DNA of 64,000 nucleotides from Micromonospora andamanensis (GTDB lineage Bacteria > Actinomycetota > Actinomycetes > Mycobacteriales > Micromonosporaceae): contig NZ_BOOZ01000024.1 in NCBI RefSeq assembly GCF_016863495.1, positions 1-64,000 on the forward strand. The letters run 5' to 3'. Both the position numbers and the translations under genes were made by a program. The notes below the pieces were generated by a model, which was not told where the DNA came from, ran no database searches, and saw only the letters and a program-made list of their open reading frames with translations. Shown one piece after another: positions 1 through 64,000 of this stretch (position 1 is its first letter; each line of letters begins with the position of its first letter).

Positions 1-1
1 A

Positions 2-13
2 GTTATCCACAGG
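2..13. promoter_or_regulatory. Isolated GTTATCCACAGG motif
   Basis: The motif contains TTATCCACA, a perfect match to the classical DnaA box. It stands alone at the window edge with no cluster of boxes and no dnaA or dnaN nearby, so it is not evidence for oriC. Motifs of this type recur next to solitary endonuclease-like genes in actinobacteria, and one such gene starts at 52. Confidence 0.3.
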
Positions 14-51
14 GACTGCGGTGGGGCGGGGAGGTTCGCCAGCCTTGGGGG

Positions 52-981
52 GTGGATCGCGACGGGTGGATTCGGCGGGTTGGGGCCGGGCAGGACGGGC
101 TCGTGTGCCGGGAGCAGGCGCTGGGATGCGGCTACTCCCGGCATGAGGTCGACAATCTCGTCGCGTTCGGGCGGTGGCAGTCACTGGCTCGGGCCGTCTA
201 TCTGCCGCAGCCGCTCTGGGTGACGGAGCCGTCCCGGCGCCAACTGGTCCGGGCCGCACTACTCTCGCTGGGGCCGGCCGCCCGTGTGGTCCACGGCAGC
301 GCTGCCGAACTCCATGGCATAGCCGGCCTGCCGAGGTCCGACGAGATCCACATCGGCTTGCCGGGAGTAGCCGCCAAGCGGGCTCGGGCGGGGCAGCCCC
401 ACGTCGTACTGCACCAACTGGAGCACCCGGCAACGTCCCTGGTCAGTCTGGGCGGGATGCCGGCCACCGATGCCATCACCACGGTCAGCGACGTGATCCT
501 GCGGGTGGGGCGGTACCCGGCCGTCTCGGTGCTGGACTCGGCGTTGAACCGAGGTCTGCTGGTCGCAGACGACCTGACGTCGATCGCGTACCGGATCAGG
601 CGCCGACGGGGTGCGGTCGCGGCCCGTGGATACCTCGCGGAGGCGGATGGGCGGGCCCAGTCCCCGCTGGAGACCCGCACCAGGCTGCGCTGTGTCGACG
701 GCCGGGTGCCGCCTGACGCGCTGCAACTGGAGATGCGCGACGACGACGGACACCTGCTCGGCATCGGTGACCTCGGCTGGCGCGCCCCCAAGGTGATCGC
801 GGAGGCCGACGGTCAGGGGCCACACAGCCTTCCGGAGGCGATCTTCGCCGACCGCCGCCGCCAGAACCGCCTGACCAACGCCGGCTGGAAGATCCTCCGC
901 TTCACCTGGCAGGACACCCTCGACCCGGCCTACATCCCCTGGGTCGTCCGCCAAGCCCTCTGCACTTCCCCACCCCGTTGA
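52..981 (+). CDS. AbiEi-like / DUF559-type protein
   Basis: This 309-residue protein starts at GTG. The N-terminal third (about residues 15-60) looks like the winged-helix antitoxin segment of AbiEi-family proteins. The C-terminal 70 residues resemble the small Vsr-like DUF559 domain, with E-A-D-G followed by a basic stretch and the ending WKILRFTWQD. No AbiEii-type toxin partner is adjacent, so a toxin-antitoxin role is not supported and this is probably a solitary copy. Its stop codon falls inside the left arm of the inverted repeat at 973-1041, so the repeat contributes the last residues. The family assignment is from motif memory only. Confidence 0.7.
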   Translation: MDRDGWIRRVGAGQDGLVCREQALGCGYSRHEVDNLVAFGRWQSLARAVYLPQPLWVTEPSRRQLVRAALLSLGPAARVVHGSAAELHGIAGLPRSDEIHIGLPGVAAKRARAGQPHVVLHQLEHPATSLVSLGGMPATDAITTVSDVILRVGRYPAVSVLDSALNRGLLVADDLTSIAYRIRRRRGAVAARGYLAEADGRAQSPLETRTRLRCVDGRVPPDALQLEMRDDDGHLLGIGDLGWRAPKVIAEADGQGPHSLPEAIFADRRRQNRLTNAGWKILRFTWQDTLDPAYIPWVVRQALCTSPPR

Positions 982-1041
982 TCATGAGGTTAGCGGCGGT
1001 CTTGATCTCCAAAGCTGCCGCTAACCTCATGATCAACGGGG
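973..1041. repeat. 25-bp perfect inverted repeat
   Basis: The arms at 973-997 and 1017-1041 are perfect reverse complements separated by 19 bp. The arm begins CCCCGTTGATCATGAGG. The hairpin sits between two convergent genes. It contains the stop codon of the upstream gene (979-981) and encodes the C-terminus of the Nudix gene. It could act as a bidirectional terminator, although no T-tract follows, or be a dispersed palindromic element of the genus. Confidence 0.75.
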
Positions 1042-1493
1042 TCTGACGGGGAGGGGTTGGGAGTTAGGAGGGGGCGGAGGGCGGCGACTATGGGGGCGTC
1101 GGCGGGGAGCCAGGTGACGGTGTCCAGGTCGGCGGCGGAGAGCCAGCGCAGGGCGGAGTGTTCGAGGGCCTGGGGCTGGTCGCCGTGCAGCAGGCGGGCG
1201 GCGTACACCTTGAGGACCGAGCGGCCGTGCGCCATTCGGACGTCGCGGCCGACCCGCTCGCCGATCTCCACGCGTACGGCCAGTTCCTCGACGCACTCGC
1301 GGGCCAGGGCCTCCGTCTCACTCTCCCCGGGCTCCACCTTGCCACCGGGAAACTCCCACATGCCCGCCACCTCGGGCGGGGCGGATCTGGCACAGGCCAG
1401 CACCCGCCCGTCCCTGATGATTGCCGCGCCAACGATCACCTTCGGATCGCGTCGTACGGCGTGTCCGCCGTCGTTCGCCCGTTCGGTCCGCAC
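990..1493 (-). CDS. Nudix (MutT-type) hydrolase
   Basis: This 167-residue protein is probably a pyrophosphohydrolase of (d)NTPs or related nucleoside diphosphate derivatives. The Nudix box GX5EX7REUXEEXGU is visible as GKVEPGE, seven residues, then RECVEEL, with Ala in place of the last Gly. The R-S-A-P-P region and the FPGG entry to the box are typical of sanitising MutT-like enzymes. The last roughly 16 residues (from PVDHEV) are encoded by the inverted repeat at 973-1041 and are probably dispensable. It is convergent with the gene at 52 and divergent from the one at 1677. Confidence 0.85.
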   Translation of the reverse strand: MRTERANDGGHAVRRDPKVIVGAAIIRDGRVLACARSAPPEVAGMWEFPGGKVEPGESETEALARECVEELAVRVEIGERVGRDVRMAHGRSVLKVYAARLLHGDQPQALEHSALRWLSAADLDTVTWLPADAPIVAALRPLLTPNPSPSDPVDHEVSGSFGDQDRR

Positions 1494-1676
1494 GGGCGTC
1501 CAGGGTGCCAGATCAATCGGCGGTTTGGGTAGCTTGGTCGTCCGTCAGGCCAGGAATACCCGGAAGTGTGGGCGTGGACACCCCCACCGTGCGACGTAAG
1601 ACTAGAGGCACCGACAATGACACGGGGCGGCGACGATTTGGCCACAAGCCGGCAACGAAGCCTGGGAGGTGCGGTG

Positions 1677-1982
1677 ATGCGTGCGCTGTTCGGCGGTCGG
1701 ACGAAGCACGACTACCTCAGCGACGCCCTCACCCTACTGTCCGGCTGGACGCGTGAGGGTGAGCAGATCCGACGCACTCTCGTCATCGACGACACGCAAC
1801 ACGCGGCGCTGACCGAGCGGGTCAAGGTGGTAGCCGACGCGCTGCATCTGCGCCCGGAGATCAGCCGGCGCGCCGATCACACCCAGATCCGGGTCGGGCA
1901 CGGCAACGAGCCGCTCTCCGAGGGTGAGGTCCTGCTGGCCGCCCGGATCGAGGACGCGTACCGCGCGGTCACCGAGAGCTGA
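1677..1982 (+). CDS. Pterin-4a-carbinolamine dehydratase-like protein
   Basis: A 101-residue protein of the PCD/DCoH size class. ATG 1677 is chosen because a GGGAGG ribosome-binding site ends 7 bases upstream; the frame is open further upstream but without signals, and GTG 1674 is an alternative. The C-terminal region (HLRPEISRRADHTQIRVGHG, then E-V-L-L-A-A-R-I-E) follows the family layout. The paired His and Pro residues of catalytic dehydratases are only partly kept, with LRPE where HHPE-type signatures are usual. Enzymatic activity is therefore uncertain. Confidence 0.55.
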   Translation: MRALFGGRTKHDYLSDALTLLSGWTREGEQIRRTLVIDDTQHAALTERVKVVADALHLRPEISRRADHTQIRVGHGNEPLSEGEVLLAARIEDAYRAVTES

Positions 1983-2021
1983 CGGTACGTCAGCTGGCGG
2001 ATGCTGCCTACCGTGGGCGGC

Positions 2022-2384
2022 ATGGCCAACGCGACATATGACCGCAAGGAACAGTTCCAGCAGATCCAGAGCGGCCTGCTCGACGGCGAACAGATCATCG
2101 CCGTCTACGACGCTGTCGGCACCGGCACCGGGTTCATCGGGCTGACCGACAGGCGCGTCATCATCCAGGACCGCTCGTTCGTCGGCAAGAAGTACGCGAT
2201 CACCAGCATCCCGTACTCGAAGATCACCAGTGTGAGCGTGGTCAGCAACAAGTCATGGGGCGGCTCGTTCTTCTCCACCGGCGCGATCGCCATCCACGTC
2301 GGTACGCACACCTACGAGGTGGAGTTCCGCGGCGACCAGAAGAGCCACCACGTGCACAACGTCATCCTGCACTACATCAGCTGA
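2022..2384 (+). CDS. PH-domain protein (bPH/YvbH-like)
   Basis: About 120 residues, starting at ATG 2022, with ATG 2001 as an in-frame alternative. The sequence fits a single bacterial pleckstrin-homology-like domain: G-F-I-G-L-T-D-R-R-V-I-I-Q, I-P-Y-S-K-I-T-S-V and G-T-H-T-Y-E-V-E-F are the typical strands. No membrane segment or other domain is present. The role of this family is unknown. It lies between unrelated short genes and shows no operon evidence. Confidence 0.65.
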   Translation: MANATYDRKEQFQQIQSGLLDGEQIIAVYDAVGTGTGFIGLTDRRVIIQDRSFVGKKYAITSIPYSKITSVSVVSNKSWGGSFFSTGAIAIHVGTHTYEVEFRGDQKSHHVHNVILHYIS

Positions 2385-2485
2385 CCCGCCCGGGATTTTC
2401 AGTTGTCGCCGGAGATCGAGGCCTGTTGACTCACGAGCAGGGCGATGCCCTGCACAGGCACCAGCCGGACGAAGGGAGCGACGAC

Positions 2486-2596
2486 ATGAGGCACCTGACG
2501 ACGCCAACGCAGCGAGCAGGCACCGTCAACCCCATCGAATCGAGGCTTCGTGCGTACGTGGGAATCATCGGACAAGGCGCCGTGCGGCGCCGGTAG
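2486..2596 (+). CDS. Possible 36-residue small protein
   Basis: An ATG preceded by AAGGGAG opens 36 codons ending in three arginines. The stop lies 18 bp before the start of the methyltransferase at 2615. It could be a translated leader or small protein co-transcribed with the methyltransferase, or a chance reading frame. I do not recognise the sequence. Confidence 0.35.
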   Translation: MRHLTTPTQRAGTVNPIESRLRAYVGIIGQGAVRRR

Positions 2597-2614
2597 CAAC
2601 GACGGAGGCCGCTG

Positions 2615-3349
2615 ATGTCGGTCTTCGACGATCCGGGACACTTCGGTCGGCTCTGGGCCGACACCTACGACCAGCCGGGCGGGCTACCCGATCCGGCACC
2701 GGCTGTGGAGTTCCTCGCCGAGTTGGTCGGCGACGGCCCGGCACTGGAACTGGCCATCGGCACCGGCCGGGTCGCCCTGCCGCTGGCCGCGCGCGGGATC
2801 ACCGTGGCGGGGGTCGAGGCGTCACCGGAAATGGTCGCCAGGATGCGGGCCAAGCCCGGTGGACAGGGCATCCCCGTGGCCATCGGCGACATGGCGGACG
2901 TGCCGGTGACCGGCCAGTACACCCTGGTGTACCTGGTCTTCAACACCCTGTTCAACCTGGTCCGCGCGCAGCGGCAGGCGGACTGCTTCGGTAACGTCGC
3001 GCGGGTGTTGGCCCCCGGCGGCGCGTTCGTCATCGAGACGTTCGTGCCCGACCCGGCGGACTTCGACCGGGACGAGCAGGTCCAGATCCGGGAGGTGACC
3101 GAGGACTCGGCCACCATCCGCCTGCACAAGTACGACCGGGCGGCGCAGACGTTCCTCCGGCAGACCATCACGTTCCACTCCGCCGGGGTGCACCTGCACC
3201 CGTTCGCGATGCGTTACATGTGGCCCGAGCAGATCGACGAACTGGCCGGGCGGGCCGGTCTCCGGCTCGCCGAGCGGTACGCCGACTGGGACCGGTCCTC
3301 CTTCGGCCCGGACAGCACCTCGCACATCTCGGTGTACCGGCTCGGGTGA
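2615..3349 (+). CDS. Class I SAM-dependent methyltransferase
   Basis: 244 residues with the Rossmann-fold SAM-binding motif I at about residues 48-57 (LELAIGTGRV), the acidic end of strand 2 (GVEASPEM), and motif IV around LVYLVFNTLFN. The substrate cannot be told from sequence. The start is supported by CGGAGG eight to nine bases upstream. Downstream is a 128-bp gap with a short tandem repeat, then a separate gene. Confidence 0.85.
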   Translation: MSVFDDPGHFGRLWADTYDQPGGLPDPAPAVEFLAELVGDGPALELAIGTGRVALPLAARGITVAGVEASPEMVARMRAKPGGQGIPVAIGDMADVPVTGQYTLVYLVFNTLFNLVRAQRQADCFGNVARVLAPGGAFVIETFVPDPADFDRDEQVQIREVTEDSATIRLHKYDRAAQTFLRQTITFHSAGVHLHPFAMRYMWPEQIDELAGRAGLRLAERYADWDRSSFGPDSTSHISVYRLG

Positions 3350-3384
3350 CAGTGGTGCGGGCACGGCGGGGGATCGTCGTCGTG

Positions 3385-3423
3385 CCCGCACCACCGACCG
3401 GCCCCGCACCACCGACCGGCCCC
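3385..3423. repeat. 18-bp tandem repeat, two copies
   Basis: The unit CCCGCACCACCGACCGGC occurs at 3385-3402 and 3403-3420, followed by a partial third copy. It lies in the non-coding gap between the methyltransferase and the DUF218 gene. It is probably a slippage product with no evident function. Confidence 0.8.
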
Positions 3424-3477
3424 GCAGCGGCGGCCGGCTCGCCGGGGCTCTCGCACCGGGCTGGGATACTGGCACGC

Positions 3478-4200
3478 ATGCCGATCCGTTCGTCGCTGGC
3501 GACCCGACTTCGACAGGTCCGGGACCGGGGCCGTGGACGTTGGCTGCGCCGCACGCTGCTGGCCGGCGGGCTCGGTGTGGTGATGCTGATGACAGGTGTG
3601 TTGGCGAGCGTGAGCTGGATCCGCTCCGGCGCCGAAGGACGCACCCACCCGGTCGCGACCGTGCCCGAGACTCCGGTCGCCCTGGTGCTGGGCACGCGGG
3701 TCCAGCCGGACGGCACCCCGGCACCGTTCCTCACCGCCCGGCTGGAGATCGCCCGAGAGTTGTACGCGACCGGCAAGGTGCAGGCGATCCTGGTGTCGGG
3801 CGACAACATGCGCCACGAGTACAACGAGCCCGAGGCGATGCAGCGCTGGCTGGTCGAGCAGGGCGTACCGGCTGACAAGGTGGTACTCGACCACGCCGGC
3901 TTCGACACCTACGACTCGTGCGCCCGCGCGAAGCGGATCTTCGGGGTGGAGCGGGCGACTGTGGTGACCCAGCAGTTCCACCTGGCCCGCGCCGTCACGG
4001 TCTGCCGCCACCTCGGCATCGACGCCTACGGCGTCGGCGACGAGACCGCCCGGGAGCTCAGCCACCGCACCTGGCGGATCAGTTCCGTCCGGGAGTACGG
4101 CGCCGGCCTGAAAGCCGCGTTGGACGTGCTCTCCGGCCGCGACCCGGTGCACCTCGGCGACCGCGAGACCGGCGTCGACGACGCCCTCCGCGCCGGCTGA
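3478..4200 (+). CDS. DUF218 membrane protein (SanA/ElyC/YdcF family)
   Basis: 240 residues from ATG 3478. A basic N-terminus (residues 1-25) precedes one transmembrane helix (about 26-46), placing the rest outside the membrane. The DUF218 fold follows: ALVLGTRVQPDG, then A-I-L-V-S-G-D-N and E-P-E-A-M, and the V-V-T-Q-Q-F-H-L-A-R-A motif. The family is linked to envelope integrity and vancomycin-type barrier function in enterobacteria; its reaction is unknown. It is convergent with ychF, leaving 9 bp between stop codons. Confidence 0.8.
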   Translation: MPIRSSLATRLRQVRDRGRGRWLRRTLLAGGLGVVMLMTGVLASVSWIRSGAEGRTHPVATVPETPVALVLGTRVQPDGTPAPFLTARLEIARELYATGKVQAILVSGDNMRHEYNEPEAMQRWLVEQGVPADKVVLDHAGFDTYDSCARAKRIFGVERATVVTQQFHLARAVTVCRHLGIDAYGVGDETARELSHRTWRISSVREYGAGLKAALDVLSGRDPVHLGDRETGVDDALRAG

Positions 4201-4209
4201 GCGCGACAC

Positions 4210-5295
<1,086 letters not shown>

Positions 5296-5306
5296 GACGA
5301 GCCAGC

Positions 5307-5780
5307 TTACGCCGGTACCACTCGATCATCGGCAGGCAGGTCGATCCGCAGGACACCGGGGGCCAGCTCGGCGGCGGCGGCCAGCGGCAGCGTGAAGCGG
5401 GCGTCGGCGGCGGGCGCGGCGTGCTGCGACTCGCCGAGCATCCAGTGGACCTCGTCGGCTGTCCAGCCCAGCGCCGGTCGGGCCGCGATCGCCCGGAGCA
5501 GCCGCAGCGCGGCCCGGGTGTCGTCGTCGTAGAAGCGCATGCACCAGTGGTGCACCCACATTCCGAGCGCACGCACCCCGTCCTGGTCGAGTGAGCCGAC
5601 CAGTCGGCCGCAGGCGGTGTCGCCGAAGGCGCGGCCCGGGTCGTCGGCGCGGTCCCGTTCGATGGCCCCGACCGCGGCGGGGGCGACGGCGCGCATCCGG
5701 TCGTAGAAGCGTTGGACCACTGTCGGGTCGAGCGGTGGGTGCTCGTGTCTCGACGTCGCCCGACCCGCCACGCTAGCCAT
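5307..5780 (-). CDS. Hypothetical protein
   Basis: 157 residues if started at the ATG at 5780, which follows AGAAGG; the frame extends upstream to 5915 with arginine-rich, non-coding-looking sequence. The product is mainly helical with several tryptophans (VHHWCMRFYDDDTRAALRLL). I see no catalytic motif, signal peptide or membrane segment. It ends 11 bp from the start of ychF on the same strand and may be co-transcribed with it. Family not recognised. Confidence 0.6.
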   Translation of the reverse strand: MASVAGRATSRHEHPPLDPTVVQRFYDRMRAVAPAAVGAIERDRADDPGRAFGDTACGRLVGSLDQDGVRALGMWVHHWCMRFYDDDTRAALRLLRAIAARPALGWTADEVHWMLGESQHAAPAADARFTLPLAAAAELAPGVLRIDLPADDRVVPA

Positions 5781-5922
5781 TGCCGCACCCTTCTGGAGTT
5801 GGTGGCCGCACGCTACCCACCACAACCGACACTTCCGTTCCGCACCGCCCGGTCGGTGGCCCGTAGGGTGTGGTCCGAATTCCGCGAGCCGGGCGGGCGG
5901 GAGCAGGCGCATCATCGGTGAC

Positions 5923-7359
5923 GTGGAACTGGACTTCGAGCGGTGTTACCGGGCCGTCGACAGCCGTGACCAGCGGTTCGACGGCTGGTTCTACACCGGC
6001 GTGACCTCGACTGGCATCTACTGTCGGCCGTCGTGTCCGGCGATGACCCCGAAGCGACGGAACGTACGTTTCTTCCCGTCGTCGGCGGCGGCCCAGCGGG
6101 CCGGGCTGCGCGCCTGCCGGCGCTGCCGCCCGGACGCCTCCCCCGGCTCACCCCAGTGGGACGTACGGGCCGACGTGGTGGGCCGGGCGATGCGACTGAT
6201 CGCCGACGGCGTGGTCGACCGCGACGGGGTACCCGGGCTGGCCGCCCGGCTCGGCTACACCGAGCGGCACCTGCACCGGATGCTGCGGGCGGAACTGGGC
6301 GCGGGTCCGCTGGCACTGGCCCGGGCCCAGCGGGCGCAGACCGCCCGCACCCTGATCGAGACGACCGGGCTGGGCCTGGCCGAGATCGCGTTCGCCGCCG
6401 GGTTCGGCAGCGTCCGGCAGTTCAACGACACCGTACGCGCGGTCTACGGCGCACCGCCGTCGCAGCTGCGTGCCGTCAACGGCACGGCTGTCGGTGGTGC
6501 GGGCACCGTCACCCTGCGGCTGGCGTACCGGCCGCCACTGCACACCGCCGCGCTGCTCGACTTCCTCGCCCGGCGCACGCTGCCCGGGGTCGACGAGGTG
6601 GCCGACGGGGCGTACCGCCGGGGGTTGCGGTTGCCGCACGGCACCGGGGAGGCCACGCTCACCCCGGCGGCCGACCACGTGGCGGCGACGCTGCGCCTGA
6701 CCGACCTGCGCGACCTGGCCCCCGCCGTGGCCCGGTGCCGGCGCCTGTTCGACCTGGACGCGGATCCGGTCGCCGTCGACCAGACCCTAGCCGCCGATCC
6801 GGCGCTGGCCGCGGCGGTGGCGGCAGAGCCCGGGGTACGCGTCCCCCGCGCGGTGGACGGTTTCGAGATCACCGTCCGCGCCATCACCACTCAGCAGGTC
6901 TCCCTGGCCTCCGCCCGCTCCACCCTCACCCACCTCCTCCGAGAGGCCCGTGGTGATCAGGAGGCTCTGGGGCCTGGGGCACCGTCCGGGTTCGCCACGG
7001 CGGAGGAACTGCTGGGGGTGGCGGATTCGGGGTTCCGGATGCCGGCGGGGCGACGTGAGACGATCCGGGCGGTGGCGCGGGCGGTCGTGGCCGGCGAACT
7101 CGACCTGGAGCCGGGTGGGGACCGGGACGAGACAGCGCGGCGGCTGACCGCGATCCCTGGCATCGGTGCGTGGACCGCCGGCTACCTCGCGATGCGGGCC
7201 CTCGGCGACCCCGACACGTTCCTCCCCACCGACCTCGCGGTACGGCGGGGCGCCGCCGCCCTCGGCCTCACCGACAACCCCAGAACCCTTGACGAGTACG
7301 CAGCGCGTTGGCGCCCCTGGCGGTCGTACGCCGTGATCCGTCTCTGGCGATCAGCATGA
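5923..7359 (+). CDS. Ada/AlkA fusion: methylphosphotriester sensor and 3-methyladenine glycosylase
   Basis: 478 residues from GTG. Residues 1-75 form an Ada N-terminal domain with the four zinc cysteines C34, C38, C65 and C68; C34 is the expected methyl acceptor. Residues 85-170 are an AraC-type double HTH (R-L-G-Y-T-E-R-H-L-H-R). Residues 185-478 are an AlkA glycosylase: AlkA-N domain, helix-hairpin-helix IPGIGAWTAGYLAMRAL, and the catalytic Asp at about 437 in FLPTDLAVRRG. The protein should both sense alkylation and excise damaged bases. Its stop overlaps ATG 7356, and ogt follows, forming an adaptive-response operon. Confidence 0.93.
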   Translation: MELDFERCYRAVDSRDQRFDGWFYTGVTSTGIYCRPSCPAMTPKRRNVRFFPSSAAAQRAGLRACRRCRPDASPGSPQWDVRADVVGRAMRLIADGVVDRDGVPGLAARLGYTERHLHRMLRAELGAGPLALARAQRAQTARTLIETTGLGLAEIAFAAGFGSVRQFNDTVRAVYGAPPSQLRAVNGTAVGGAGTVTLRLAYRPPLHTAALLDFLARRTLPGVDEVADGAYRRGLRLPHGTGEATLTPAADHVAATLRLTDLRDLAPAVARCRRLFDLDADPVAVDQTLAADPALAAAVAAEPGVRVPRAVDGFEITVRAITTQQVSLASARSTLTHLLREARGDQEALGPGAPSGFATAEELLGVADSGFRMPAGRRETIRAVARAVVAGELDLEPGGDRDETARRLTAIPGIGAWTAGYLAMRALGDPDTFLPTDLAVRRGAAALGLTDNPRTLDEYAARWRPWRSYAVIRLWRSA

Positions 7360-7400
7360 GTCCGGCCATCCGCCCGATCAGTCCAACCCTGGAGAATCTC

Positions 7401-7916
7401 ATGATCAGCACGAACAGCACGATCGACAGCACGGTCATCGCCACCCCCGCCGGACCGTTCACCGTCCTCGTCGGTCCGGACGGCGCGGTACGGGCGTCGG
7501 GTTTCACCGCGGACCCGGCGAACCTGCTGCCACTCGTACACCCGAGCCTGCGCGGCGAACCGCGACAGCGGCCGGAACTCGGCCCGGTCACCGCCGCCGT
7601 GACCGGATATCTCGACGGCGACCTGGCCGCGATCGACGGCGTTCCGGTCGAACAGCACACCGGCGGGATGTTCATGTCACACGCCTGGCGGGTGCTGCGC
7701 GACGTCAAACCGGGCGAGCCGGTCACCTACACCGCTTACGCCGCACTCGCCGGCCGCCCCGCCGCGGTACGCGCCGCCGCTGCGGCCTGCGCCCGCAATG
7801 CCGCCGCGCTCTTCATACCCTGCCATCGGGTGCTACGCACCGACGGCACGCTGGGCGGCTATCGCTGGGGGCTGCCCGTGAAACGCTGGCTCCTCGACCA
7901 CGAACGACCCAGCTGA
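7401..7916 (+). CDS. ogt: Methylated-DNA-[protein]-cysteine S-methyltransferase
   Basis: 171 residues from ATG 7401, preceded by CTGGAG eight bases upstream; ATG 7356 overlaps the previous stop and is an alternative. The active-site motif is FIPCHRV with acceptor C141, followed by the G-G-Y-R-W-G loop and the C-terminal KRWLLDHE. It removes O6-methyl groups from guanine in a suicide reaction. It is the second gene of the Ada/AlkA operon. Confidence 0.95.
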   Translation: MISTNSTIDSTVIATPAGPFTVLVGPDGAVRASGFTADPANLLPLVHPSLRGEPRQRPELGPVTAAVTGYLDGDLAAIDGVPVEQHTGGMFMSHAWRVLRDVKPGEPVTYTAYAALAGRPAAVRAAAAACARNAAALFIPCHRVLRTDGTLGGYRWGLPVKRWLLDHERPS

Positions 7917-8013
7917 TGCGGCGTCCGGGACCCTGACCCCGCCCGACCCGATCGCCGGCCATACCTCGCTGTGGCACCACCAGAGCCTCCTGCCACCGCA
8001 ACGGAGGCCAGCA

Positions 8014-8044
8014 GTCACCCAGTGTGACCCTCACGCTGGGTGAC
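8014..8044. terminator. Possible terminator hairpin downstream of ogt
   Basis: Nine-bp perfect arms GTCACCCAG and CTGGGTGAC enclose a 13-nt loop about 100 bp past the ogt stop. No U-tract follows, so function as an intrinsic terminator is tentative. Confidence 0.35.
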
Positions 8045-8088
8045 AGCCATCACGAGTAGCCGCTGGCCCACTGTCTTCCCTTCGCGCG

Positions 8089-8210
8089 CTTTGCTCTGCT
8101 TCAACCCACGCAATAGTCGATGACCAGCGCCGGAGCAGAGCGGCGGTCCGACCCCCGCCAGACGAGGCGGCACGGAGAGTAACCGTTGCGTGGGTTGAAG
8201 CAGAGCAAAG
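8089..8210. repeat. 25-bp inverted repeat pair, 72-bp spacer
   Basis: The arms 8089-8113 (starting CTTTGCTCTGCTTCAACC) and 8186-8210 are perfect reverse complements. The spacer shows no reading frame. This is the size and form of a miniature or degenerate dispersed element, with no transposase visible. Confidence 0.75.
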
Positions 8211-8377
8211 GGGCCGGATGGCACATCGGCGGACCGGCGTGGCAGCCACGCATCGTCACGGCCGTGACGGAGCTGCCGCACTCGACAGGGGTGACGGGCC
8301 GACGGGACTGACGGCACCGACGGGCAGGGCGGGGTGGCTCTGACAGCAAGCCGACAGCGGCGTCGCTGCCAAATGCG

Positions 8378-8391
8378 GCTACCGTCGGGTA
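8378..8391 (+). other. attL core
   Basis: GCTACCGTCGGGTA, identical to 50355-50368. With one mismatch the identity extends three bases upstream (GCGGCTACC versus GCAGCTACC). It lies 172 bp before the integrase. Confidence 0.75.
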
Positions 8392-8554
8392 CCGGCGAAA
8401 CGCCGAACGGACGACCCGCACCGGTGCCGTCAACCGAACGGACAGGGTCCGCGCCGCACGTCCCACCATCGGCCGGCGCCGCCGGCCCAAGGCGGCGACC
8501 CTGGAGCCGACCACACGCCGACCGGCCCTACTCTCGCGCCCGATCGCCGCATAG
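8378..8554 (+). pseudogene. Detached 3' end of the viral-form repressor gene
   Basis: Read in the repressor frame, the att core (GCT ACC GTC GGG TA) continues here as an open frame of 54 further codons to TAG at 8552-8554. It is rich in Arg and ends in LLSRPIAA. In the excised phage this would be joined to the 94-residue protein encoded at 50085, giving 148 residues, and the stop lies 9 bp before the integrase GTG. In the lysogen it has no start and is not expressed as part of the repressor. The C-terminal IAA resembles hydrophobic-Ala-Ala tags read by ClpXP-type proteases; that role is inferred. Confidence 0.6.
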
Positions 8555-8563
8555 CAGCTACCG

Positions 8564-9391
8564 GTGACCGAGCCGACGATCGAGGGCATGGCGACCCCCG
8601 AGGACATGATCGACGCCCACCTCCGCTACCTGCGCGCAGGACGCTTCGCCGCCCGCACCATCGACGACGCGCGCAAACTCCTCACCCGAGCCCACCGCGA
8701 GCTACCTGAAGGGCTTCACGGCGCGACCCTCGCCGAGCTGGAGGACTTCCTGGCCAACCCGGGCTGGTCGACGGAGACAGCCCTCACCTACTACAAGCAC
8801 CTGCGCCGGCTCTACCGGTGGGCGGTTCGTCCCGCCGACCAGTGGATCTCCTTCGACCCGTCGGAGGAACTGGTGCGGCCGAAGTCCGCGGCCGAGCTGC
8901 CCCGGCCGGCGGCGGACGATGTGGTGCGGGCCTGTATCCACGACACCGAGGACCCGTGGCGGCTGTACTGCCGGCTCGCGGCCCTCGCAGGGCTGCGCCC
9001 GTGTGAGATCGCGACCGTGCGCCGGCAGGACATCGGCGAGGTGATCCGGATCAAGGGCAAGGGCGGCCGGACGCGTACCGTGCCGACGCATCCGCTGATT
9101 GCCGAGCTGGTGGAGCCGCTGCCGGCCGGGGTGATCGCGACCAGGCCGTCAGGGAAGCGGGTTACTGCCTACTGGATGTCGAAGGCGACGGCGCAGTACC
9201 TGCGCAGTGTCGGCATCGACACGACGCTATACCCCCTCAGGCACGCCTTCGCCACCAAGGTGGAGGAGAAACACGATGTGCGCGCCGCTCAGGTGCTGCT
9301 CGGGCATGCGTCGATCACGACGACGACTCGGTACACGCTGATCTCTCGCAAGCGGCAGCAGGCTGCGATCGACGATCTCGATTTCGGCTGA
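8564..9391 (+). CDS. int: Phage tyrosine integrase
   Basis: 275 residues. An N-terminal SAM-like core-binding domain occupies about residues 10-90. The catalytic domain shows R145 (LAGLRPCEI), K166 (KGKGG), R226 and H227 (YPLRHAFAT), H248 (LLGHAS) and nucleophile Y257 (TTRYTLIS). The first His of the HxxR box is replaced by Tyr223. GTG 8564 is used as start; ATG 8588 is a possible alternative. In the circular phage it would follow the repressor directly, as in rep-int immunity cassettes. A strong terminator follows its stop. Confidence 0.9.
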   Translation: MTEPTIEGMATPEDMIDAHLRYLRAGRFAARTIDDARKLLTRAHRELPEGLHGATLAELEDFLANPGWSTETALTYYKHLRRLYRWAVRPADQWISFDPSEELVRPKSAAELPRPAADDVVRACIHDTEDPWRLYCRLAALAGLRPCEIATVRRQDIGEVIRIKGKGGRTRTVPTHPLIAELVEPLPAGVIATRPSGKRVTAYWMSKATAQYLRSVGIDTTLYPLRHAFATKVEEKHDVRAAQVLLGHASITTTTRYTLISRKRQQAAIDDLDFG

Positions 9392-9394
9392 GCA

Positions 9395-9443
9395 CCGCAC
9401 GAAGCGGCCCACCCCTTCTGCGGGGGTGGGCCGCTTCGTGCGG
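9395..9443. terminator. Bidirectional terminator hairpin
   Basis: A 21-bp perfect stem (arms 9395-9415 and 9423-9443, arm starting CCGCACGAAGCGGCC) with a 7-nt loop lies exactly between the converging integrase and the minus-strand gene ending at 9444. Confidence 0.85.
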
Positions 9444-9743
9444 TCACCGGATGAGGCGTGGCCGACACACGGGGCGGCCGGTGTAGAGCTGGCGACGCTG
9501 CTCGGCCACCACGTCCACGCGCGGTGTCCGCTCGGTCGGCAGCTCGTCGCGGTCGGCGACCACGACAACCTGCACGGTGCCGTCCATGAGCATCTGGGCG
9601 ACCTCGGGCCACCGGCCACCGTCGAGGTCGTCGACGACAACGGCTGTGAGGTGCAAGCCGAGCCGGTTGCAGTATTCTGCGCAACGATCGGTGTAGCGGT
9701 CGAGGTTGGCTGCTGTCACGTAGATCAAAGCGGTCTGCTGCAT
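9444..9743 (-). CDS. Small protein resembling a resolvase N-terminal fold
   Basis: 99 residues from ATG 9743; the frame is open further upstream but with poor coding character. The order ALIYVTAANLDRYTDRC, then L-T-A-V-V-V-D-D-L and V-V-V-V-A-D-R-D-E-L, resembles the alternating beta/alpha core of serine-resolvase N-terminal domains. The catalytic Ser and the DNA-binding domain are absent. It is not expected to recombine DNA. Similar small proteins accompany actinobacterial mobile elements; function unknown. Confidence 0.5.
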   Translation of the reverse strand: MQQTALIYVTAANLDRYTDRCAEYCNRLGLHLTAVVVDDLDGGRWPEVAQMLMDGTVQVVVVADRDELPTERTPRVDVVAEQRRQLYTGRPVCRPRLIR

Positions 9744-9987
9744 GAGGTGGACCCCCGTCCCTCTCCTGGTCACTGGCTGTAGGAGGCGTTGCTGGCCAGG
9801 GGAGGTGATGGGCGGGGCGGGTCTTGACATGGGCAGGCTCCTTCCGATTCGGGCGCGGGAGCGCTGTGAGTGATGGGCGCACGGTGCCGCCCTTTCGCCT
9901 CCCCCCACGGTCGGCCTCCGGTCCCGATCACGGGACCGGAGGGGACATAGTTGCGCATGGGAAAGACTGCCGCACGAAGGGTCGCCT

Positions 9988-10031
9988 AAGTTAACGGCAG
10001 GTTAACGCCCGACTTTGCGCTATATGCAAAT
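9988..10031 (-). promoter_or_regulatory. Possible operator/promoter with paired GTTAAC sites
   Basis: Two GTTAAC hexamers at 9990-9995 and 10001-10006 are separated by 5 bp (11-bp period), next to an AT-rich patch (CTATATGCAAATTGC) that is unusual for this genome. On the minus strand these lie upstream of the gene at 9743. The roughly 365-bp gap 9744-10108 otherwise shows no gene. Confidence 0.4.
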
Positions 10032-10108
10032 TGCTGCCCGCAGCCGTAACGGGACCCGGCCCGCCACCTGGTCAAGATCGCCGATCACATGGCCCACAAC
10101 GTACCTGG

Positions 10109-10513
10109 TCACGCGGTGGTCAGCGCCACCCGATCAGCCGGATACACACCCCTCACCCGGCCACCGACACTAACCACCAGGACGTGCACACCCTCCGGGA
10201 TGCCCATGCCGGCTCGCTCATCCGGCGTGGGCGGCCGAGCCGAGATCAGCGCGCCACGTGGCACCGCCACCCGCTCCGGCTCCACCCGCTCCCGAACGCG
10301 CGTACCCCGACCCGACGCTGCATCCACCAGACCCTCCGCCCGCAGCAGCCCCACTGCCCGGCGGACCGTACCGCGGCCCACCTCGTACTCCTGGCTCAGC
10401 CGGGTCTCCGACGGCAGCAGGTCACCCGGGACGTACTCGCCGGTGGCGATCCGGGCGCGCAGCACGTCGGCGAGCTGCCGGTGCCGGGGTACGCCGGAGT
10501 GCGGGTCGATCAC
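10109..10513 (-). CDS. GntR-family transcriptional regulator
   Basis: 134 residues from GTG. A typical GntR winged helix occupies residues 8-75 (ADVLRARIATGEYVPGDLLP, then S-Q-E-Y-E-V-G-R-G-T-V-R-R-A). The remaining C-terminal part is only a short UTRA-like stub, so no large ligand-binding domain is present. GntR proteins of this kind (KorSA type) repress transfer and replication genes in AICEs. The palindrome at 10556-10569 just upstream is a candidate autoregulatory operator. Confidence 0.85.
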   Translation of the reverse strand: MIDPHSGVPRHRQLADVLRARIATGEYVPGDLLPSETRLSQEYEVGRGTVRRAVGLLRAEGLVDAASGRGTRVRERVEPERVAVPRGALISARPPTPDERAGMGIPEGVHVLVVSVGGRVRGVYPADRVALTTA

Positions 10514-10555
10514 GCCCGGACGCTATGAGTGGACAAGCGAACGTCCGCTGGGGGC

Positions 10556-10569
10556 AACGTTCGAACGTT
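10556..10569. promoter_or_regulatory. Candidate GntR operator
   Basis: AACGTTCGAACGTT is a perfect 14-bp palindrome flanked by further CGAACG copies. It lies between the divergent GntR gene (start 10513) and the XRE regulator (start 10778). Confidence 0.5.
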
Positions 10570-10777
10570 CGCCCCGGATCACCGGGAAGGGTGGCAGTTC
10601 GAGGTGTTGATCATTCCCGAACGGTACGGCTCATAGATCCACATCGGATGGCCAGGCCCGCCTACCGGCGCGCGTACGAGCATGCCGCCACACGCAGGCG
10701 TACCGTCGGATGCGGCGGCCCTGTCGGTTGTAGCGGTCGGCGGGCCGCCGCCCAGACCGCTACCTGGGAGTCCTGCC

Positions 10778-12013
10778 ATGACCCGAACCACCGGCCAGAT
10801 CCTCGCCGACCACCGAGTCCGCGCCAGCCTTACCCAGGAGCAGCTCGCCGAGCGCTCCGGGATCTCCGTCGAGACCATCCGCAAGCTGGAACAGGGCATC
10901 CGCAAGAGCGCCCGCATGGACACGCTGCACGCTCTCGCCCGCGCCCTCGGGCTGCCCACCAGTGCGCTGATCGGCGACCAGGCCGAGGCCGCAGCTCGCG
11001 CCGAGCCGGACCACCGTCCACTGTCCCTCGCCGAGATCCGCCGGGCGGTCGCGCCTATCCGTGGCCTGGGCGGCACCGCTCTGGCTGCCCCGGCCGGCGA
11101 GCCACCGGCGCCTGAGGTGCTCCGTGCCCGACTGCACGCCGCCGACCGGGCGTACCAGGCCAACGACTACGCCACCGCGCTGTCGGCGTTGCCGCCCCTG
11201 CTGCTCGACGCCCGCGCCGCCGCCGGCCTCGCCGTCGACGACGCCCGACCGGCCGCGCTGGTCCTCGTCGCCCGCACCCTCCACCTCACCGGCAACCTGC
11301 TCATCCAGCTGCGAGCCGGTGACCTCGCCCAGACCGCCCTCGCCGACGCCCTCCGGGCCGCAGAGGACGCCGGAGACCAGGTCGTCGCCTCCACGGTCGT
11401 GCAAGGCATGGTGTGGCTACTGATGCGGCAAGGCCGGCTCGCCGAAGCGGCCGAGCTGGCGGTGACCACTGCCGACCACATCGAGCCCCGATTCTCCCGC
11501 GCCGCACCGGCCGAGTTGGCGGCGTGGGGCTGGCTGGCCATGGGTGCCGCCGCCGCGTACGCCCGCGACAACCAGCCGGACACCGCGGCCGAGCTGGTCG
11601 ACGCAGCCGCCGCCGCGGCGGTCCGGATCGGCGAGCGGGCACCCGAGCCGGGGCACCTGATGATGGTCGGCGGATTCGACGCGGCGAGAGTGCAGATGCA
11701 GCGCGTCGAGTGCGCCGCGGTGGCCGGCGACCCGGGCCGGGTGCTGGCCCTGTCCGAAGCGGTGCCGCCCGGACCGACGCCCGTCGGCTCGTCGTGGCAG
11801 CGGCACCGCCTGGACGTGGCGTGGGCGCTCGCCGAGCGGCGCCAGTACGTCGACGCCACCGGGGTGCTGCTCCAGCTCCAGGAGCGGGCTCCTGCGTGGC
11901 TGCGGCACCAGCGGTACGCCCGGGACATCGTGCGGCAGATCGCCGCCGGCCGGCGGCGGGCGATGTCGACGGAGCTGGCCGAGCTGGCGGCCCTGGTCGG
12001 CTGCACACCGTAG
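10778..12013 (+). CDS. XRE-family HTH regulator with TPR-like domain
   Basis: 411 residues from ATG 10778, preceded by TGGGAG. An HTH_3 domain sits at residues 5-65 (LTQEQLAERSGISVETIRKL). About residues 105-400 are Ala-rich helical repeats of the tetratricopeptide-like kind found in large actinobacterial XRE regulators, probably a peptide- or ligand-sensing module. These proteins commonly sit beside AICE transfer genes. It is transcribed towards the transfer block and may activate it. Confidence 0.8.
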   Translation: MTRTTGQILADHRVRASLTQEQLAERSGISVETIRKLEQGIRKSARMDTLHALARALGLPTSALIGDQAEAAARAEPDHRPLSLAEIRRAVAPIRGLGGTALAAPAGEPPAPEVLRARLHAADRAYQANDYATALSALPPLLLDARAAAGLAVDDARPAALVLVARTLHLTGNLLIQLRAGDLAQTALADALRAAEDAGDQVVASTVVQGMVWLLMRQGRLAEAAELAVTTADHIEPRFSRAAPAELAAWGWLAMGAAAAYARDNQPDTAAELVDAAAAAAVRIGERAPEPGHLMMVGGFDAARVQMQRVECAAVAGDPGRVLALSEAVPPGPTPVGSSWQRHRLDVAWALAERRQYVDATGVLLQLQERAPAWLRHQRYARDIVRQIAAGRRRAMSTELAELAALVGCTP

Positions 12014-12269
12014 CTGGTACGCCACGTACTAGTTACCGGACGGTACCTGGTGGCTGGTCGCGTGCGTCCCTGGAAGATCGCCGATCTACACACAACCCTC
12101 ATGGTGTGAGCCGCTAATTACCCTGCGCTTCCCCCGATGCGTACGGCGCGGCTCACCGCGACGGCCAGGGCCTATCCATGGCAGGAGGCGGGCCGCCGTC
12201 GCGATCGGTGAGACCGGCGGTCGGTGCAGGGTGTGGCCCGGCCGCCGGGACCGACCTCCGGGAGGTGCC
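12014..12269. other. Non-coding gap with no clear signal
   Basis: These 256 bp separate the XRE regulator from the transfer-module genes. I see a GTAC-rich patch around 12017-12048 (GGTACGCC, CGTACTAG, GGTACC) that might hold a promoter, and nothing else convincing. Confidence 0.4.
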
Positions 12270-12455
12270 GTGCGCTGGCGATGGTGGCAAACCGAGGAAC
12301 GGCCCGAAGCCGAACCCACGCCGCCCCAGCCTGCGGCAGCATCCAGCGACGGCCTCCGCCCCCAATGGGCCGGACCGACCGAACTGATCCCGCTCCCACC
12401 GCTGGCCACCCGCGCCGAGCGGTACCGGGGCCACGGCGGGCGGACCCGACCGTGA
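12270..12455 (+). CDS. Small basic/proline-rich protein of the AICE module
   Basis: 61 residues from GTG 12270, with GGGAGG five bases upstream. It has an N-terminal RWRWW cluster, then a Pro/Glu linker and an Arg-rich tail. Small proteins with an N-terminal Trp/Arg cluster recur at this position in actinobacterial integrative elements. No domain is recognised. Its stop overlaps the next start (GTGA). Confidence 0.55.
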   Translation: MRWRWWQTEERPEAEPTPPQPAAASSDGLRPQWAGPTELIPLPPLATRAERYRGHGGRTRP

Positions 12456-12715
12456 CCGGGCCTGCCGTGGCCCCGGCCGAGCCCACACCCGTCGTGCTCC
12501 GGCTCCTGCGGCGCGGCACCTGGACGTTCGTGCGGGTGGACTACGCCGCCCTCTACTGCGACGACCTGGTCGAGATCGCCGGGCAGCAGCTTTCGGCGGT
12601 CAGTGGCGGTCCGGTCGCGTCGGTGTGGGTGACGGTGGACGTGCGCGAGCTGCCTCAGCTGGTGGTCGGCACGGTGGATACCTGGGTGCCGCCAGCCGGG
12701 TATCCGGCACCGTAG
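12452..12715 (+). CDS. Hypothetical protein of the AICE module
   Basis: 87 residues, start GTG overlapping the previous stop, suggesting translational coupling. The predicted fold is a small beta-rich domain (VVLRLLRRGTWTFVRVDY). No motif is recognised. It is convergent with the excisionase-like gene that ends at 12731. Confidence 0.6.
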   Translation: MTGPAVAPAEPTPVVLRLLRRGTWTFVRVDYAALYCDDLVEIAGQQLSAVSGGPVASVWVTVDVRELPQLVVGTVDTWVPPAGYPAP

Positions 12716-12730
12716 CGGCTTCCGTCTGGG

Positions 12731-12967
12731 CTACTGGTCGCCGTGGACCTGGCGGCGTGCGGCCAGCTCGCGCCGGACGTCCTCCGGATGGCATTCGCGG
12801 TACCCGCCCGCGCCGGCACGCCGCCGAAACCGGATCTTCGGCGGCTCGGGGAGCAGGTACGCGCGGATCACCGTCGACCGGTCGACGTCGAGCAGCTTGG
12901 CCACCTCGCCGGGCAGCAGCCACGCACCGTCGCGCAGCCGGGCTTCTAGATCTTCCACGGTGGCCAT
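12731..12967 (-). CDS. Excisionase-like MerR/HTH_17 DNA-binding protein
   Basis: 78 residues from ATG 12967. The HTH_17 signature is clear: LLPGEVAKLLDVDRSTVIRA, a wing containing R-F-R-R-R and G-Y-R-E-C-H-P-E-D-V-R-R. This size and fold match Xis/BldC-like proteins. It faces away from the membrane-protein genes and shares a 106-bp control region holding two direct repeats. Whether it serves the integrase at 8564 or regulates the transfer genes cannot be told. Confidence 0.75.
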   Translation of the reverse strand: MATVEDLEARLRDGAWLLPGEVAKLLDVDRSTVIRAYLLPEPPKIRFRRRAGAGGYRECHPEDVRRELAARRQVHGDQ

Positions 12968-13034
12968 TGTGGCGATCGTAGCGGCTGTAGCCAGCGTGGC
13001 GGGTAGCGGCACGATCAATCTCCCGTAGCGCGGC

Positions 13035-13062
13035 AAGTGTGGCATCCGTTGTAAGTGTGGCA
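13035..13062. promoter_or_regulatory. Direct repeats AAGTGTGGCA
   Basis: Two identical 10-mers at 13035-13044 and 13053-13062, with an 18-bp period, lie between the divergent excisionase-like gene and the gene at 13074. The second continues as TGTGGCACACT, a partial palindrome. They are candidate binding sites for the excisionase-like protein. Confidence 0.45.
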
Positions 13063-13073
13063 CACTGGCGGAC

Positions 13074-13238
13074 ATGCGCTACGTCCTCCTGATCGTGGCC
13101 GGCGGCACCGCCACGCCCCTGGCCGCCATCGCCATCGCCCGCCGACTCGTCGAGGGCCACGCCGACGCCACGGCCACGGCGATCCGCCGCCAGGCCGCCC
13201 GCCAGACCCCGGCCCGTTCGAGGGAGCTCGCCCGATGA
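13074..13238 (+). CDS. Small membrane-anchored protein
   Basis: 54 residues. The first 24 residues form one hydrophobic helix (RYVLLIVAGGTATPLAAIAI), followed by a short basic tail. The stop overlaps the next ATG (ATGA). It is probably part of the transfer operon. Confidence 0.6.
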   Translation: MRYVLLIVAGGTATPLAAIAIARRLVEGHADATATAIRRQAARQTPARSRELAR

Positions 13239-13678
13239 CCGGCACATCCGCGGCAGTGTTCGCCGCCCTGTACGCCGCACACCAGGTCGGCGACCACTGG
13301 ATCCAGACCCAACACCAGGCAGACCACAAGGGCCGCCCCGGGTGGGCGGGACGGTGGGCGTGCGTCAAGCACTGCGCCACCTACACCGCTACCGGCGTCG
13401 TCGCCCTGGTGCTGCTCGCCGGATTCACCGGGTGGCGACCCGCCCTGGCGCCGCTGCTGGCGGGGCTCACGGTCAGCGCGGTGAGCCACTACATCGCCGA
13501 CCGGCGCACCCCGCTGTTCCGGCTCGCCATGGCCACCGGCTCCGGCCGGTTCTGGCGACTCGGCGCACCCCGCGCCGACCGGGACGACAACCCGAGCCTG
13601 GGCACCGGCGCGTACGCCCTCGACCAGTCGTGGCACGTCGGCTGGCTGTTCATCTCCGCCCTGATCATCGCCGCCTGA
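13235..13678 (+). CDS. DUF3307-like membrane protein of AICE type
   Basis: 147 residues. Hydrophobic stretches occur at about residues 5-15, 50-68 and 75-88, with the conserved blocks HQVGDHWIQTQ, V-S-H-Y-I-A-D-R-R-T-P and NPSLGTGAYALDQSWHV. Proteins of this pattern are standard members of AICE and plasmid transfer clusters next to tra genes. The role is unproven and may be spread (Spd) or mating-partner membrane function. Confidence 0.7.
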   Translation: MTGTSAAVFAALYAAHQVGDHWIQTQHQADHKGRPGWAGRWACVKHCATYTATGVVALVLLAGFTGWRPALAPLLAGLTVSAVSHYIADRRTPLFRLAMATGSGRFWRLGAPRADRDDNPSLGTGAYALDQSWHVGWLFISALIIAA

Positions 13679-13689
13679 GGAGGCCCACC

Positions 13690-13923
13690 ATGGCGATCTC
13701 GTCCTGTTCCACCTGCGGCACCAGCACCTTCAAGAGCCTGTCGATCGACGAGACGGGCGCGCTGGCCATCTGCGACAAGGGCCACCACACCTTCGACGCG
13801 TCGACCACCGACGGCGGCGGTATCGAGACCGGCCAGATCACCGTGACCGGCCAGTCGGCTATCGGCAACGGTGCCATGGCCATCGGCGAGACCAGCAGCA
13901 AGCGGAAGCGAGGGAACCGATGA
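13690..13923 (+). CDS. Small zinc-ribbon-like protein
   Basis: 77 residues with CSTCG near the N-terminus and C-D-K-G-H-H further on, consistent with one zinc site. The Gly/Thr-rich middle is followed by a KRKRGNR tail. GAGG lies 6-7 bases upstream of the ATG. Its stop overlaps the next gene by 4 bp. Function unknown. Confidence 0.55.
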   Translation: MAISSCSTCGTSTFKSLSIDETGALAICDKGHHTFDASTTDGGGIETGQITVTGQSAIGNGAMAIGETSSKRKRGNR

Positions 13924-14843
13924 CCGCGCCGACCGTGAACGGGGTGAAGTACCCGCAGCCGGTCGACGCGCTACTTCCTGCCGCTCGCGAGCTCACCCAG
14001 GAACTCGGGACGGTCCCGTCTCGAAACCGGCTGATGCGCGAGTTTCGCATCGGCGCACCGAAGGCAGACGAGCTGCGCTCAATGCTCGTCGGCGAGGCAG
14101 CGGCGCTCAGGATGGACTACGCCGAACCGATCGGCCCTGACCCGGCACCGGTCGAATCAGACCCGGGTACGGATCCAGTCGACATCCCGCTCGACGGCGG
14201 GTCCGCGCCGTCCGCCGGGTCAGACCGGGTGGAGACGCTGCGCGCCGCGATGGCCGTCCGTGGTGCGCTCCTGGAGCCCCGACCGGCCCCGGCGGACACC
14301 CGGATTCAGCCCGTCGCCGAGCCGGTTTCGGCACCCGTCACGCCGCTGCCGGCCGTTCAGCCGGACGAGCAGGCCACGACCATCGGACACCCGGGCACGC
14401 CCACCGTCGACAAGCCCCGCAAGCCGGTCGCCGTCTGGCCGGTCGTGCTGCTGTCGCTGCCCGCCTTCGTCGCCGTCTGGTCCGGGTGGGTCGGACTCGG
14501 CGGACTCACCGGGTTCGGGGTGGTGTACCCGCTGCCCGGCATCTGGGACAGCCTGGCCATCAACACCGCCATCACCCTGCCGATCGGCGTCGAGACGTAC
14601 GCCGCGTTCGCCCTCTACGTGTGGCTGTCCGGCCGGGTACCGCCCCGGGCCCGCCGCTTCGCGAAGTACTCGGCGATCGGGTCACTGCTTGTCGGCGCGG
14701 CCGGCCAGGTCGCCTACCACCTCCTGGTCGCCGCCGGGATCACCGTCGCCCCGTGGTGGATCACCACCGCCGTGTCCGTCCTGCCCGTCGCCGTGCTCGG
14801 CATGGGCGCCGCACTCGCCCACCTCGTCCGGGAGGACCACTGA
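13920..14843 (+). CDS. Spd-like transfer membrane protein with N-terminal HTH-like region
   Basis: 307 residues. Residues 1-65 look like a small DNA-binding domain (A-R-E-L-T-Q-E-L-G-T-V-P-S-R-N-R-L-M). Residues 75-160 are a disordered Pro/Asp-rich linker. Residues 165-303 contain four hydrophobic helices typical of DUF2637-like spread proteins. It overlaps the translocase gene by one base (TGATG). In AICEs such proteins assist intramycelial plasmid spread next to TraSA. Confidence 0.65.
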   Translation: MTAPTVNGVKYPQPVDALLPAARELTQELGTVPSRNRLMREFRIGAPKADELRSMLVGEAAALRMDYAEPIGPDPAPVESDPGTDPVDIPLDGGSAPSAGSDRVETLRAAMAVRGALLEPRPAPADTRIQPVAEPVSAPVTPLPAVQPDEQATTIGHPGTPTVDKPRKPVAVWPVVLLSLPAFVAVWSGWVGLGGLTGFGVVYPLPGIWDSLAINTAITLPIGVETYAAFALYVWLSGRVPPRARRFAKYSAIGSLLVGAAGQVAYHLLVAAGITVAPWWITTAVSVLPVAVLGMGAALAHLVREDH

Positions 14844-16618
14844 TGGCGCAGGTCCCCGCCGTGCGGATCGTCGGCCTGGAGCGGCTCCTCGGCCGCCGCA
14901 AGCACCGCGTACTGCGGCTCACCTACCGCTACCTGTCCGGACGCCCGATGACCGGCCGCGACGGCTACCCCTACCGACAGCGCGGCAAGGGACGCCTCGC
15001 CGGCTGGCAACGCCAGGCGCTCCGTCTCGGCGTACCGACCGCGACCGCCGTCACCGCGGTCTACCCGGAGCAGGTGGCCACCGGCGTGACCGGTGTCGCC
15101 CTTGCCCTGGCCTACCGAGGACAGCGGCGGTTCGTGCAACGGCGCTTCCACGCCGCCTACGTCGCACCGACCTTGGCCGCTGTCGGCCCGCCGCTGGGTT
15201 TGGCCAACGGTGTCGGGGTGACGCTGCACGTCGACCCAACTCTCGGCAGTCTCACTCCCCGCCTGGCCAAGCCGCTGTCACCGGCCGAGCAGGCCGTACG
15301 CCTGGTCTACGGCGAGCGGGTAGAGCCGATCATCCGATGGCTGCCGGAGCAGCTGCAACGGGCGGCGTGGGCAGCGCAACGGTGGGGCAAGCCGGCCACG
15401 GACCGGTTGAAGGTGTTCCGCCGGCCGGCACCGCCCGACCACGGGCCGCGCATCGAGCTGACCATCCGCACCCCGTACGTGACGAAGGAACAGCGGCAAC
15501 TCGTCTCGTCCATCATCTCCAGCAAGATTCCCGTCTCGGGCCTGGTGGAGTCGTGGGATCAGGTCGGGCCGCGCGTGGTGGCCAGGTGGACGGTGCGGGC
15601 CCGGCCGCCCGCGCAGGTCGGCCACGAGCGGGTCGCCGAGCAGCTGCCGCGCCTGGCGGAGTGGGAGTTCTACGTCGGTGACGGGGTCGGGGGCCAGGCC
15701 GTCACCATCAGCCTGCACGACGACTCCCCGCACATCGCCGTCTCAGCCGGCTCCGGTGCCGGCAAGAGCGTGCTCGCCGGGCTCATCGCCGCACAGGTCC
15801 TCGCCCGAGGAGGCCGGGTGTTGATCCTCGACCGGAAGGGGTCGCATCGGGCGCTGCTCGGCCTGCCCGGCGTGGACTACTGCACCCGGCCCGAGCAGAT
15901 GCATGACGCGCTGATCCGGACCGCCGCCTTGGCCGACGAGCGGAACACCCTGGCGCTGCATGAGGCCGAGGATTGGGATCCGGGCCAGCGGGTCCTCGTC
16001 ATCTGCGAGGAGATGAACGCCACGATCGGGCAGTTGGCGAACTGGTGGGCCGAGGAGCGCGTCAAGGGTGACCCGAAGCGGTCGCCGGCCATCAGCGCGT
16101 TGGCGGATCTGCTGTTCATGGGCCGGAGTGCGAAAGTCAACGTGATCGCGATTGCGCAGATGCTCACCGCCCGGGCAATCGGCGGCCCGGAAGCGCGCGA
16201 GAATTTCGGCATTCGCTGCCTGGCAAGGTACACGGCAAACAACTGGAAAATGCTCGTCCCCGAGGCGTCGATGCCGAAAGCATCGCGCACGCTCGGCCGC
16301 TGGCAGGTCGTCATCGGCGGTCAGGCGACCGAGGTTCAGGTTGCGTACCTCAACAAGGCGCAGGTGCGGGCCCTCGTGTCGCCGGAAGTCCCTGATAGCG
16401 GCGTGACCAGGGATGTCCCCGAGGACGGGGACATGATGACCTTGCGGGACGCCGTCGACGCCGGAATCCTGCCGTGGGGCTACGAAGCGGCTAAGAAGCG
16501 CATCCAGCGGCGCGTCGGCACCATTCCACAGTCACGGGGTAAGCGCGGCAACGCAGACCTGTACGCCCGCCAGGATCTCGCGGCGTGGGCGGGCAGCAAA
16601 TCGTCGGAGAGTGTGTGA
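14843..16618 (+). CDS. FtsK/SpoIIIE-type DNA translocase (TraSA-like)
   Basis: 591 residues from the ATG overlapping the preceding stop. Two hydrophobic segments lie near residues 65-115. The motor domain has Walker A at about residues 302-309 (AGSGAGKS) and Walker B at about 381-388 (RVLVICEEMN). The C-terminal 60 residues form a small winged or MerR-like DNA-binding unit (LYARQDLAAWAG). In Streptomyces AICEs this single protein moves double-stranded DNA between hyphae after recognising clt repeats. No RepSA homologue follows, which it would in a complete AICE. Confidence 0.88.
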   Translation: MAQVPAVRIVGLERLLGRRKHRVLRLTYRYLSGRPMTGRDGYPYRQRGKGRLAGWQRQALRLGVPTATAVTAVYPEQVATGVTGVALALAYRGQRRFVQRRFHAAYVAPTLAAVGPPLGLANGVGVTLHVDPTLGSLTPRLAKPLSPAEQAVRLVYGERVEPIIRWLPEQLQRAAWAAQRWGKPATDRLKVFRRPAPPDHGPRIELTIRTPYVTKEQRQLVSSIISSKIPVSGLVESWDQVGPRVVARWTVRARPPAQVGHERVAEQLPRLAEWEFYVGDGVGGQAVTISLHDDSPHIAVSAGSGAGKSVLAGLIAAQVLARGGRVLILDRKGSHRALLGLPGVDYCTRPEQMHDALIRTAALADERNTLALHEAEDWDPGQRVLVICEEMNATIGQLANWWAEERVKGDPKRSPAISALADLLFMGRSAKVNVIAIAQMLTARAIGGPEARENFGIRCLARYTANNWKMLVPEASMPKASRTLGRWQVVIGGQATEVQVAYLNKAQVRALVSPEVPDSGVTRDVPEDGDMMTLRDAVDAGILPWGYEAAKKRIQRRVGTIPQSRGKRGNADLYARQDLAAWAGSKSSESV

Positions 16619-16839
16619 TGTGGGGCGGCTGGGTCGGCTGGGCAATAGTGATCGCCGTACCGCTGGGATACGTAGTCTCGTGCATCGACCACCCGCAACG
16701 AGACTGCTACTGGTGCAAAGGTCGCGGGGTACACCGCTCGGAGTCGAATTCGGCACTGTCACGGCGCTGCTGGTGGTGCAAGGGCAGCGCTCGACGGGAT
16801 CGGTTCCTGACGCGGTTATGGAAGCGGCGTCGCCGCTGA
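16618..16839 (+). CDS. Small membrane protein with two CxxCxG motifs
   Basis: 73 residues; ATG overlaps the translocase stop. An N-terminal hydrophobic helix is followed by CYWCKGRG and CWWCKGSA, a DnaJ-like zinc-binding pair, and a basic tail. The overlap implies co-translation with the translocase. It is the last gene of the AICE-like block. Confidence 0.65.
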   Translation: MWGGWVGWAIVIAVPLGYVVSCIDHPQRDCYWCKGRGVHRSESNSALSRRCWWCKGSARRDRFLTRLWKRRRR

Positions 16840-16852
16840 TCCCGGACACGCA

Positions 16853-16896
16853 GACAGGGCCCCTCCCGCCGCCGAAGCAGCAGGAGGGGCCCTGTC
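16853..16896. terminator. Terminator separating the transfer and lysis modules
   Basis: 14-bp perfect arms GACAGGGCCCCTCC (16853-16866) and GGAGGGGCCCTGTC (16883-16896) with a 16-nt loop. It lies between the plus-strand transfer block and the minus-strand late genes. Confidence 0.8.
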
Positions 16897-16959
16897 GTTG
16901 AGGCTGGTCGGCACCACCGTGACGTCACCGGCGGCACCGCACGAGGAATCCTACCGAGG

Positions 16960-17310
16960 TCAGGCCCGAATCGACTGGCGTGGGTCCGACGCCGGAGTCA
17001 CCTGCGTACGCGTCAGCAACGCCAGCACCGCGACCACTGTCAACTGGACCGCGCCGACGGTCTCCTGCGACACGTCCAGGCCGTACGCGGCCACCAACAC
17101 CGCGAAGGCGGTCACCAGCCCGGTGAACGCGGCCGGGGCGACCGGTCGGACGAGGGCGGCGTTGATAGCGGCGAACACCGCGCTGGTCGCGGCGACGATC
17201 GCGGCGGCCTGCGTGGCGGAGAGACCCGGCACGCCGAACGTCACGGCGACGCCGAGGAACGCGGACAGGGCCTGGATCCACAGGGTGGGCTCACGGCCGA
17301 AGATCTTCAC
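16960..17310 (-). CDS. Holin-like membrane protein
   Basis: 116 residues with about three hydrophobic helices (residues 10-30, 33-52 and 57-100) and a short polar C-terminus. This is the expected form of an actinophage holin. It is the last gene of the late operon and sits close to the endolysin gene, which supports a lysis role. Specific family not recognised. Confidence 0.65.
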   Translation of the reverse strand: MKIFGREPTLWIQALSAFLGVAVTFGVPGLSATQAAAIVAATSAVFAAINAALVRPVAPAAFTGLVTAFAVLVAAYGLDVSQETVGAVQLTVVAVLALLTRTQVTPASDPRQSIRA

Positions 17311-17333
17311 AGGTGCCTCCTGGGTACGGTCTG

Positions 17334-17564
17334 GTTGTGACGAGGTACAGGCAGAGCCGCGGCGGGATCGCCGAGGTGCCCGAGGTGTGCCCGGCCCGCC
17401 ATCGCGACCCGGACGGCAACCCGACCACGACCCCCGCCAGGGGGCAGTGCCAGGTGTGTCACGAGATGAGCCGGCAATGGCGCTGCCAGGAACCCGGCTG
17501 CCGGTGGGTGGTGCAGCACGACCACCCGTGGCAGTGGCCAGCTGCTACCGGACAACCGCAGTGA
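17334..17564 (+). CDS. Possible small zinc-ribbon protein
   Basis: 76 residues from GTG 17334 on the strand opposite to the lysis genes. Cys/His pairs are spaced as in a zinc ribbon (CPARH, CQVCH, CQEPGC, QHDHPW). No ribosome-binding site is obvious and the end overlaps the convergent gene by 20 bp, so it may be a chance frame. Confidence 0.35.
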   Translation, partial: VVTRYRQSRGGIAEVPEVCPARHRDPDGNPTTTPARGQCQVCHEMSRQWRCQEPGCRWVVQHDHPWQWPAATGQPQ

Positions 17565-17928
17565 TGATCAGCGGATACAGCGGGGCGATCAGACCAGCAA
17601 CCAGGCCGATCATCCACCGGCGGGCCGTCTTCTGTTCCTGGGCCGCCTGCGCGTGCATGCCCTCGTGTGCTTCCAGATCGGTGCGCAGTTGCCGCAGCTC
17701 CAGCCGCATGGCCTCTACCCCACGGGAGCCGTGCTCGTCGAGGCGGTCGAGGCGGCCCGAGGTGCGGTCCAGGTCGGCGGCAAGGTCGGCGCGGGCCTCG
17801 GCGATGAGCCGTTCGGCGCGGGCGGTCAGCTCGTCGACGCGCCGATCGAGCCGATCCACCTCCCGCCACAGCAAGAAGTTGCCGCTGTCGCCTGACGGCG
17901 GGCGGGCGGCCTCGGACGCTGCCGTCAC
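17545..17928 (-). CDS. Coiled-coil protein with C-terminal membrane helix
   Basis: 127 residues. Residues 18-95 form a long charged coiled coil (REVDRLDRRVDELTARAERL). Residues 105-126 are a single hydrophobic helix (WMIGLVAGLIAPLYPLIITA). Such tail-anchored proteins accompany holins and endolysins in actinophages and may act as a second holin or spanin-like factor. It overlaps the endolysin gene by 4 bp. Confidence 0.65.
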   Translation of the reverse strand: MTAASEAARPPSGDSGNFLLWREVDRLDRRVDELTARAERLIAEARADLAADLDRTSGRLDRLDEHGSRGVEAMRLELRQLRTDLEAHEGMHAQAAQEQKTARRWMIGLVAGLIAPLYPLIITAVVR

Positions 17929-18914
17929 GGCGCCGGCGCGACGGCGACGAGTCGCTTGAGCAGCTCGTTGACCAGGTGCAGGGTGAGCGTCTGGTCGGCG
18001 GCCAACATGGCGGCCAGCTGCGGCAGGGGTATCGCCCCCGCGAGACCGTGCAGGTCGAGGGTGCGGGCCAGCTGCCCGTAGTCGATCGTCGGGGCCGGCA
18101 CGGTCGACGGCTTCGGGGCGTGCTGGGCGATCAACTGCCGCCAGTAGGCGTCATCGAGGCGCGTCCAGGTGGCGGCGGTGACCCGCCTGCCGTCCTCCTT
18201 GGAGTCCTTGTTGACCGACAGCTCGAACGCCTTGACCCCGGCCGCCGTCCGGTCCTTGTAGACGCCGTCCGCCGGGCCCACGATCTTGTCGTAGCCGAGG
18301 CGGTTGAGGCGGTACTGGAGCCGGTACACGCCCGGCCCTTCGTCGCCGTACTGCACGTAGTCGCTCACGTTGCCCTCCGCGTCGAGCAGGCCGATGGTGG
18401 TCAGGTAGCGGCGGAACAGGGGCCGCTGGTCGCGGCCCGCCTTGATCGCGTCGCGGAAGAAACTGAAGTGGGTGTGCCACAGATGCGACCGGTCGCCGGT
18501 GCCTCGTCGGCCGAGCCGGTCCCAGCGCCGGACCACCTTGCCGTCGGGGCTGTAGATGATCTCGCGGATGTCCCGGGTGTCCGGGGCCCCGGCCACACAC
18601 TGCGCCACGCACCAGGTCGAGAACGTGAACAGGTTGTGGGTACGGCCACCGGAATTAAGCCGGAACATGCCGACGTCCAGCGCGGCGGCGTCGAGGGTCA
18701 GGCCGTTGCGGTCGCGCGGCGACTCGACCACGGAGTAGTCGTTGGTGACGACCCGGTCCGAGCCGCAGTGGTAGCCGCCGCGGTGGTTGGCGTCGCCGAC
18801 GATGCCGACCTCGTTGGGTTCGAGATCCTCGTCGCGCGCCCGGTTGGGGTCGCGGTTGAGGTGGTCGAGCAGTAGCCGGCGGACGGCCATCAGGTTCTCA
18901 GGTGCGCGGGTCAT
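17925..18914 (-). CDS. Putative endolysin: M15-like peptidase plus peptidoglycan-binding domain
   Basis: 329 residues from ATG 18914, preceded by GGAGG. Candidate M15-type metal ligands are H49 (GGYHCGSD), D80 (LDAAALDVG) and H147/H149 (LWHTHFSFF), the order seen in D-Ala-D-Ala carboxypeptidase-like lysins. Residues 187-235 are a peptidoglycan-binding repeat (Y-R-L-Q-Y-R-L-N-R-L-G-Y-D). The C-terminal 60 residues are helical. The substrate would be peptidoglycan cross-bridges. No signal peptide is seen, so a holin is needed for release. Confidence 0.7.
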   Translation of the reverse strand: MTRAPENLMAVRRLLLDHLNRDPNRARDEDLEPNEVGIVGDANHRGGYHCGSDRVVTNDYSVVESPRDRNGLTLDAAALDVGMFRLNSGGRTHNLFTFSTWCVAQCVAGAPDTRDIREIIYSPDGKVVRRWDRLGRRGTGDRSHLWHTHFSFFRDAIKAGRDQRPLFRRYLTTIGLLDAEGNVSDYVQYGDEGPGVYRLQYRLNRLGYDKIVGPADGVYKDRTAAGVKAFELSVNKDSKEDGRRVTAATWTRLDDAYWRQLIAQHAPKPSTVPAPTIDYGQLARTLDLHGLAGAIPLPQLAAMLAADQTLTLHLVNELLKRLVAVAPAP

Positions 18915-18924
18915 CGGGGGCCTC

Positions 18925-19398
18925 CTACCAGCTCGCCTGGACAGTGATTTGCCGTCTCGCGACCCGGCCGTTGCCGCCACCCACCACTCGATGCATGGTG
19001 ACCGCGTTGTAGACGCTGCCCGCAGTAAGCCCCTCCAGCAGGTGCCCGACGCCCATCCGGTCCCGGGCCGTCGCCGTCTTCGACAAACAGACGTTGTCGG
19101 ACGCACCAAAGACCTGCGTACCGAGCCCGAGATCCTCACCGGTACCGACCCGGAACGCCAGTAGCGTCTCCCGCGAGGCGGTGTCGTGATCGAGCTGGCC
19201 GGCCCAGAAGATCCACACCCGGCCCGACGGTGGCGCGGTGAACGCGACCCCACAAGGCGTGCTACCGGCCGCGTACGTCGTCGACGTGATACCAGTGATC
19301 GCCGTGTCCTGGCGGTTCGTTACCGACGGCGGCAGCACCAGCGCCTGCAAGTCATCCGGGTACAGCACCTGCCCGGCGAAGAACTCGGGGATCGACAC
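18925..19398 (-). CDS. Phage tail-associated hypothetical protein
   Basis: 157 residues, starting MSIPEFFAGQVLYPDDLQAL, a beginning common to short tail-tip or fibre-associated proteins. The body is beta-rich with a typical W-I-F-W-A-G-Q-L segment. It lies between the endolysin and the PhoD-like gene. Exact role unknown. Confidence 0.55.
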   Translation of the reverse strand: MSIPEFFAGQVLYPDDLQALVLPPSVTNRQDTAITGITSTTYAAGSTPCGVAFTAPPSGRVWIFWAGQLDHDTASRETLLAFRVGTGEDLGLGTQVFGASDNVCLSKTATARDRMGVGHLLEGLTAGSVYNAVTMHRVVGGGNGRVARRQITVQASW

Positions 19399-19407
19399 AG
19401 AAGCCTC

Positions 19408-20706
19408 CTACAGCGGCAGGACGTGAGAGGCCGGTGGCTGATGCCGGCGAGTCAACCGGGCCAGCGGCAGCGTGGATGTGTGCCACCTCCACGGCTGGTC
19501 CATCACCCAGCCGGTGCCGGTGACGGCTAGCTGGCTGCCGATGTCGTGGATCTGCACGGTGCCGTACTGGCCCCGGCCGCCTTGAGTTTGCCCAAGGTCG
19601 TACTGACTGGTGCCGCCGGACGGGGTGGAGTCGAGCGAGCTGAAGCAGTAGACGGGGAAACCGCCCCAGGAGTTGCCCGTGCCGGTGTCCATGCCCAGGG
19701 CATGCACATCGCCGCTGACCTGGCACATGCGCGATAACCAACCGGTGTCGCCGAACAGCTGCACCAGCTCGTCACGCTCGGTGCCGAACACGCTCCAGGT
19801 GTCGACACCCGAACCCATCCACTGCCGGGACATCACCCACACCAGGTACTGGGCGTCGAAGCCGGGAGCAGACAGGACAGACTCCATCCAGGATTTCTGG
19901 GCGCTGCCGAGCATCGTCTTGCTGGGCCCGTCGGTGTCGGTACCTGGTGACGATTCCGACCGGGCGTCGGACACGATGTACAGCACCCGGCCGGCGCCGA
20001 ACGAGTGGTAGATCGCCCCGGACTCGGCGAGCGGATAGTGAGGCACCCGCTCGCGGTACACCTGCCGGGCCGCGGGCCGTCCTGTTGCGGTGGCGTCGCT
20101 GTCGTTCGTGGCGTAGCAGTGGTCGTCCCAGGTGAGGACGAGTGGCCGGTTCCGGTAGAGCAGGCCCTGGCGGGCGGTCGCCCCCAGGGTGCCGTTGTAG
20201 GTGAGGACGTCGTCGTAGGCGGTGCGGTAGCTCGCCGGGGTGTTCGTCGCGATGTCCCGGTAGTGCAGGTCCCCGCCGTGGATGAAGAACAGCGGATCCA
20301 GCACGTGTTGCCTGATCACGTCGAATACCGGGTGGTTGGACACCTTGCTGTCGGTGTACCCGCCTGAGGCCGTGTTATTGATGCTGCCCGCGCAGGTGGC
20401 CATCGCGAACGCGTACGACGCAGGCTCCCCCAGCACCGGATGGGTGCGGAAACTGCCCTGCCAGGCCGTATCCACAACGCTGTCGTGCTCAAACGCGTAG
20501 TGGTACTGGGTGTCCGGATCCAGGCCGTCCGCCTCGATGCTGGCCACCAGCTCGGAGGTGGGCGCCACCGGCCCGAAGTAGGCCGGCGAGGTCAGCGACG
20601 GCGACTCGGACACGACCAGCCGGGCGTTCGCCGACGACGACACCCTGCCCCGCACCCACGCTGATGACTCCGTGACCGCACCCACCCACAGGTTGCTCAC
20701 GCTCAC
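19408..20706 (-). CDS. PhoD-like metallophosphatase in the tail gene cluster
   Basis: 432 residues from GTG, overlapping the preceding stop by 4 bp. Residues 1-100 are a fibronectin/PhoD-N-like beta domain. The catalytic part carries FIHGGDLHYRD, LVLTWDDHCYATND and QVSGDVHAL, which match the metal-binding Asp, Asn and His positions of PhoD phosphatases/phosphodiesterases. No signal peptide is present, so it is probably a virion tail component. PhoD enzymes cleave phosphodiesters including teichoic acids, which suggests action on cell-surface polymers during adsorption. Confidence 0.75.
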   Translation of the reverse strand: MSVSNLWVGAVTESSAWVRGRVSSSANARLVVSESPSLTSPAYFGPVAPTSELVASIEADGLDPDTQYHYAFEHDSVVDTAWQGSFRTHPVLGEPASYAFAMATCAGSINNTASGGYTDSKVSNHPVFDVIRQHVLDPLFFIHGGDLHYRDIATNTPASYRTAYDDVLTYNGTLGATARQGLLYRNRPLVLTWDDHCYATNDSDATATGRPAARQVYRERVPHYPLAESGAIYHSFGAGRVLYIVSDARSESSPGTDTDGPSKTMLGSAQKSWMESVLSAPGFDAQYLVWVMSRQWMGSGVDTWSVFGTERDELVQLFGDTGWLSRMCQVSGDVHALGMDTGTGNSWGGFPVYCFSSLDSTPSGGTSQYDLGQTQGGRGQYGTVQIHDIGSQLAVTGTGWVMDQPWRWHTSTLPLARLTRRHQPPASHVLPL

Positions 20707-22907
20707 GTCGGTACCGCCTGCCGGCTGATCCGCACGCCGATCCCCTCCGGCATGTCCCACCCCAACGGCGCTGCCAGCGTGAACGTCTGCGGAGACACCG
20801 TTCCGCTGATCGCCGTCACCTGCACCGGCACCCCCGCCACACTCACCATCAGCGGGAAATCGTCTGGCCGCTCCGCCGTGGTGATCCACCGCCGGTACGG
20901 ACTCGTCGTGGCTACCAGGAGTTCTGTATCCGACGCCGCCGCCGCGGTGGCCAAAGCCGATCCCTTGGTATCCAGCCGTCCGAACACGGAGTCACCTAGC
21001 ACGAAGACGAACCACGGGCTGGCAGGCTCGACGTTGAGGACCGCCCGCCAACTCCGGCGGCCCCTGAACGTCTCGGTCGCGCCCACAATCAGCTGGTCGA
21101 TGACACCCGGCACCGCCTGCCGCGGCGGATTGATCACCTGCATACGTGACCCCGGCCGGCACTGCACCCAGGACACGGCCAGCTCGCGACGGCTCGACAG
21201 GTTGATCGGCACCGACGGGTAGCGGGGCTCCCGAACGGTGGACAGGTGCAGCCACCACGCGGCGATCTCGGCGAGACCGTCATCGGTCGGGGTGTTGACA
21301 GTGACCGGCCGCTCAATCTCCCCCTGGCGTACGACGCTGTCCTGGTCCTCGGCCGTTTCCGAAGCCCCACCAACACGCTCCACCGTTACCCGGTTGCGTA
21401 GCAGCTGGTCGTCGCCGGCCGGTTCGAACGGCAACCCGAGCTGCCCCTGGCTGGCGTCGAGGAGGAGCGCCACCTCGGGGTTGTAGCGCAACACCCGAGG
21501 CAGATAGGCGAGCCCGAAATCCGCCTCGTAGAGCAGGCCACCGTCGGTGGTTTCACACTCCTGGTACAGCTGCACGGGTGTGCCCGCCCGCTGTGACCCC
21601 ATCCGGGGCGTCTCATCACCGGCAGGAAGCGTCGGGACGGCGATCCGGACCCCGTCCTCCTCGCCCAGCCGAGGCAGCCGCAAATCCGCTGGCTCATACA
21701 GGAAGCCGGCGAACGTCCCGTAGTGAAGCCCCACTCCCGAGTTCGAGTCAACCTGGGAGACGAAAAACGGCGTTGGATGATCGGCGTTGATGGCCAGGTG
21801 TCCCACGGGTAGCGGAACCGTGCATGTGGCCCCGCTGCGGTTGATCCAGACACGGGTCGGTGGGGCTGTCGTCCCGGAGATCGTGCCTGTCACGGTCCAC
21901 GACGAGGTGGGGTGCCACCACCATAGGCCGGCGCGGATGGTGCCCGGCGACTCCTGCCACACGCTCAGGTCGTAGCCGAAGAGGCTGGTGAAGATGCCGG
22001 AGTCGCTAGCCACGGTCGTGGCCGCCCCATCTTGGTCGATCGCCACGATGTGCGTGCCGAAGGTCGGCGAGATAGTCGGGTCGACCACCACCTGCCATCG
22101 CACGTAGGTGCCGCCCGGGGTTTCGACCTCCATCACCACGATCGGGCCGGACAGCGTGGAGGAGTCCTGCACCTGGATCCACGTGTTGGCTGTCCATCCG
22201 TCCGGTCCCGAGCAGGCCGCGATCACCTCTGGGGCGAGCACTGCGGACATCCGTGCTCCGCCTGAGATGTCGGCGAGACGGCCGGTACCGAACTGGAGGT
22301 CGCCGTTCGTGAGCTCCAGCTGCTCCAGGTCGGCGAACGCCAAGGTGCCGCCCTGTACGGTCAGCGGTGCATGGCCGGAGAAAGCCGATCCGGCGATCGT
22401 CGCGCCGGAGCCTTCCTCCATCGGCCAGTACGCGACCGATGCCCGCCGGATCGTCCGGTACATCGCCGATCGGGCCGGCGGGTTGCCCCTACCGAGGCGG
22501 GCCAGCACACCTACGGCCTCGATCTTGGCGAGTGCCATCCGTGACGAGCCGCCGGGCAGCGTGAGCGGCCACTTCTGGACGAAGCCGCTGAAACGATTCC
22601 GCCACCCTGCGCCGTCGCCGAGGTCGATGTCGAAAGCGATGGGCACCCACGTCTCCACGTACGGCCAGTACGGGCTCATCCCGTTGTACGCGGTGAAACG
22701 GCCGTCATTTTTCAGCGTCAAACTGAGCGTGGAATGCTCGGCCTGACCAGCACCCGACGACCGGCCCCAGGTAATCGTCACCTCGTCCGGAACATGCCAC
22801 CACTCGGTGACATCTGTCCACTCCCAGGTGTCCGGATCGTCGGCCACGGCCGCACCGAAAGCGATCCGGATCCGCACCGCCAGAGGGTCACCGGTCAAGT
22901 ACGACAT
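20703..22907 (-). CDS. Minor tail protein
   Basis: 734 residues, directly downstream of the tape measure gene, where siphophages encode distal-tail and tail-tip proteins. The N-terminus (RIRIAFGAAVADDPDTWEWT) resembles distal tail proteins. A middle beta-sandwich of lectin/laminin-G type is likely between about residues 165 and 385. The C-terminal third may form the hub. The assignment rests mainly on position and composition. Confidence 0.7.
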   Translation of the reverse strand: MSYLTGDPLAVRIRIAFGAAVADDPDTWEWTDVTEWWHVPDEVTITWGRSSGAGQAEHSTLSLTLKNDGRFTAYNGMSPYWPYVETWVPIAFDIDLGDGAGWRNRFSGFVQKWPLTLPGGSSRMALAKIEAVGVLARLGRGNPPARSAMYRTIRRASVAYWPMEEGSGATIAGSAFSGHAPLTVQGGTLAFADLEQLELTNGDLQFGTGRLADISGGARMSAVLAPEVIAACSGPDGWTANTWIQVQDSSTLSGPIVVMEVETPGGTYVRWQVVVDPTISPTFGTHIVAIDQDGAATTVASDSGIFTSLFGYDLSVWQESPGTIRAGLWWWHPTSSWTVTGTISGTTAPPTRVWINRSGATCTVPLPVGHLAINADHPTPFFVSQVDSNSGVGLHYGTFAGFLYEPADLRLPRLGEEDGVRIAVPTLPAGDETPRMGSQRAGTPVQLYQECETTDGGLLYEADFGLAYLPRVLRYNPEVALLLDASQGQLGLPFEPAGDDQLLRNRVTVERVGGASETAEDQDSVVRQGEIERPVTVNTPTDDGLAEIAAWWLHLSTVREPRYPSVPINLSSRRELAVSWVQCRPGSRMQVINPPRQAVPGVIDQLIVGATETFRGRRSWRAVLNVEPASPWFVFVLGDSVFGRLDTKGSALATAAAASDTELLVATTSPYRRWITTAERPDDFPLMVSVAGVPVQVTAISGTVSPQTFTLAAPLGWDMPEGIGVRISRQAVPT

Positions 22908-22910
22908 GGC

Positions 22911-24872
22911 TCACCCATCCACGAGCTTGACGATTCCGCCGGAGGTGGTCTGCGCCATCTCGCGCAGCACCAGCACCAGATCACGGCCCCGGACCTTGAA
23001 CTCGCCGGTCAACCGACGCTCGGCATGCTGGCCGCTGCTGAAGCTGCCGCCGCCGGTCAGCGGCTGGACTGCCGCCCCTTGGCCGAGGTGCACCAGCTCG
23101 GGGCCGGCCTCGCCGACCACCGCCAGGCCGTCACGCAGGATCCGGCCGCCCTCGGCGAGCATCGGGATGTTGGGGGTGTTCAGGGTGACCGAGGGAATGC
23201 CGATGCCCGCGATCGAGCCGCCGCCGATCGTGAAGCTGAGGCGGTTCCACCGGCCGATGATCCAGTTGATCGCGTTCTTGAAGCCGGACTTCAGCGGATC
23301 GAACATCGACCGCAGTTTGCTCGCCATTTTGCCTGGGAGTGACGTCATGAATCGGTTGAATGCGATCGCTTTGTCGATCACCCATTGGAAGATTTCGCGG
23401 CCGTATCGGCCGACCTTTCGCCAGGTGCCGGAGAACAGCGCCCACCAGGCTTTCGCCCCGTCGACGAGCAGGCCGATGAGCCACGACCAGCCGCCGACGA
23501 TCCAGTTGATCGCCCACTCGACGAGGGCTTTCCCGCCGTTCCACAGGGCCGACCACAAATCCTGGAACCATGTCGTTTTGGTGGCGATCAAGACGATCGC
23601 GGCAACCAACAGGAGCACACCCAGAACGATCCAGGTAATCGGGGATGTCCATAGGGCGAGGTTGAGGATGGCCTGGACGACCGCCCACACCTTCAGGGCA
23701 GCGGCTACCACGCCGATCACAACCGCGAGGGCACCCAGGCCGACCGCCAGCGGACCAACCACCTCGGAATGCTCGCTGAGGAACCCGACGACCTTTTCGA
23801 GGTAGGGGATCGCCTGGGCCATCGTGTCGGCGAGCGCCGCCATGGCCTGCCGCTTGAACGACTCCAGCTTCTGCGAGCTGGACTCCTCCAGCGTGTCGCC
23901 GAGTTTCTCGGCAGCGCCGGTGACGGTGCCGAGCCGGTCAGCAGCCGTTTCGACGTCGAGAGCGAACAGCGCGTCGCCGAGGTCCTCTGCCTTCGTACCG
24001 AACAGAGCGACAGCCGCGGCGTCCTGGGCTACCGGGTCCTTCATCGCCTTCAGCCGTTCGAGGACGACATCGAGGCCGGCCTTCGCGCCCTCGCCGCCCT
24101 TGGCTATCTGGGCGGTCATCTTCTCCGCGTCAAGGCCGAGAGCCCGGTAGCCGTCGGCGGCGGCCTCGCTGCCGTCGATCGCCCGGATCGAGAACTCCTT
24201 GAGCGCGTCGGCAACGGTGTCGGCGTCCCGGGCGCCGGCCTTCAACCCCTGCTGGAGCAGGCCGAGAGCCTCGGCGCCGTCGAGACCAAGGTCGCGGAAC
24301 TTCGTCGAGTACTCGGAAACGGTGTCGAGCAGGTCACCAGCGTGGTCACCGGACTGCTGGAAACCACGGGTGAGCAGGTCGAAGGCTTCCTGTCCGTTCT
24401 TGGCGAGGCCGTTGCGGATCATCTGCCCGGCTGCCCGGGCGGTCGCGGTCACGTCCTGGTCGAAGACCTGCGCCAGGGACTGCGCCTTGACCGTCAGTTC
24501 CTCGATCACCTCGTCGGAGTCGTCCTCCGACACCAGCCCCGAGGAGAGCACGGCCCGGACGGCGTCGCCGATCTGCTGGGCGCTCTCCCCGAAACCGCGG
24601 GCGTAGATCGAGCCGGCGATCCGGCCCATGTCCTCGGCGTACTTCGCGTCGCCGCCGAGCTGGGCCGCGAGCCGGGTCTTGGCCGCATCGACATTGAGGG
24701 CGTTGACCAGGCCGCCGCCGAGAGCTGCGGCGATGGCCACGCCGGCTGTCGCGGCAGTGGCCTTCATCTGATCGCCGTGTTCCTTGAGGTACCGCTTGCC
24801 CTTGGCCAGGTCACGTCGGAACGGGTCGAGATCGGCCTTGAGGATCGTGTTCAGCTCGCCGAGCTTGAGCAC
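22911..24872 (-). CDS. Tail tape measure protein
   Basis: 653 residues from GTG 24872, preceded by GGGAGGGAGG. Long Ala-rich helices in the first 340 residues are followed by several hydrophobic segments (about 370-450) and a second helical region, the classic tape-measure layout. At roughly 0.15 nm per residue, as known for siphophages, it predicts a tail of about 100 nm. Position directly after the chaperone pair supports the call. Confidence 0.92.
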   Translation of the reverse strand: MLKLGELNTILKADLDPFRRDLAKGKRYLKEHGDQMKATAATAGVAIAAALGGGLVNALNVDAAKTRLAAQLGGDAKYAEDMGRIAGSIYARGFGESAQQIGDAVRAVLSSGLVSEDDSDEVIEELTVKAQSLAQVFDQDVTATARAAGQMIRNGLAKNGQEAFDLLTRGFQQSGDHAGDLLDTVSEYSTKFRDLGLDGAEALGLLQQGLKAGARDADTVADALKEFSIRAIDGSEAAADGYRALGLDAEKMTAQIAKGGEGAKAGLDVVLERLKAMKDPVAQDAAAVALFGTKAEDLGDALFALDVETAADRLGTVTGAAEKLGDTLEESSSQKLESFKRQAMAALADTMAQAIPYLEKVVGFLSEHSEVVGPLAVGLGALAVVIGVVAAALKVWAVVQAILNLALWTSPITWIVLGVLLLVAAIVLIATKTTWFQDLWSALWNGGKALVEWAINWIVGGWSWLIGLLVDGAKAWWALFSGTWRKVGRYGREIFQWVIDKAIAFNRFMTSLPGKMASKLRSMFDPLKSGFKNAINWIIGRWNRLSFTIGGGSIAGIGIPSVTLNTPNIPMLAEGGRILRDGLAVVGEAGPELVHLGQGAAVQPLTGGGSFSSGQHAERRLTGEFKVRGRDLVLVLREMAQTTSGGIVKLVDG

Positions 24873-24964
24873 AGTGGCCCTCCCTCCCGTGTCAGGTAGG
24901 CGACGGATCGTGTTGACCGAGGTCGGTACGGTGCGCCGGTCACCCACCGAGAGAGGGAGCAGAG

Positions 24965-25330
24965 ATGAAGCAGCAGGCGAAGCGGAGCCCCATACCTGGC
25001 GTGATCGGGCTTCTCGTGCTCACCGGGCTGGTCCTGATCGGCGTCCTGTTCGTGGTGCTCCCCGACGCTGACGAAGGCGCCCCGGTGGCCAGCACCCCGA
25101 CGGGCACAGCCGTCGACGAGGCCGCCTACCTGGAAGCTCTGGCCGCCATCGATCCCGAGTTCGTTGACAACGAACGGTCAGCGATCGGCGCCGGAGAGAA
25201 CATCTGCCAGGAGATCGAAACCGGCAAGGAGGCGGACATCGTCGAGACGAACGCGGCCAAGCGGTTCGATGCCCCCGCAGCCGAGGGCGCCGCCATCGTC
25301 AAGGCCGCCCGTACGCACCTCTGCCCCTGA
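24965..25330 (+). CDS. DUF732-like secreted/anchored protein, candidate moron
   Basis: 121 residues on the strand opposite to the late operon, with GGGAG six to seven bases upstream of ATG. Residues 8-33 are a hydrophobic signal-anchor. The C-terminal part (Y-L-E-A-L-A-A-I-D-P, G-E-N-I-C-Q, A-A-R-T-H-L-C-P) matches the DUF732 pattern with two cysteines. It is inserted between tape measure and chaperone genes, ends 1 bp from the convergent stop, and is probably expressed in the lysogen. Confidence 0.75.
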   Translation: MKQQAKRSPIPGVIGLLVLTGLVLIGVLFVVLPDADEGAPVASTPTGTAVDEAAYLEALAAIDPEFVDNERSAIGAGENICQEIETGKEADIVETNAAKRFDAPAAEGAAIVKAARTHLCP

Positions 25331-25732
25331 TCAGCGACGAGACCCCTTCGGAACCTCCGGCATCTCCGGCTCCGGGGCGAGAGCCCGATACAGCCGGGTG
25401 TCCGCCGCCAGCAGACCCAGGATCCGCGTTTCGAGCCACCGCCACGACCTGGAGGCCAACAGCCGCGGCTCCGCCTCCAGGTCGAGGCCGTACTCGCTGG
25501 CCAGGTCGGCCTCGATCAGCCGCCACCGGGAGAGGATCGCCGACCACGCGACCGGCTCCCCCCGCCGCCGCTCCTCTGCTGGGATCTCGTACCAGTCCCA
25601 GAGCCCCGAGACGGGGTCGTACTGGCCTCGCCCGTACTCGTGGTCCGGGAGGATCCGCCCTTCGCCGCTGCCCTGCGTTGCGCCCGGTTCGCCGCCGGGC
25701 GCAGTGCTTCCGGGCGGCCTCCACTCCGCCAC
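25331..25732 (-). CDS. Tail assembly chaperone, frameshift (T) part
   Basis: This frame is -1 relative to the chaperone gene that starts at 26088 and overlaps its 3' end. It is open from about 25760, and GTG 25732 could also serve as start. From about 25650 downstream, this frame has much higher GC at third positions than the G frame. The arrangement (G, overlapping T in -1, then tape measure) is the conserved siphophage gpG/gpGT organisation. I could not find a canonical slippery heptamer; a GGGGGG run at 25558-25563 is the nearest. Confidence 0.7.
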   Translation of the reverse strand: MAEWRPPGSTAPGGEPGATQGSGEGRILPDHEYGRGQYDPVSGLWDWYEIPAEERRRGEPVAWSAILSRWRLIEADLASEYGLDLEAEPRLLASRSWRWLETRILGLLAADTRLYRALAPEPEMPEVPKGSRR

Positions 25733-26088
25733 CAGCGGCCGGCCGTCTCCTCATCGGAGATGATCCAGATGTAGGCCGTGGTGGCGCAGTACTGGATGTA
25801 GTGATCGGGCACCTCGGCCGTGCGCATCTGCTCGTACACCGGCCCGAGAACCCGCTCCGCCAGGGACATGTCGCCGGGCATCTCCGGGACCGCCTCGACG
25901 CGGGCGACCGCTGCGCGGATCTCCTGCTCGCTGCTGGCGTTGTGGATCTCGCCGGTGGCGATGGCCATCCGCCGACACCACAAGCCGAGGTCGGCGGATG
26001 GCAGCGGGATCGTGTACTCCGCGCCCAGCACGGTGAGGACCAGGCCAGGCTGAAAGTACTGGTCGAGATCGTCGAGGCGAGTTGCCAT
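25516..26088 (-). CDS. Tail assembly chaperone (G)
   Basis: 190 residues; ATG overlaps the stop of the major tail gene (TGATG). About residues 1-145 look like a normal helical chaperone ending in NRAQRRAAAKGG. After that the reading becomes Ser/Arg/Gly/Thr-rich low complexity, as expected where translation should shift into the overlapping frame. The fusion protein G-T would assist tape-measure folding and tail polymerisation. Confidence 0.75.
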   Translation of the reverse strand: MATRLDDLDQYFQPGLVLTVLGAEYTIPLPSADLGLWCRRMAIATGEIHNASSEQEIRAAVARVEAVPEMPGDMSLAERVLGPVYEQMRTAEVPDHYIQYCATTAYIWIISDEETAGRWWRSGGRPEALRPAANRAQRRAAAKGGSSRTTSTGEASTTPSRGSGTGTRSQQRSGGGGSRSRGRRSSPGGG

Positions 26089-26846
26089 CAGGTGTAGACG
26101 TAGTTGTCGGCCGCGGTGTCGGCGGACTGTCCAGCGTCGGTCGTGACCCGCACAGCGACGGTGCCGGCGGTGCCGGCCGGGGCGACCGCGACGATGTGCG
26201 AGTCGTTGACGATGGTGTACCCGTCGGCGGGGTTGGCGCCGAAGTCGACGTCGGTCGCACCGGTGAAGTGGTTGCCGTACACGTTGATCAGCTCGCCGCC
26301 GGCTTCGTCGCCGGTCGCCGGAGACAGCCCGGTCACGACCGGCGTGAGGTCGGCTTCCGGGTTGGTGATCTCGGTGAGTGGACCCTGCCCCTGGATGACG
26401 AGGGTGACGTTCTCGACGTCGCCGCTGGCGTTGCCGTCGCGGGTCCACGCCTTCACGTAGGCGCGGCCCTCGTACTCGTAGCCGCTGTCGAGCCCTTCGC
26501 GGTCGTAGATGCGGATGCCGAACTCCCCGGCGGTCACCGGTCCAGTGACGGAAGCAAGGAACTTGGTTCGGAGGAACCGGTGGACCGTGTCGAAGGCGGA
26601 CCCGTCCTCGTTCAACGAATACTTGATCTTCGGTTCGAGGCGCCACTGCGCGCCGGTCGTCGCCTCCCGCAGCCAGCCCTCGTCGTCGTACACCTCGTCG
26701 TCCTGGACGCGGGGCTCGATGATCGGGGCCAGCTCGTACACGCCGCGCAGGATCTGGTACTGGCTGGCGGGGTAGGTGGCGGTGTCGATGTCGATGCGGA
26801 GCCGCCGGGCGAGGGCACTCCTGCGGTCGGTGGGGGTCGTCGACAT
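26088..26846 (-). CDS. Major tail protein with C-terminal Ig-like (IPT/TIG) domain
   Basis: 252 residues. Residues 1-165 have the tail-tube beta-sandwich character (KIKYSLNEDGSAFDTVHRFL). Residues 168-252 form an IPT/TIG domain: P-V-V-T-G-L-S-P-A-T-G, then N-V-Y-G-N-H-F-T-G-A-T-D-V and V-A-V-R-V-T-T-D-A-G. Such domains decorate the tail surface and can bind glycans. Order in the operon matches. Confidence 0.85.
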   Translation of the reverse strand: MSTTPTDRRSALARRLRIDIDTATYPASQYQILRGVYELAPIIEPRVQDDEVYDDEGWLREATTGAQWRLEPKIKYSLNEDGSAFDTVHRFLRTKFLASVTGPVTAGEFGIRIYDREGLDSGYEYEGRAYVKAWTRDGNASGDVENVTLVIQGQGPLTEITNPEADLTPVVTGLSPATGDEAGGELINVYGNHFTGATDVDFGANPADGYTIVNDSHIVAVAPAGTAGTVAVRVTTDAGQSADTAADNYVYT

Positions 26847-26862
26847 GGGACGCCTCGCTCTC

Positions 26863-27309
26863 TCAGTCGTGACGGTGGATCGTCGGCCTCATGGCCTCGA
26901 CGTAGTAGTTGCTGCTGGTCTCCCACCGGCCGTTGTTGTCCTGCCCCATGGACGTGTAGGAGCGGTGAGAGATTTGGACGACTGCGATCCCGCCGACGGT
27001 CAGGTTGCTGGCGGAGTCGAGCAGGTCGAGGCAGGCGTCAGCGATGTCCTCGGCGACGCGCGGGTCTGTGGTGCCCCGGGTACGCAGCTGCACGCCCTGC
27101 ACGAAGTCAGCAATCCCGATGGGAGACGGCACCCGGTACGGGGCGAGGGTGATCAGCCGGTCGGGTTGCTGGGGGATGCCCCGGACGACGATGGCGATCT
27201 CCTCGGCGGTGTACCCGCCAGTCGGCCGCCAGGTGCCGACGTCGGCGGCGTCGAGCAGTTCAGCGAGGCCGGTGATGAGTCGGGAGGTCCAGCCGTCACC
27301 GGTCGCCAT
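26863..27309 (-). CDS. Tail completion/terminator-type protein
   Basis: 148 residues with the pattern of phage minor capsid or tail-terminator proteins: R-L-I-T-G-L-A-E-L-L-D near the N-terminus, PDRLITLAPYRVP, and Q-L-R-T-R-G-T in a central strand. It is located just before the major tail protein, as in the gpU position. Assigned by context. Confidence 0.65.
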   Translation of the reverse strand: MATGDGWTSRLITGLAELLDAADVGTWRPTGGYTAEEIAIVVRGIPQQPDRLITLAPYRVPSPIGIADFVQGVQLRTRGTTDPRVAEDIADACLDLLDSASNLTVGGIAVVQISHRSYTSMGQDNNGRWETSSNYYVEAMRPTIHRHD

Positions 27310-27323
27310 CGGGCCTCCTGGGG

Positions 27324-27662
27324 CTACTGGAGCGGCTTACCGGCCGCCTTGGCCTGGATAGCGAGCATCGTGTCCTGCTCGCTGTTCATCGGGTCTTCGA
27401 GGTACTTGGCCTTGCGGCCCTGGTCGTGCCGCAGCGTCATGTCCTCGTGTTGACGGACCGCGTAGGGGCGGTCGTAGGACACGGCGACGGCCATCTGCTG
27501 ATCGTCCCGGGACACCTCACCAGACCGTTCGAGGTCGCCTTCCTCGTGGGGCACTTCGCCGCTGGAGACCTGGAGGAGATGCTCGGCGGACAGTTCCAGG
27601 CCGTCCATGGTGGCGCTGGCCATCACCGCGAGGATCTTCTCGTCGTGCCACTCCAGCTCCAC
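27324..27662 (-). CDS. HK97 gp10-like head-tail protein
   Basis: 112 residues. It contains the segment A-V-S-Y-D-R-P-Y-A-V-R-Q-H-E-D, and a conserved G-R-K-A-K-Y-L-E-D-P motif near the C-terminus, both typical of HK97-gp10/minor-capsid-type connector proteins. Located between the stopper and the tail terminator. Confidence 0.7.
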   Translation of the reverse strand: MELEWHDEKILAVMASATMDGLELSAEHLLQVSSGEVPHEEGDLERSGEVSRDDQQMAVAVSYDRPYAVRQHEDMTLRHDQGRKAKYLEDPMNSEQDTMLAIQAKAAGKPLQ

Positions 27663-27665
27663 GGC

Positions 27666-28007
27666 TTACTCCAGCGCCAGCTCGACGTGTTCGGGCAGGG
27701 GTAGCCCGTGCGCGGACACGTCCGAGCGGGCCAGCACCCGCGACGTGCGGCCCGCCCAGGTGACCCGGGAGCCGGGCGGGCAGGTGATGCCAGGCGGGGC
27801 GTAGACGGTGGTGCTGGAGACCTGCTCGCGGCCGGCGGCGTCCTGCGTCTGCACCCGCACCAGGCGGCGGGACTGCTCGACCACGCACGGGGTGACATCG
27901 GCCGCCGTAGCGTAGACGTCGCCGTACGCGCCGGAGCCCTGATACGCCTCCACGCTGACCGTGGCCGGGGTCGGGATGTGCGCGGCGATGAACTCTGCCC
28001 AGGTCAC
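27666..28007 (-). CDS. Head-tail stopper-like protein
   Basis: 113 residues, beta-rich (STTVYAPPGITCPPGSRVTW). Size and position between the adaptor and gp10-like genes fit a head-closure (gp16/gpFII-like) protein. No diagnostic motif. Confidence 0.55.
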   Translation of the reverse strand: MTWAEFIAAHIPTPATVSVEAYQGSGAYGDVYATAADVTPCVVEQSRRLVRVQTQDAAGREQVSSTTVYAPPGITCPPGSRVTWAGRTSRVLARSDVSAHGLPLPEHVELALE

Positions 28008-28011
28008 GGCG

Positions 28012-28404
28012 TCACCATGTCTGCGGTCCGTGGCCGGTCAGCCCGGCGGCCTGGAGGATCTGCCAGGCTTGCGGCCACAGTGGTCCGATCCGCGACGCCT
28101 GAGCCGCGGAACCGCCGGCTCCCTGACCACCCCGCACCACCGACACCTTGCCGATCGAGAACGATGCGGTCGGGGCCGCGGCGCCGGTACCCGTGCGGTC
28201 TCCCGAGTCGAGGATGCCGGCGACCTGCTCGCACGTAGCCTCCATCAACGCGGTCACCACGTCCGGATCCTCCGGGTCGTAGACGGCGGTGAGGAGCGCC
28301 CGGTCGACGTCCCGGGACGCCCGGGTGAGCAGCAGCTCAACGTTGACGCCGGCCGGCACCGTGACCGGGTACGCCTCCAGCTGCTCAGGTGTCGCGTACG
28401 CCAT
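28012..28404 (-). CDS. Head-tail adaptor (gp6-like)
   Basis: 130 residues beginning MAYATPEQLEAYP, the usual start of actinophage gp6-type connectors. Helices (R-A-S-R-D-V-D-R-A-L-L and A-T-C-E-Q-V) precede a beta segment with S-F-S-I-G-K-V-S-V. Placed directly after capsid genes. Confidence 0.7.
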   Translation of the reverse strand: MAYATPEQLEAYPVTVPAGVNVELLLTRASRDVDRALLTAVYDPEDPDVVTALMEATCEQVAGILDSGDRTGTGAAAPTASFSIGKVSVVRGGQGAGGSAAQASRIGPLWPQAWQILQAAGLTGHGPQTW

Positions 28405-28432
28405 GCTGCCCTCCCCTCGATGGTGTGGCGGG

Positions 28433-28460
28433 GCCCGGCCGGACGGGGGGCCGGCCGGGC
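28433..28460 (-). terminator. Intercistronic hairpin
   Basis: Perfect 10-bp arms GCCCGGCCGG and CCGGCCGGGC with an 8-nt loop, starting 18 nt past the stop at 28479 and before the next gene. No U-tract; it may attenuate or stabilise mRNA rather than terminate. Confidence 0.45.
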
Positions 28461-28478
28461 ACCGTGCTCACTCGGTCG

Positions 28479-29066
28479 TCAGGTGAGGACGACGTACGGA
28501 ACGAACTGCTTCGCCGTCGGCGTCGCGATCGTGGCCGGGGCCGTGGCCGCCAACGACGAGCCGGACGACTGGGACAGGTTCCGCTCGCCCGTGACGATCG
28601 CCGGTGCAGCCACGCAGCCCAGCAGCGTCGGCACCGCGGTCGCCTTCACCATGATCCCGACCCAGTAGATCCCCGACTCGGGGATCGTCTGCGCCGCCGC
28701 CAGAGCGAGGGTCTTGGTGGTGTTGGCCGCCCACGCGGTCGACGTCTGGTCGGCGGTCTGCGCCAGCAACGCGGGCGTGGCCGCGTTGCTGTACAGGGCA
28801 AACCAGTAGTTGGTCGGAGTGTTCGCCGCCGTCGCTCCGGACCGGGCGGAGATGTTGGTGATGACGTCCCCTGCGTGCAGGTAGATCGGCACCGACGTCA
28901 TGACCTCGGTCGTCAGCGCGACCTGGCCCGTGTCGCCTGCCGAGTCGTACAGGCCAGTTCGGGGCAGGTTGCGGCGAAAGAACCGGTCCGGGCTGGACGG
29001 GTCCGCCGCGTTGAGGTGCGCGAGGGCGTCACGGACGTTGCGCGTGTAGCCGCCGTGGACCGTCAT
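28479..29066 (-). CDS. Capsid-region hypothetical protein
   Basis: 195 residues, Ala/Thr-rich and beta-predicted (NYWFALYSNAATPALLAQTA). This resembles jelly-roll domains used as head fibres or decoration proteins. It is encoded between the capsid and connector genes. The assignment to decoration is inference from position and composition. Confidence 0.5.
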   Translation of the reverse strand: MTVHGGYTRNVRDALAHLNAADPSSPDRFFRRNLPRTGLYDSAGDTGQVALTTEVMTSVPIYLHAGDVITNISARSGATAANTPTNYWFALYSNAATPALLAQTADQTSTAWAANTTKTLALAAAQTIPESGIYWVGIMVKATAVPTLLGCVAAPAIVTGERNLSQSSGSSLAATAPATIATPTAKQFVPYVVLT

Positions 29067-29069
29067 CGG

Positions 29070-29417
29070 TCAGTCCTCCTTCGGGCCGAGGACGTGCTCG
29101 GCCAGCTCGTCGCGCTTGAGCGCGGTCGCCTCGTCGAGGGTGAGCCGCTTGTCGGCGGCTGCCTCGCTGGTCACGTACGCGACCCAGGTGTCCTTGAACG
29201 CCCCGCGAGGCGGAATGTCCGTGGCTGCGCCGGCGGCCGGGGTCGCGTCCACCGAGGGTTCCTCGGTGGACGCGGTGATCTCTTCGACCTTGTAACCGTG
29301 CCGACGGAAGTACGCGAGAGCCGCCTCGCTCTCCGTCTCACCGACGCTGTCGTTGAAGGCCACTCCGGCGATGGTGGACACGACGTGGGGCACCGGGGCC
29401 GTGATCCGGTACCGCAT
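29070..29417 (-). CDS. Small capsid-region protein
   Basis: 115 residues with an N-terminal beta part (RYRITAPVPHVVSTIAGVAF), an acidic Pro/Ala linker, and a helical C-terminus (L-T-L-D-E-A-T-A-L-K-R-D-E-L). Its start overlaps the capsid stop. Likely a head accessory protein; family not recognised. Confidence 0.6.
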   Translation of the reverse strand: MRYRITAPVPHVVSTIAGVAFNDSVGETESEAALAYFRRHGYKVEEITASTEEPSVDATPAAGAATDIPPRGAFKDTWVAYVTSEAAADKRLTLDEATALKRDELAEHVLGPKED

Positions 29418-30421
29418 CAGGTGCCCTCCACTCGGATGTTCCGCCAGACCGCGGCGGCCTTGGTCGCCTTCAGCGCGACGGCGACCGGGCCCAGCTCGAC
29501 CTCGCCGGACTTGACCGCGCCCGGCACCGAAAAGTCCGGCATCCAGGACTGCACGAGCTGGCTACCGACCGTGGTCACGCCGTGGAAGCCGTCGAGTGCG
29601 ACGCGGTAGGCGTACAGGTCGGTGAGACCCGTGGTCGAGCCGCCCACGTTGCGAGTCTCGACCGGGATGATCGGAGTGGTGGAGCCGGCCTTCTCGCCCG
29701 GGTCGGCGAAGAACACTCCGCCGTACGACTCCCGGTTGATCGGCCGCCCGTTCGGGCCGAGCAGGCCGTCGATCGGGTCCCGGACGTACAGGCCGGTGCC
29801 TCGCACGATCGAGCGGACCTTGGCGAGGAGCTTCTTGTTGCCGAGGAGCACGGTCGGCGTGCCGTCCAGCAGGCTGAGGAACTCGTCGAGGTCGTCGAGC
29901 GCGGTCAGGCGCTTCTCCGTGGTGTCCAGGGTTCGCCAGTCGGTGACCGACGACGCCCGGAACTCCGTGCTGGAGCCGGCGAGGGCCTTGTCGAGGCCAT
30001 CGAAACCGTGGGCGTCCACCGCGGTGTCCCCGTTGATGACCTCGTCCTGGAACTTGGTCCGGGTGGCCTTGATCTTCTGGGCCATGTTCAGCGCGACGGC
30101 ACCCGAGGCGGCCGGGCCGATCCGGGCGATCACCCGGTCAACGGTGAATGCCCCACCCATGACCGCCAGCTCCACCGTGTGCTTGGTGGTGGTCACGTTC
30201 TGGGCGGCGTACTCGGTGTTCAGCTCACGCGTCGCCGCGGTGGGCTGGGTCGCGAGCCGCCGGTAGCCGTACTCCATGGTGGCGCCGCCACCAGCCGGGT
30301 TGACCGCGTCATCGAAGATCAGCGTGTCCAAGACCACGCTTTCCTTGCGGAACTCGTCGATGACGGTGGCGTCGAAGTCTTCCTGGGCGTTGTTGCTCGC
30401 CTCAGCGAGGGTTACTGGCAT
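29417..30421 (-). CDS. Major capsid protein (HK97 fold)
   Basis: 334 residues beginning MPVTLAEASNNAQEDFDATV, the pattern of actinophage capsids without a protease domain. Features include E-F-R-K-E-S-V-V-L-D-T-L-I-F, the long central segment with T-R-T-K-F-Q-D-E-V-I-N-G-D, and a C-terminal A-Y-R-V-A-L-D-G-F-H-G-V. It lies directly downstream of the scaffold gene. Confidence 0.92.
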   Translation of the reverse strand: MPVTLAEASNNAQEDFDATVIDEFRKESVVLDTLIFDDAVNPAGGGATMEYGYRRLATQPTAATRELNTEYAAQNVTTTKHTVELAVMGGAFTVDRVIARIGPAASGAVALNMAQKIKATRTKFQDEVINGDTAVDAHGFDGLDKALAGSSTEFRASSVTDWRTLDTTEKRLTALDDLDEFLSLLDGTPTVLLGNKKLLAKVRSIVRGTGLYVRDPIDGLLGPNGRPINRESYGGVFFADPGEKAGSTTPIIPVETRNVGGSTTGLTDLYAYRVALDGFHGVTTVGSQLVQSWMPDFSVPGAVKSGEVELGPVAVALKATKAAAVWRNIRVEGT

Positions 30422-30439
30422 GACACCCCCTCCAGGGTG

Positions 30440-31150
30440 TTAGCCGCCGAGCTTGCGCTTGACGGCGTCGGTGAGGGAGGTCGAGCGGCTACGGCCGCCG
30501 GTTCCTCCGGTGTGGTCGGCTCCCTGGCGACCGGTTCCGGACCCTTGGCCGGCGGTACCTGCGGCGAGCTTGGGGTTGGCCTTAACGGCCTTCTTCATGG
30601 CGGCCACGACCTGGTCGTCGTAGTCGTCCGCGTCGGGATCCAGCTCCTTGACCGTGTCGCGGAAGCTGGCGGAGTCGATGACGGCCACCGGGTCAGCGCC
30701 GGCCTTGCTGGCGTTCTCCCGGATGGCCAGGCGGAGACTCTTGTCGCGGAGCTTCTGCTGGGCCTTGTCTGCCGTCTCGCGGGCGGCTTTGAGCTGCTCG
30801 GCGGGATCTTCTTTGCCGTCGGGGGTGAGTCCGGCGGCCTTGAGGATCGCGGCGACCCGCTCATCGGCGGCTTTCTTCGCCTCCTTGGCCTTCTTCTCAC
30901 CCTCGCGGGCGGATGCGAGTGCCCGGGCGTGCCGCTCGGGATCGAATTCGCCCTTGATCTCCGGAGTCTTGCTGCCGGAGTCTTCGTTGCCCTGGCCGCC
31001 CTCGTTGCCCTGGCTGCCGTTGTCGGCGGTGCCGCTGCCACCCTCGGTGGAGCCGCTGCCGGTCGGGCCGCCGGGGTCGTCTCGGCGCGCCGGCCCACGG
31101 TAGGCGAGGCCGCCGATGGCGAGGAGAGTACGGCGTCGGGTGCGGTGCAT
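30440..31150 (-). CDS. Scaffolding-type protein
   Basis: 236 residues from ATG 31150, preceded by AAGGAGG. Residues 20-75 are Gly/Ser/Asn/Glu low complexity. Residues 85-165 are highly charged helical sequence (A-R-E-G-E-K-K-A-K-E-A-K-K-A-A-D-E-R), and a basic Arg/Lys-rich C-terminus ends DAVKRKLGG. This matches siphophage scaffolds in size and position before the capsid gene. Confidence 0.8.
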   Translation of the reverse strand: MHRTRRRTLLAIGGLAYRGPARRDDPGGPTGSGSTEGGSGTADNGSQGNEGGQGNEDSGSKTPEIKGEFDPERHARALASAREGEKKAKEAKKAADERVAAILKAAGLTPDGKEDPAEQLKAARETADKAQQKLRDKSLRLAIRENASKAGADPVAVIDSASFRDTVKELDPDADDYDDQVVAAMKKAVKANPKLAAGTAGQGSGTGRQGADHTGGTGGRSRSTSLTDAVKRKLGG

Positions 31151-31192
31151 GACGTGGCCTCCTTGAGGCTGGTCGTGGTGGGGTGTTGCTGG

Positions 31193-31207
31193 CCCGGCCT
31201 TGCCGGG
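31193..31207 (-). terminator. Short intercistronic hairpin
   Basis: CCCGGC and GCCGGG with a 3-nt loop, starting 8 nt past the MuF stop codon. It is one of several hairpins placed just after stop codons in this phage. Confidence 0.35.
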
Positions 31208-31215
31208 TGGCCTGG

Positions 31216-33162
31216 TCAGCGGCGCGGTAGGTTGCCGGCGCCGGGCTGCTCGCGGTAAGGGAGTCGCTTCAGCTCGGGGTTGGCGGCGAGGTGATCGCGC
31301 ATTGCGGCCTGCCACCGGCGGACCTTCGCCGCAGCTCCAGCCCTGGCCTCGTCGGTCAGGGCCGCAGCCTCGCGCTCTTTCCACTTGCGGATGCCGCGCT
31401 CGATCTCCCGCTGCCGCTCCTTGGCCTCGTACCCCTTGGCGTTCGGGGTGAGCCGGGCCGGGCGGCGGGTCGCACCGGGCAGGTACGCCCTGAGGCTGTG
31501 CGTGCAGTTGTGCACTACAATTCCACTTGCGACATACCAACCGTCGCCAGTCTGGAGGTTGTACACGTGCCCCGCGTACTCACGCCTGACCAGGTCGACC
31601 ACCTGATCCGCCTCTACCATTCCGGCGAGCGCCAGTACGACCTCGCGGCCCGCTTCGGCATCAGCCAGGCCAGCGTCAGTCGCTGGATCCGCGTCAGGGG
31701 TGCCGCCATCAGCCGCGGCCAGGCCGCCGAGCGACGCGCCGGCCGGATGACCAGCGAGGAACGCAGCCAGCTCGCCGCTGCCGCCCACGATGCCGTCCGC
31801 GGCATGGCCCGAACCACCGACGACCTCGAACGGCGCGCCCGAGGCAAGCAGCGCACCCGTGCCCACGCCACGGCGGACGAACTCGCCGTGGCGGCACTTC
31901 TGCCAGGCTCCATCCCCCAGCAGGCCATCGGTAAGTACAACATCGACATCGGAGCCGAACCCGTCGCCGTGGAACTGTTCGGGGGCAACTGGCACGCGGA
32001 TGGGCGCCACCGGGCTCGCCTGCCGCAGCGCGTCGAACACATCGCCGATGCGGGCTGGAACCTGCTCATCGTCTGGTCCACACTCGGCCGCACGCTCGAC
32101 GTCGCCGCGGTAGCGGAGGACGCTCTGGCCTACGTGGAGCTGTCCCGCCGCGACCCAGCCTTCCGGCGTCAGTACCGGGTGATTTGGGGTGACGGGCAGC
32201 TCATTGCCGCTGGCTGTGTGGACGACGACGATCGGACCCTCATACCGCCGGGCGTCCGCCGCTACGACACCGCTGGGCGCTAAGACCAGGACGTCACCGG
32301 GGAAGCAGTTGGGGTGCTGAAGTCCCGCCGCGCGGGCCTCGTCGACCGTGCCGGCGATGTCCACGGTCACTGTGCCGTCGCCGACCATGCTGGGCAGCTG
32401 CACCCGGCCCCGTACGCCACCGGAGACGGAGAGGATCTTGCCTTCCCAGGGGCGGCAGCGCGGGCACTCGCGTGGGCTGTCGGAGACGATGACCGTGTCG
32501 ACCCCGAGCGTCGTGAGCCGGTCTGTTTGGCCCTGGACTGCGGCGCGTTGGGTGACCGTGCGGACGGCCATCTCCACGTAGCTGGAGAGCCGCCAGCGGC
32601 GCCCGGACACGTCGGTGAAGCTGACCACGCCCTGGTCGACGAACCGGGCGTACGCCCACTGGCTGGCCTGCCTGCGGGTCATCCCACCTGCCACCGACAC
32701 ACCGGTCGCCTGCGAGATCACCAGCCGGTACACGTCCAGGACGTGGCGGAGCACGTTGGAGTGCTTCGCGCCGACGTCGGCCGCCAGGGCTGCCGCAAGG
32801 TTCTCGACGACGGCGATCCGCGGTACGGTTCCGGCCGCCCGAGCCGCGCCGGCCGCGTCCAGGTCGCGGGGTAGCAGCTGGGCGGGCAGGTCGCGGGTGG
32901 CAATGCCCTGTCCGGTCCGGTACGCCCTGGCCAGCAGCTCCCGTAGCCGTTCCGCGTTCTCGTCGGCGACCAGGGCGAGGATCCGCTCGACTGCTGTGCG
33001 CAGCTGCGCGAGGGCACCGATGCGGGTGACGGCCCAGTCGGGGGCGTCTTGGCCGGCGGCGAGCCTGCGGGTGACCTCGTCGAGGATCGCGGACTCGGCG
33101 GCCCGGTAGAGGTCGACGGCGTTGCGGCTGATGGCCTCGATCTGGTCGCCGGTCAGCGCCAT
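31216..33162 (-). CDS. MuF-like minor capsid protein interrupted by an intein
   Basis: 648 residues. Extein residues 1-285 and 553-648 form a 381-residue MuF protein. Recognisable parts are the helical N-terminus, a metal-ligand-like CPRC pair (233-236), and the MuF signature H-P-N-C-T-H reconstituted at the splice junction, followed by R-A-Y-L-P-G. The intein is residues 286-552. Splicing is needed to restore the HPNCTH motif. MuF proteins enter the head with the portal, whose gene lies directly upstream. Confidence 0.9.
   Translation of the reverse strand: MALTGDQIEAISRNAVDLYRAAESAILDEVTRRLAAGQDAPDWAVTRIGALAQLRTAVERILALVADENAERLRELLARAYRTGQGIATRDLPAQLLPRDLDAAGAARAAGTVPRIAVVENLAAALAADVGAKHSNVLRHVLDVYRLVISQATGVSVAGGMTRRQASQWAYARFVDQGVVSFTDVSGRRWRLSSYVEMAVRTVTQRAAVQGQTDRLTTLGVDTVIVSDSPRECPRCRPWEGKILSVSGGVRGRVQLPSMVGDGTVTVDIAGTVDEARAAGLQHPNCFPGDVLVLAPSGVVAADARRYEGPIVVVHTASGNELPVTPNHPVLTPEGWVAAGQLHVGQSVLRYRGDVERAAECGPDDEQVPARIGDVFDALRQASPVAPIRVPVAPEQFHGDGFGSDVDVVLTDGLLGDGAWQKCRHGEFVRRGVGTGALLASGAPFEVVGGSGHAADGIVGGSGELAAFLAGHPAGASLGGLAAADGGTPDADPATDAGLADAEAGREVVLALAGMVEADQVVDLVRREYAGHVYNLQTGDGWYVASGIVVHNCTHSLRAYLPGATRRPARLTPNAKGYEAKERQREIERGIRKWKEREAAALTDEARAGAAAKVRRWQAAMRDHLAANPELKRLPYREQPGAGNLPRR
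31507..32307 (-). other. Intein (267 residues) in the MuF protein
   Basis: Starts at C286 (CFPGDVLVLAPSG, block A) and ends at H551-N552 (GWYVASGIVVHN, blocks F/G), followed by C553. Block B is G-N-E-L-P-V-T-P-N-H-P-V-L-T with T325 and H328. These are the residues required for a class 1 splicing intein. About 165 residues between the halves contain no sense-strand LAGLIDADG or HNH endonuclease motif. The insertion point is the conserved HPN^C motif, a typical choice of inteins for essential sites. Confidence 0.9.
31567..32283 (+). CDS. Homing endonuclease-like protein (HTH plus EDxHD/Vsr-like), antisense inside the intein
   Basis: 238 residues from GTG 31567 with GGAGG at 31554-31558, 8 nt upstream. 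Residues 22-42 are an HTH (YDLAARFGISQASVSRWIR). Residues 115-172 carry a PD-(D/E)xK/EDxHD-like core: N-I-D-I with D127, VAVELFGGNWHADGRH with E136, H143, D145 and H148, and AGWNLLIVW. The gene lies wholly within the intein DNA, on the other strand. Its TAA stop is the complement of a rare TTA Leu codon (L294) of the intein. Hand counts give GC at third positions of 36/40 in codons 1-40 versus 29/40 for the intein frame over the same bases. Confidence 0.8.
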   Translation: MPRVLTPDQVDHLIRLYHSGERQYDLAARFGISQASVSRWIRVRGAAISRGQAAERRAGRMTSEERSQLAAAAHDAVRGMARTTDDLERRARGKQRTRAHATADELAVAALLPGSIPQQAIGKYNIDIGAEPVAVELFGGNWHADGRHRARLPQRVEHIADAGWNLLIVWSTLGRTLDVAAVAEDALAYVELSRRDPAFRRQYRVIWGDGQLIAAGCVDDDDRTLIPPGVRRYDTAGR

Positions 33163-33165
33163 GGG

Positions 33166-34740
33166 CTACTCCTCGGCCGGCGGTGGCTCCTCGTCGCCCT
33201 CGGCCCGGTTGGGCTGGTTGCCGGCCAGTGCACCGAGCGCACCGCCGACCTCGATCGGGGCCGGCTGATCGCCCCGGATCTTGTCGACCTCCTCGCGGAC
33301 CTGGTCGTCGTCCCAATCCGGGTGGACCATCCGCACCTTGGTCTCGACCGATACGGCGGTGGCGGCGTCGAGGAGCTGCACGGTGCGGGCCACCTGCTCC
33401 GGCGACTCCGTGATGCTGTCGCCGAACTCGACGTTGGGCCGCTCCTCTTCCGGACCGGCGAAGTGCGCGCGCTCCAGGGCGAGATGCAGCTCGACATACT
33501 CCGCCAGGGCTGGGGCCCACGTGGTCACCCGGTCACCGCGGCTGACGAACGTCTGCCGCTCCCTGCTCTGCGCCTCGGTCGCGGTCATGGCGACGTCGCC
33601 TTCGTCGCCGAGGGTCTGGGCGGAGAGACCGGCGTGGCGCATCGCGGTCTGCATCAGCTCGTCGAGGGTGGCCTTGTGTTCGGCGGTCCGGATCGCGAAT
33701 TGGCTGACGGTCAGGCCGGTGCCGGCCTGCTGGCCGGGCATGGCGTTGATCGCCGAGTACACCTCGCGGTCGGCGTCCCAGACGGCGCCCTGGCCGGGCC
33801 CGTTGGATTGGAGCATGTACTCCGGCACGGTGATCCGGCCCCGGCCGAGGCGGATGTCCTGCATCCAGGACGTCCACACCTCGTCGATGCGGTCGAAGAG
33901 CGGCTCGTTGCCGTCCATGTCGGAGCGGCCGTGGTACTTGAGCGGGCCCAGCTTGCGCCAGAGCCGCTGAGGGCCGGCGTTGGGGATGCGGACCACGTCG
34001 AGGCGGTCGAGGCCGGTCGGCTGCGATCCGGTCTCGTCGAGCAGCTCGGCGAGGTGGGCGACGTCGGGGTGCTCGGTGAGCGGTATGGGCCGGCCCAGTT
34101 CTTGGTCGGTGCCCTGGTGCAGCGCGTACGTGATTCGGCCGGCGCCGTTAATGACGTCGTGGTGCTCCAGGAGCCGCAGCACCGTGCCGCTGCTCTCGTA
34201 CACAGTCGACCAAAAGGTGACCTCCAGCAGGCGGCCCCAGCGGATGACGGGGATCGCGGCGTCGGCCGGCACTGCGGTGGCGATGGCCCGGTCCGCAGCG
34301 ACGTCGCGGTCGATGACGGGGCGGAGGTAGACGTCGCCGAGGGTGGAGCCGATCTCCGCGCCGTGGCGGAGCACGGTGTAGAGGCCGTGCTCGATGAGCC
34401 GGTCAACTGCCTCCTGAGCCGCCGTGTTGTCGCAGGCCAGGGCCGGGGGCTCGGCGAAGAGCAGCCCGGCGGACGTGGCCGCGAGGTCGGCGGGCACCGG
34501 GACGTGGAGGCGGGTGTCGCGCTGGCCGGCCCGGGGCGGGGTGCCCCACAGGAAGCGGGACAGCATGCCGACCACGCCACCCGCCAGCTGCGAGGGCCGG
34601 ACCTTGGCCGCGGGGCGTTCGGTGTAGACCTTGACCAGCTCGGCCGGGTCGCCGACGTACCAGGCGTCCCAGGTGCGGTAGGCGGAGTAGGCGGGGGCGT
34701 GTGCGGGTGGCGGCCAGGTGCCGCCGGTGGGGATCGGCAC
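33166..34740 (-). CDS. Portal protein (SPP1 gp6-like)
   Basis: 524 residues. The N-terminal YRTWDAWYVGDPAELVKVY and the following long alpha/beta body match actinophage portals. The C-terminal region contains R-E-R-Q-T-F-V-S-R-G-D, a conserved helical stem segment, and an acidic Pro/Glu tail. It lies between large terminase and MuF, with a 3-bp gap to MuF, the conserved order. Confidence 0.9.
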   Translation of the reverse strand: MPIPTGGTWPPPAHAPAYSAYRTWDAWYVGDPAELVKVYTERPAAKVRPSQLAGGVVGMLSRFLWGTPPRAGQRDTRLHVPVPADLAATSAGLLFAEPPALACDNTAAQEAVDRLIEHGLYTVLRHGAEIGSTLGDVYLRPVIDRDVAADRAIATAVPADAAIPVIRWGRLLEVTFWSTVYESSGTVLRLLEHHDVINGAGRITYALHQGTDQELGRPIPLTEHPDVAHLAELLDETGSQPTGLDRLDVVRIPNAGPQRLWRKLGPLKYHGRSDMDGNEPLFDRIDEVWTSWMQDIRLGRGRITVPEYMLQSNGPGQGAVWDADREVYSAINAMPGQQAGTGLTVSQFAIRTAEHKATLDELMQTAMRHAGLSAQTLGDEGDVAMTATEAQSRERQTFVSRGDRVTTWAPALAEYVELHLALERAHFAGPEEERPNVEFGDSITESPEQVARTVQLLDAATAVSVETKVRMVHPDWDDDQVREEVDKIRGDQPAPIEVGGALGALAGNQPNRAEGDEEPPPAEE

Positions 34741-34764
34741 CAGGCCCTCCTCGGTCGGTGGTGG

Positions 34765-35016
34765 TTACGTGCGCCACGCCCCGCGTTCGCGGAGGATCGC
34801 GCGGGCCGGTGCCGCCCAGTCCTGCGGTCGCGTGAGGATCCGCATGGTCGGTGGCGGGCGGAACAGGCTGAGGTCCAGCTGCGGCGGGGGCTGCTCGATC
34901 GGCGGCGGGGGTGGCAGGCAGCCGGTGCACGACCCGACGCGGCAGGCGGGGAAGTGCAGACTGTTGCCGTACTGCGGCGGGTTGAGGGCCGCAGCGGCGT
35001 CGTCGAGATCGTTCAT
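34765..35016 (-). CDS. Small Cys/Pro-rich phage protein
   Basis: 83 residues from ATG 35016. It has a cysteine cluster (ACRVGSCTGC), polyproline stretches and a basic C-terminus. Located between terminase and portal. Possibly zinc-binding; function unknown. Confidence 0.5.
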   Translation of the reverse strand: MNDLDDAAAALNPPQYGNSLHFPACRVGSCTGCLPPPPPIEQPPPQLDLSLFRPPPTMRILTRPQDWAAPARAILRERGAWRT

Positions 35017-35045
35017 CAGACCCGCTCCACGGGAGTCCTCTCGGG

Positions 35046-36332
35046 TCAGGCTGCGAACGCGTGGACGGACCGCAGCAGCGGGCGCCACAGCACCTCAGGG
35101 GTCTTGATCGCGTACCTCGCGGCGTCGATCGAGTGGTCATCGGCCTTGATCGGCGCGTCCTCGCCCCGCTCGGCGGCCTTGTCGTCCCAGGAGTAGCCGG
35201 GGATCTCGTCGATCAGCCCCCGGCACGACTGGTGCACCTTGAGCTGACCGTTGCCGAGCAGCGACGACATGAGCCGGATCCCGTCCAGCACGCTGTTGTC
35301 GGCCAGGGCTGGTGTCATGCCGTCCTCGTGCAGCTGGAGCCGCAGCGAGGCCGCCGACGGGTCCACCACCGTCCACTCCGGCCGCAGCCCGCGCAGGCCA
35401 GCGCCGCCGGGCACCTCCAGGCCGTCCAGCCAGGCACGCAGCTCGCGGGACAGGCTGGCATCGGTGAGCTGTCGGCGGGCGGTGGCCGGGTCGTGCCGCC
35501 ACTCGTGGGTCAGGTACAGATGGCCATCCGCGCCGACCGCGAGGACCAGGGCGGCGGTGGCATTGCGGGTACCGTAATCGATGCCCAGCGAGATCCACCG
35601 GTGGATCTCGGGCAGCACCGGCACGACGTGGCGGTCCTCGTCCCACATGTCGAAGACAGCGCCTTCGGCCTGGACCCAGCGGCCCTCGATAAACCGCTTG
35701 TACCAGAGCCCGACGTACTCGACCTTCAGGTCGGCAACGTACTGCGGGTCGAGGTGCGGGTTGTCGTCGAGCGTGGAGTGCCAGGTGCGGAGGTTCAGCT
35801 CACCGACCCGCAGCAGGTACTTCTTGCGCAGCCAGTGGTTGGGTGCGTCCGGGTTGGTGGTGCCGAACAGCTGCGCGCCGGCCACGCTGAGCCGGGCCAG
35901 AACCTGGGTGAAGAACGCCTCGGGCACAGTCGTCAGCTCATCGCCGTACGCAAGGCACAGCGTCAGCCCTCTGACCTTGGGCTCGGCCTTGGCGTCGTTC
36001 GCGCCGATCACGTCGACCAGGCGGCCGAGGATGGTGCCAGTCGGTGCGCCGGGGGTGTACTTCGTGAGCCGGGCAAGCGGGCCGAAGATCGCCGGGTCGG
36101 TGAGGACCGCGAACACGTTCCGGCCAACGCTCTCCCTCGTCTTGCCGAAGAGCAGCACCCGGCCGGAGGTTGGCGCGGTGGCGACGGCCAGGAGGAACCG
36201 GAGCAGGCTCGACACCGTCTTGCCGGACCGGACGCTGCCCTGCCAGATGTTCAGGCGGGCGGTGGACTCGACCACGCTCCGCAGGTGAATCGGCGAGAGG
36301 GTACGGCTGATGGCGTCGAGGTCAACCGCCAT
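35046..36332 (-). CDS. Terminase large subunit
   Basis: 428 residues. ATPase Walker A at 31-39 (QGSVRSGKT), Walker B at about 123-132 (LTLCLAYGDE), and the coupling segment F-G-T-T-N-P. The RNase H-like nuclease domain begins with S-L-G-I-D-Y-G (D252) and contains later acidic residues in V-V-D-P-S and D-D-H-S-I-D-A-A-R-Y. It cuts and pumps DNA into the procapsid. It overlaps the small subunit by 11 bp. Confidence 0.95.
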   Translation of the reverse strand: MAVDLDAISRTLSPIHLRSVVESTARLNIWQGSVRSGKTVSSLLRFLLAVATAPTSGRVLLFGKTRESVGRNVFAVLTDPAIFGPLARLTKYTPGAPTGTILGRLVDVIGANDAKAEPKVRGLTLCLAYGDELTTVPEAFFTQVLARLSVAGAQLFGTTNPDAPNHWLRKKYLLRVGELNLRTWHSTLDDNPHLDPQYVADLKVEYVGLWYKRFIEGRWVQAEGAVFDMWDEDRHVVPVLPEIHRWISLGIDYGTRNATAALVLAVGADGHLYLTHEWRHDPATARRQLTDASLSRELRAWLDGLEVPGGAGLRGLRPEWTVVDPSAASLRLQLHEDGMTPALADNSVLDGIRLMSSLLGNGQLKVHQSCRGLIDEIPGYSWDDKAAERGEDAPIKADDHSIDAARYAIKTPEVLWRPLLRSVHAFAA

Positions 36333-36849
36333 CGCTGGCGGCCTCGGCCTGGGTCAGCTGGTCGTACGCGGCGCCCAGGCCGCGGGCGAGGGCGCCGAGC
36401 ATGCTCTTGGCGGCGTCGATGCCGGGGTCGGCGTCGTACTCGTCGAGCTTGACCGCACGGTCGACGGCGATGCCGACAGCCTGCATGATCTTCGTCTTGT
36501 CGGCGAAGGTCGGCTCGGGCGTCGTCCAGTCGACGCGGATGAACTCCTTGCCGCCGTGGTCGACGTAGTCCGCCGGCTGCCAGAGCTGCCGGCGCATCCG
36601 CTCGGCGTCGTCGAGGAGAGCGTTGGCCAGTGCTGCCCGCTTGGCCCGGGCGTCGATTTTCCGGGCCTCGGTCGCGGCCTTCACTAGATCGCCGCGCTCG
36701 AAGGTCAGGCCCAGATGGTCGGCGATCCGGGAGACGGTGCGGCCGGACCGGCCGATGCGGCGGGCGATCTCGTTGCGGCTGAGGTGCTGGGCGTGCAGCT
36801 CGCGGACCAGCTCGTGGTCGTCGGGGCCGACGGGCTTGGGTTTGGTCAT
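36322..36849 (-). CDS. Terminase small subunit
   Basis: 175 residues from ATG 36849, preceded by GGAGG. The N-terminal HTH (LSRNEIARRIGRSGRTVSRI) suits packaging-site recognition. A helical oligomerisation region follows (D-A-R-A-K-R-A-A-L-A-N-A-L-L-D-D). Position upstream of the large subunit supports the call. Confidence 0.82.
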   Translation of the reverse strand: MTKPKPVGPDDHELVRELHAQHLSRNEIARRIGRSGRTVSRIADHLGLTFERGDLVKAATEARKIDARAKRAALANALLDDAERMRRQLWQPADYVDHGGKEFIRVDWTTPEPTFADKTKIMQAVGIAVDRAVKLDEYDADPGIDAAKSMLGALARGLGAAYDQLTQAEAASDGG

Positions 36850-36880
36850 TGGTGGCCTCCGGCGCCTTGTCCGGTGGTGA

Positions 36881-36908
36881 TGGTGGCGACGCCCGGGTTC
36901 GAACCGGG
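36881..36908 (-). other. tRNA 3'-end-like fragment (T-arm, acceptor, CCA)
   Basis: On the minus strand this reads as a perfect T-arm (CCCGG TTCGAAC CCGGG), a 7-base acceptor strand CGTCGCC, discriminator A and CCA. No matching 5' acceptor (GGCGACG), D-arm or anticodon arm follows at the right distance, so it is not an intact tRNA. It lies between the small terminase and the divergent HNH gene. Confidence 0.5.
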
Positions 36909-36947
36909 GACGGGGCTCAAACTGCGCTGCGTTGCTATGATCCTTGG

Positions 36948-37352
36948 GTGCCGTACGCCAACCCCGAAGACCAGCGACGACTAGCGAAAGCCCACTACGA
37001 GGCCAACCGCGAGATCTACAAAGCACGGGCCGCCGCACACCGGAAGAAGAACCGTGAGGCGATAAAGGCTCTACTCCGCGAGGCCAAGAGCAAGCCGTGC
37101 GCCGACTGCGGCATCCAGTACCCGTATTACGTCATGCAGTTCGATCACTCGCCGGGCGAGAAGGCGTTCACCATCGGCGACGCTGGCCGGCGGAACATCG
37201 CCCTATCGCGCATCGCGGCGGAGGTTGCCCGCTGCGAGGTGGTCTGCGCGAACTGCCACGCCGAGCGAACGCACCAACGAGGTCAGGCGTACAGCGTCCG
37301 CGTGGTACCTGCTCCTGCGGCAACGGAACTGACCGAAGCCACCCTGTTCTGA
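36948..37352 (+). CDS. HNH endonuclease
   Basis: 134 residues from GTG 36948. A basic helical N-terminus precedes a treble-clef HNH domain: CADC at about 46-49, Q-F-D-H-S-P-G-E-K, and C-A-N-C-H-A-E-R-T-H. HNH proteins beside terminases often help packaging cleavage in siphophages. This one is divergent from the terminase and preceded by a tRNA-like fragment, so a selfish homing enzyme is an alternative. Confidence 0.85.
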   Translation: MPYANPEDQRRLAKAHYEANREIYKARAAAHRKKNREAIKALLREAKSKPCADCGIQYPYYVMQFDHSPGEKAFTIGDAGRRNIALSRIAAEVARCEVVCANCHAERTHQRGQAYSVRVVPAPAATELTEATLF

Positions 37353-37457
37353 GCTACCAGCTGCTCCACGTCGCTTCGGGTGCGGGCAGACCGGTCGCAC
37401 CTCCGGCCTGCCCGCTTACCCGCACCCCTTGCGCGCCGGCCGTCCCCCGGACGCACG

Positions 37458-37495
37458 ACAGCCCGGCGGACCCTGGGGGTCTCCGTCCGGGCTGT
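37458..37495. terminator. Hairpin between HNH and the recombinase-associated gene
   Basis: ACAGCCCGGCGGA pairs with TCCGTCCGGGCTGT with a single bulge. It lies between the plus-strand HNH stop (37352) and the minus-strand stop (37530). The 177-bp gap holds no gene. Confidence 0.55.
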
Positions 37496-37529
37496 GGGCA
37501 CACTCCGCCTGTACGGCCGAGTGAACAAA

Positions 37530-37757
37530 TCATGCGACCAGGGCGGCTCCAACGTCAACTCGACGCGGCCGACCGCGTCCGCTGAGTCGCGCGTCACGCT
37601 CGATGCGGGCCGTTTCGTCCAGGGGTGAATAGCCGGCGACGGTGGTCAAGCCTTTGCGGTCACGCCACCGGCGGATCATGCCCTCGGTGACGTCGGAGCC
37701 GAGGGCTGCGGCCAGCTCGGCGGGTGTGCCCCACTCGCGACCCTGGATCGTGATCAC
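37530..37757 (-). CDS. Small HTH protein coupled to the second recombinase
   Basis: 75 residues from GTG overlapping the recombinase stop (GTGA). The sequence WGTPAELAAALGSDVTEGMI followed by R-R-W-R-D-R-K-G-L is a MerR/HTH_17-type recognition unit, then a basic tail. The tight coupling to a recombinase suggests an excisionase or directionality factor, but many phage HTH proteins look alike. Confidence 0.6.
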   Translation of the reverse strand: MITIQGREWGTPAELAAALGSDVTEGMIRRWRDRKGLTTVAGYSPLDETARIERDARLSGRGRPRRVDVGAALVA

Positions 37758-38740
37758 GTCTCGACGGTACCGCTCCCGAACCTGGTCAACAGTCGGTAGG
37801 CCGGGCTGCGATCCGGGCTGAGTGTCGACCGGTCGTACCCCTCGGTGGTTACCGGGCTGGCGTGGCCCATCGCGTACTGCACGTCGCGGACGGGCACTCC
37901 GGCGTCGAGAGCGGAGGTGGCGAACGTGGCGCGGGCTGAGTGCGGGCTGATCCGGTCGGCGAGCACCTCGGGCAGACCGGCCTTCCGGGCCAACCGGCGC
38001 AGGAGCCGACGGATTTCCTTGCGGTCGAGCGGCCGACCGTTGGCGGTGGCGACCAGGGGGCGAGGCCCGCCGGTGCCGGCCTGCTCGGCGGGCACCAGTG
38101 CGGTGCCGGCGATGTCGGGGCGTTCGGCGAGGTAGGCGTGGAGTCGCAGCATCACCGGCGGCACCAGCGAGGCGACCCGCAGCTTGCCGCCCTTGCCCCG
38201 GATGTGCAGCACGCTGTGCCCGCGGTCTTCGCCGAGGTCGGCGGTGGTCGCGCCGAGCAGCTCGCCCACGCGGATGCCGGTGTAGAGCAGCAGGTAGACG
38301 ATGGCGGCGGCGCGGCGGCTGTCGAGGTCGGCGGCGGCGAGTAGTGCGGCGGTTTGCTGGTCGGACAACGCCGGGGCCTTGCGGGGTGCGCGGACCGGCC
38401 GCTCTTCGCGTTCCAGGAGGGCGGGGTTGCGGGGTGCGGCTTGGTGGCGGATGAGCCAGCCGTACCAGCTGGAGACGGCGCCGAGCCGGCGGGCGCGGGT
38501 GTTGCCGGCCTCGCGGCGCTGCTCGGCGAGGTGGGTGAGCCAGAGTTGGATGTGGGCGGGCCAGGCGTCGAGCGGGTCGACGGCGTTGGTGTGGCACCAG
38601 CCGAGCCAGCTGGTGAGGTCGCGGGCGTACGCCTCGGCGGTGAGGCGGGATCGGCGGCCGGCCAGGAATGCGGCGACGAGCCTGCCGAGGTGGTCGGCAG
38701 GCTCGTCCAGGGTGGCGAGAGCGTTGGTCACAGCGTCCAT
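37754..38740 (-). CDS. Second tyrosine recombinase (XerC/D-like)
   Basis: 328 residues from ATG 38740. Core-binding domain at residues 15-105. All catalytic residues are present: R157 (YTGIRVGE), K183 (RGKGGK), H267 and R270 (SPHSARATF), H293 (MGHAS) and Y302 (TEGYDRS). It is longer and more canonical than the integrase at 8564 and closer to Xer/phage-type integrases. It sits in the middle of the element, so it is not at an att end. It may be a second integrase or a resolvase of genome dimers. Confidence 0.88.
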   Translation of the reverse strand: MDAVTNALATLDEPADHLGRLVAAFLAGRRSRLTAEAYARDLTSWLGWCHTNAVDPLDAWPAHIQLWLTHLAEQRREAGNTRARRLGAVSSWYGWLIRHQAAPRNPALLEREERPVRAPRKAPALSDQQTAALLAAADLDSRRAAAIVYLLLYTGIRVGELLGATTADLGEDRGHSVLHIRGKGGKLRVASLVPPVMLRLHAYLAERPDIAGTALVPAEQAGTGGPRPLVATANGRPLDRKEIRRLLRRLARKAGLPEVLADRISPHSARATFATSALDAGVPVRDVQYAMGHASPVTTEGYDRSTLSPDRSPAYRLLTRFGSGTVET

Positions 38741-38776
38741 TGTAGGCCAACAGAACGGAACTTCTGGTGGCATCCG

Positions 38777-38923
38777 TCAGGTCCAGTACCGGCCGCAGCG
38801 GGTGCACCAGAAGTGCTTCGCGCGGCCAGCGTCAACGATCTGGTCAGCAATCCACGACTCCCCGGTCCGCCAGTCGTGGTGGAAGCAAGCGCGGCGTTGC
38901 CGCCACCGTCGGAGCCACCTCAC
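38777..38923 (-). CDS. Small zinc-finger-like protein
   Basis: 48 residues from GTG overlapping the previous stop. A basic N-terminus (RWLRRWRQRR), then C-F-H-H and C-T-R-C suggest a zinc knuckle. Coupled to the gene at 38920. Function unknown. Confidence 0.5.
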   Translation of the reverse strand: MRWLRRWRQRRACFHHDWRTGESWIADQIVDAGRAKHFWCTRCGRYWT

Positions 38924-39225
38924 GATTCGGCTCCGAGGAACTCGGTGTTCGCCACGGCCCAGGCGATCGAATCCTGGCGGAACGCCTTCGCCTCTCGGGC
39001 GAGCTTGCGCCTCAACTCTTCGGCGTGCATGGGCGCGATCTGGATGCACCAGCACGCGTTCTGCCAGGGGTCGGACGGCACTGACTGCCACCGGCCGTGA
39101 ATCTGCTGGGCATGGTCGCGGATGTGGTACTCCACCAGTGCGTAGAAGTGCGCCCACAAGTTCTGGGTGAGCTTGTCGTCGCTGTTGCCGATGCTGATGT
39201 AGACGGTCTGCGTCGTGTCGTCCAT
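38920..39225 (-). CDS. Hypothetical early phage protein
   Basis: 101 residues from ATG 39225. Starts DDTTQTVYISIGNSDDKLTQ, then tryptophan-rich helical sequence (WQNACWCIQIAP). The first half resembles small nucleoside-associated Rossmann-like folds, but no motif is decisive. Confidence 0.55.
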   Translation of the reverse strand: MDDTTQTVYISIGNSDDKLTQNLWAHFYALVEYHIRDHAQQIHGRWQSVPSDPWQNACWCIQIAPMHAEELRRKLAREAKAFRQDSIAWAVANTEFLGAES

Positions 39226-39248
39226 CGGTCGGTCCTCTCGGTCGGGGT

Positions 39249-39276
39249 GGCCCGGGGCGGGTGCACACCCCGGGCC
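39249..39276 (-). terminator. Intercistronic hairpin
   Basis: Arms GGCCCGGGG and CCCCGGGCC with a 10-nt loop, starting 8 nt after the stop at 39285 and before the next start. Confidence 0.45.
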
Positions 39277-39284
39277 AAGGGCGG

Positions 39285-39545
39285 TCAGGCGGGCTCGTAC
39301 GTCGCCTCGAAGATGTCGGGCTTGCACGGGTAGAACTCGCCCTTGACCCCTCGGATCACGTAGTCGCCGATGTCGGCGCGCATCCGGCCTTCGAGCGTGT
39401 CGATGTACAGGAACGGGTCAACGGCCGGCATGACCACGTTGCCGCCGTGGCTGCGGATCCAGTCAGCGATGGCGACGTGGTTGCCGAGGTCATCGATCAG
39501 CTGCATGGCTTCGATCTCCACGGGCTTCTTGCGGAACTTCTTCAC
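39285..39545 (-). CDS. Conserved phage protein of the MKKFRKKPVEIEAMQ type
   Basis: 86 residues. The start MKKFRKKPVEIEAMQL and the later D-Y-V-I-R-G-V-K-G-E-F-Y-P-C-K-P-D-I-F form a pattern found in many siphophage early regions. It has a small beta-rich fold. Function unknown. Confidence 0.75.
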   Translation of the reverse strand: MKKFRKKPVEIEAMQLIDDLGNHVAIADWIRSHGGNVVMPAVDPFLYIDTLEGRMRADIGDYVIRGVKGEFYPCKPDIFEATYEPA

Positions 39546-39561
39546 GCTTGGTCCTCTCGGG

Positions 39562-40224
39562 TCAGTTGGTTGCTCGGGTCGGTGTGGCCCCCGCGACCGC
39601 GCCGATCACCGCAGTCCGGGGCCAGATGTGCGCCACCCCTTCGACCGCGCCGGCCATGCCGCACGGGCAGCCGGCACCGACGCACAGGCACACGCAGGTG
39701 ACGGTCCAGCCGTCGACCGGGCCGGCGCAGTGGACGGTGAGCTGCCGGACGCCGCAGCGGGGGCAGGCGACACCGGGCAGCGGCCGGGTGGATGGCGGGA
39801 CGGCGATGGGTAGTGCGCGCACCCACGTGTCCTCGTCGGCGAGGTGTCGGTGGACGACGCGGGCGGTGCCGGGTTGGAGTGCGGGCAGGGTGTCGATGAC
39901 CCACTCCAGTTGGGTCCAGATGCTGGGGGTGGCGCCGATCTGCCGGGCGAGCCAGCCGAGACGGCCGTCGAGGCGCGAGACCAGCTCGCCCCATCTGGTG
40001 ACCCTGGCTGGGGTGTGGTCGAGCGTCAGTGTGGCGCTGACCGGGTCGCCGTGGCCGCCCACGGGGTGGCGGGTGCCGTAGACGGGGGACGAGATGGGGC
40101 CGGCGGCGATCAGGTCGTCGCCGCGCTGTCGGGCTTCGGCGATGGCGCGGCGGACGAGGGCGGCGCGTGCCGCTTGGAGGGACCAGGCGGCGGCGGTGGC
40201 GTGGAGGTGGTGCGGCGACAGCAC
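39562..40224 (-). CDS. Hypothetical phage protein with Cys-rich C-terminus
   Basis: 220 residues. The N-terminal half is helical and basic. Residues 150-190 hold CPRCG, H-C-A-G and several later cysteines, consistent with a zinc site. It ends 16 bp before the next gene. No known domain recognised. Confidence 0.55.
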   Translation of the reverse strand: MLSPHHLHATAAAWSLQAARAALVRRAIAEARQRGDDLIAAGPISSPVYGTRHPVGGHGDPVSATLTLDHTPARVTRWGELVSRLDGRLGWLARQIGATPSIWTQLEWVIDTLPALQPGTARVVHRHLADEDTWVRALPIAVPPSTRPLPGVACPRCGVRQLTVHCAGPVDGWTVTCVCLCVGAGCPCGMAGAVEGVAHIWPRTAVIGAVAGATPTRATN

Positions 40225-40233
40225 GGTGACTCC

Positions 40234-40626
40234 TCAGGCGGTGCGGGTGGTGGCGTTGCGTTCGGCGCGACGGCGTTGCACGGTGCGGGCGGACAGGCCG
40301 AGGCGGATCGCGACCTGGCGGGCGGACGCACCATGCCGGTCGACGCGGTCCATCGCTTCGTCGCGTTCGCACTTGGCGAGCACCAAGGTCCGGTCACCGC
40401 CGAGGGCACGCTCGACGGCAACCCAGTCCGGCTCGGTGACGGTGGTGCGGTGCGCGCCCTTCTTGTTGTGCTCGCGCCCGGGCACGTAGCGCCCACGGGC
40501 CTTCTTCGGCTTCGTCGGGGCGGGCCGGTAGGGCTTGCCCCACTCCTCAGGGCAGACGCAGCCGGCGGCGCGGGCCTCGGTGGTTTCGTGGTCGACGGCG
40601 CGGCAGATGACGCTGAGGACGATCAC
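40234..40626 (-). CDS. HTH-domain phage protein
   Basis: 130 residues. The C-terminus carries a homeodomain-like HTH (GASARQVAIRLGLSARTVQR) preceded by a basic linker (KPKKARGRYVPGREHNKKGA). The N-terminal 30 residues include C-V-C-P. Probably a DNA-binding regulator of the early operon. Confidence 0.6.
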   Translation of the reverse strand: MIVLSVICRAVDHETTEARAAGCVCPEEWGKPYRPAPTKPKKARGRYVPGREHNKKGAHRTTVTEPDWVAVERALGGDRTLVLAKCERDEAMDRVDRHGASARQVAIRLGLSARTVQRRRAERNATTRTA

Positions 40627-40629
40627 CGG

Positions 40630-41478
40630 TCAGCCCTCCGCCTGCTCGCCCAGGGCCTCGACGGCGGCGACCGCAGCGACGGCGGCGATCTGGTCGAGGA
40701 ACACTTCGTCGCCGAATGCGGCCACCGCCCGTCCAGTCGCCGGCCATGCCTTGCCGAGCCGCGCGCGGATGGCCTGCTCCATCCGGTTCCGCAGCTGCTG
40801 GTCGGTCTCCTGCGCGCGGGATGGCGGAACCGAGGCGACGGCGGTGACGTGCGGGGGGCTTCCGGCCGGTCGGGGCTCGATGTAGCCGCGTAGCACCTGG
40901 TCGGCCCAGAAGCGCAGGTTGGTGGCGGTGCCGCGCCAGGTGGCGAGGGTGATGGCGTGCTGCTCGTCGAGGGGTTCGAGGCGGTCGCTGGGGTCGATGT
41001 GGTTGGCGGCCCAGTTGAGGGCGTCGGCGGCGATGCGGTCGCGGGTGGTGGTGTCGAGCGGGGTGGCCTGTTGCCGGAGTCGGGCGTTCTCGTTGGCGTA
41101 GGCGGTGTTGGCTTTGCGCAGGCTGGTGTTGTCGGCGGTGAGGCCGTCGATCTGGCGGCGCAGGAGGGTGCGTTGGTCGGTGAGGTCGGCGATCTGGTCG
41201 CGTAGGTGTTCGGCGTGGGCGGTGGCCTTGTCGAGCTGGGCGGCGAGGTTGTGGGCGGCGTCGTGGGTCTCGGCTGCGGCGGCGGGGAGGCCGTTGATGA
41301 CGGCTTTGGGGTGGTGGAGGGCTTCGGCGGTGGCGTGGAGGATCGCGGCGTATCGGTCGCGGTCGGTGCGGGCCTCGCGGAGCTCGTCGAGGGCTTCGCT
41401 GAGTTCGTCTTCGGCGGTGGCGGCGCGGCCTTCGGCCTGGGCGTAGTCGTCGGCGTGCATGGCGTCGAGGAAGGTCAT
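40630..41478 (-). CDS. Coiled-coil phage protein
   Basis: 282 residues from ATG 41478. Residues 10-135 are an extended coiled coil with heptads (E-D-E-L-S-E-A-L-D-E-L-R-E-A). Residues 145-195 contain D-A-L-N-W-A-A-N-H-I-D-P and the C-terminus is Ala-rich helical. No enzymatic motif. Confidence 0.6.
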   Translation of the reverse strand: MTFLDAMHADDYAQAEGRAATAEDELSEALDELREARTDRDRYAAILHATAEALHHPKAVINGLPAAAAETHDAAHNLAAQLDKATAHAEHLRDQIADLTDQRTLLRRQIDGLTADNTSLRKANTAYANENARLRQQATPLDTTTRDRIAADALNWAANHIDPSDRLEPLDEQHAITLATWRGTATNLRFWADQVLRGYIEPRPAGSPPHVTAVASVPPSRAQETDQQLRNRMEQAIRARLGKAWPATGRAVAAFGDEVFLDQIAAVAAVAAVEALGEQAEG

Positions 41479-41489
41479 TTGCGGGCTCC

Positions 41490-41843
41490 TCAGGCGATGT
41501 CGTGTGCGGGGAGGTGGACGTCGACGACGGGTCGGTGGAGGCGGGGCTCGTCGACGTGGCGGCGTGCGGGGCGGTGCCGGGCTGCCCGGGTGCGTGGGCG
41601 CCGGGCGCGGGTGGTGGTGTCGAGCGGGGTGGCCTGCTCGTCGATGGCGGTGCCGTACTGCTCGGCGCAGGGCTGGCAGATCTTCACGACCCACCAGCCG
41701 GTGTTGCCGAGTTCGCTGTTGGGTGGCATGGCGGCGATGAGGTACCGCTGGCCGGGCTGGATGGTGGTGCGGCAGCGGTGGCCGGTGTCGGTGTCGCAGC
41801 GGTGGGGTTTGCGGGCGGTGCGGATGGTGCGGATTTCAGCCAT
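41490..41843 (-). CDS. Small zinc-binding-type phage protein
   Basis: 117 residues. C16 and C24 in the HRCDTDTGHRC segment, then P-G-Q-R-Y-L-I-A-A and I-C-Q-P-C suggest one zinc site. The C-terminal 40 residues are Arg/His-rich and may be poorly structured. Overlaps the next gene by 8 bp. Confidence 0.55.
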   Translation of the reverse strand: MAEIRTIRTARKPHRCDTDTGHRCRTTIQPGQRYLIAAMPPNSELGNTGWWVVKICQPCAEQYGTAIDEQATPLDTTTRARRPRTRAARHRPARRHVDEPRLHRPVVDVHLPAHDIA

Positions 41844-42048
41844 GGCGGTTCTCCTCGGCTTCTTGGCGGATTTGTCGGCAGCGGGTGCGCCAGGCGGCGG
41901 GGCTGGGTGGCCATGCGCCGGCCCATGGGTCGGTGGGGTCGGGTGCCGGGGGTGGGGTGGCTCGGGCTTGGGCGCGGGCGATGGCGGCTTGGGCGGACTG
42001 CTGGGCGCGGCGTTCGCCGGGGGTGCGGTGCCGGGGCAGGGTGCTCAT
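41836..42048 (-). CDS. Small Ala/Pro/Arg-rich protein
   Basis: 70 residues; helical N-terminus (A-Q-Q-S-A-Q-A-A-I-A-R-A-Q) and a Trp/Pro segment. Overlaps neighbours on both sides. Function unknown. Confidence 0.5.
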   Translation of the reverse strand: MSTLPRHRTPGERRAQQSAQAAIARAQARATPPPAPDPTDPWAGAWPPSPAAWRTRCRQIRQEAEENRHG

Positions 42049-42920
42049 CCGGCGCTCCGGATGTGGGAGAGGCAGGCGTCACCGCTCACCGGGTCGACGG
42101 CGAGGGTCGTGTGGCCTTCGGCGTGGCAGGCGAGGCAGAACCCGAAGCCCTTGCCCGGTGCAGCGTTGTCGACGACCAGGCGGAGGTTCGGCGGCCCGGC
42201 CGGTTCGGTCTCGCGCGCGCGGTCGTGAGTTGCGGTCTCAGGCTGAGGTGGTTGCTGGCCGTCGTCAGAGAGTGAGCTTTCAATCCCGTTCCCAGGAGCC
42301 GTAGGCGACTGGGGTCGCAGGGGGTCTGGGGGCAGCGTGCCCCCAGAGGAGGGTTCCTGGGTGGTTTCTCGGGTGGTTCCCGGACGGTTCGTGGGTGGTT
42401 CGGGGGGCGTTCCGTCCACACGTGTGGAGTCAAAATCCACACGTGTGGACGGAGAATCCACACGTGTGCTGTTTCCGTGCACACGTGTGGACGGAGAATC
42501 CACACGGTGGTTGTCGTCGGCGGCGGTCCGGGCGGCCCGCTGACGCTCCCGGCGGGCCCGTTCCCGGGCCGCGTTGTCGGCCTTCCGCTTCGCGATGGCG
42601 GCCTCGATCTCGGCCCGCTCCGACTCGTCACGGACCTTGGTCATGTCGAGGTTCCACCGGATGGTGCCGAACCGGGTGACGCCGTCGCGGACCAACAGGC
42701 CGGCGGCCTCCAGGCGCTCCTCGGCGCGCTGGACGGTCCGCTCGTCGTAGCCGGTGCGCCAGATGACGTCGGCGATGGCGGCGTGGGAGTCGCGTCCGTG
42801 CTCGTCGGCGCGCTCGGCGCGGGCGACGAGGACGGCGCGGGCGGTGGCGTCCGGCTTGCCCTTGTCGGTCCGCAGCATGGGCGCTCTGTCGAGGGCCCAT
42901 TGCACGGCCTGGTAGCTCAC
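42045..42920 (-). CDS. Replication-initiator-like protein carrying iterons in its gene
   Basis: 291 residues from GTG 42920, preceded by AGGAG. Residues 1-100 look like a winged-helix phage replication protein (A-I-A-D-V-I-W-R-T-G-Y-D-E-R-T-V-Q-R-A). A basic helical stretch and a repetitive linker follow, about residues 137-170, with motifs STRVDSP, STRVDFD and STRVDG. The C-terminus has a Cys/His set (C-L-A-C-H-A-E-G-H). The linker DNA consists of five 21-bp repeats. The lambda O gene is the precedent for an origin inside an initiator gene. Confidence 0.7.
   Translation of the reverse strand: MSYQAVQWALDRAPMLRTDKGKPDATARAVLVARAERADEHGRDSHAAIADVIWRTGYDERTVQRAEERLEAAGLLVRDGVTRFGTIRWNLDMTKVRDESERAEIEAAIAKRKADNAARERARRERQRAARTAADDNHRVDSPSTRVHGNSTRVDSPSTRVDFDSTRVDGTPPEPPTNRPGTTRETTQEPSSGGTLPPDPLRPQSPTAPGNGIESSLSDDGQQPPQPETATHDRARETEPAGPPNLRLVVDNAAPGKGFGFCLACHAEGHTTLAVDPVSGDACLSHIRSAG
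42415..42510. repeat. Five iterons, exact 21-bp period: candidate phage origin
   Basis: Palindromic motifs TCCACACGTGTGGA start at 42415 and 42436. Variants TCCACACGTGTGCT, TGCACACGTGTGGA and TCCACACGGTGG start at 42457, 42478 and 42499. The period is exactly 21 bp, two helical turns. They lie inside the initiator-like gene, as iterons do in lambdoid origins. Confidence 0.75.
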
Positions 42921-42958
42921 CCGGTGGCTCCTGATCTGTTGTGCGGGTCGGTGCGGTG

Positions 42959-42994
42959 GGCTGGCCCGGGCCCAGGGGTAGACCCGGGCCAGCC
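42959..42994 (-). terminator. Intercistronic hairpin
   Basis: 12-bp perfect arms GGCTGGCCCGGG and CCCGGGCCAGCC with a 12-nt loop, starting 2 nt after the stop at 42997 and ahead of the initiator-like gene. Confidence 0.55.
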
Positions 42995-42996
42995 GG

Positions 42997-43281
42997 TCAG
43001 CGGGGTTCCGCGTCGGGGAAGCAGGCGTCCTCGGTGCACGCCTGAGCGCCCTGGTGGTCCGCCCAACCGCCGGAAAGCTCCACGCACGGGTCGTCCTCCG
43101 GTGCGCAGGCGGCGAGCGGCACCAGCGAGGTCTGCTCCTCGCCGCGGTAAAACCGGCCGTTGGGGCGCGGGTCGTACTTGACGCGGTGAGCGACGGACCC
43201 CTCACCGAAGGGCAGGCGGACGGCGACGCTGGCTCCAGCGCCGAACGTCTTGGGGATGCGGGGCAGGGATGTTGTGCTCAT
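42997..43281 (-). CDS. Hypothetical phage protein
   Basis: 94 residues from ATG 43281. The beta-type N-terminus (P-R-I-P-K-T-F-G-A-G-A-S-V-A-V-R-L) is followed by an acidic Cys-containing tail (C-V-E-L-S, C-T-E-D-A-C). Overlaps the WhiB-like gene by 4 bp. Function unknown. Confidence 0.55.
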   Translation of the reverse strand: MSTTSLPRIPKTFGAGASVAVRLPFGEGSVAHRVKYDPRPNGRFYRGEEQTSLVPLAACAPEDDPCVELSGGWADHQGAQACTEDACFPDAEPR

Positions 43282-43655
43282 GCGGCTTTCTCCTCGGTCG
43301 TAGGTGCGGTGTCGGCGGTCGCCTCGCGGCGACGGCGGTAGTACTCGGCCCAGTAGCGGCGCCGGTCCTGCCGCCACGCCCGCACCTGCGGGACGTGGCA
43401 CCGGCGGCACAGGACGGTGGTGCGCCGCGGGTCCGGCCGCTTGTCGTCGGGGTAGCCGCACTGGCAGATCGGGGCGATGCCGCCCCGCTCCAGGTAGGCG
43501 ACGCCAGCTCGGATGACGCCGGCCTCCGCCTCCGCCGTGTCGGCCGCGCACGCGCCCCGGGCGGGGCAGACACGGCAGATGGCGAGAGCGAGCCGGTTGC
43601 CGTCGTCGCCGAGGTCCCACCAGTCGGCGGGGAGGGTGAGGCACAGGCCGGTCAT
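43278..43655 (-). CDS. WhiB-like iron-sulfur protein, divergent
   Basis: 125 residues from ATG 43655. C5, C27, C30 and C36 (ICRVCPARGAC) give the four-cysteine spacing of WhiB cluster ligands. The usual G-V-W-G-G turn is absent and a second Cys-rich section follows (ICQCGY, C-R-R-C-H), then a basic tail. It could be a WhiB-type regulator or another zinc/iron-sulfur protein. Confidence 0.6.
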   Translation of the reverse strand: MTGLCLTLPADWWDLGDDGNRLALAICRVCPARGACAADTAEAEAGVIRAGVAYLERGGIAPICQCGYPDDKRPDPRRTTVLCRRCHVPQVRAWRQDRRRYWAEYYRRRREATADTAPTTEEKAA

Positions 43656-43873
43656 CGGTCGTCTCCGATGCGGCGCAGGTGCTCGGCCTGGGCCTCGGAC
43701 GTGTCGGGCAGGGTGTGCCGAACATGCCGGTAGGCCAGGCCGCAGACGCACAGCGGGTGGTCGGCGTCGGTTGGGTCGGGCAGGGTCGGCTCGGCCCGGT
43801 AGATGCAGGGGGCGAGCCGGGACTTGACGGTCTGGCGGCCTCGGCGGGGCCGCGGGCGTGCACGGCGGGCCAT
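43652..43873 (-). CDS. Small basic phage protein
   Basis: 73 residues from ATG 43873 with an Arg-rich N-terminus and a CVCG motif. Starts one base inside the previous stop (TGATG). Function unknown. Confidence 0.5.
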   Translation of the reverse strand: MARRARPRPRRGRQTVKSRLAPCIYRAEPTLPDPTDADHPLCVCGLAYRHVRHTLPDTSEAQAEHLRRIGDDR

Positions 43874-44067
43874 CAGGCACCACCGGGCTGGTCGGCCGCA
43901 GCGTCGGCGCGCTGCTTGCACTCGACGTGCGACAGACCCATCGGCCGGGTAAGCCACACCGTGGCCTCACCAGACCGGATCGGGTCGCCGTAGAGCTTGC
44001 AGCGGCCGATCGCCATCGGTACGGCGACCCGCTGCCGGGCCAGGTTGGGTAGGGACCGGGCGCTCAT
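43873..44067 (-). CDS. Small phage protein
   Basis: 64 residues with two cysteines (R-C-K-L-Y-G-D-P and V-E-C-K). Linked by stop/start overlaps to both neighbours. Function unknown. Confidence 0.5.
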   Translation of the reverse strand: MSARSLPNLARQRVAVPMAIGRCKLYGDPIRSGEATVWLTRPMGLSHVECKQRADAAADQPGGA

Positions 44068-44384
44068 CGGCCACCTCCGGCCGGGTCAGCGGGCCAGACC
44101 GCGTCCTCGGCGGTCGGTCGGCCGTAGCCGAGCGCCTCCAGCTCCACCGCCGCCAGCGTCAGCAGACCGGCACGCTGCATGGGACTCATCGCCAGCACCT
44201 GCTCGGCGGCCCACGGCCCCGCGCAGGGGATTCCGGTGAGTGGGCAGTCGTGGGCGTCGCGGTGGTCGCGGACCAGCTGCACCAGGTCGTGCAGTGCGGC
44301 GGTGAGCTGGTCGGTGATGTGGGTGAGGCGGGCGAGGCCCCCCGGGGCCGGCGTACCGGCCCCGGGGCTGCGGTGGCTATCCAC
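44064..44384 (-). CDS. Hypothetical phage protein
   Basis: 106 residues from GTG 44384, which has GGAGGG 4 to 5 bases upstream; a longer start at 44423 would overlap the helicase by 47 bp. Helical, with D-A-H-D-C-P-L-T-G-I-P-C-A-G-P, a possible metal site. Function unknown. Confidence 0.5.
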   Translation of the reverse strand: MDSHRSPGAGTPAPGGLARLTHITDQLTAALHDLVQLVRDHRDAHDCPLTGIPCAGPWAAEQVLAMSPMQRAGLLTLAAVELEALGYGRPTAEDAVWPADPAGGGR

Positions 44385-46032
44385 GGTGCCCTCCGGCAGC
44401 AACCGGGGCGGGCCAGGCGTCACGCAGGGACGGCGTGCACAGCCAGCAGCAGGACCGGTGCCCGCTGACCGCCGGGACGGGCGCCGGAGTCGTACCGGTC
44501 AGCTCGTCGGCCAGGTCGTCGAGCGGGTCCGGGGCATCCGGCAGGATCGCGTGCTCCGGATGCTGTCTCGCCCGCACCGGGCGGGCCAGCCAGTCCACCC
44601 ATGCCAAACCCTGCCGGTCGAGCACCTGCCGGGCCCGGGTCACCGCGACGTACGCGAGCATCAGCTCGTCGGCGACCAGCTTCACCCGTCGCGTCACCGG
44701 GTCGATCCGCGGCTCGCGGAAGTCCCCGGCGATCCGGACCGTGTCCCACTCCCGGCCCTTGGCCTTGTGCGCCGTCGAGATCACCAGGTCGGCGCTGCGC
44801 TCGTCGACCAGGCTCGCGACCACCCGGATGATCTGCTCCGGGCTGTGGTCGTCGATCAGCTTGACCAGTACCTGAAGGTTGCCGCTGGCGTCGTCGTGGG
44901 TGGCGTGTTCGCGGACCTGGTCCCAGTTCTTGAAGGCGACCAGCTCGGGGTGGGTGGTGGGGCGGCCGGCGAGCAGGTCCTGCGCGGCTTCGGCGAGACG
45001 GCGGATGTCGTCTCCCCCACCGACCAGCGCCGGCCGTCGGCCGGCGGCGGCGGCGTGCATCACCTGGGCGATGGCACCGGCGTTGGACCGGCACAGGACC
45101 GCCCGCGCGTCGCCCGCCATCGACACCACCGTCGAGTTGACCGGCGGGAAGCCGCGGAGCCTCAGCGGGGCGTCGAGCAGGTCGAGCCACTTGTTGGCCT
45201 CGTCGGCGATGGCCGCGCCGAACCGGAACGACTGGCTGAGGGTGAGCCGTTGGTCCGCCACGAACTTCTTCATGGCGTCGATCGCGCCCCGGAAGCCGTA
45301 GATGGCCTGGGCGGAGTCCCCGACCATGATCCGCTGGGCGTGGTCCTGGAAGTGGAACAGGCTGGCCATGACCGGCGACAGGTCCTGTGCCTCGTCGAGG
45401 AGGACGTAGTCGACCGGGATCCGCGGCCTGCTGAGCTGGTAGAGCTTCAGGTAGCAGTCGTGGCTGAACTTCAGCTTGCCGCCGGACTGGAGCTGAAGGT
45501 CATCCCACGCCTTGCGGGCGTACGGCACCAGGTACTCGGCCAGGGCCTTGTTGTCGGTGCGGGAGTACCCGTCGACGCGGGGGCCGTGGTCGGCGGCCGG
45601 CTCCGGGTCGGCGGAGTTGAGGAACTTGCCGACCAGGTCCATCGTGAGCCGGGCCAGGGTGGTCGGGGCGAGTGGGGCCAGCTCACCGGCGATCTGCACC
45701 GGGGAGTTGAAGCCGAGGAACTCGGCGGCCTGCTTGGCCGGCACGCGGGGCCCGTTGAGGCGGTCGCGGTAGTGGCGGCCGACCGGCCCGAACGCCAGGG
45801 AGTGGGCGGTGCGGCAGTCGACGGCCGGCGGGAAGTCGCCGCGGGCTTCGACGGCGAGGGCCTTGTTGTACGCGACGTACAGGCCCTTGCGGTTCGGCTG
45901 CGCCTTGGCGGCCATCTTCAGGGTGCTGCTCTTGCCGCAGCCGGCGCCGGCTTGCACGACGATGGTGGGCCGGTCGGCGGAGGTGAAGGCGTCGATGACC
46001 TGCTGCTGCTCGTCGGTGGGCTTGAGGCTCAT
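44377..46032 (-). CDS. UvrD/Rep-type superfamily 1 helicase
   Basis: 551 residues. Walker A at residues 28-36 (AGAGCGKSS), motif II DEAQD near residue 213, motif III G-D-S-A-Q-A-I-Y-G-F-R-G, motif IV Q-S-F-R-F-G, motif V T-A-H-K-A-K-G-R-E-W, motif VI V-A-V-T-R-A-R. The protein is compact and lacks large 1B/2B insertions. The start overlaps the Rad52-like gene by 4 bp. Together they probably serve phage replication and recombination. Confidence 0.92.
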   Translation of the reverse strand: MSLKPTDEQQQVIDAFTSADRPTIVVQAGAGCGKSSTLKMAAKAQPNRKGLYVAYNKALAVEARGDFPPAVDCRTAHSLAFGPVGRHYRDRLNGPRVPAKQAAEFLGFNSPVQIAGELAPLAPTTLARLTMDLVGKFLNSADPEPAADHGPRVDGYSRTDNKALAEYLVPYARKAWDDLQLQSGGKLKFSHDCYLKLYQLSRPRIPVDYVLLDEAQDLSPVMASLFHFQDHAQRIMVGDSAQAIYGFRGAIDAMKKFVADQRLTLSQSFRFGAAIADEANKWLDLLDAPLRLRGFPPVNSTVVSMAGDARAVLCRSNAGAIAQVMHAAAAGRRPALVGGGDDIRRLAEAAQDLLAGRPTTHPELVAFKNWDQVREHATHDDASGNLQVLVKLIDDHSPEQIIRVVASLVDERSADLVISTAHKAKGREWDTVRIAGDFREPRIDPVTRRVKLVADELMLAYVAVTRARQVLDRQGLAWVDWLARPVRARQHPEHAILPDAPDPLDDLADELTGTTPAPVPAVSGHRSCCWLCTPSLRDAWPAPVAAGGHRG

Positions 46033-47129
46033 GCCGGAGCCCCCTGCCCGGCGAGCTGACGCTTCCGCTGCACCAGAGCGGCGATCACGTCCTCCACGTC
46101 GGCGGCCGTCAGGTCCCGCGACGACTCGACGCTCCGCTGGAGGACCTTCCCGAGGACGTCGCGGTACTGCTCCGGCTCGCGGTACCCGAGGTCACCGAGC
46201 AGCGCGAACATGCGCTTGCGGCGCCGCTCTTCGTACTCGGTGGGCTGTGCCGCCTTCGGCTCCAGCTCCTTGGCGCGGCGGTCCATCAGGACGGACAGCT
46301 GCTCGTCGTCGCCGTGTTCGTTGGTGATCCGTGCGGCGGCGACGGCCGGGTGCTCGGCGAGGAGTTTCGTGGCGGCCTGGCGGATGCCGCTGGCGGTGCG
46401 GTCGGGGTGCAGCGTCCAGTCGCGGACGCCGTTGGCCGTCGGTGCGGGGCGGGGCTCGGCGGCCGGCGGGTCCGCCACCGGACGCTCGTTGGGCGCGGCC
46501 GGCGGCTCGTGGTGCTGCTCGTCGACGGGCGCCGGCTCGGTGCCGGGCTCCGGACGGACCGGGGCGTCTTCGGCGGGCAGCTCGGCCGCCGCTGCCGACA
46601 CCTCGGCTTCCGGGGCCACCAGCGACCGCAGGACCACCGGAGCGGCACCGCCACCGTTGTACAGGGACAGGCCGAAGCAGTCTCCGAGGTTGACCGCGCA
46701 CCGCTTCAACGCCTGGCTGAGCGCGGTCTTGGAGGCGTTGTCGTGGCAGTCACCGAGAGACGGCTGGTTGGTGGAGTCGCCGCACGCTCCGTCCTCGAGG
46801 ACGACCTTGCCGCCGAACTGGTCGTAGACGGTGAGCCGGACCTGCGCCCGGTAGACCACCGTCCACGGGACGTAGGGGTCGCCGTACTCAGTGCCCTTCT
46901 TGTCCTTCCGGCGGCGGGCCGGGTGCTCGATCTCCTTGACCAGGTCGAGGCTGATGGTCTCGATGTCGAAGGAGCCGAAGCCGAACACGCGGATCAGCCA
47001 CCGGCGGACGTCCCACGCCTCCAGGTGGGAGAAGCCCTTCGGGTTCTTCCCGACCCGGTTGGTGTCGAGGGGCATGGTGAGGCGTTCGTACTGCTCGGGG
47101 GTGAGCTGGAAGCGGGGTTGCTGGGTCAT
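46029..47129 (-). CDS. Rad52/Rad22-like single-strand annealing protein
   Basis: 366 residues. Residues 1-165 contain the Rad52-family fold: N-P-K-G-F-S-H-L-E-A-W-D-V-R-R-W, V-V-Y-R-A-Q-V-R-L-T and D-N-A-S-K-T-A-L-S-Q-A-L-K-R-C-A-V-N-L-G. Residues 175-265 are a disordered Pro/Glu linker and the C-terminal 100 residues are helical. It would anneal single strands in phage recombination. No partner exonuclease is evident. Confidence 0.85.
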   Translation of the reverse strand: MTQQPRFQLTPEQYERLTMPLDTNRVGKNPKGFSHLEAWDVRRWLIRVFGFGSFDIETISLDLVKEIEHPARRRKDKKGTEYGDPYVPWTVVYRAQVRLTVYDQFGGKVVLEDGACGDSTNQPSLGDCHDNASKTALSQALKRCAVNLGDCFGLSLYNGGGAAPVVLRSLVAPEAEVSAAAAELPAEDAPVRPEPGTEPAPVDEQHHEPPAAPNERPVADPPAAEPRPAPTANGVRDWTLHPDRTASGIRQAATKLLAEHPAVAAARITNEHGDDEQLSVLMDRRAKELEPKAAQPTEYEERRRKRMFALLGDLGYREPEQYRDVLGKVLQRSVESSRDLTAADVEDVIAALVQRKRQLAGQGAPA

Positions 47130-47521
47130 CGGGTGTGCTCCGTGGTCATGACGTCGGTGAAGATCTGGTCGACGGCGGTTTCGGCCGGGTCGGGCTGCTC
47201 GCCGGTGACGGCGGGCAACTGCTCGGTGGGGGCGGTCTGGTCGAGCTGGTCGCGCAGCTCGGCCATCACCTCGCCCCAGGTGACGGGCTGGCCCTGGGCG
47301 GCGGCGCGCACGCGCTCGATGGCGGCCAGGTCGTGGTGGGCGGTGCGCTCGTCGGGTCCGGCGGGCAGGTGCCGGTCGGCCCAGTAGGTGGGGGCGAGGG
47401 CGGCCCGGTCGGCGGGGTGCAGCGGGGACCAGTCGGCGGCGGCCGGCTGGACGGTTTCGCGGCGGTGCCGGCCGATGTACTGCTCGCTGGTGTGGCCGCG
47501 CAGGATGGACGCGATGCTCAT
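47126..47521 (-). CDS. Hypothetical early phage protein
   Basis: 131 residues; starts MSIASILRGHTSEQYIGRHR. Contains W-S-P-L-H-P-A-D-R-A-A-L and an acidic C-terminus. Overlaps both neighbours by 4 bp. Function unknown. Confidence 0.55.
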   Translation of the reverse strand: MSIASILRGHTSEQYIGRHRRETVQPAAADWSPLHPADRAALAPTYWADRHLPAGPDERTAHHDLAAIERVRAAAQGQPVTWGEVMAELRDQLDQTAPTEQLPAVTGEQPDPAETAVDQIFTDVMTTEHTR

Positions 47522-47862
47522 CGGGGGTACTCCCGCTCGTCGGTGCCGGGCAGTTCGCCCAGCCAGGCGGTCATCTCGGCGACCAGCCCCGCCCCACCCG
47601 GGCGGGTGAGGACGTCCAGCTCGTCGCGCAGCTGCTCGACGCGGCGGGTCTGCCGGTCGCAGGCCGCGTTCAGCAGGTCGACCTCGGCGCGGAGGTCGAT
47701 CTCGGTACGGCGGGCCTCAGCCAGCTCCCGCTCTCGCTCGGCGAGGTCGTGGCGGGCGGCCCGCAGGTCGAGGCGGGAGTCGACCAGCACGATGACGAGC
47801 ACGGCGACGCCGACGGCGGCGAGCAGCACACCGGTCACGAGCAGGTGATCGAGGGAGGCCAT
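47518..47862 (-). CDS. Membrane-anchored coiled-coil protein
   Basis: 114 residues from ATG 47862. Residues 6-28 form one transmembrane helix (LLVTGVLLAAVGVAVLVIVL). Residues 30-85 are a charged coiled coil. Located in the early operon, away from the lysis genes, so not obviously a spanin. Function unknown. Confidence 0.6.
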   Translation of the reverse strand: MASLDHLLVTGVLLAAVGVAVLVIVLVDSRLDLRAARHDLAERERELAEARRTEIDLRAEVDLLNAACDRQTRRVEQLRDELDVLTRPGGAGLVAEMTAWLGELPGTDEREYPR

Positions 47863-48134
47863 CACACGCTCCCGAAGCCGCGGTCGACCAGCCTCTGCCA
47901 GGTCCGGTGGTGGTCGCAGCCGAACGCGTCCGGGTCGCCATCGATAGCGGCTTGGCACGGCTCGCACGTGTCGTCGCCGACCGCCACCCGGAAGCTGTGT
48001 TCTCCCTGGGCCCTGCAGGCAACGAGCGCCTCCCACATGCGGTGGGCGACCTTGCGCAGCTGCTCGATGTCGGTGATCTGGTCGATGGCGTACGACTTGG
48101 TGATCGGGTTGTGGGTGCTCGGCCGGGGCGTCAC
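47862..48134 (-). CDS. Small Cys/His-containing phage protein
   Basis: 90 residues. C-E-P-C and C-D-H-H with surrounding helices (Q-L-R-K-V-A-H-R-M-W-E-A-L) suggest a zinc-binding fold. Start and stop overlap neighbours. Confidence 0.5.
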   Translation of the reverse strand: MTPRPSTHNPITKSYAIDQITDIEQLRKVAHRMWEALVACRAQGEHSFRVAVGDDTCEPCQAAIDGDPDAFGCDHHRTWQRLVDRGFGSV

Positions 48135-48487
48135 GCGGCACCTCGCCCGTGTTCGGCGCGGTGCAGCTCGGCGGCCGTCACACCCCGGGCCCGCAGGTCA
48201 CGCAGGTCGTACGGTGGCAGGTGCACCACCGGGGCCGCGTACTCACCGGATGCGACGCCCCGCCAGTAGGCGCACTCGTCGTCGTGGAGGTCGCCCTCGA
48301 TGTGCCCGCACGCGAGGCCGGGCACGGTGATCGGGGCGTTGCGGCCGGGCAGCGGCTCTCCGCCGATACCGAGCGGCTGCGACCGGACGGCGTCGACGCC
48401 TTCGGTGTCGGCGCGGTCGAAGTCCAAGCCGACCGGGTGGTGGATCGGGTGCCAGGGGCCCTGCGGGGTGCCGTCGGGCATCGTCAT
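48131..48487 (-). CDS. Hypothetical phage protein
   Basis: 118 residues. Pro/His-rich N-terminus, then A-C-G-H-I-E-G-D-L-H-D-D-E-C, a possible metal site, and a helical end. Overlaps the next gene by 4 bp. Confidence 0.5.
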   Translation of the reverse strand: MTMPDGTPQGPWHPIHHPVGLDFDRADTEGVDAVRSQPLGIGGEPLPGRNAPITVPGLACGHIEGDLHDDECAYWRGVASGEYAAPVVHLPPYDLRDLRARGVTAAELHRAEHGRGAA

Positions 48488-49260
48488 CGGGGCTCACCCC
48501 CGGCGACCTGCGCGCGGAGCTGGGCGACCTCAGCCCGCAGCCGCTCCACCTCGGTGGGCTCGTCCGGCCGGATCTGCGCTCGAACGGTCAGCCACGCCCC
48601 GTACGGACGGCCGTCCAGCAGGATCCGGTGCTGCGTGACCGGGATGTTGTTGGCGGGGCCGGTGTCGATCGTGCTGCCGAGGTAGGCGGCCCACTTCTCC
48701 AGGTCGGCGCGGCTGGCGAGCACCCCGAGCGCCAGCTCGCCGCACATCGTGTCCTTGAGGGGCAGGTCCAGGCGGACGATGTCACGGGCGAGGCGGATCA
48801 GCTCGGCCGCCAGCTTGTGCTGGACGGTCTGCGGGCCGGTGGCTTCGGCCGGCACCGGGTTGGCGATGTGCTCGTTCAGCACCGCCAGCGCCTCCGCCTG
48901 GCTGTCGAACCCGGAGAACACCACGCCGCACGCACACCGGGCGGCGGTGTCGCCCGGGCCGCCCAGCGTGCCGCCGGAGTGGTAGTGCTCCGGCGCGGCT
49001 TCGGCGGTCGCGGTGAGGCCGGCGGCGGTGATCGCGTCCGCCACGTCCTCCAGCGACAGCCCGGTCATCGTCAGCTTGGTGCTGTCGCCGTCGCGGCTGC
49101 TGGTGGCAGTGATCTGCCGGCCCGACGGGTGCAGCAGGATCCGCTCGACGGCACCACCATCGACCTCGGTGGTGGCGTCGTACACCCAGCCGGCGGCGAG
49201 CAGTTCGCGGCCGACGCGCGTCGCGGCGGTCAGACCGGGACGGATAGTCTTGGTGGACAT
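48484..49260 (-). CDS. Hypothetical early phage protein
   Basis: 258 residues. Residues 15-90 look like a small alpha/beta domain (RELLAAGWVYDATTEVDG). Residues 90-125 contain H-Y-H, C-A-C-G, and the C-terminus ends in a short coiled coil (E-V-E-R-L-R-A-E-V-A-Q-L). No known family recognised. Confidence 0.55.
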   Translation of the reverse strand: MSTKTIRPGLTAATRVGRELLAAGWVYDATTEVDGGAVERILLHPSGRQITATSSRDGDSTKLTMTGLSLEDVADAITAAGLTATAEAAPEHYHSGGTLGGPGDTAARCACGVVFSGFDSQAEALAVLNEHIANPVPAEATGPQTVQHKLAAELIRLARDIVRLDLPLKDTMCGELALGVLASRADLEKWAAYLGSTIDTGPANNIPVTQHRILLDGRPYGAWLTVRAQIRPDEPTEVERLRAEVAQLRAQVAGGEPR

Positions 49261-49294
49261 CTGGACTCCTTGCTTGGGGTAGGTGGGTCCGGTG

Positions 49295-49326
49295 GAGCCC
49301 TCGGCCGGTGGTGCGGTCGGGGGCTC
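49295..49326 (-). terminator. Intercistronic hairpin
   Basis: GAGCCCTCG pairs with CGGGGGCTC with one wobble pair, starting 8 nt after the stop at 49335. Confidence 0.35.
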
Positions 49327-49334
49327 GCGTCTTG

Positions 49335-49478
49335 TCAGGCCGCCAGCGGGTGGCGGCGCAACTCCTGCTGGAGCTGCCAGATCCCCCAGGTCGCGATGAG
49401 CAGCCCGACCCAGATGAGGGCCAGGGCGGCGCGGCCGGCGGGGGTAGTGCGGGCGTGAGTGGCCATCGCGGCGATCAC
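49335..49478 (-). CDS. Small single-pass membrane protein
   Basis: 47 residues from GTG overlapping the WhiB-like stop (ATG 49466 is an alternative). One hydrophobic helix (ALALIWVGLLIATWGIW) and a short basic tail. Function unknown. Confidence 0.5.
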   Translation of the reverse strand: MIAAMATHARTTPAGRAALALIWVGLLIATWGIWQLQQELRRHPLAA

Positions 49479-49756
49479 GCGGCGGCCCTCCCGCGACGCC
49501 GGGCGATCCGGCGACGCTCGTTGCGCGTCGTCCCGCCCCACACCCCGTACAGGTCGGAGCCCTGGTCGAGGGCCCACGCCCGGCAGCCGCGCCGCAGCGG
49601 GCAGGGGCCGCAGTAGATCCGGGCGGCGGCCTTCTGGTCGGCGTCGGAGCCGAAGAACGCGCCCGGGTCGACGCCCTTGCAGTTGGGCTGTACGTCGGGG
49701 GCGAGGAAGTCGGGCGCGCTGCTGCGGGTACCGACGTTTCCGGGACGGGTGATCAT
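49475..49756 (-). CDS. WhiB-like transcription factor
   Basis: 93 residues with all WhiB hallmarks: C26, C49, C52 and C58 (IYCGPCPLRRGC), the turn GVWGGTT, and the basic end ERRRIARRRGRAAA. The [4Fe-4S] cluster normally binds the host sigma factor SigA, and phage copies such as that of TM4 interfere with host WhiB function. Second gene of the early operon, overlapping the Cro-like gene by 4 bp. Confidence 0.92.
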   Translation of the reverse strand: MITRPGNVGTRSSAPDFLAPDVQPNCKGVDPGAFFGSDADQKAAARIYCGPCPLRRGCRAWALDQGSDLYGVWGGTTRNERRRIARRRGRAAA

Positions 49757-49983
49757 GCGGCGCTCGCGGCCGGTGCGGGCAGGAACTGGGCGACCGGCAC
49801 ACCGAGCAGATCAGCGACCTGGATCAGCTCGGAGACCCGCCACTCGACCTCGCCGCGCAGACGGAGGGACACCTGCTGAATGGAGATGCCGAGCCGGTCG
49901 GCGATCTCCCGCTGCGGGCGGCGCTGCCTGGCAAGTTCAGCCCGCACCTCAGAAGATATGGCGTTGACGATCGTGTTGCTCAT
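49753..49983 (-). CDS. Cro-like HTH protein
   Basis: 76 residues. HTH at about residues 23-45 (QREIADRLGISIQQVSLRL). It is the first gene of the leftward early operon and divergent from the repressor, the classical cro position. The predicted promoter puts the transcript start at or near the ATG, so the mRNA is probably leaderless. Confidence 0.8.
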   Translation of the reverse strand: MSNTIVNAISSEVRAELARQRRPQREIADRLGISIQQVSLRLRGEVEWRVSELIQVADLLGVPVAQFLPAPAASAA

Positions 49984-50084
49984 GACCGAGATAGTGTCAG
50001 GCTCAGCCTGACATTGTCAAGGCACGGGAGATCCATTGATGTTCATGCCTTGACCGTTAAGGGTGAGCCGCTAAGATTCAGGCC
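49984..50084. promoter_or_regulatory. Divergent early/repressor control region with operators
   Basis: Leftward promoter: TTGACA (50015-50020 on the minus strand) with an 18-nt spacer to CACTAT. Rightward promoter: TTGACC (50050-50055), 16-nt spacer, TAAGAT (50072-50077), ending 7 bp before the repressor ATG. A perfect palindrome TGTCAGGCTCAGCCTGACA (49995-50013) lies between the leftward -35 and -10. TGCCTTGAC occurs in inverted orientation over both -35 boxes (50016-50024 and 50046-50054). Both transcripts look leaderless. Confidence 0.7.
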
Positions 50085-50369
50085 ATGACAGCACCGGACG
50101 GGGCCGCCAGCCTCTCGGCGGACGTAGCCACCGAAATCCGCGCCTGGATGGGACGCCTCGGCATCAGCCAACGCGAGCTGGCCAGACGGCTCGGCCAGAA
50201 CGGGCAATGGGTGTCCGTTCGTATCTCGCCACGCGCCACAGTCCCCATCACACTGGATGACACACAGCGCATCGCCGAAGCACTGGGAATCCTGGTGCGA
50301 GACCTACTTCCGGCCTACACCCTGGAGCGGAAGACATCGACCAAGACCGACGCAGCTACCGTCGGGTAG
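50085..50369 (+). CDS. Phage repressor, prophage (truncated) form
   Basis: 94 residues. HTH at residues 24-58 (LGISQRELARRLGQNGQWVS). The last codons GCT ACC GTC GGG are the att core, and the TAG stop is completed by the first G of the adjacent host gene. In the circular phage the frame would continue 54 codons into 8390-8554 and end IAA, next to int. The whole DNA-binding domain is retained in the short form. This fits integration-dependent immunity, where only the integrated, tag-less repressor is stable. Confidence 0.82.
   Translation: MTAPDGAASLSADVATEIRAWMGRLGISQRELARRLGQNGQWVSVRISPRATVPITLDDTQRIAEALGILVRDLLPAYTLERKTSTKTDAATVG
50355..50368 (+). other. attR core
   Basis: GCTACCGTCGGGTA, identical to 8378-8391. 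It overlaps the end of the repressor gene and abuts the GTG start of the host ABC exporter. Confidence 0.75.
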
Positions 50370-50371
50370 TG
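50357..50371 (+). promoter_or_regulatory. Leaderless -10 and start of the host ABC exporter operon
   Basis: TACCGT (50357-50362) lies exactly at -12 to -7 relative to the G of GTG 50369, the geometry of actinobacterial leaderless promoters (TANNNT). It is inside the att core, so it would be preserved at both attB and attR. Confidence 0.5.
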
Positions 50372-52219
50372 GCTGCGGGGAGCGACGGCGGCCCGGCCGA
50401 CCGGGGCGAGGTCCGTAGACATCCCCTGCGCAACCTCTGGCGGCTGCGACGTTACCTGCGTCCACACGCGTTCGAGTTCGGTTGGTTGATGGTGGCCGGT
50501 CTCGCCGCCACCGGCGCGGGCATCGCCGTACCCCTGGTGGCGCAGCAGGTGGTCGACGGGCCGGTGGCCCGACGTGACCTGACCGGGCTGTTCGTGCTGG
50601 CCGGGTTGGCGCTACTGCTGGGGCTGGCCGAGGCCCTGCTGATCTTCATTCGCCGGTGGGTGCAGTCGTCGTCCTCGGTGGCGATGGAGGCGGCGATTCG
50701 CACCGACGTCTACGCCCACCTGCAACAGCTGTCGGCCAGTTTCCACGACCGGTGGCCGTCCGGGCAGTTGCTCTCCCGCATCACGAGCGATCTGTCGGTG
50801 CTGCGCCGGTTCCTCTCCTTCGGCTTGTTCTTCCTCATTCTCAACGTGGTCACCTATCTGGTCGTGGTGGTGCTGCTGATCCGGCTGCACCCTGCGCTGG
50901 GCCTGCTGGTGGCAGCGAGCGCGGTGCCGCTCTTCCTGATCGCCCGCCGCTTCGGCCGGCACTACCACGTCGCGTCCCGTCGCATGCAGGACCAGCAGGG
51001 CGACGTGGCCACCCTGGTCGAGGAGACCGCGCAGGGCCTCCGCACGATGAAGGCGTACGGCCGGGGCCCGCAGCTCGCCGCCCGGTTCGCCGCCGGCACC
51101 AAAGCGTTGCACGACACCGGGATCGGCAAGGGCAGGCTGCTCGCCCGCACCTCCGCGCTGCTCGACCTGGTGCCCAACCTGACCCTGGGCATGGTCCTGG
51201 TCGCCGGTGCCGCTGCTGTCGCCGGTGACCGGCTCACCATCGGCCAGCTCGTCGCCTTCGTCAGCCTCCAGCTGATGCTGATCTGGCCGGTGCAGTCGTT
51301 GGGATGGATCATCGCCAACGGCCAGGAGGCGGCCACCGCCGCCGACCGCATCCAGGAGGTGCTGGACACCCGGCCGGCCATCGTGGACCCGCCGGTCGCC
51401 GTCGCCCTGGCGCGCTCGACGGTGCGCGGTCGACTCCGCTTCGAGGGGGTGGCTTTCCGCTATCCGGAGGGCGCCGTCCCGGTGTTGCGCGGCCTCGACC
51501 TCACCGTCGAGCCCGGCGAGACCCTTGCCGTGGTGGGTGCCACCGGCAGCGGCAAGAGCACCCTGTTGTCCCTGGTACCCCGGCTGCACGACGTCACTGC
51601 CGGCCGCATCACCCTCGACGGGCACGATCTGCGTGACCTGCGGCTGGCTTCGCTGCGCGGCCTGGTCGGGGTCGCCTTCGAGGAGCCGACCCTGTTCTCC
51701 ATGTCGGTGTGGGAGAACCTCACCCTGGGCCGACCCGACGCCGGTGAGGACGAGGTCCGGGCCGCCCTGGCGCTGGCCCAGGCGGAGTTCGCGTACGACC
51801 TGCCGTGGGGCCTGCGAACCCGGCTCGGGGAGCAGGGCCTGTCGCTCTCCGGCGGCCAGCGGCAACGACTCGCCCTGGCCCGGGCGGTGCTGATCCGACC
51901 GGCGGTGCTCGTGCTCGACGATCCACTCTCCGCGCTCGACGTGCACACCGAGGCGTTGGTGGAGTCGGCACTGAAGCGGGTGCTGCGGAACACCACAGCG
52001 CTGCTGGTGGTGCACCGTCCCTCCACCATCGCGCTGGCCGACCGGGTGGCGCTGCTGGAGCACGGCCGGATCACCGCCGTCGGCACCCACACCGAACTGC
52101 TCGCCAGCGTGCCCACCTATCGTGGACTGCTCTCCGCCGAGCCGGCCGTACCGTCGATCGCCGGAACACCGGCATCCACCGATCCGGCGCCTGGCGACTC
52201 TCCCCTGGTCCTCTCGTGA
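50369..52219 (+). CDS. ABC exporter, fused permease/ATPase, subunit 1
   Basis: 616 residues from GTG. Six transmembrane helices occupy roughly residues 30-310. The ATPase has Walker A GATGSGKS near residues 389-396, signature LSLSGGQRQ near 490, Walker B V-L-V-L-D-D-P. The Asp-Asp after Walker B in place of Asp-Glu suggests a degenerate catalytic site, common in one half of heterodimeric exporters. The next gene overlaps by 4 bp and is the likely partner. Substrate unknown (lipid or drug). Confidence 0.9.
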   Translation: MAAGSDGGPADRGEVRRHPLRNLWRLRRYLRPHAFEFGWLMVAGLAATGAGIAVPLVAQQVVDGPVARRDLTGLFVLAGLALLLGLAEALLIFIRRWVQSSSSVAMEAAIRTDVYAHLQQLSASFHDRWPSGQLLSRITSDLSVLRRFLSFGLFFLILNVVTYLVVVVLLIRLHPALGLLVAASAVPLFLIARRFGRHYHVASRRMQDQQGDVATLVEETAQGLRTMKAYGRGPQLAARFAAGTKALHDTGIGKGRLLARTSALLDLVPNLTLGMVLVAGAAAVAGDRLTIGQLVAFVSLQLMLIWPVQSLGWIIANGQEAATAADRIQEVLDTRPAIVDPPVAVALARSTVRGRLRFEGVAFRYPEGAVPVLRGLDLTVEPGETLAVVGATGSGKSTLLSLVPRLHDVTAGRITLDGHDLRDLRLASLRGLVGVAFEEPTLFSMSVWENLTLGRPDAGEDEVRAALALAQAEFAYDLPWGLRTRLGEQGLSLSGGQRQRLALARAVLIRPAVLVLDDPLSALDVHTEALVESALKRVLRNTTALLVVHRPSTIALADRVALLEHGRITAVGTHTELLASVPTYRGLLSAEPAVPSIAGTPASTDPAPGDSPLVLS

Positions 52220-54093
52220 CCGCCACGTCGGCCGTGCCGGATCCACCGCCCGAGGCCGACCCGGACCATTGGCGGGGAGTGGCACCGGATCCGCACGCCG
52301 ACCGCAGCCTCGCCGAGGACGCCGATCCGGCAGCGGTCGCCCGGCTCCGTGCCCGCAGCCGGGCACTGCTGGCGGACGTGCTGCGACCGCACCGGGTGCG
52401 GCTGGGCGGGGCGGTCGCGCTGCTGTTGACCCAGAACGCCGCCGCCATGTCCGGGCCGTACCTGGTCATGCTCGGCATCGACCGGGCGATCGAACCACTC
52501 CGGGCCGGCGAGCCCGGCCCGCTGATCACCGTGGCCGTGTCGTTCGCCGCCGCGACGGGCGTCGAGTACCTGGCCCGGCGGGGCTTCCTCGCCCTCTCCG
52601 CCCGCATCGGCCAGGCCGTCCTGCTCGACCTGCGTCGCCGGGTGTACGCGCACTTCCTGCACCTGCCTGTGGCTTTCCACGAGCGGTACACGTCAGGCCG
52701 GATGATCTCGCGCCTGACCAGCGACATCGACTCGATCGCCGAGCTGGTCGACGGTGGTGTGGAGAGCCTGGTCATGGCCGCCCTGACGATCGTCTCGGTG
52801 GCCGGCATCCTGCTCTGGCTGGACCTGCCGTTGGCCTCGGTGACACTGCTCGCCTTCCCGCTGCTGTTCTGGCTGTCCCGCTGGTTCGCCCGGGCCTCGG
52901 CGTCCGCGTATCGGCGTACCCGGGAGGCGATGGCGCTTGTCATCGTCCATTTCGTCGAGTCGATGCGGGGCATCCGGGCGGTTCAGGCGTACCGCCGTCA
53001 GGCACGCAACCAGCAGATCTTCGACTCGGTCAACGACGACTATCGCAGGTCCAGCCGGCATGCCTTCCATCTGATCGCGACGTACTCGCCGGGCATCAAG
53101 CTGATCGGCAACGTCACGGTCGCGGTGGTGCTCTGCTATGGCGGCGCCCGGGTGCTGGGCGGCGACACCGGGGTCGGTGTGCTCGCGGCCTTCCTGCTCT
53201 ACCTGCGCCGGTTCTTCGAGCCGATGCAGGAGCTGAGCCAGTTCTACAACTCGCTCCAGTCGGCGACGGCGGCGCTGGAGAAGCTCGCCGGGGTGCTCGA
53301 CGAGCGGCCCTCGGTCGCCGAACCGGCCCGGGCGGTGCCGCTGCCCGACGGCCCGACCCGTGGTGCGGTCCGCTTCCACGCGGTGTCGTTCGGGTACCGC
53401 CTCGACTCGCCGATCCTCACCGGGCTGGACCTCACCGTTCCCGCCGGGCAGACCGTGGCCCTGATCGGGCCGACCGGCGCCGGTAAGTCCACTGTCGCCA
53501 AGTTGCTCGCCCGCTTCCACGACCCGGACGCGGGCACGATCACGCTCGACGGGGTGGACCTGCGCGAGGTGGCCGACGCCGACCTGCGCCGGACGATCGT
53601 GCTCGTCACCCAGGAGACCCACCTGTACGGCGGCACCGTGGCGGACAACATCCGGTTCGGTCGCCCGGACGCGGACGACGCCGCCGTCGAGGCCGCCGCT
53701 CGGGCCATCGGCGCGCACGACTTCATCTCGGCGCTGCCCGACGGGTACGCCACCCAGGTACATCGACGCGGTGGCCGGCTCTCCGCCGGGCAGCGCCAGT
53801 TGGTCGCCTTCGCGCGGGCGTTCCTGGCCGACCCGGCGGTGCTGATCCTTGACGAGGCCACCTCGTCGCTGGACGTGCCCACCGAACGTCTGGTGCAGCA
53901 CGCGCTCGGCAGCATCCTGCGGGACCGGACCGCGCTGGTGATCGCGCACCGGCTCTCCACGGTGGAGACCGCCGACCGGGTCCTGGTCCTCGACCGGGGC
54001 CGGATCGTCGAGGACGGCCCGCCGGCCGAGCTGATCGCCGAGGACGGCCGGTACGCCGCCCTGCACCGCCAGTGGCGCGACTCGCTGCTCTGA
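52216..54093 (+). CDS. ABC exporter, fused permease/ATPase, subunit 2
   Basis: 625 residues from GTG 52216 (GTGA overlap with the previous stop). The membrane domain spans residues 60-350. Walker A is GPTGAGKS near residue 417, signature LSAGQRQ near 521, Walker B V-L-I-L-D-E-A with the catalytic Glu present. It forms a heterodimer with the preceding gene, with one consensus and one degenerate ATP site. Confidence 0.92.
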   Translation: MTATSAVPDPPPEADPDHWRGVAPDPHADRSLAEDADPAAVARLRARSRALLADVLRPHRVRLGGAVALLLTQNAAAMSGPYLVMLGIDRAIEPLRAGEPGPLITVAVSFAAATGVEYLARRGFLALSARIGQAVLLDLRRRVYAHFLHLPVAFHERYTSGRMISRLTSDIDSIAELVDGGVESLVMAALTIVSVAGILLWLDLPLASVTLLAFPLLFWLSRWFARASASAYRRTREAMALVIVHFVESMRGIRAVQAYRRQARNQQIFDSVNDDYRRSSRHAFHLIATYSPGIKLIGNVTVAVVLCYGGARVLGGDTGVGVLAAFLLYLRRFFEPMQELSQFYNSLQSATAALEKLAGVLDERPSVAEPARAVPLPDGPTRGAVRFHAVSFGYRLDSPILTGLDLTVPAGQTVALIGPTGAGKSTVAKLLARFHDPDAGTITLDGVDLREVADADLRRTIVLVTQETHLYGGTVADNIRFGRPDADDAAVEAAARAIGAHDFISALPDGYATQVHRRGGRLSAGQRQLVAFARAFLADPAVLILDEATSSLDVPTERLVQHALGSILRDRTALVIAHRLSTVETADRVLVLDRGRIVEDGPPAELIAEDGRYAALHRQWRDSLL

Positions 54094-54151
54094 CCCGTTC
54101 GTGGTCAGGTAATGGCGTGCCCACCCCGGTACGGGTGCCTAGGATCGGCGA

Positions 54152-56716
54152 ATGACTGATACGGCGAGGACGGCCCGTACCGGTGTCCCCGAGCGTCCGA
54201 ACCTGGACGGGCTCGAGGAGAACTGGTCGCGCCGCTGGCAGGAGGACGGCACGTACGCGTTCGACCGCACGAAGGAGCGGTCGGACGTATACGCGATCGA
54301 CACCCCGCCGCCGACCGTATCGGGCGAGCTGCACATGGGCCACGTCTTCTCGTACACGCACACCGACCTGGTCGCCCGGTTTCAGCGGATGCGTGGTCGG
54401 ACGGTCTTCTACCCGATCGGCTGGGACGACAACGGCCTGCCCACCGAGCGTCGGGTGCAGAACGTCCACGGGGTGCGCTGTGACCCGTCGCTGCCGTACG
54501 ACCCGGACTGGGAGTCGCCGGCCGGTCCGGTGGACGACGCCGCCCGGAAGAACCCGACAGCGATCTCCCGGCGCAACTTCATCGAACTGTGCGAGCGGTT
54601 GACGGTCGCCGACGAGCAGGTCTTCGAGGCGTTGTGGCGGCGGCTCGGCCTGTCGGTGGACTGGTCGTTGATGTACACCACCATCGGACCGGTGGCCCGG
54701 GCCACCTCCCAGCGGGCGTTCCTGCGCAACCTGGCCCGGGGTGAGGCGTACCAGGCCGAGGCGCCGACGCTGTGGGACGTCGGGTTCGCCACCGCCGTGG
54801 CGCAGGCCGAGTTGGAGGACCGGGAACGCCCTGGCGCGTACCACAGGTTGCGCTTCCACGCGCCCGGCGGACGCGAGGTCCTCATCGACACCACCCGACC
54901 GGAGCTGCTGCCGGCCTGCGTCGCGCTGGTCTGCCACCCCGACGACGAGCGGTACGCCGACCTAGTCGGCACGACCGTGCGTACCCCGGTGTTCGGGGTG
55001 GAGGTGCCGGTGCGTGCACACGCGCTGGCGGACCCGGCCAAGGGCACCGGCGTCGCGATGGTCTGCACCTTCGGTGACCTGACCGATGTGACCTGGTGGC
55101 GGGAACTTGCCCTGGACACCCGGGTGGTGGTCGGCCGGGACGGCCGGCTGCTGCCGGAGCCACCGGCGGGGGTGCCGGCCCGGCCGTACGCGGCGCTTGC
55201 CGGGCAGACGGTGAACGCCGCCCGGCGGACCGTGGTGGAGCAGTTGACCGAGGCGGGTGACCTGGTCGGTGAGCCGCGCCCGATCACCCATCCGGTGAAG
55301 TTCTACGAGCGGGGCGACCGGCCCCTGGAGATCGTCTCGACCCGGCAGTGGTACCTGCGCAACGGTGGCCGCGACGCCGACCTGCGGGAGGATCTGCTGG
55401 CCCGGGGGCGAGAGCTGCGCTGGGTGCCGGAGCACATGCGGCACCGCTACGAGCACTGGGTGGGCGGCCTCACCGGCGACTGGCTGGTCAGCCGGCAGCG
55501 CTACTTCGGGGTGCCGGTGCCGGTGTGGTACCGGCTCGACGACGCTGGCGAGCCGGACTGGAGCCAGCCTCTCACGCCTGACGAGTCCACGCTGCCGATC
55601 GACCCGTCCGAGGACGCTCCGCCGGGGTACGACGAGTCGCAGCGTGGCGTGCCGGGCGGATTCGTCGGCGACCCGGACGTGCTGGACACCTGGGCAACCT
55701 CCTCGCTGACCCCGCAGATCGTCGGCGGCTGGGAACGTGACCCGGATCTGTACCGCCGGGTCTTCCCGATGGACCTGCGCCCGCAGGGGCACGACATCAT
55801 CCGCACCTGGCTGTTCGCCACGGTGGTCCGGGCCCACCTGGAGCACGGCACGCTGCCCTGGCGGACGGCGGAGCTGTCCGGTTGGATCCTCGATCCGGAC
55901 CGCAAGAAGATGTCGAAGTCCAAGGGCAACGTGGTCACCCCGATGGCGCTGTTGGAGCAGCACGGCTCGGACTCGGTGCGGTACTGGGCGGCCAGTGGCA
56001 AGCCCGGCACCGACCTGGCCTTCGACCCGGCCCAGATCCGGGTCGGCCGGCGGCTGGCGACCAAGCTGCTGAACGCGTCGAAGTTCGCGCTCGGGCTGGG
56101 CGCCGCCGACGCGCTGCGCGCACCCGCGACCGAACCGCTGGACCGGGCCATGCTCGCCGAACTGTCCGAGGTGGCGGCGGCTGCGACAGCGGCCTTCGAG
56201 GGGTACGACCACACAGCCGCGCTACAGACCACCGAGTCGTTCTTCTGGCGGTTCTGTGACGACTATATCGAGTTGGTGAAGGAGCGCGCCTACGGCAGCG
56301 GGGCCGGGGCCGACTCGGCCCGGGCGGCGTTGGCGACCGCGCTGTCGGTGCAGTTGCGGCTGTTCGCGCCGGTGCTGCCGTACGCCACCGAGGAGGTCTG
56401 GTCGTGGTGGCGGTACGGCTCGGTGCACCGCGCGCCGTGGCCGACCACGTACGAGGTGGGCCGGGCGATCCAGGGCGACGGTGATCCACAGCTGCTGCGC
56501 CTCGCCGCCGACGCGCTGGGGCAGGTCCGCCGGGCCAAGTCGGAACGGAAGTTGTCGATGAAGGCGGAGGTGCCGCTGGCCGAGGCCCTCGGTCCGGCCG
56601 CTCTGCTCGACCAGCTCACACTTGTCGTCGACGACCTGCGCGCCGCCGGCCGCATCAACAAGCTCGACCTGCTACCCGACCGCACCCCGACCCTGGTGAT
56701 CGCCTGCGCCTTCTGA
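54152..56716 (+). CDS. valS: Valyl-tRNA synthetase
   Basis: 854 residues. Class I signature HMGH at 61-64 and KMSKS near 586. GWDDNGLPTERRVQN is the actinobacterial/archaeal-type form of the ValS catalytic segment. The editing (CP1) domain lies at about 200-350, and the C-terminal anticodon domain ends without the long coiled coil found in many bacterial enzymes. It charges tRNA-Val. Identification is secure. Confidence 0.95.
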   Translation: MTDTARTARTGVPERPNLDGLEENWSRRWQEDGTYAFDRTKERSDVYAIDTPPPTVSGELHMGHVFSYTHTDLVARFQRMRGRTVFYPIGWDDNGLPTERRVQNVHGVRCDPSLPYDPDWESPAGPVDDAARKNPTAISRRNFIELCERLTVADEQVFEALWRRLGLSVDWSLMYTTIGPVARATSQRAFLRNLARGEAYQAEAPTLWDVGFATAVAQAELEDRERPGAYHRLRFHAPGGREVLIDTTRPELLPACVALVCHPDDERYADLVGTTVRTPVFGVEVPVRAHALADPAKGTGVAMVCTFGDLTDVTWWRELALDTRVVVGRDGRLLPEPPAGVPARPYAALAGQTVNAARRTVVEQLTEAGDLVGEPRPITHPVKFYERGDRPLEIVSTRQWYLRNGGRDADLREDLLARGRELRWVPEHMRHRYEHWVGGLTGDWLVSRQRYFGVPVPVWYRLDDAGEPDWSQPLTPDESTLPIDPSEDAPPGYDESQRGVPGGFVGDPDVLDTWATSSLTPQIVGGWERDPDLYRRVFPMDLRPQGHDIIRTWLFATVVRAHLEHGTLPWRTAELSGWILDPDRKKMSKSKGNVVTPMALLEQHGSDSVRYWAASGKPGTDLAFDPAQIRVGRRLATKLLNASKFALGLGAADALRAPATEPLDRAMLAELSEVAAAATAAFEGYDHTAALQTTESFFWRFCDDYIELVKERAYGSGAGADSARAALATALSVQLRLFAPVLPYATEEVWSWWRYGSVHRAPWPTTYEVGRAIQGDGDPQLLRLAADALGQVRRAKSERKLSMKAEVPLAEALGPAALLDQLTLVVDDLRAAGRINKLDLLPDRTPTLVIACAF

Positions 56717-56728
56717 GAATGCCGCGCA

Positions 56729-56798
56729 CCATCGGGGAAAGTGCTGCCTCAACAGCCGGGGAGGCAGCACTTTCCCCGAAAGTGCTGCCTCCCGATGG
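56729..56798. repeat. Nested inverted repeat downstream of valS
   Basis: 18-bp perfect arms CGGGGAAAGTGCTGCCTC (56733-56750) and its complement (56761-56778) are followed by a third copy of the arm (from 56778). Outer arms CCATCGGG and CCCGATGG (56729-56736, 56791-56798) enclose the whole. It lies between convergent operons and may terminate both; the AAAGTGCTGCCTC core looks like a dispersed element. Confidence 0.75.
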
Positions 56799-56811
56799 CC
56801 GCCCCCAGGGG

Positions 56812-57522
56812 TCAGCTGGTTTCGCCGGCTACCGAGAAGGAACGCAGGCGGTCGATGGAGAGGAAGGTGGCGGTAATGATAATCAACGCGGTCATCACCG
56901 CTGCCACCGCCACGGAGACGGTGGTGCTGAGCAGGTTGGTCGGGGCCAGCCGGTCGGCCAGGGCGATCACGTAGTGCTGGATCGACAGCACCCGGGTGCC
57001 GGTGACCACGTTGCTGAGCAGCCCCTCCCAGATCAGCACGTAGACCAGGCCGAGCAGCACCGGCCGCCGGGTAAGCAGGCTGGCCGCCACGAACAGGGCC
57101 GAGTAGGCGAGCGCGCCGACCGACGCGGCCACGGCGAGCGCCACGCCGAGGCGTACCGAGTCGGCGAGCAGGCCCGCCGCGAACAGGGGGACCGCGACGC
57201 TTACCGCTGTGACTCCGGCCGCGACGGCGAGCTTCGGCAGCACGATCTGCCAGCGTGGCAGCGGCGTGGTGAGCACGTGCACCACAGTGCCGTCGTCGAT
57301 CTCGGCCCCGAGCACCCCGGTGCCGACGATCAGGGCGACCACCGGCAGCACCACGGCCAGCCCGAGGCCGACAAGCACCGGCGGCCCCCAGTCGGCGGGT
57401 GCGACCCCGAGCCCTCGGGAGAGGACGGCCAGCCCCACCAGCAGGACGGGCAGCGGAAGCAGCAGCAGGAACCGGCGACGCCCGAACAGGCCACGCACGG
57501 TGATCCAGGTGACAGTCGACAT
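56812..57522 (-). CDS. ABC-2 type transporter permease
   Basis: 236 residues with six hydrophobic helices and an N-terminal amphipathic start (TWITVRGLFGRRRFLLLLPL). The segment G-A-E-I-D-D-G-T-V-V-H-V-L-T-T-P-L matches ABC-2 permeases. Start overlaps the ATPase stop (ATGA). It is the last gene of a four-gene leftward operon. Confidence 0.85.
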   Translation of the reverse strand: MSTVTWITVRGLFGRRRFLLLLPLPVLLVGLAVLSRGLGVAPADWGPPVLVGLGLAVVLPVVALIVGTGVLGAEIDDGTVVHVLTTPLPRWQIVLPKLAVAAGVTAVSVAVPLFAAGLLADSVRLGVALAVAASVGALAYSALFVAASLLTRRPVLLGLVYVLIWEGLLSNVVTGTRVLSIQHYVIALADRLAPTNLLSTTVSVAVAAVMTALIIITATFLSIDRLRSFSVAGETS

Positions 57523-58472
57523 CAGGCCTCCACCAGGTAGGAGAAGACGCTCTCCAGGGATTCGTCCTCGGGCACCAGTTGCCGTACCCGTACGCCACGG
57601 GCCAGAGCGATCTTCGGCAGGGCCCGGGTGAAGGCGCCGTAATCGCCCGCACGGACGGTCAGGCCGTCGCGCCCCAGCTCGACCCCGGTGACCGACACCT
57701 CGGCCATCAGCGCCACGGCCAGCGCCCGGTCGTCGGTGGACCGGACGGCGAAGACGTGCGGCCGGTTGGTCATCAGCCGGCGGATGGTCCGGAAGTCGCC
57801 GGAGGCGGCGAGCCGGCCGGCGACCATCACCTGGACGGTGCCGGAGACCTGCTCGACCTCCTCCAGGATGTGCGAGCTGAACAGGATCGTCCGCCCCGCG
57901 TCGCCGAGGGAGTGCAGCAGCTCCATCATGTGCAGCCGCTGGCGTGGGTCCATGCCGTTGAACGGCTCGTCGAGCAGCAGCACCTGCGGGTCGTGCACAA
58001 GCGCCGCCGCCACCCGGGTGCGCTGCCGCATGCCCTTGGAGTACGTGCCGATGCGGCGGTCCTGCGCGTCGGCCATCTCCACCAGGTCGATGGCCCGCCG
58101 GGCCGCCGCCTGCGGGTCCGGCAGCTTGTGGAGCTTGGCGGTGGCCAGCACGAACTCGTACGCGGTGAGGAAGCTGTGCACCGCCTCCCGCTCACTGACC
58201 AGGCCGAGCCGGCGGTAGACCTCCGGGTTGCGCCAGGTGGGCCGGCCGTCCAGGGTGACCTGGCCCCGGGACGGGGTGAGGAAGCCGGCCATCATGTGCA
58301 GCAGCGTCGTCTTGCCCGCGCCGTTGGGACCGAGCAGCCCGGTCACCCCGGGCCCGAGGCTCATGCTCACGTTGTTCACCGCGACCACGTTGCCGTACCA
58401 GCGGGAGACCCCGGCGAGGTCGAGGGTGCTGGCGGTGATGGCCGCCGGTGGGGCGGTGTTCGTCGCGGTCAT
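57522..58472 (-). CDS. ABC transporter ATP-binding protein
   Basis: 316 residues from ATG 58472. Walker A GPNGAGKT, signature Y-S-K-G-M-R-Q-R, Walker B V-L-L-L-D-E-P, H-loop S-S-H. The C-terminal 80 residues are the regulatory extension usual in ABC-2 export ATPases. Pairs with the permease at 56812 and/or 58469. Confidence 0.9.
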   Translation of the reverse strand: MTATNTAPPAAITASTLDLAGVSRWYGNVVAVNNVSMSLGPGVTGLLGPNGAGKTTLLHMMAGFLTPSRGQVTLDGRPTWRNPEVYRRLGLVSEREAVHSFLTAYEFVLATAKLHKLPDPQAAARRAIDLVEMADAQDRRIGTYSKGMRQRTRVAAALVHDPQVLLLDEPFNGMDPRQRLHMMELLHSLGDAGRTILFSSHILEEVEQVSGTVQVMVAGRLAASGDFRTIRRLMTNRPHVFAVRSTDDRALAVALMAEVSVTGVELGRDGLTVRAGDYGAFTRALPKIALARGVRVRQLVPEDESLESVFSYLVEA

Positions 58473-59350
58473 CGTGCGGCCACCTTCTTGTAGCGGGCCA
58501 ACAGCAGGGCGACGCAGCCCGCCACGAGCGCGACGGCGACAAGCGCGTACACCGGGCCGAAGGACCCGAGGTCGAGGTCGGCGCTGTTGTCCTCGGTGAC
58601 CAGCAGGTCGCGCATCGTCCAGAGGCCGACGCCCTGCACCAGGGTGGGCGGCGAGGCGATGCCGGCCAGCTGATTCGCCGTCTGCGAGGGCAGGACCGAC
58701 AGGATGCCGACGATGGGCGTGGTCATCAGGAACACGGCGACGATCCCGCCGGCGGCGAAGGCGCGCTTGCCGGTCATCGAGGCGATCAGCAGACCGACCG
58801 AGGCGAACACCACAGCCCACAGCCCGGCGTAGAGCAGCCCGGGCAGCAGGTCGAGCAGTTCGTCCCAGACCGCCCCCATGCCGTCGGCGGTGAAGGCACC
58901 GCCGAGGAACATCAGCAGTTGCGGCGCGCCGAGCAGCAGGAAGAGCGCGGTGACCAGAGCGAGCAGCTTGGCCAGCGGGTAGTCGGCGTGCGGCAGCGGC
59001 CGGGAGAAGTACAGCGGCAGGACCCCGCTGCGCAGGTCGCGGGAGACCAGCTCGGGCGCGGCCACCGCGACGAAGAAGATGACAAGCCAGCTCATCGCGT
59101 CGGCGAACTGGGCGTACGTCATGATCACTTCGCCGATCTGGCTGCGGATCGCGGTCACCGCGGCGGCGACCAGCAGCACGATGCCGACCACCAGCCAGGG
59201 GAAGATCTTGGCCTTGGCGCTGCGGCCCAGCCCGAAGGCGGTCCGCACACCGTGCAGGTACAGCGCCCCGAAGACGTGCCGGCGGCCGAGCCGGGGGCCG
59301 GTGTAGCGCTGGTAGCCGATGTCGTGGATGACGCCTGTCGGCTCAGGCAT
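58469..59350 (-). CDS. ABC-2 type transporter permease
   Basis: 293 residues from ATG 59350. The N-terminal [11 protein letters not shown] is characteristic of a subfamily of ABC-2 permeases. Six helices follow, with [16 protein letters not shown] between helices 2 and 3. Overlaps both flanking ATPase genes. Confidence 0.87.
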
Positions 59351-60257
59351 GGCTGTTCTCCCTCCGGGCGAAGAGTTCGGCCACCCGGTGCCGGCGCTGG
59401 TCCAGCCGGTGCAGCGGCAGGTCCAGCTCGGCCACCGCACCGAGGATCAGGTCGTAGGTGCCCTGGTCGGCCAGCGGCACCAGCAACAGCCGGCCCTCGC
59501 GGCCCACCGGCAGGTCGAGCGCGGCGAGCCGGGCGGCAAGCGTCTCGGTGCCCTCGCTCACCTCGACCGCGAGCACGTCGGTGGCCGAGGTCATGGCGGC
59601 GATGTGGTCGGCCCGCAGCAGCCGCCCGCCCTCGATGGCGACCAGGGTGTCGCAGATCCGCTCGACCTCGCCGAGCAGGTGCGAGCAGACCAGGACCGAG
59701 ATGCCGAACTCGGTGCCGATCCGCTGCACCAGAGCGAGCATCGCGTCCCGGCCGGCCGGGTCGAGGCCGTTCGTGGGCTCGTCCAGCAGCAGCAGGTCGG
59801 GATCGTGCACAAGCGCCTGGGCGAGCTTGACCCGCTGCTTCATGCCTGTGGAGTAGCCGCCCACCGGGCGGTGCCGTTCCTCGTGCAGACCCACGTGGCG
59901 CAGCGCCTCGGAGGCCCGCTCCCGAGCGACGGTGCGTGGTAGGCCGCTGATCCGTCCCAGATGGGTGACCAGTTCGGCGGCGGAGAGATCGGGTGGGAGA
60001 CAGTCGTGTTCCGGCATGTAGCCGACCCGGGCCCGCACGGCCGCCGTCTCGGCGATCGGGTCGAGCCCCAGCACCTGTATCCGACCCCGGGTAGGAGTGA
60101 GCAGGCCGAGCAGCAGCTTGATCAGAGTCGACTTGCCGGCGCCGTTGGCGCCGACCAGGCCGACGATCCCTGGTTCCACCGCGACCGTCAGATCGGACAG
60201 TGCGGTGACCCCGCCGCCGTAGACCTTCGTCAACGACTCGGTTGCGATCAGTGTCAC
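59343..60257 (-). CDS. ABC transporter ATP-binding protein
   Basis: 304 residues. Walker A GANGAGKS, signature Y-S-T-G-M-K-Q-R, Walker B L-L-L-L-D-E-P, H-loop C-S-H. First gene of the leftward operon. Two ATPases and two permeases may form one transporter or two related ones; cargo unknown. Confidence 0.9.
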
Positions 60258-60527
60258 GCCGTCAGCCTAGAGCCGCCGGACAATGCGCCGCGCTCCGGAA
60301 GCAACCCCCGTTTCCCCTGATACCGGGGCACCCGCTCCCCCTAGGGAGATCGACCACGCCGCCGGTGTGCCACCGCCGGGCCGGGTGAACCGCCGCCGGG
60401 CCGGGTACGTCCCACCAGGGTCGCGAACCCGGCCGGCGGACAACCTGTCCCCCAGACCGGGACTGTCTGGTACACAATGGACCTGACTGTCCGCCGGTGC
60501 GGCGGCACGCCGGGTGACGGGAGAGCC
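60258..60527. promoter_or_regulatory. Divergent promoter region
   Basis: 270 bp between the ABC operon and the glycosyltransferase. It contains two direct copies of CCGCCGGGCCGGGT (60373 and 60393, 20-bp period) and a TGTCTGGTACACAATG patch (60465-60480) that could be an extended -10 for rightward transcription. Confidence 0.4.
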
Positions 60528-62123
60528 ATGACCGCTGGGGCCCTCAAGGTGAGCGTGGTGGTGCCGACGTACAACTCCGGCGAGGGTCTGGACCGGCTCG
60601 TCGCGTCGTTGCTGCGTCAGTCACTTCCGGCGGACGAGTTCGAAGTGATCTTCGTGGACGACGGTTCCACCGACACCACACCGGCCCGACTGGACGCGCT
60701 GGCCGCCGCCCATCCGCACTTCCACGTGCTGCACGCCGAGCGTTCCGGTTGGCCGTCGCGCCCGCGCAATCTGGGCGTGGCCCGGGCCGCCGGTGAGTAC
60801 GTCCAGTTCGTCGACGACGACGACTGGCTCGCCGACGAGGCCCTGGCCCGGCTGTACGGGTACGCGACGGAGCACGGCGCGGACGTCGCCATCGGCAGGA
60901 TGGTCGGGCACGGCCGTTCGGTGCCCCGGGACCTGTTCCGGGTCAACCGACCGGACGCCACACTTGCCGACGCGCCGCTGATGGAGAGCCTCACCTGCCA
61001 CAAGATGTTCCGCAGGGCGTTCCTGTCGCGGCACGACCTGCGGTTCCCCGAGGAGGGCCGGAAACGGCTGGAGGATCATCACCTGGTCACCCGGGCCTAC
61101 CTCCTCTCCCGCCGCACCTGCGTGCTTGCCGACTACACCTGCTACCACCACTCCCGCCGGCCCGGCGGCGACAACCTCACCGCCGCCCCGATCGAGCCGG
61201 AAGGCTACTTCCGCAGTCTGCGAGAGGTCCTCGACATCGTCGACGCGCACACCAAGCCGGGCCCGCTGCGTGACCGGCTGCACCAGCGCTGGCTGCGGAT
61301 CGAGATGGTCCGCCGGCTGCGCGGCGCCCGGTTGCGCAACGCGCCCCGCGACTGGGTCGACGGGGTGGTCGCGGAGGTCGGGCGGACCGTCCGGGAACGC
61401 TTCGCGCCGGGTGTCGCGGCCGGGCTGCCGGCGCTGGAACGGACCATCGCCGGCCTGGCCGAGCGGGGACGTGTCGAGGATCTGTTCCGCATCGCCGGGT
61501 GGGAGGCCGGCGTCCAGGCGAAGGTCCGACTCAAGACGTACGAGCTGACCGGCCACCGGCTCACCGTCGCGGTCTCCGGCCGGCTCCGCAGCGGTGACCG
61601 ACCCGTCTCGTACGACCGCACGCCGGACGGCCGGGAGCTGCTCGACCTACCGGTCGAGGAGGTGCCCACCGAGCTGGTCGACTGCTCCGACGAGCTGCTG
61701 ACGGCCACCGACGAGCTGCGCCGGCCCCGACTCGACGTGGTCGCCCGGCGGGTCGACGACGGCGACGAGTTCTACCTGCCGGTGAGTTTCGAGGTGGATC
61801 GCGTACCGCATCGCTGGGGCGGGCTGCGGCTGATGTGGCACGGGCGGACGACAATCGACTTCCGCACCCTCAACGGCGGCCGTACCCGGGGCGAATGGAT
61901 CCTCACCACGCGGCTCACCGGTTCCGGGTGCGAGGCCGACGCGAAGCTGCCGCTGGCCGTGACGTGTGCCGGCGACGGTGCTCGCCCGCTGGTGGTCGAC
62001 GAGCGGCAGCCTCCGCCGCGTCCGGCCCAGCCGGCCCGCGCAACCGGGCCGTGGCAACGCCTGAAGCGGGCCGTGCGGCAACGGCTCGGCCGCAGCGCCG
62101 GGCAATCGGTTCGCACTTCGTAA
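60528..62123 (+). CDS. Family 2 glycosyltransferase
   Basis: 531 residues from ATG 60528, preceded by GGGAG; ATG 60477 is a weaker alternative. GT-A fold: V-S-V-V-V-P-T-Y-N-S-G, V-D-D-G-S-T-D-T and Y-V-Q-F-V-D-D-D-D-W (DxD-type site). About 250 C-terminal residues form extra beta domains of unknown role. It probably adds sugars to a cell-surface polymer. No membrane helices are visible. Confidence 0.87.
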   Translation: MTAGALKVSVVVPTYNSGEGLDRLVASLLRQSLPADEFEVIFVDDGSTDTTPARLDALAAAHPHFHVLHAERSGWPSRPRNLGVARAAGEYVQFVDDDDWLADEALARLYGYATEHGADVAIGRMVGHGRSVPRDLFRVNRPDATLADAPLMESLTCHKMFRRAFLSRHDLRFPEEGRKRLEDHHLVTRAYLLSRRTCVLADYTCYHHSRRPGGDNLTAAPIEPEGYFRSLREVLDIVDAHTKPGPLRDRLHQRWLRIEMVRRLRGARLRNAPRDWVDGVVAEVGRTVRERFAPGVAAGLPALERTIAGLAERGRVEDLFRIAGWEAGVQAKVRLKTYELTGHRLTVAVSGRLRSGDRPVSYDRTPDGRELLDLPVEEVPTELVDCSDELLTATDELRRPRLDVVARRVDDGDEFYLPVSFEVDRVPHRWGGLRLMWHGRTTIDFRTLNGGRTRGEWILTTRLTGSGCEADAKLPLAVTCAGDGARPLVVDERQPPPRPAQPARATGPWQRLKRAVRQRLGRSAGQSVRTS

Positions 62124-62170
62124 GGTTTGCGCCGCTGACACCGCACCACCACCCGCGAAAAACTGGCAGC

Positions 62171-62749
62171 ATGATCAGTCGCCTGTTCCGCACCCCGTTG
62201 ACGTGGATCGCGATCACCGTGCTGGCCGCCGGCTCGGCCTTCGGCCTCTACTGGTTCCAGCCCTGGAAGCTGCTGACCGACGCCGAAGTGGCCGAGCAAC
62301 TGACCGAAGTCGCACCGCCGGCCAGCTCGGCGGCGTCGGCCAGCCCGGCCGCGCCCGCCAGTTCCGCGCCGGCTTCCCCGGCGGCCACCGAGCCTGCCAC
62401 GGCGACCCTGGTCAGCTCCGGTGACTTCATCAGTCACGAGCACGACACCTCCGGCAGCGCGCGGATCGTGCGTACCGCCGACGGGCGGCACCGGCTGGAG
62501 CTGGTCGGACTGAACACCTCCAACGGTCCGGACCTGCGGGTCTGGCTGACCGACCAGCCCGTCGTCGAGGGCCGGGCCGGGTGGCACGTGTTCGACGACG
62601 GCCGCTGGGTCGAGCTGGGACGGCTCAAGGGCAATCGCGGCGACCAGGGTTACGAGATCCCGGGCGAGGTCGAGTTGACGAACCTGACGAGCGTCTCCAT
62701 CTGGTGCAAGCGCTTCGCCGTCTCGTTCGGTGCGGCTGCGCTGGGCTGA
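62171..62749 (+). CDS. DM13-domain membrane-anchored protein
   Basis: 192 residues from ATG 62171. One N-terminal helix (residues 10-28), an Ala/Ser/Pro linker (45-75), then a DM13 domain: G-S-A-R-I-V-R-T-A-D-G, G-P-D-L-R-V-W-L-T-D, L-G-R-L-K-G-N-R-G-D-Q-G-Y-E-I-P and a conserved Cys in S-I-W-C-K-R-F. The domain faces outside and has been proposed to bind a redox cofactor. Confidence 0.87.
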   Translation: MISRLFRTPLTWIAITVLAAGSAFGLYWFQPWKLLTDAEVAEQLTEVAPPASSAASASPAAPASSAPASPAATEPATATLVSSGDFISHEHDTSGSARIVRTADGRHRLELVGLNTSNGPDLRVWLTDQPVVEGRAGWHVFDDGRWVELGRLKGNRGDQGYEIPGEVELTNLTSVSIWCKRFAVSFGAAALG

Positions 62750-62879
62750 TCGGGCCGACCGCGTACGCCTGGTGGAGCGCCGGCCGGAGCGGCCGGCGAC
62801 CGGGTGAGCGTGGTGGCGCTCTCGACCGATCGGCGACCGGCTGCGAAACTGTGTGCCGGTCGCCGGAGTTGGGGGTCTG

Positions 62880-64000
62880 ATGAGCAACGGGTGGGTGCTG
62901 CCCGACGAGGTGCTGCGGGAGGCACCGGCGTACACGCCGCGTCCCGGTGAACTCGCGGATCTCGAGCTGCTGCTGATCGGTGCGTACGCGCCGCTGGCCG
63001 GCTTCATGACCCGGGCCGACCTGGTCTCGGTCAGCCGCCGGGGCCGGCTCGTCGACGGTGCTCCCTGGCCGGTCGCCGTCACCCTCCAGGTACCCACGAC
63101 GCTCGTGCAGCAACTCGACCTCGCCGACGCGGACCGGCGGACGCTCGTCCTCACCGACAGTGAGGGCGCGCCGATGGCCGCCCTGGAGGTGGCCGACGCC
63201 TGGACGATCCGCGACGGGGTGGCCGGGGTCGGCGGCACCGTGCGCCGGCTGGGCGACGGCGGGCACGGTCCGTTCCAGCGGCTGCGGCGCACGCCCGAGG
63301 AGATTCGCGGGTTGCTGCCGCCCGGCCGGGTGCTCGGGGTGGTCGCCGACCGCCCGCTGCACCGGCCGCAACTGGCCCAGATCGCGCACGCGGTACGCAC
63401 CCTGAGCGCGCACCTGCTGATCATGATTCCGGTGGGTGAGGACGGCACCGGCGGGCTTCCGCCGGAGGCGCTGGTGCGCAGCGTGTTCGCCGCCCGGGAC
63501 CGGATGCCACCGGCGACCCTGGTCGCCGTGCCGTTCTCCCGACGGCGCGACGAGATCAGCGACGCGCTGCTGCTGGCCCGGGTCTCCGCCGCGTACGGCG
63601 TCACCCACCTGCTCTCCACCGGAGAGATGCTCTCCGGTGCCGGGCTGCGGGTGCTGGTGCCCCGCGAGCTGGCCTACGACAACCGGGACGGCCAGTGGCG
63701 CTGGCGCGACGACATCCCACCCCGCAACCGGCGGCTCGCGCTGAGCCAGGCGGAGATCGAAGACCTGCTGGACCGGGGTTTCCCGCTGCCCGAGTGGCAC
63801 ACTCCGCCGGCCGTGGCGAAGGAGCTGAGCCGGGCCCGGCCACCCCGGCGGCACCGCGGCCTTGTGGTGTTCTTCACCGGGCTCTCCGGTTCCGGCAAGT
63901 CGACTGTCGCCCGAGGGCTCGCCGACGCGCTGCGTGAGGAGGGCGAGCGCACGGTCACCCTGCTCGACGGTGACGTGGTGCGTCGCGAACTGACCGCCGG
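62880..64000 (+). CDS. Sulfurylase-like/adenylylsulfate kinase fusion, partial
   Basis: 373 complete codons from ATG 62880, running off the window end. Residues 1-325 resemble the ATP-sulfurylase fold, but the nucleotide motif reads RPLHRPQ where HRxH is usual, so that activity is doubtful. The APS kinase domain begins about residue 335 with P-loop GLSGSGKST and D-G-D-V-V-R-R-E-L. The kinase makes PAPS from APS for sulfation. Gene symbol withheld because the gene is incomplete. Confidence 0.88.
   Translation, partial: MSNGWVLPDEVLREAPAYTPRPGELADLELLLIGAYAPLAGFMTRADLVSVSRRGRLVDGAPWPVAVTLQVPTTLVQQLDLADADRRTLVLTDSEGAPMAALEVADAWTIRDGVAGVGGTVRRLGDGGHGPFQRLRRTPEEIRGLLPPGRVLGVVADRPLHRPQLAQIAHAVRTLSAHLLIMIPVGEDGTGGLPPEALVRSVFAARDRMPPATLVAVPFSRRRDEISDALLLARVSAAYGVTHLLSTGEMLSGAGLRVLVPRELAYDNRDGQWRWRDDIPPRNRRLALSQAEIEDLLDRGFPLPEWHTPPAVAKELSRARPPRRHRGLVVFFTGLSGSGKSTVARGLADALREEGERTVTLLDGDVVRRELTA

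Follow-up and report, generated by a model that had tools for sequence, protein, structure and literature searches.

A putative Vsr-like homing endonuclease gene lies codon for codon opposite the intein of a phage head gene in Micromonospora andamanensis

The window analysed here, a stretch of 64,000 nt from Micromonospora andamanensis (contig NZ_BOOZ01000024.1, positions 1 to 64,000), contains on its minus strand an intein-interrupted gene for a phage head morphogenesis or minor capsid protein (31216..33162; Phage_min_cap2, E 1e-69; phrog_12049 head morphogenesis, E 2e-97). Among ten diverse host proteins, nine match head-and-packaging PHROGs other than phrog_15127; the latter is matched by all ten, but that profile includes the intein. 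The intein itself (31507..32307, minus strand) is composed of 267 residues encoded by 801 bp, extends from Cys1 to Asn267 with Cys+1 following, and is delimited by HPN^C...HN^C junctions. Block B (TPNH, 32179..32190), block F (GHVYNL, 31555..31572) and block G (GIVVHN, 31507..31524) were located on the same strand, and C1, T40, H43 and N267 are invariant in 28 aligned inteins (alignment A4, the window copy with 27 of 32 others). The intein_Cterm profile scored above its cut-off, and intein_Nterm and Intein_splicing below theirs. In the structural model, with block-mean pLDDT values of 82-95 at residues 1-70 and 86-95 from residue 231, the two ends are predicted to form a Hint fold that superposes on the Mtu RecA intein (Z 12.5, rmsd 1.8, 107 residues). 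The features expected of an intein, namely Cys1, the TxxH of block B, a C-terminal Asn followed by Cys+1 and, by prediction, the Hint fold, are all present. An in-frame endonuclease in the sense linker was considered and rejected, the matches there being to intein splicing regions and residues 128-214 being predicted at pLDDT below 50.

On the plus strand, within the intein, lies an open reading frame of 238 codons with a GTG start and a TAA stop (31567..32283), which spans 717 of the 801 bp (89.5%). The first-pass annotation had described this frame, with the same ends and a coverage of about 90%, as a homing endonuclease gene that, if real, would be encoded by the same base pairs as the splicing domain in the opposite direction; no endonuclease domain is found in frame in the sense middle. 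As computed from the coordinates, the register is codon-aligned, each antisense codon complementing one intein codon. The antisense TAA pairs with a TTA Leu codon at intein residue 9, the rare codon that this stop had been said to force on the intein, and block B faces the C-terminal portion of the antisense product. A second possible GTG occurs upstream in the same open frame, at 31291; the longer ORF was rejected because the conserved start sits opposite block F, and the ribosome-binding site and homology also favour 31567.

That such a register is easily open, and that openness alone proves nothing, had been cautioned from the outset, and for the window locus alone the caution is right, because chance openness, calculated from how the window's exteins use codons, has a probability of 0.17. 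The corresponding values are 7e-6 for phage Snoke, 1e-11 for a Vibrio phage, 2e-9 for Aaphi23 and 0.05 for a Pseudomonas phage, and are below 0.05 in 40 of 85 loci; as these loci are related to one another, probabilities summed over them serve as illustration. The high GC content and the value for the window copy would suit a reading in which the antisense frame codes for nothing and seems conserved because it mirrors a conserved intein in a stop-poor register, as would the fact that the codon-aligned register is the one that mirrors sense conservation best.

With the antisense product as query, tblastn found matches at E ≤ 0.01 in 116 phage records; in 101, at least 80% of the product is covered. 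These records come from phages of Salmonella (63), Gordonia (15) and Pseudomonas (15), as well as Escherichia, Vibrio, Idiomarinaceae, Haemophilus and others, and head genes with a relative on their antisense strand occur in phages of Salmonella, Escherichia, Gordonia, Pseudomonas, Vibrio, Idiomarina, Haemophilus and Mycobacterium. In all 21 phage records examined, the match has opposite it an annotated CDS, for a head, minor capsid or hypothetical protein, and none of the 21 has a gene annotated on the antisense strand at that place, and the register is codon-aligned in each of the 12 records for which it was computed. Two scans of viral contigs returned 361 and 398 relatives, and 80 of each entered the frame counts; since 12 contigs, identified by eye, occur in both lists, these represent about 148 distinct viral loci. 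The codon-aligned sense frame is open in 80/80 and 79/80 of them and the antisense frame in 79/80 and 78/80, with stops in 3 of 160 (loci L057, L139 and L192); each of the other four frames is open in none of the 80 loci of either scan. GC content is at or below 0.55 in 23 of the 80 loci of the first scan. A lack of homologues and a lack of frame conservation in related inteins had been named by the first-pass annotation as grounds for giving up the gene, and neither was encountered. To judge from these sequences, the antisense gene is a phage-wide family that extends past the actinophages.

Further searches contributed single loci, one when viral contigs were scanned with the Snoke protein alone and one, from Glycomyces, in a genome-contig search with P0001. 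Stop counts among the genome loci L096-L109 rest on re-oriented versions of L096, L098, L099 and L102. The product of L101 resembles a free-standing Vsr/DUF559-type protein and that of L102 an unrelated protein, and a search of phages with the product of L190, a free-standing form, found, among the matches listed, mainly the same intein loci, together with matches in Klebsiella, Caulobacter and Acinetobacter. The set of 104 loci used below combines the window with the first scan's 80 viral loci and with 23 phage or genome loci.

Selection on the two frames was estimated from a gap-free alignment of 1860 nt from ten Guernseyvirinae (Salmonella/Escherichia phage) genes. The fractions of variable sites at sense positions 1, 2 and 3 are 0.37, 0.24 and 0.89 in the exteins and 0.48, 0.12 and 0.33 in the overlap; within the overlap, the wobble has thus shifted to sense position 1, the third position of the antisense codons. 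In the overlap, sites that are nonsynonymous in the sense frame give an antisense dN/dS of 0.21 (0.15-0.28), and those that are synonymous in it one of 0.18 (0.07-0.41), compared with 0.74 and 0.80 in the N-extein and 0.67 and 0.71 in the C-extein when the same register is imposed there artificially. Sense dN/dS is 0.39 (0.28-0.53) and 0.33 in the overlap and 0.05-0.12 in the exteins. Together, these values show purifying selection on both frames in the ten genes. Conserved antisense frames and synonymous-site constraint, for which a survey of actinophage inteins had been proposed, are both seen in phages other than actinophages. In sliding windows over codons 326-450, antisense dN/dS is 0.11-0.23 and sense dN/dS 0.86-1.84; over codons 476-525, which include blocks F and G, the sense value is 0.06 and the antisense value 1.27, and over codons 276-325, which face the C-terminal portion of the product, antisense dN/dS is 1.13, no better than in the exteins. 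Sense dN/dS above 1 in the core is the effect of antisense constraint on sense-silent sites, not of positive selection, and by the pattern of substitutions the loosely constrained partner over the nuclease core is the intein linker, not the antisense gene.

For the window copy, the balance of silent changes is reversed in the core. In the comparison with L014, 68 single-base codon changes in the exteins and 11 in the core are silent in the sense frame alone, and 21 and 28, respectively, in the antisense frame alone; three more relatives likewise have the balance reversed in the core. Across ten actinobacterial sequences, the window's among them, antisense identity is higher than sense identity in the overlap (0.58 vs 0.52), whereas the order is the opposite in the exteins (0.27 vs 0.39, with distances near saturation) and in the rest of the intein (0.47 vs 0.77). 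At single residues, 104/104 loci keep Y124, N125, D127, E136 and R155 in the antisense product while the sense residue varies, E105 is conserved in 96% of the 104 loci, and H143 is conserved at ≥90% in alignment A2 (the window with 49 of 64 listed sequences). The sense codons opposite Y124, N125, D127 and E136 are GTA/ATA, GTT/ATT, GTC/ATC and TTC/CTC, so that neighbouring sense Val/Ile codons carry differing fixed third bases because the antisense residues require them. Conversely, the block B His (104/104), the block B Thr (99%) and the block F His (98% of 88) are fixed in the sense frame and variable in the antisense one. A mere shadow of the intein predicts neither the shift of variation from sense position 3 to position 1, nor an antisense dN/dS of about 0.2 where the exteins give 0.67-0.80, nor antisense identity exceeding sense identity in the overlap only, nor invariant antisense residues that map to one fixed sense third base, and by this substitution pattern a non-coding antisense frame is already refuted.

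The antisense product is predicted to consist of an HTH part and a nuclease resembling Vsr and I-Bth0305I, in agreement with the HTH and EDxHD/Vsr-like core that the first-pass annotation had guessed from motifs. The AlphaFold2 model, built with 50 family members, reaches a pLDDT of 92.6 and a pTM of 0.76, with predicted HTH helices at residues 7-43 (31585..31695, plus strand) and an α/β nuclease from residue 103. The HTH is also matched by HTH_28, at E 3e-5, just below the Pfam cut-off. It is followed by a conserved MTSEERSQLAAAAHDAVRG linker (residues 61-79, 31747..31803, plus strand) with conserved columns A73, R78 and G79, and by the putative Vsr/EDxHD-like core (residues 103-172, 31873..32082, plus strand), which includes E105, D127, E136, H143 and R155. 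In VIA-align comparisons, where Z values of 7-8 are also reached by unrelated folds (7.4 for a mitoribosomal chain), the model aligned best with VSR (Z 9.1, rmsd 2.7, 110 residues), then with I-Bth0305I (Z 7.8, rmsd 2.7, 89 residues) and NGO0050 (Z 7.5, rmsd 2.0, 83 residues), and its HTH part with the GcrA DNA-binding domain (Z 7.6). Profiles of the family match 3r3p, at E 7.7e-6 with alignment A1 and 0.005 with the larger A2, and also 3hrl; in the profile alignment, D127 corresponds to an Ala of the crystallised 3r3p construct. Pfam MTES_1575 is matched at E ≤ 0.01 by 46 of 50 members, the score of the window product lying below the Pfam cut-off. A phmmer search of the single antisense protein against the PDB gave no nuclease match and a Foldseek search of the PDB with the whole model no match at E ≤ 0.001, so that the fold assignment rests on the profiles and on VIA-align. 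A BFVD search with the model returned eight matches at E ≤ 0.001, the second being A7KV39 (266 aa), perhaps I-Bth0305I itself. By the model, the product has the Vsr-like nuclease fold that is characteristic of homing endonucleases of the EDxHD / Vsr-like kind. That profiles match known nucleases, and that a confident fold is predicted opposite a sense middle predicted not to fold, likewise runs against a non-coding antisense frame, a reading to which we assign almost no chance. Given homology, conserved register, codon-level selection and predicted structure, the antisense ORF is confirmed as lying beyond chance.

Candidate expression signals of the antisense gene coincide with the C-terminal splicing motifs. 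A start was mapped in 86 of the 104 loci, where the antisense start (73 ATG, 13 GTG) complements the block F His codon, and no start was mapped to block F in the remaining 18; block G was mapped in 80 of the 86, and 57 loci are non-redundant. An SD-like motif of AGG or longer precedes the start in 69/86 loci and in 44/57 non-redundant loci, where 14.7 are expected (maximum 22 in 200 shuffles). Opposite block G, TANAAT occurs in 31/80 loci (1.9 expected from codon usage), and a -10 score of at least 5 is reached in 31/57 non-redundant loci (2.4 expected; maximum 7 in 200 synonymous-codon shuffles). The distance from this -10 site to the antisense start is fixed at 45 nt in 76/80 loci. In the window, the signals are a putative -10 box, TACAAT, opposite block G (31516..31521, plus strand), which ends 45 nt before the start codon, a probable Shine-Dalgarno site, the GGAGG noted in the first-pass annotation, opposite block F (31554..31558, plus strand), and the GTG, which complements the His codon of that block. 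A consensus scan of positions 2300-3300 of Snoke detected no -35 box and no plus-strand sigma-70 site.

Comparison with intein-less alleles shows a precise insertion. Once joined, the flanks of the window head gene match the intein-less alleles of the Micromonospora phage pMLP1 (87% protein identity) and of G003, a genome of the same genus (88%), with no gap where the flanks meet. In phages, at least 80% of the joined query is covered in one place in 139 of 144 records, and the 30 matches listed are single pieces. The antisense gene was found in 3 of 61 genomes of the genus (one being the window's own and one weak) and in 12 of 296 genomes of the class (its own included, most weak). Inteins of Snoke and KMB36, both Kagunavirus, occupy different sites of the head gene, and K1ind2 is said to be without the intein in a passage by the authors of Snoke (PMC6776784). 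Regular expressions gave junction signatures for 166 of 183 loci, with some misreadings and with L190 left out; the signatures are diverse (75 among the 166), HPN^C being the commonest.

These data bear on whether a real, selected antisense nuclease might serve something other than homing, for example phage exclusion, DNA processing or, through antisense transcription, control of the head gene. Vsr-like folds do occur in repair enzymes, HTH proteins can regulate, and antisense transcription could lower head-gene expression. Such functions fit poorly with a gene housed within an intein at a conserved codon junction, with close relatives that carry intein-less alleles, with its patchy presence and the differing insertion sites of Snoke and KMB36, and with an HTH-plus-nuclease layout that resembles known homing enzymes, so that a non-homing role seems very unlikely. 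It is unlikely, too, that the window copy is a decaying relic, i.e. that the family is real and this prophage gene now inactive. Its prophage setting, its GTG start, its TACAAT in place of TATAAT and the stops in the three relatives mentioned above would agree with decay; against it, the copy is full length with the family-invariant residues, its product is predicted at a high-confidence fold, and its core differs from L014 by 28 antisense-silent and 11 sense-silent changes.

The preferred reading, to which we assign a probability of about 0.87, is that the antisense gene encodes a homing endonuclease that mobilises its own intein, and its interpretation in the first-pass annotation is as a whole supported by the sequence comparisons and models. 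The DNA between the capsid-gene exteins would be a single mobile element with a coding sequence on either strand. In the direction of the host gene it would yield an intein, expected to splice itself out and restore an intact capsid protein; in the codon-aligned register of the other strand, it would yield a homing endonuclease with an HTH DNA-binding part and a Vsr/EDxHD-like nuclease part. The endonuclease would be transcribed from a promoter of its own, whose -10 box faces block G, and its translation would use the Shine-Dalgarno site and the start codon that face block F. During co-infection it would cut intein-less head-gene alleles at or near the HPN^C codons, and repair would copy intein and endonuclease together. 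Such packing may work because the demands are segregated along the element: splicing residues at the ends would face tolerant nuclease termini, and the nuclease core the floppy linker of the intein. With less assurance, we lean towards a broader view of these as phage-wide, two-faced elements, in which two unrelated proteins are encoded codon for codon on opposite strands, the splicing motifs also provide the endonuclease, on the other strand, with its promoter, ribosome-binding site and start codon, and the linker amounts to hardly more than the nuclease core read in complement.

Inteins are usually described with the homing endonuclease as an inserted in-frame domain. The present element shares with these the splicing blocks at both ends and the mobility gene between blocks B and F, but differs in that this gene lies on the opposite strand and is not an inserted domain, the sense middle being predicted as unstructured; a sense-frame endonuclease domain between blocks B and F is absent. 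In a fractured-gene study, an EDxHD-type enzyme was reportedly tied to inteins as a separate gene, located between the halves of a split intein; here, the intein is whole and fully overlapped. The Vsr endonuclease (PDB 1cw0, 1vsr), the best structural match to the antisense model, is a mismatch-repair enzyme without an HTH and is not a homing enzyme. I-Bth0305I (PDB 3r3p) shares the nuclease domain, by profile and VIA-align, and likewise has its nuclease tethered to a DNA-binding part, according to an excerpt of a review whose grouping makes it group-I-intron encoded (PMC3943268), whereas the window gene is antisense to an intein. I-DsqI is, in an excerpt of its report, an antisense homing endonuclease of a group I intron, expressed from the strand that faces the intron and demonstrated to cleave the empty site; its host, however, is a ribozyme intron in rDNA with no protein-coding opposite strand, and the enzyme is of the His-Cys box type (PMC9548176). 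The ShiLan HNH element in phage methylases is also an in-frame phage insertion with an out-of-frame homing-endonuclease gene and overlapping coding, but, as excerpted, is of the same-strand HNH type with no detectable splicing domain or RBS (PMC11855218). The window element, with an opposite-strand gene of Vsr type, real intein blocks, a Hint domain and an SD-like motif, is therefore not of the ShiLan type.

No description of an antisense homing endonuclease gene in an intein was found in the literature searched, and papers on enterobacterial phage inteins report, in their excerpted text, the intein and no antisense gene. A preprint, 'Actinobacteriophage Inteins: ... Non-Canonical Architecture' (bioRxiv 10.1101/2025.01.02.630785, 2025), is cited in an excerpt of PMC11855218 for overlapping reading frames in actinobacteriophages; it may describe overlapping-frame inteins and pre-empt part of the antisense finding.

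The locus points to a recurrent intein class that would keep its endonuclease on the other strand, unannotated in all 21 phage records examined, and to a statistically strong and widespread example of two opposite strands that encode, codon for codon, two folded proteins. Antisense expression, dual coding and homing are directly testable with the diverse relatives, the intein-less alleles and the phages that can be cultured. Some 0.8 kb may suffice for splicing and mobility together, and a conserved intein 'motif', FHGDG for example, can be the mirror image of an active site encoded on the antisense strand.

The Kagunavirus phages Snoke (locus L002) and KMB36 (L012) have the element in the same head gene but differ in its insertion site, and thus each phage seems to carry the empty, intein-less allele for the site used in the other. 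Intein-bearing head genes of L111 and other Salmonella phages are annotated as NAD+--asparagine ADP-ribosyltransferase, a label that may represent a mis-annotated head protein. At loci L057, L139 and L192, one stop codon was identified in the antisense frame within the matched stretch, with the intein frame remaining open, possibly reflecting decay of the endonuclease after fixation.

Locus L190 harbors a free-standing member of the family, with four stops in the opposite frame. It is located directly 3' of a MuF-like gene, with slight overlap (adjoining pair, L190:2501-3361 (+) and L190:3299-3832 (-)); the MuF-like gene contains no intein, and its end lies near HPGCRC. This free-standing form is possibly an ancestor or a derivative of the antisense one. 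Antisense products of L003 (L003:2270-3160), L005, L007, L008, L011 and L012 are extended at the N terminus by at least one additional HTH unit, indicating that the antisense gene is able to vary in length while still remaining antisense.
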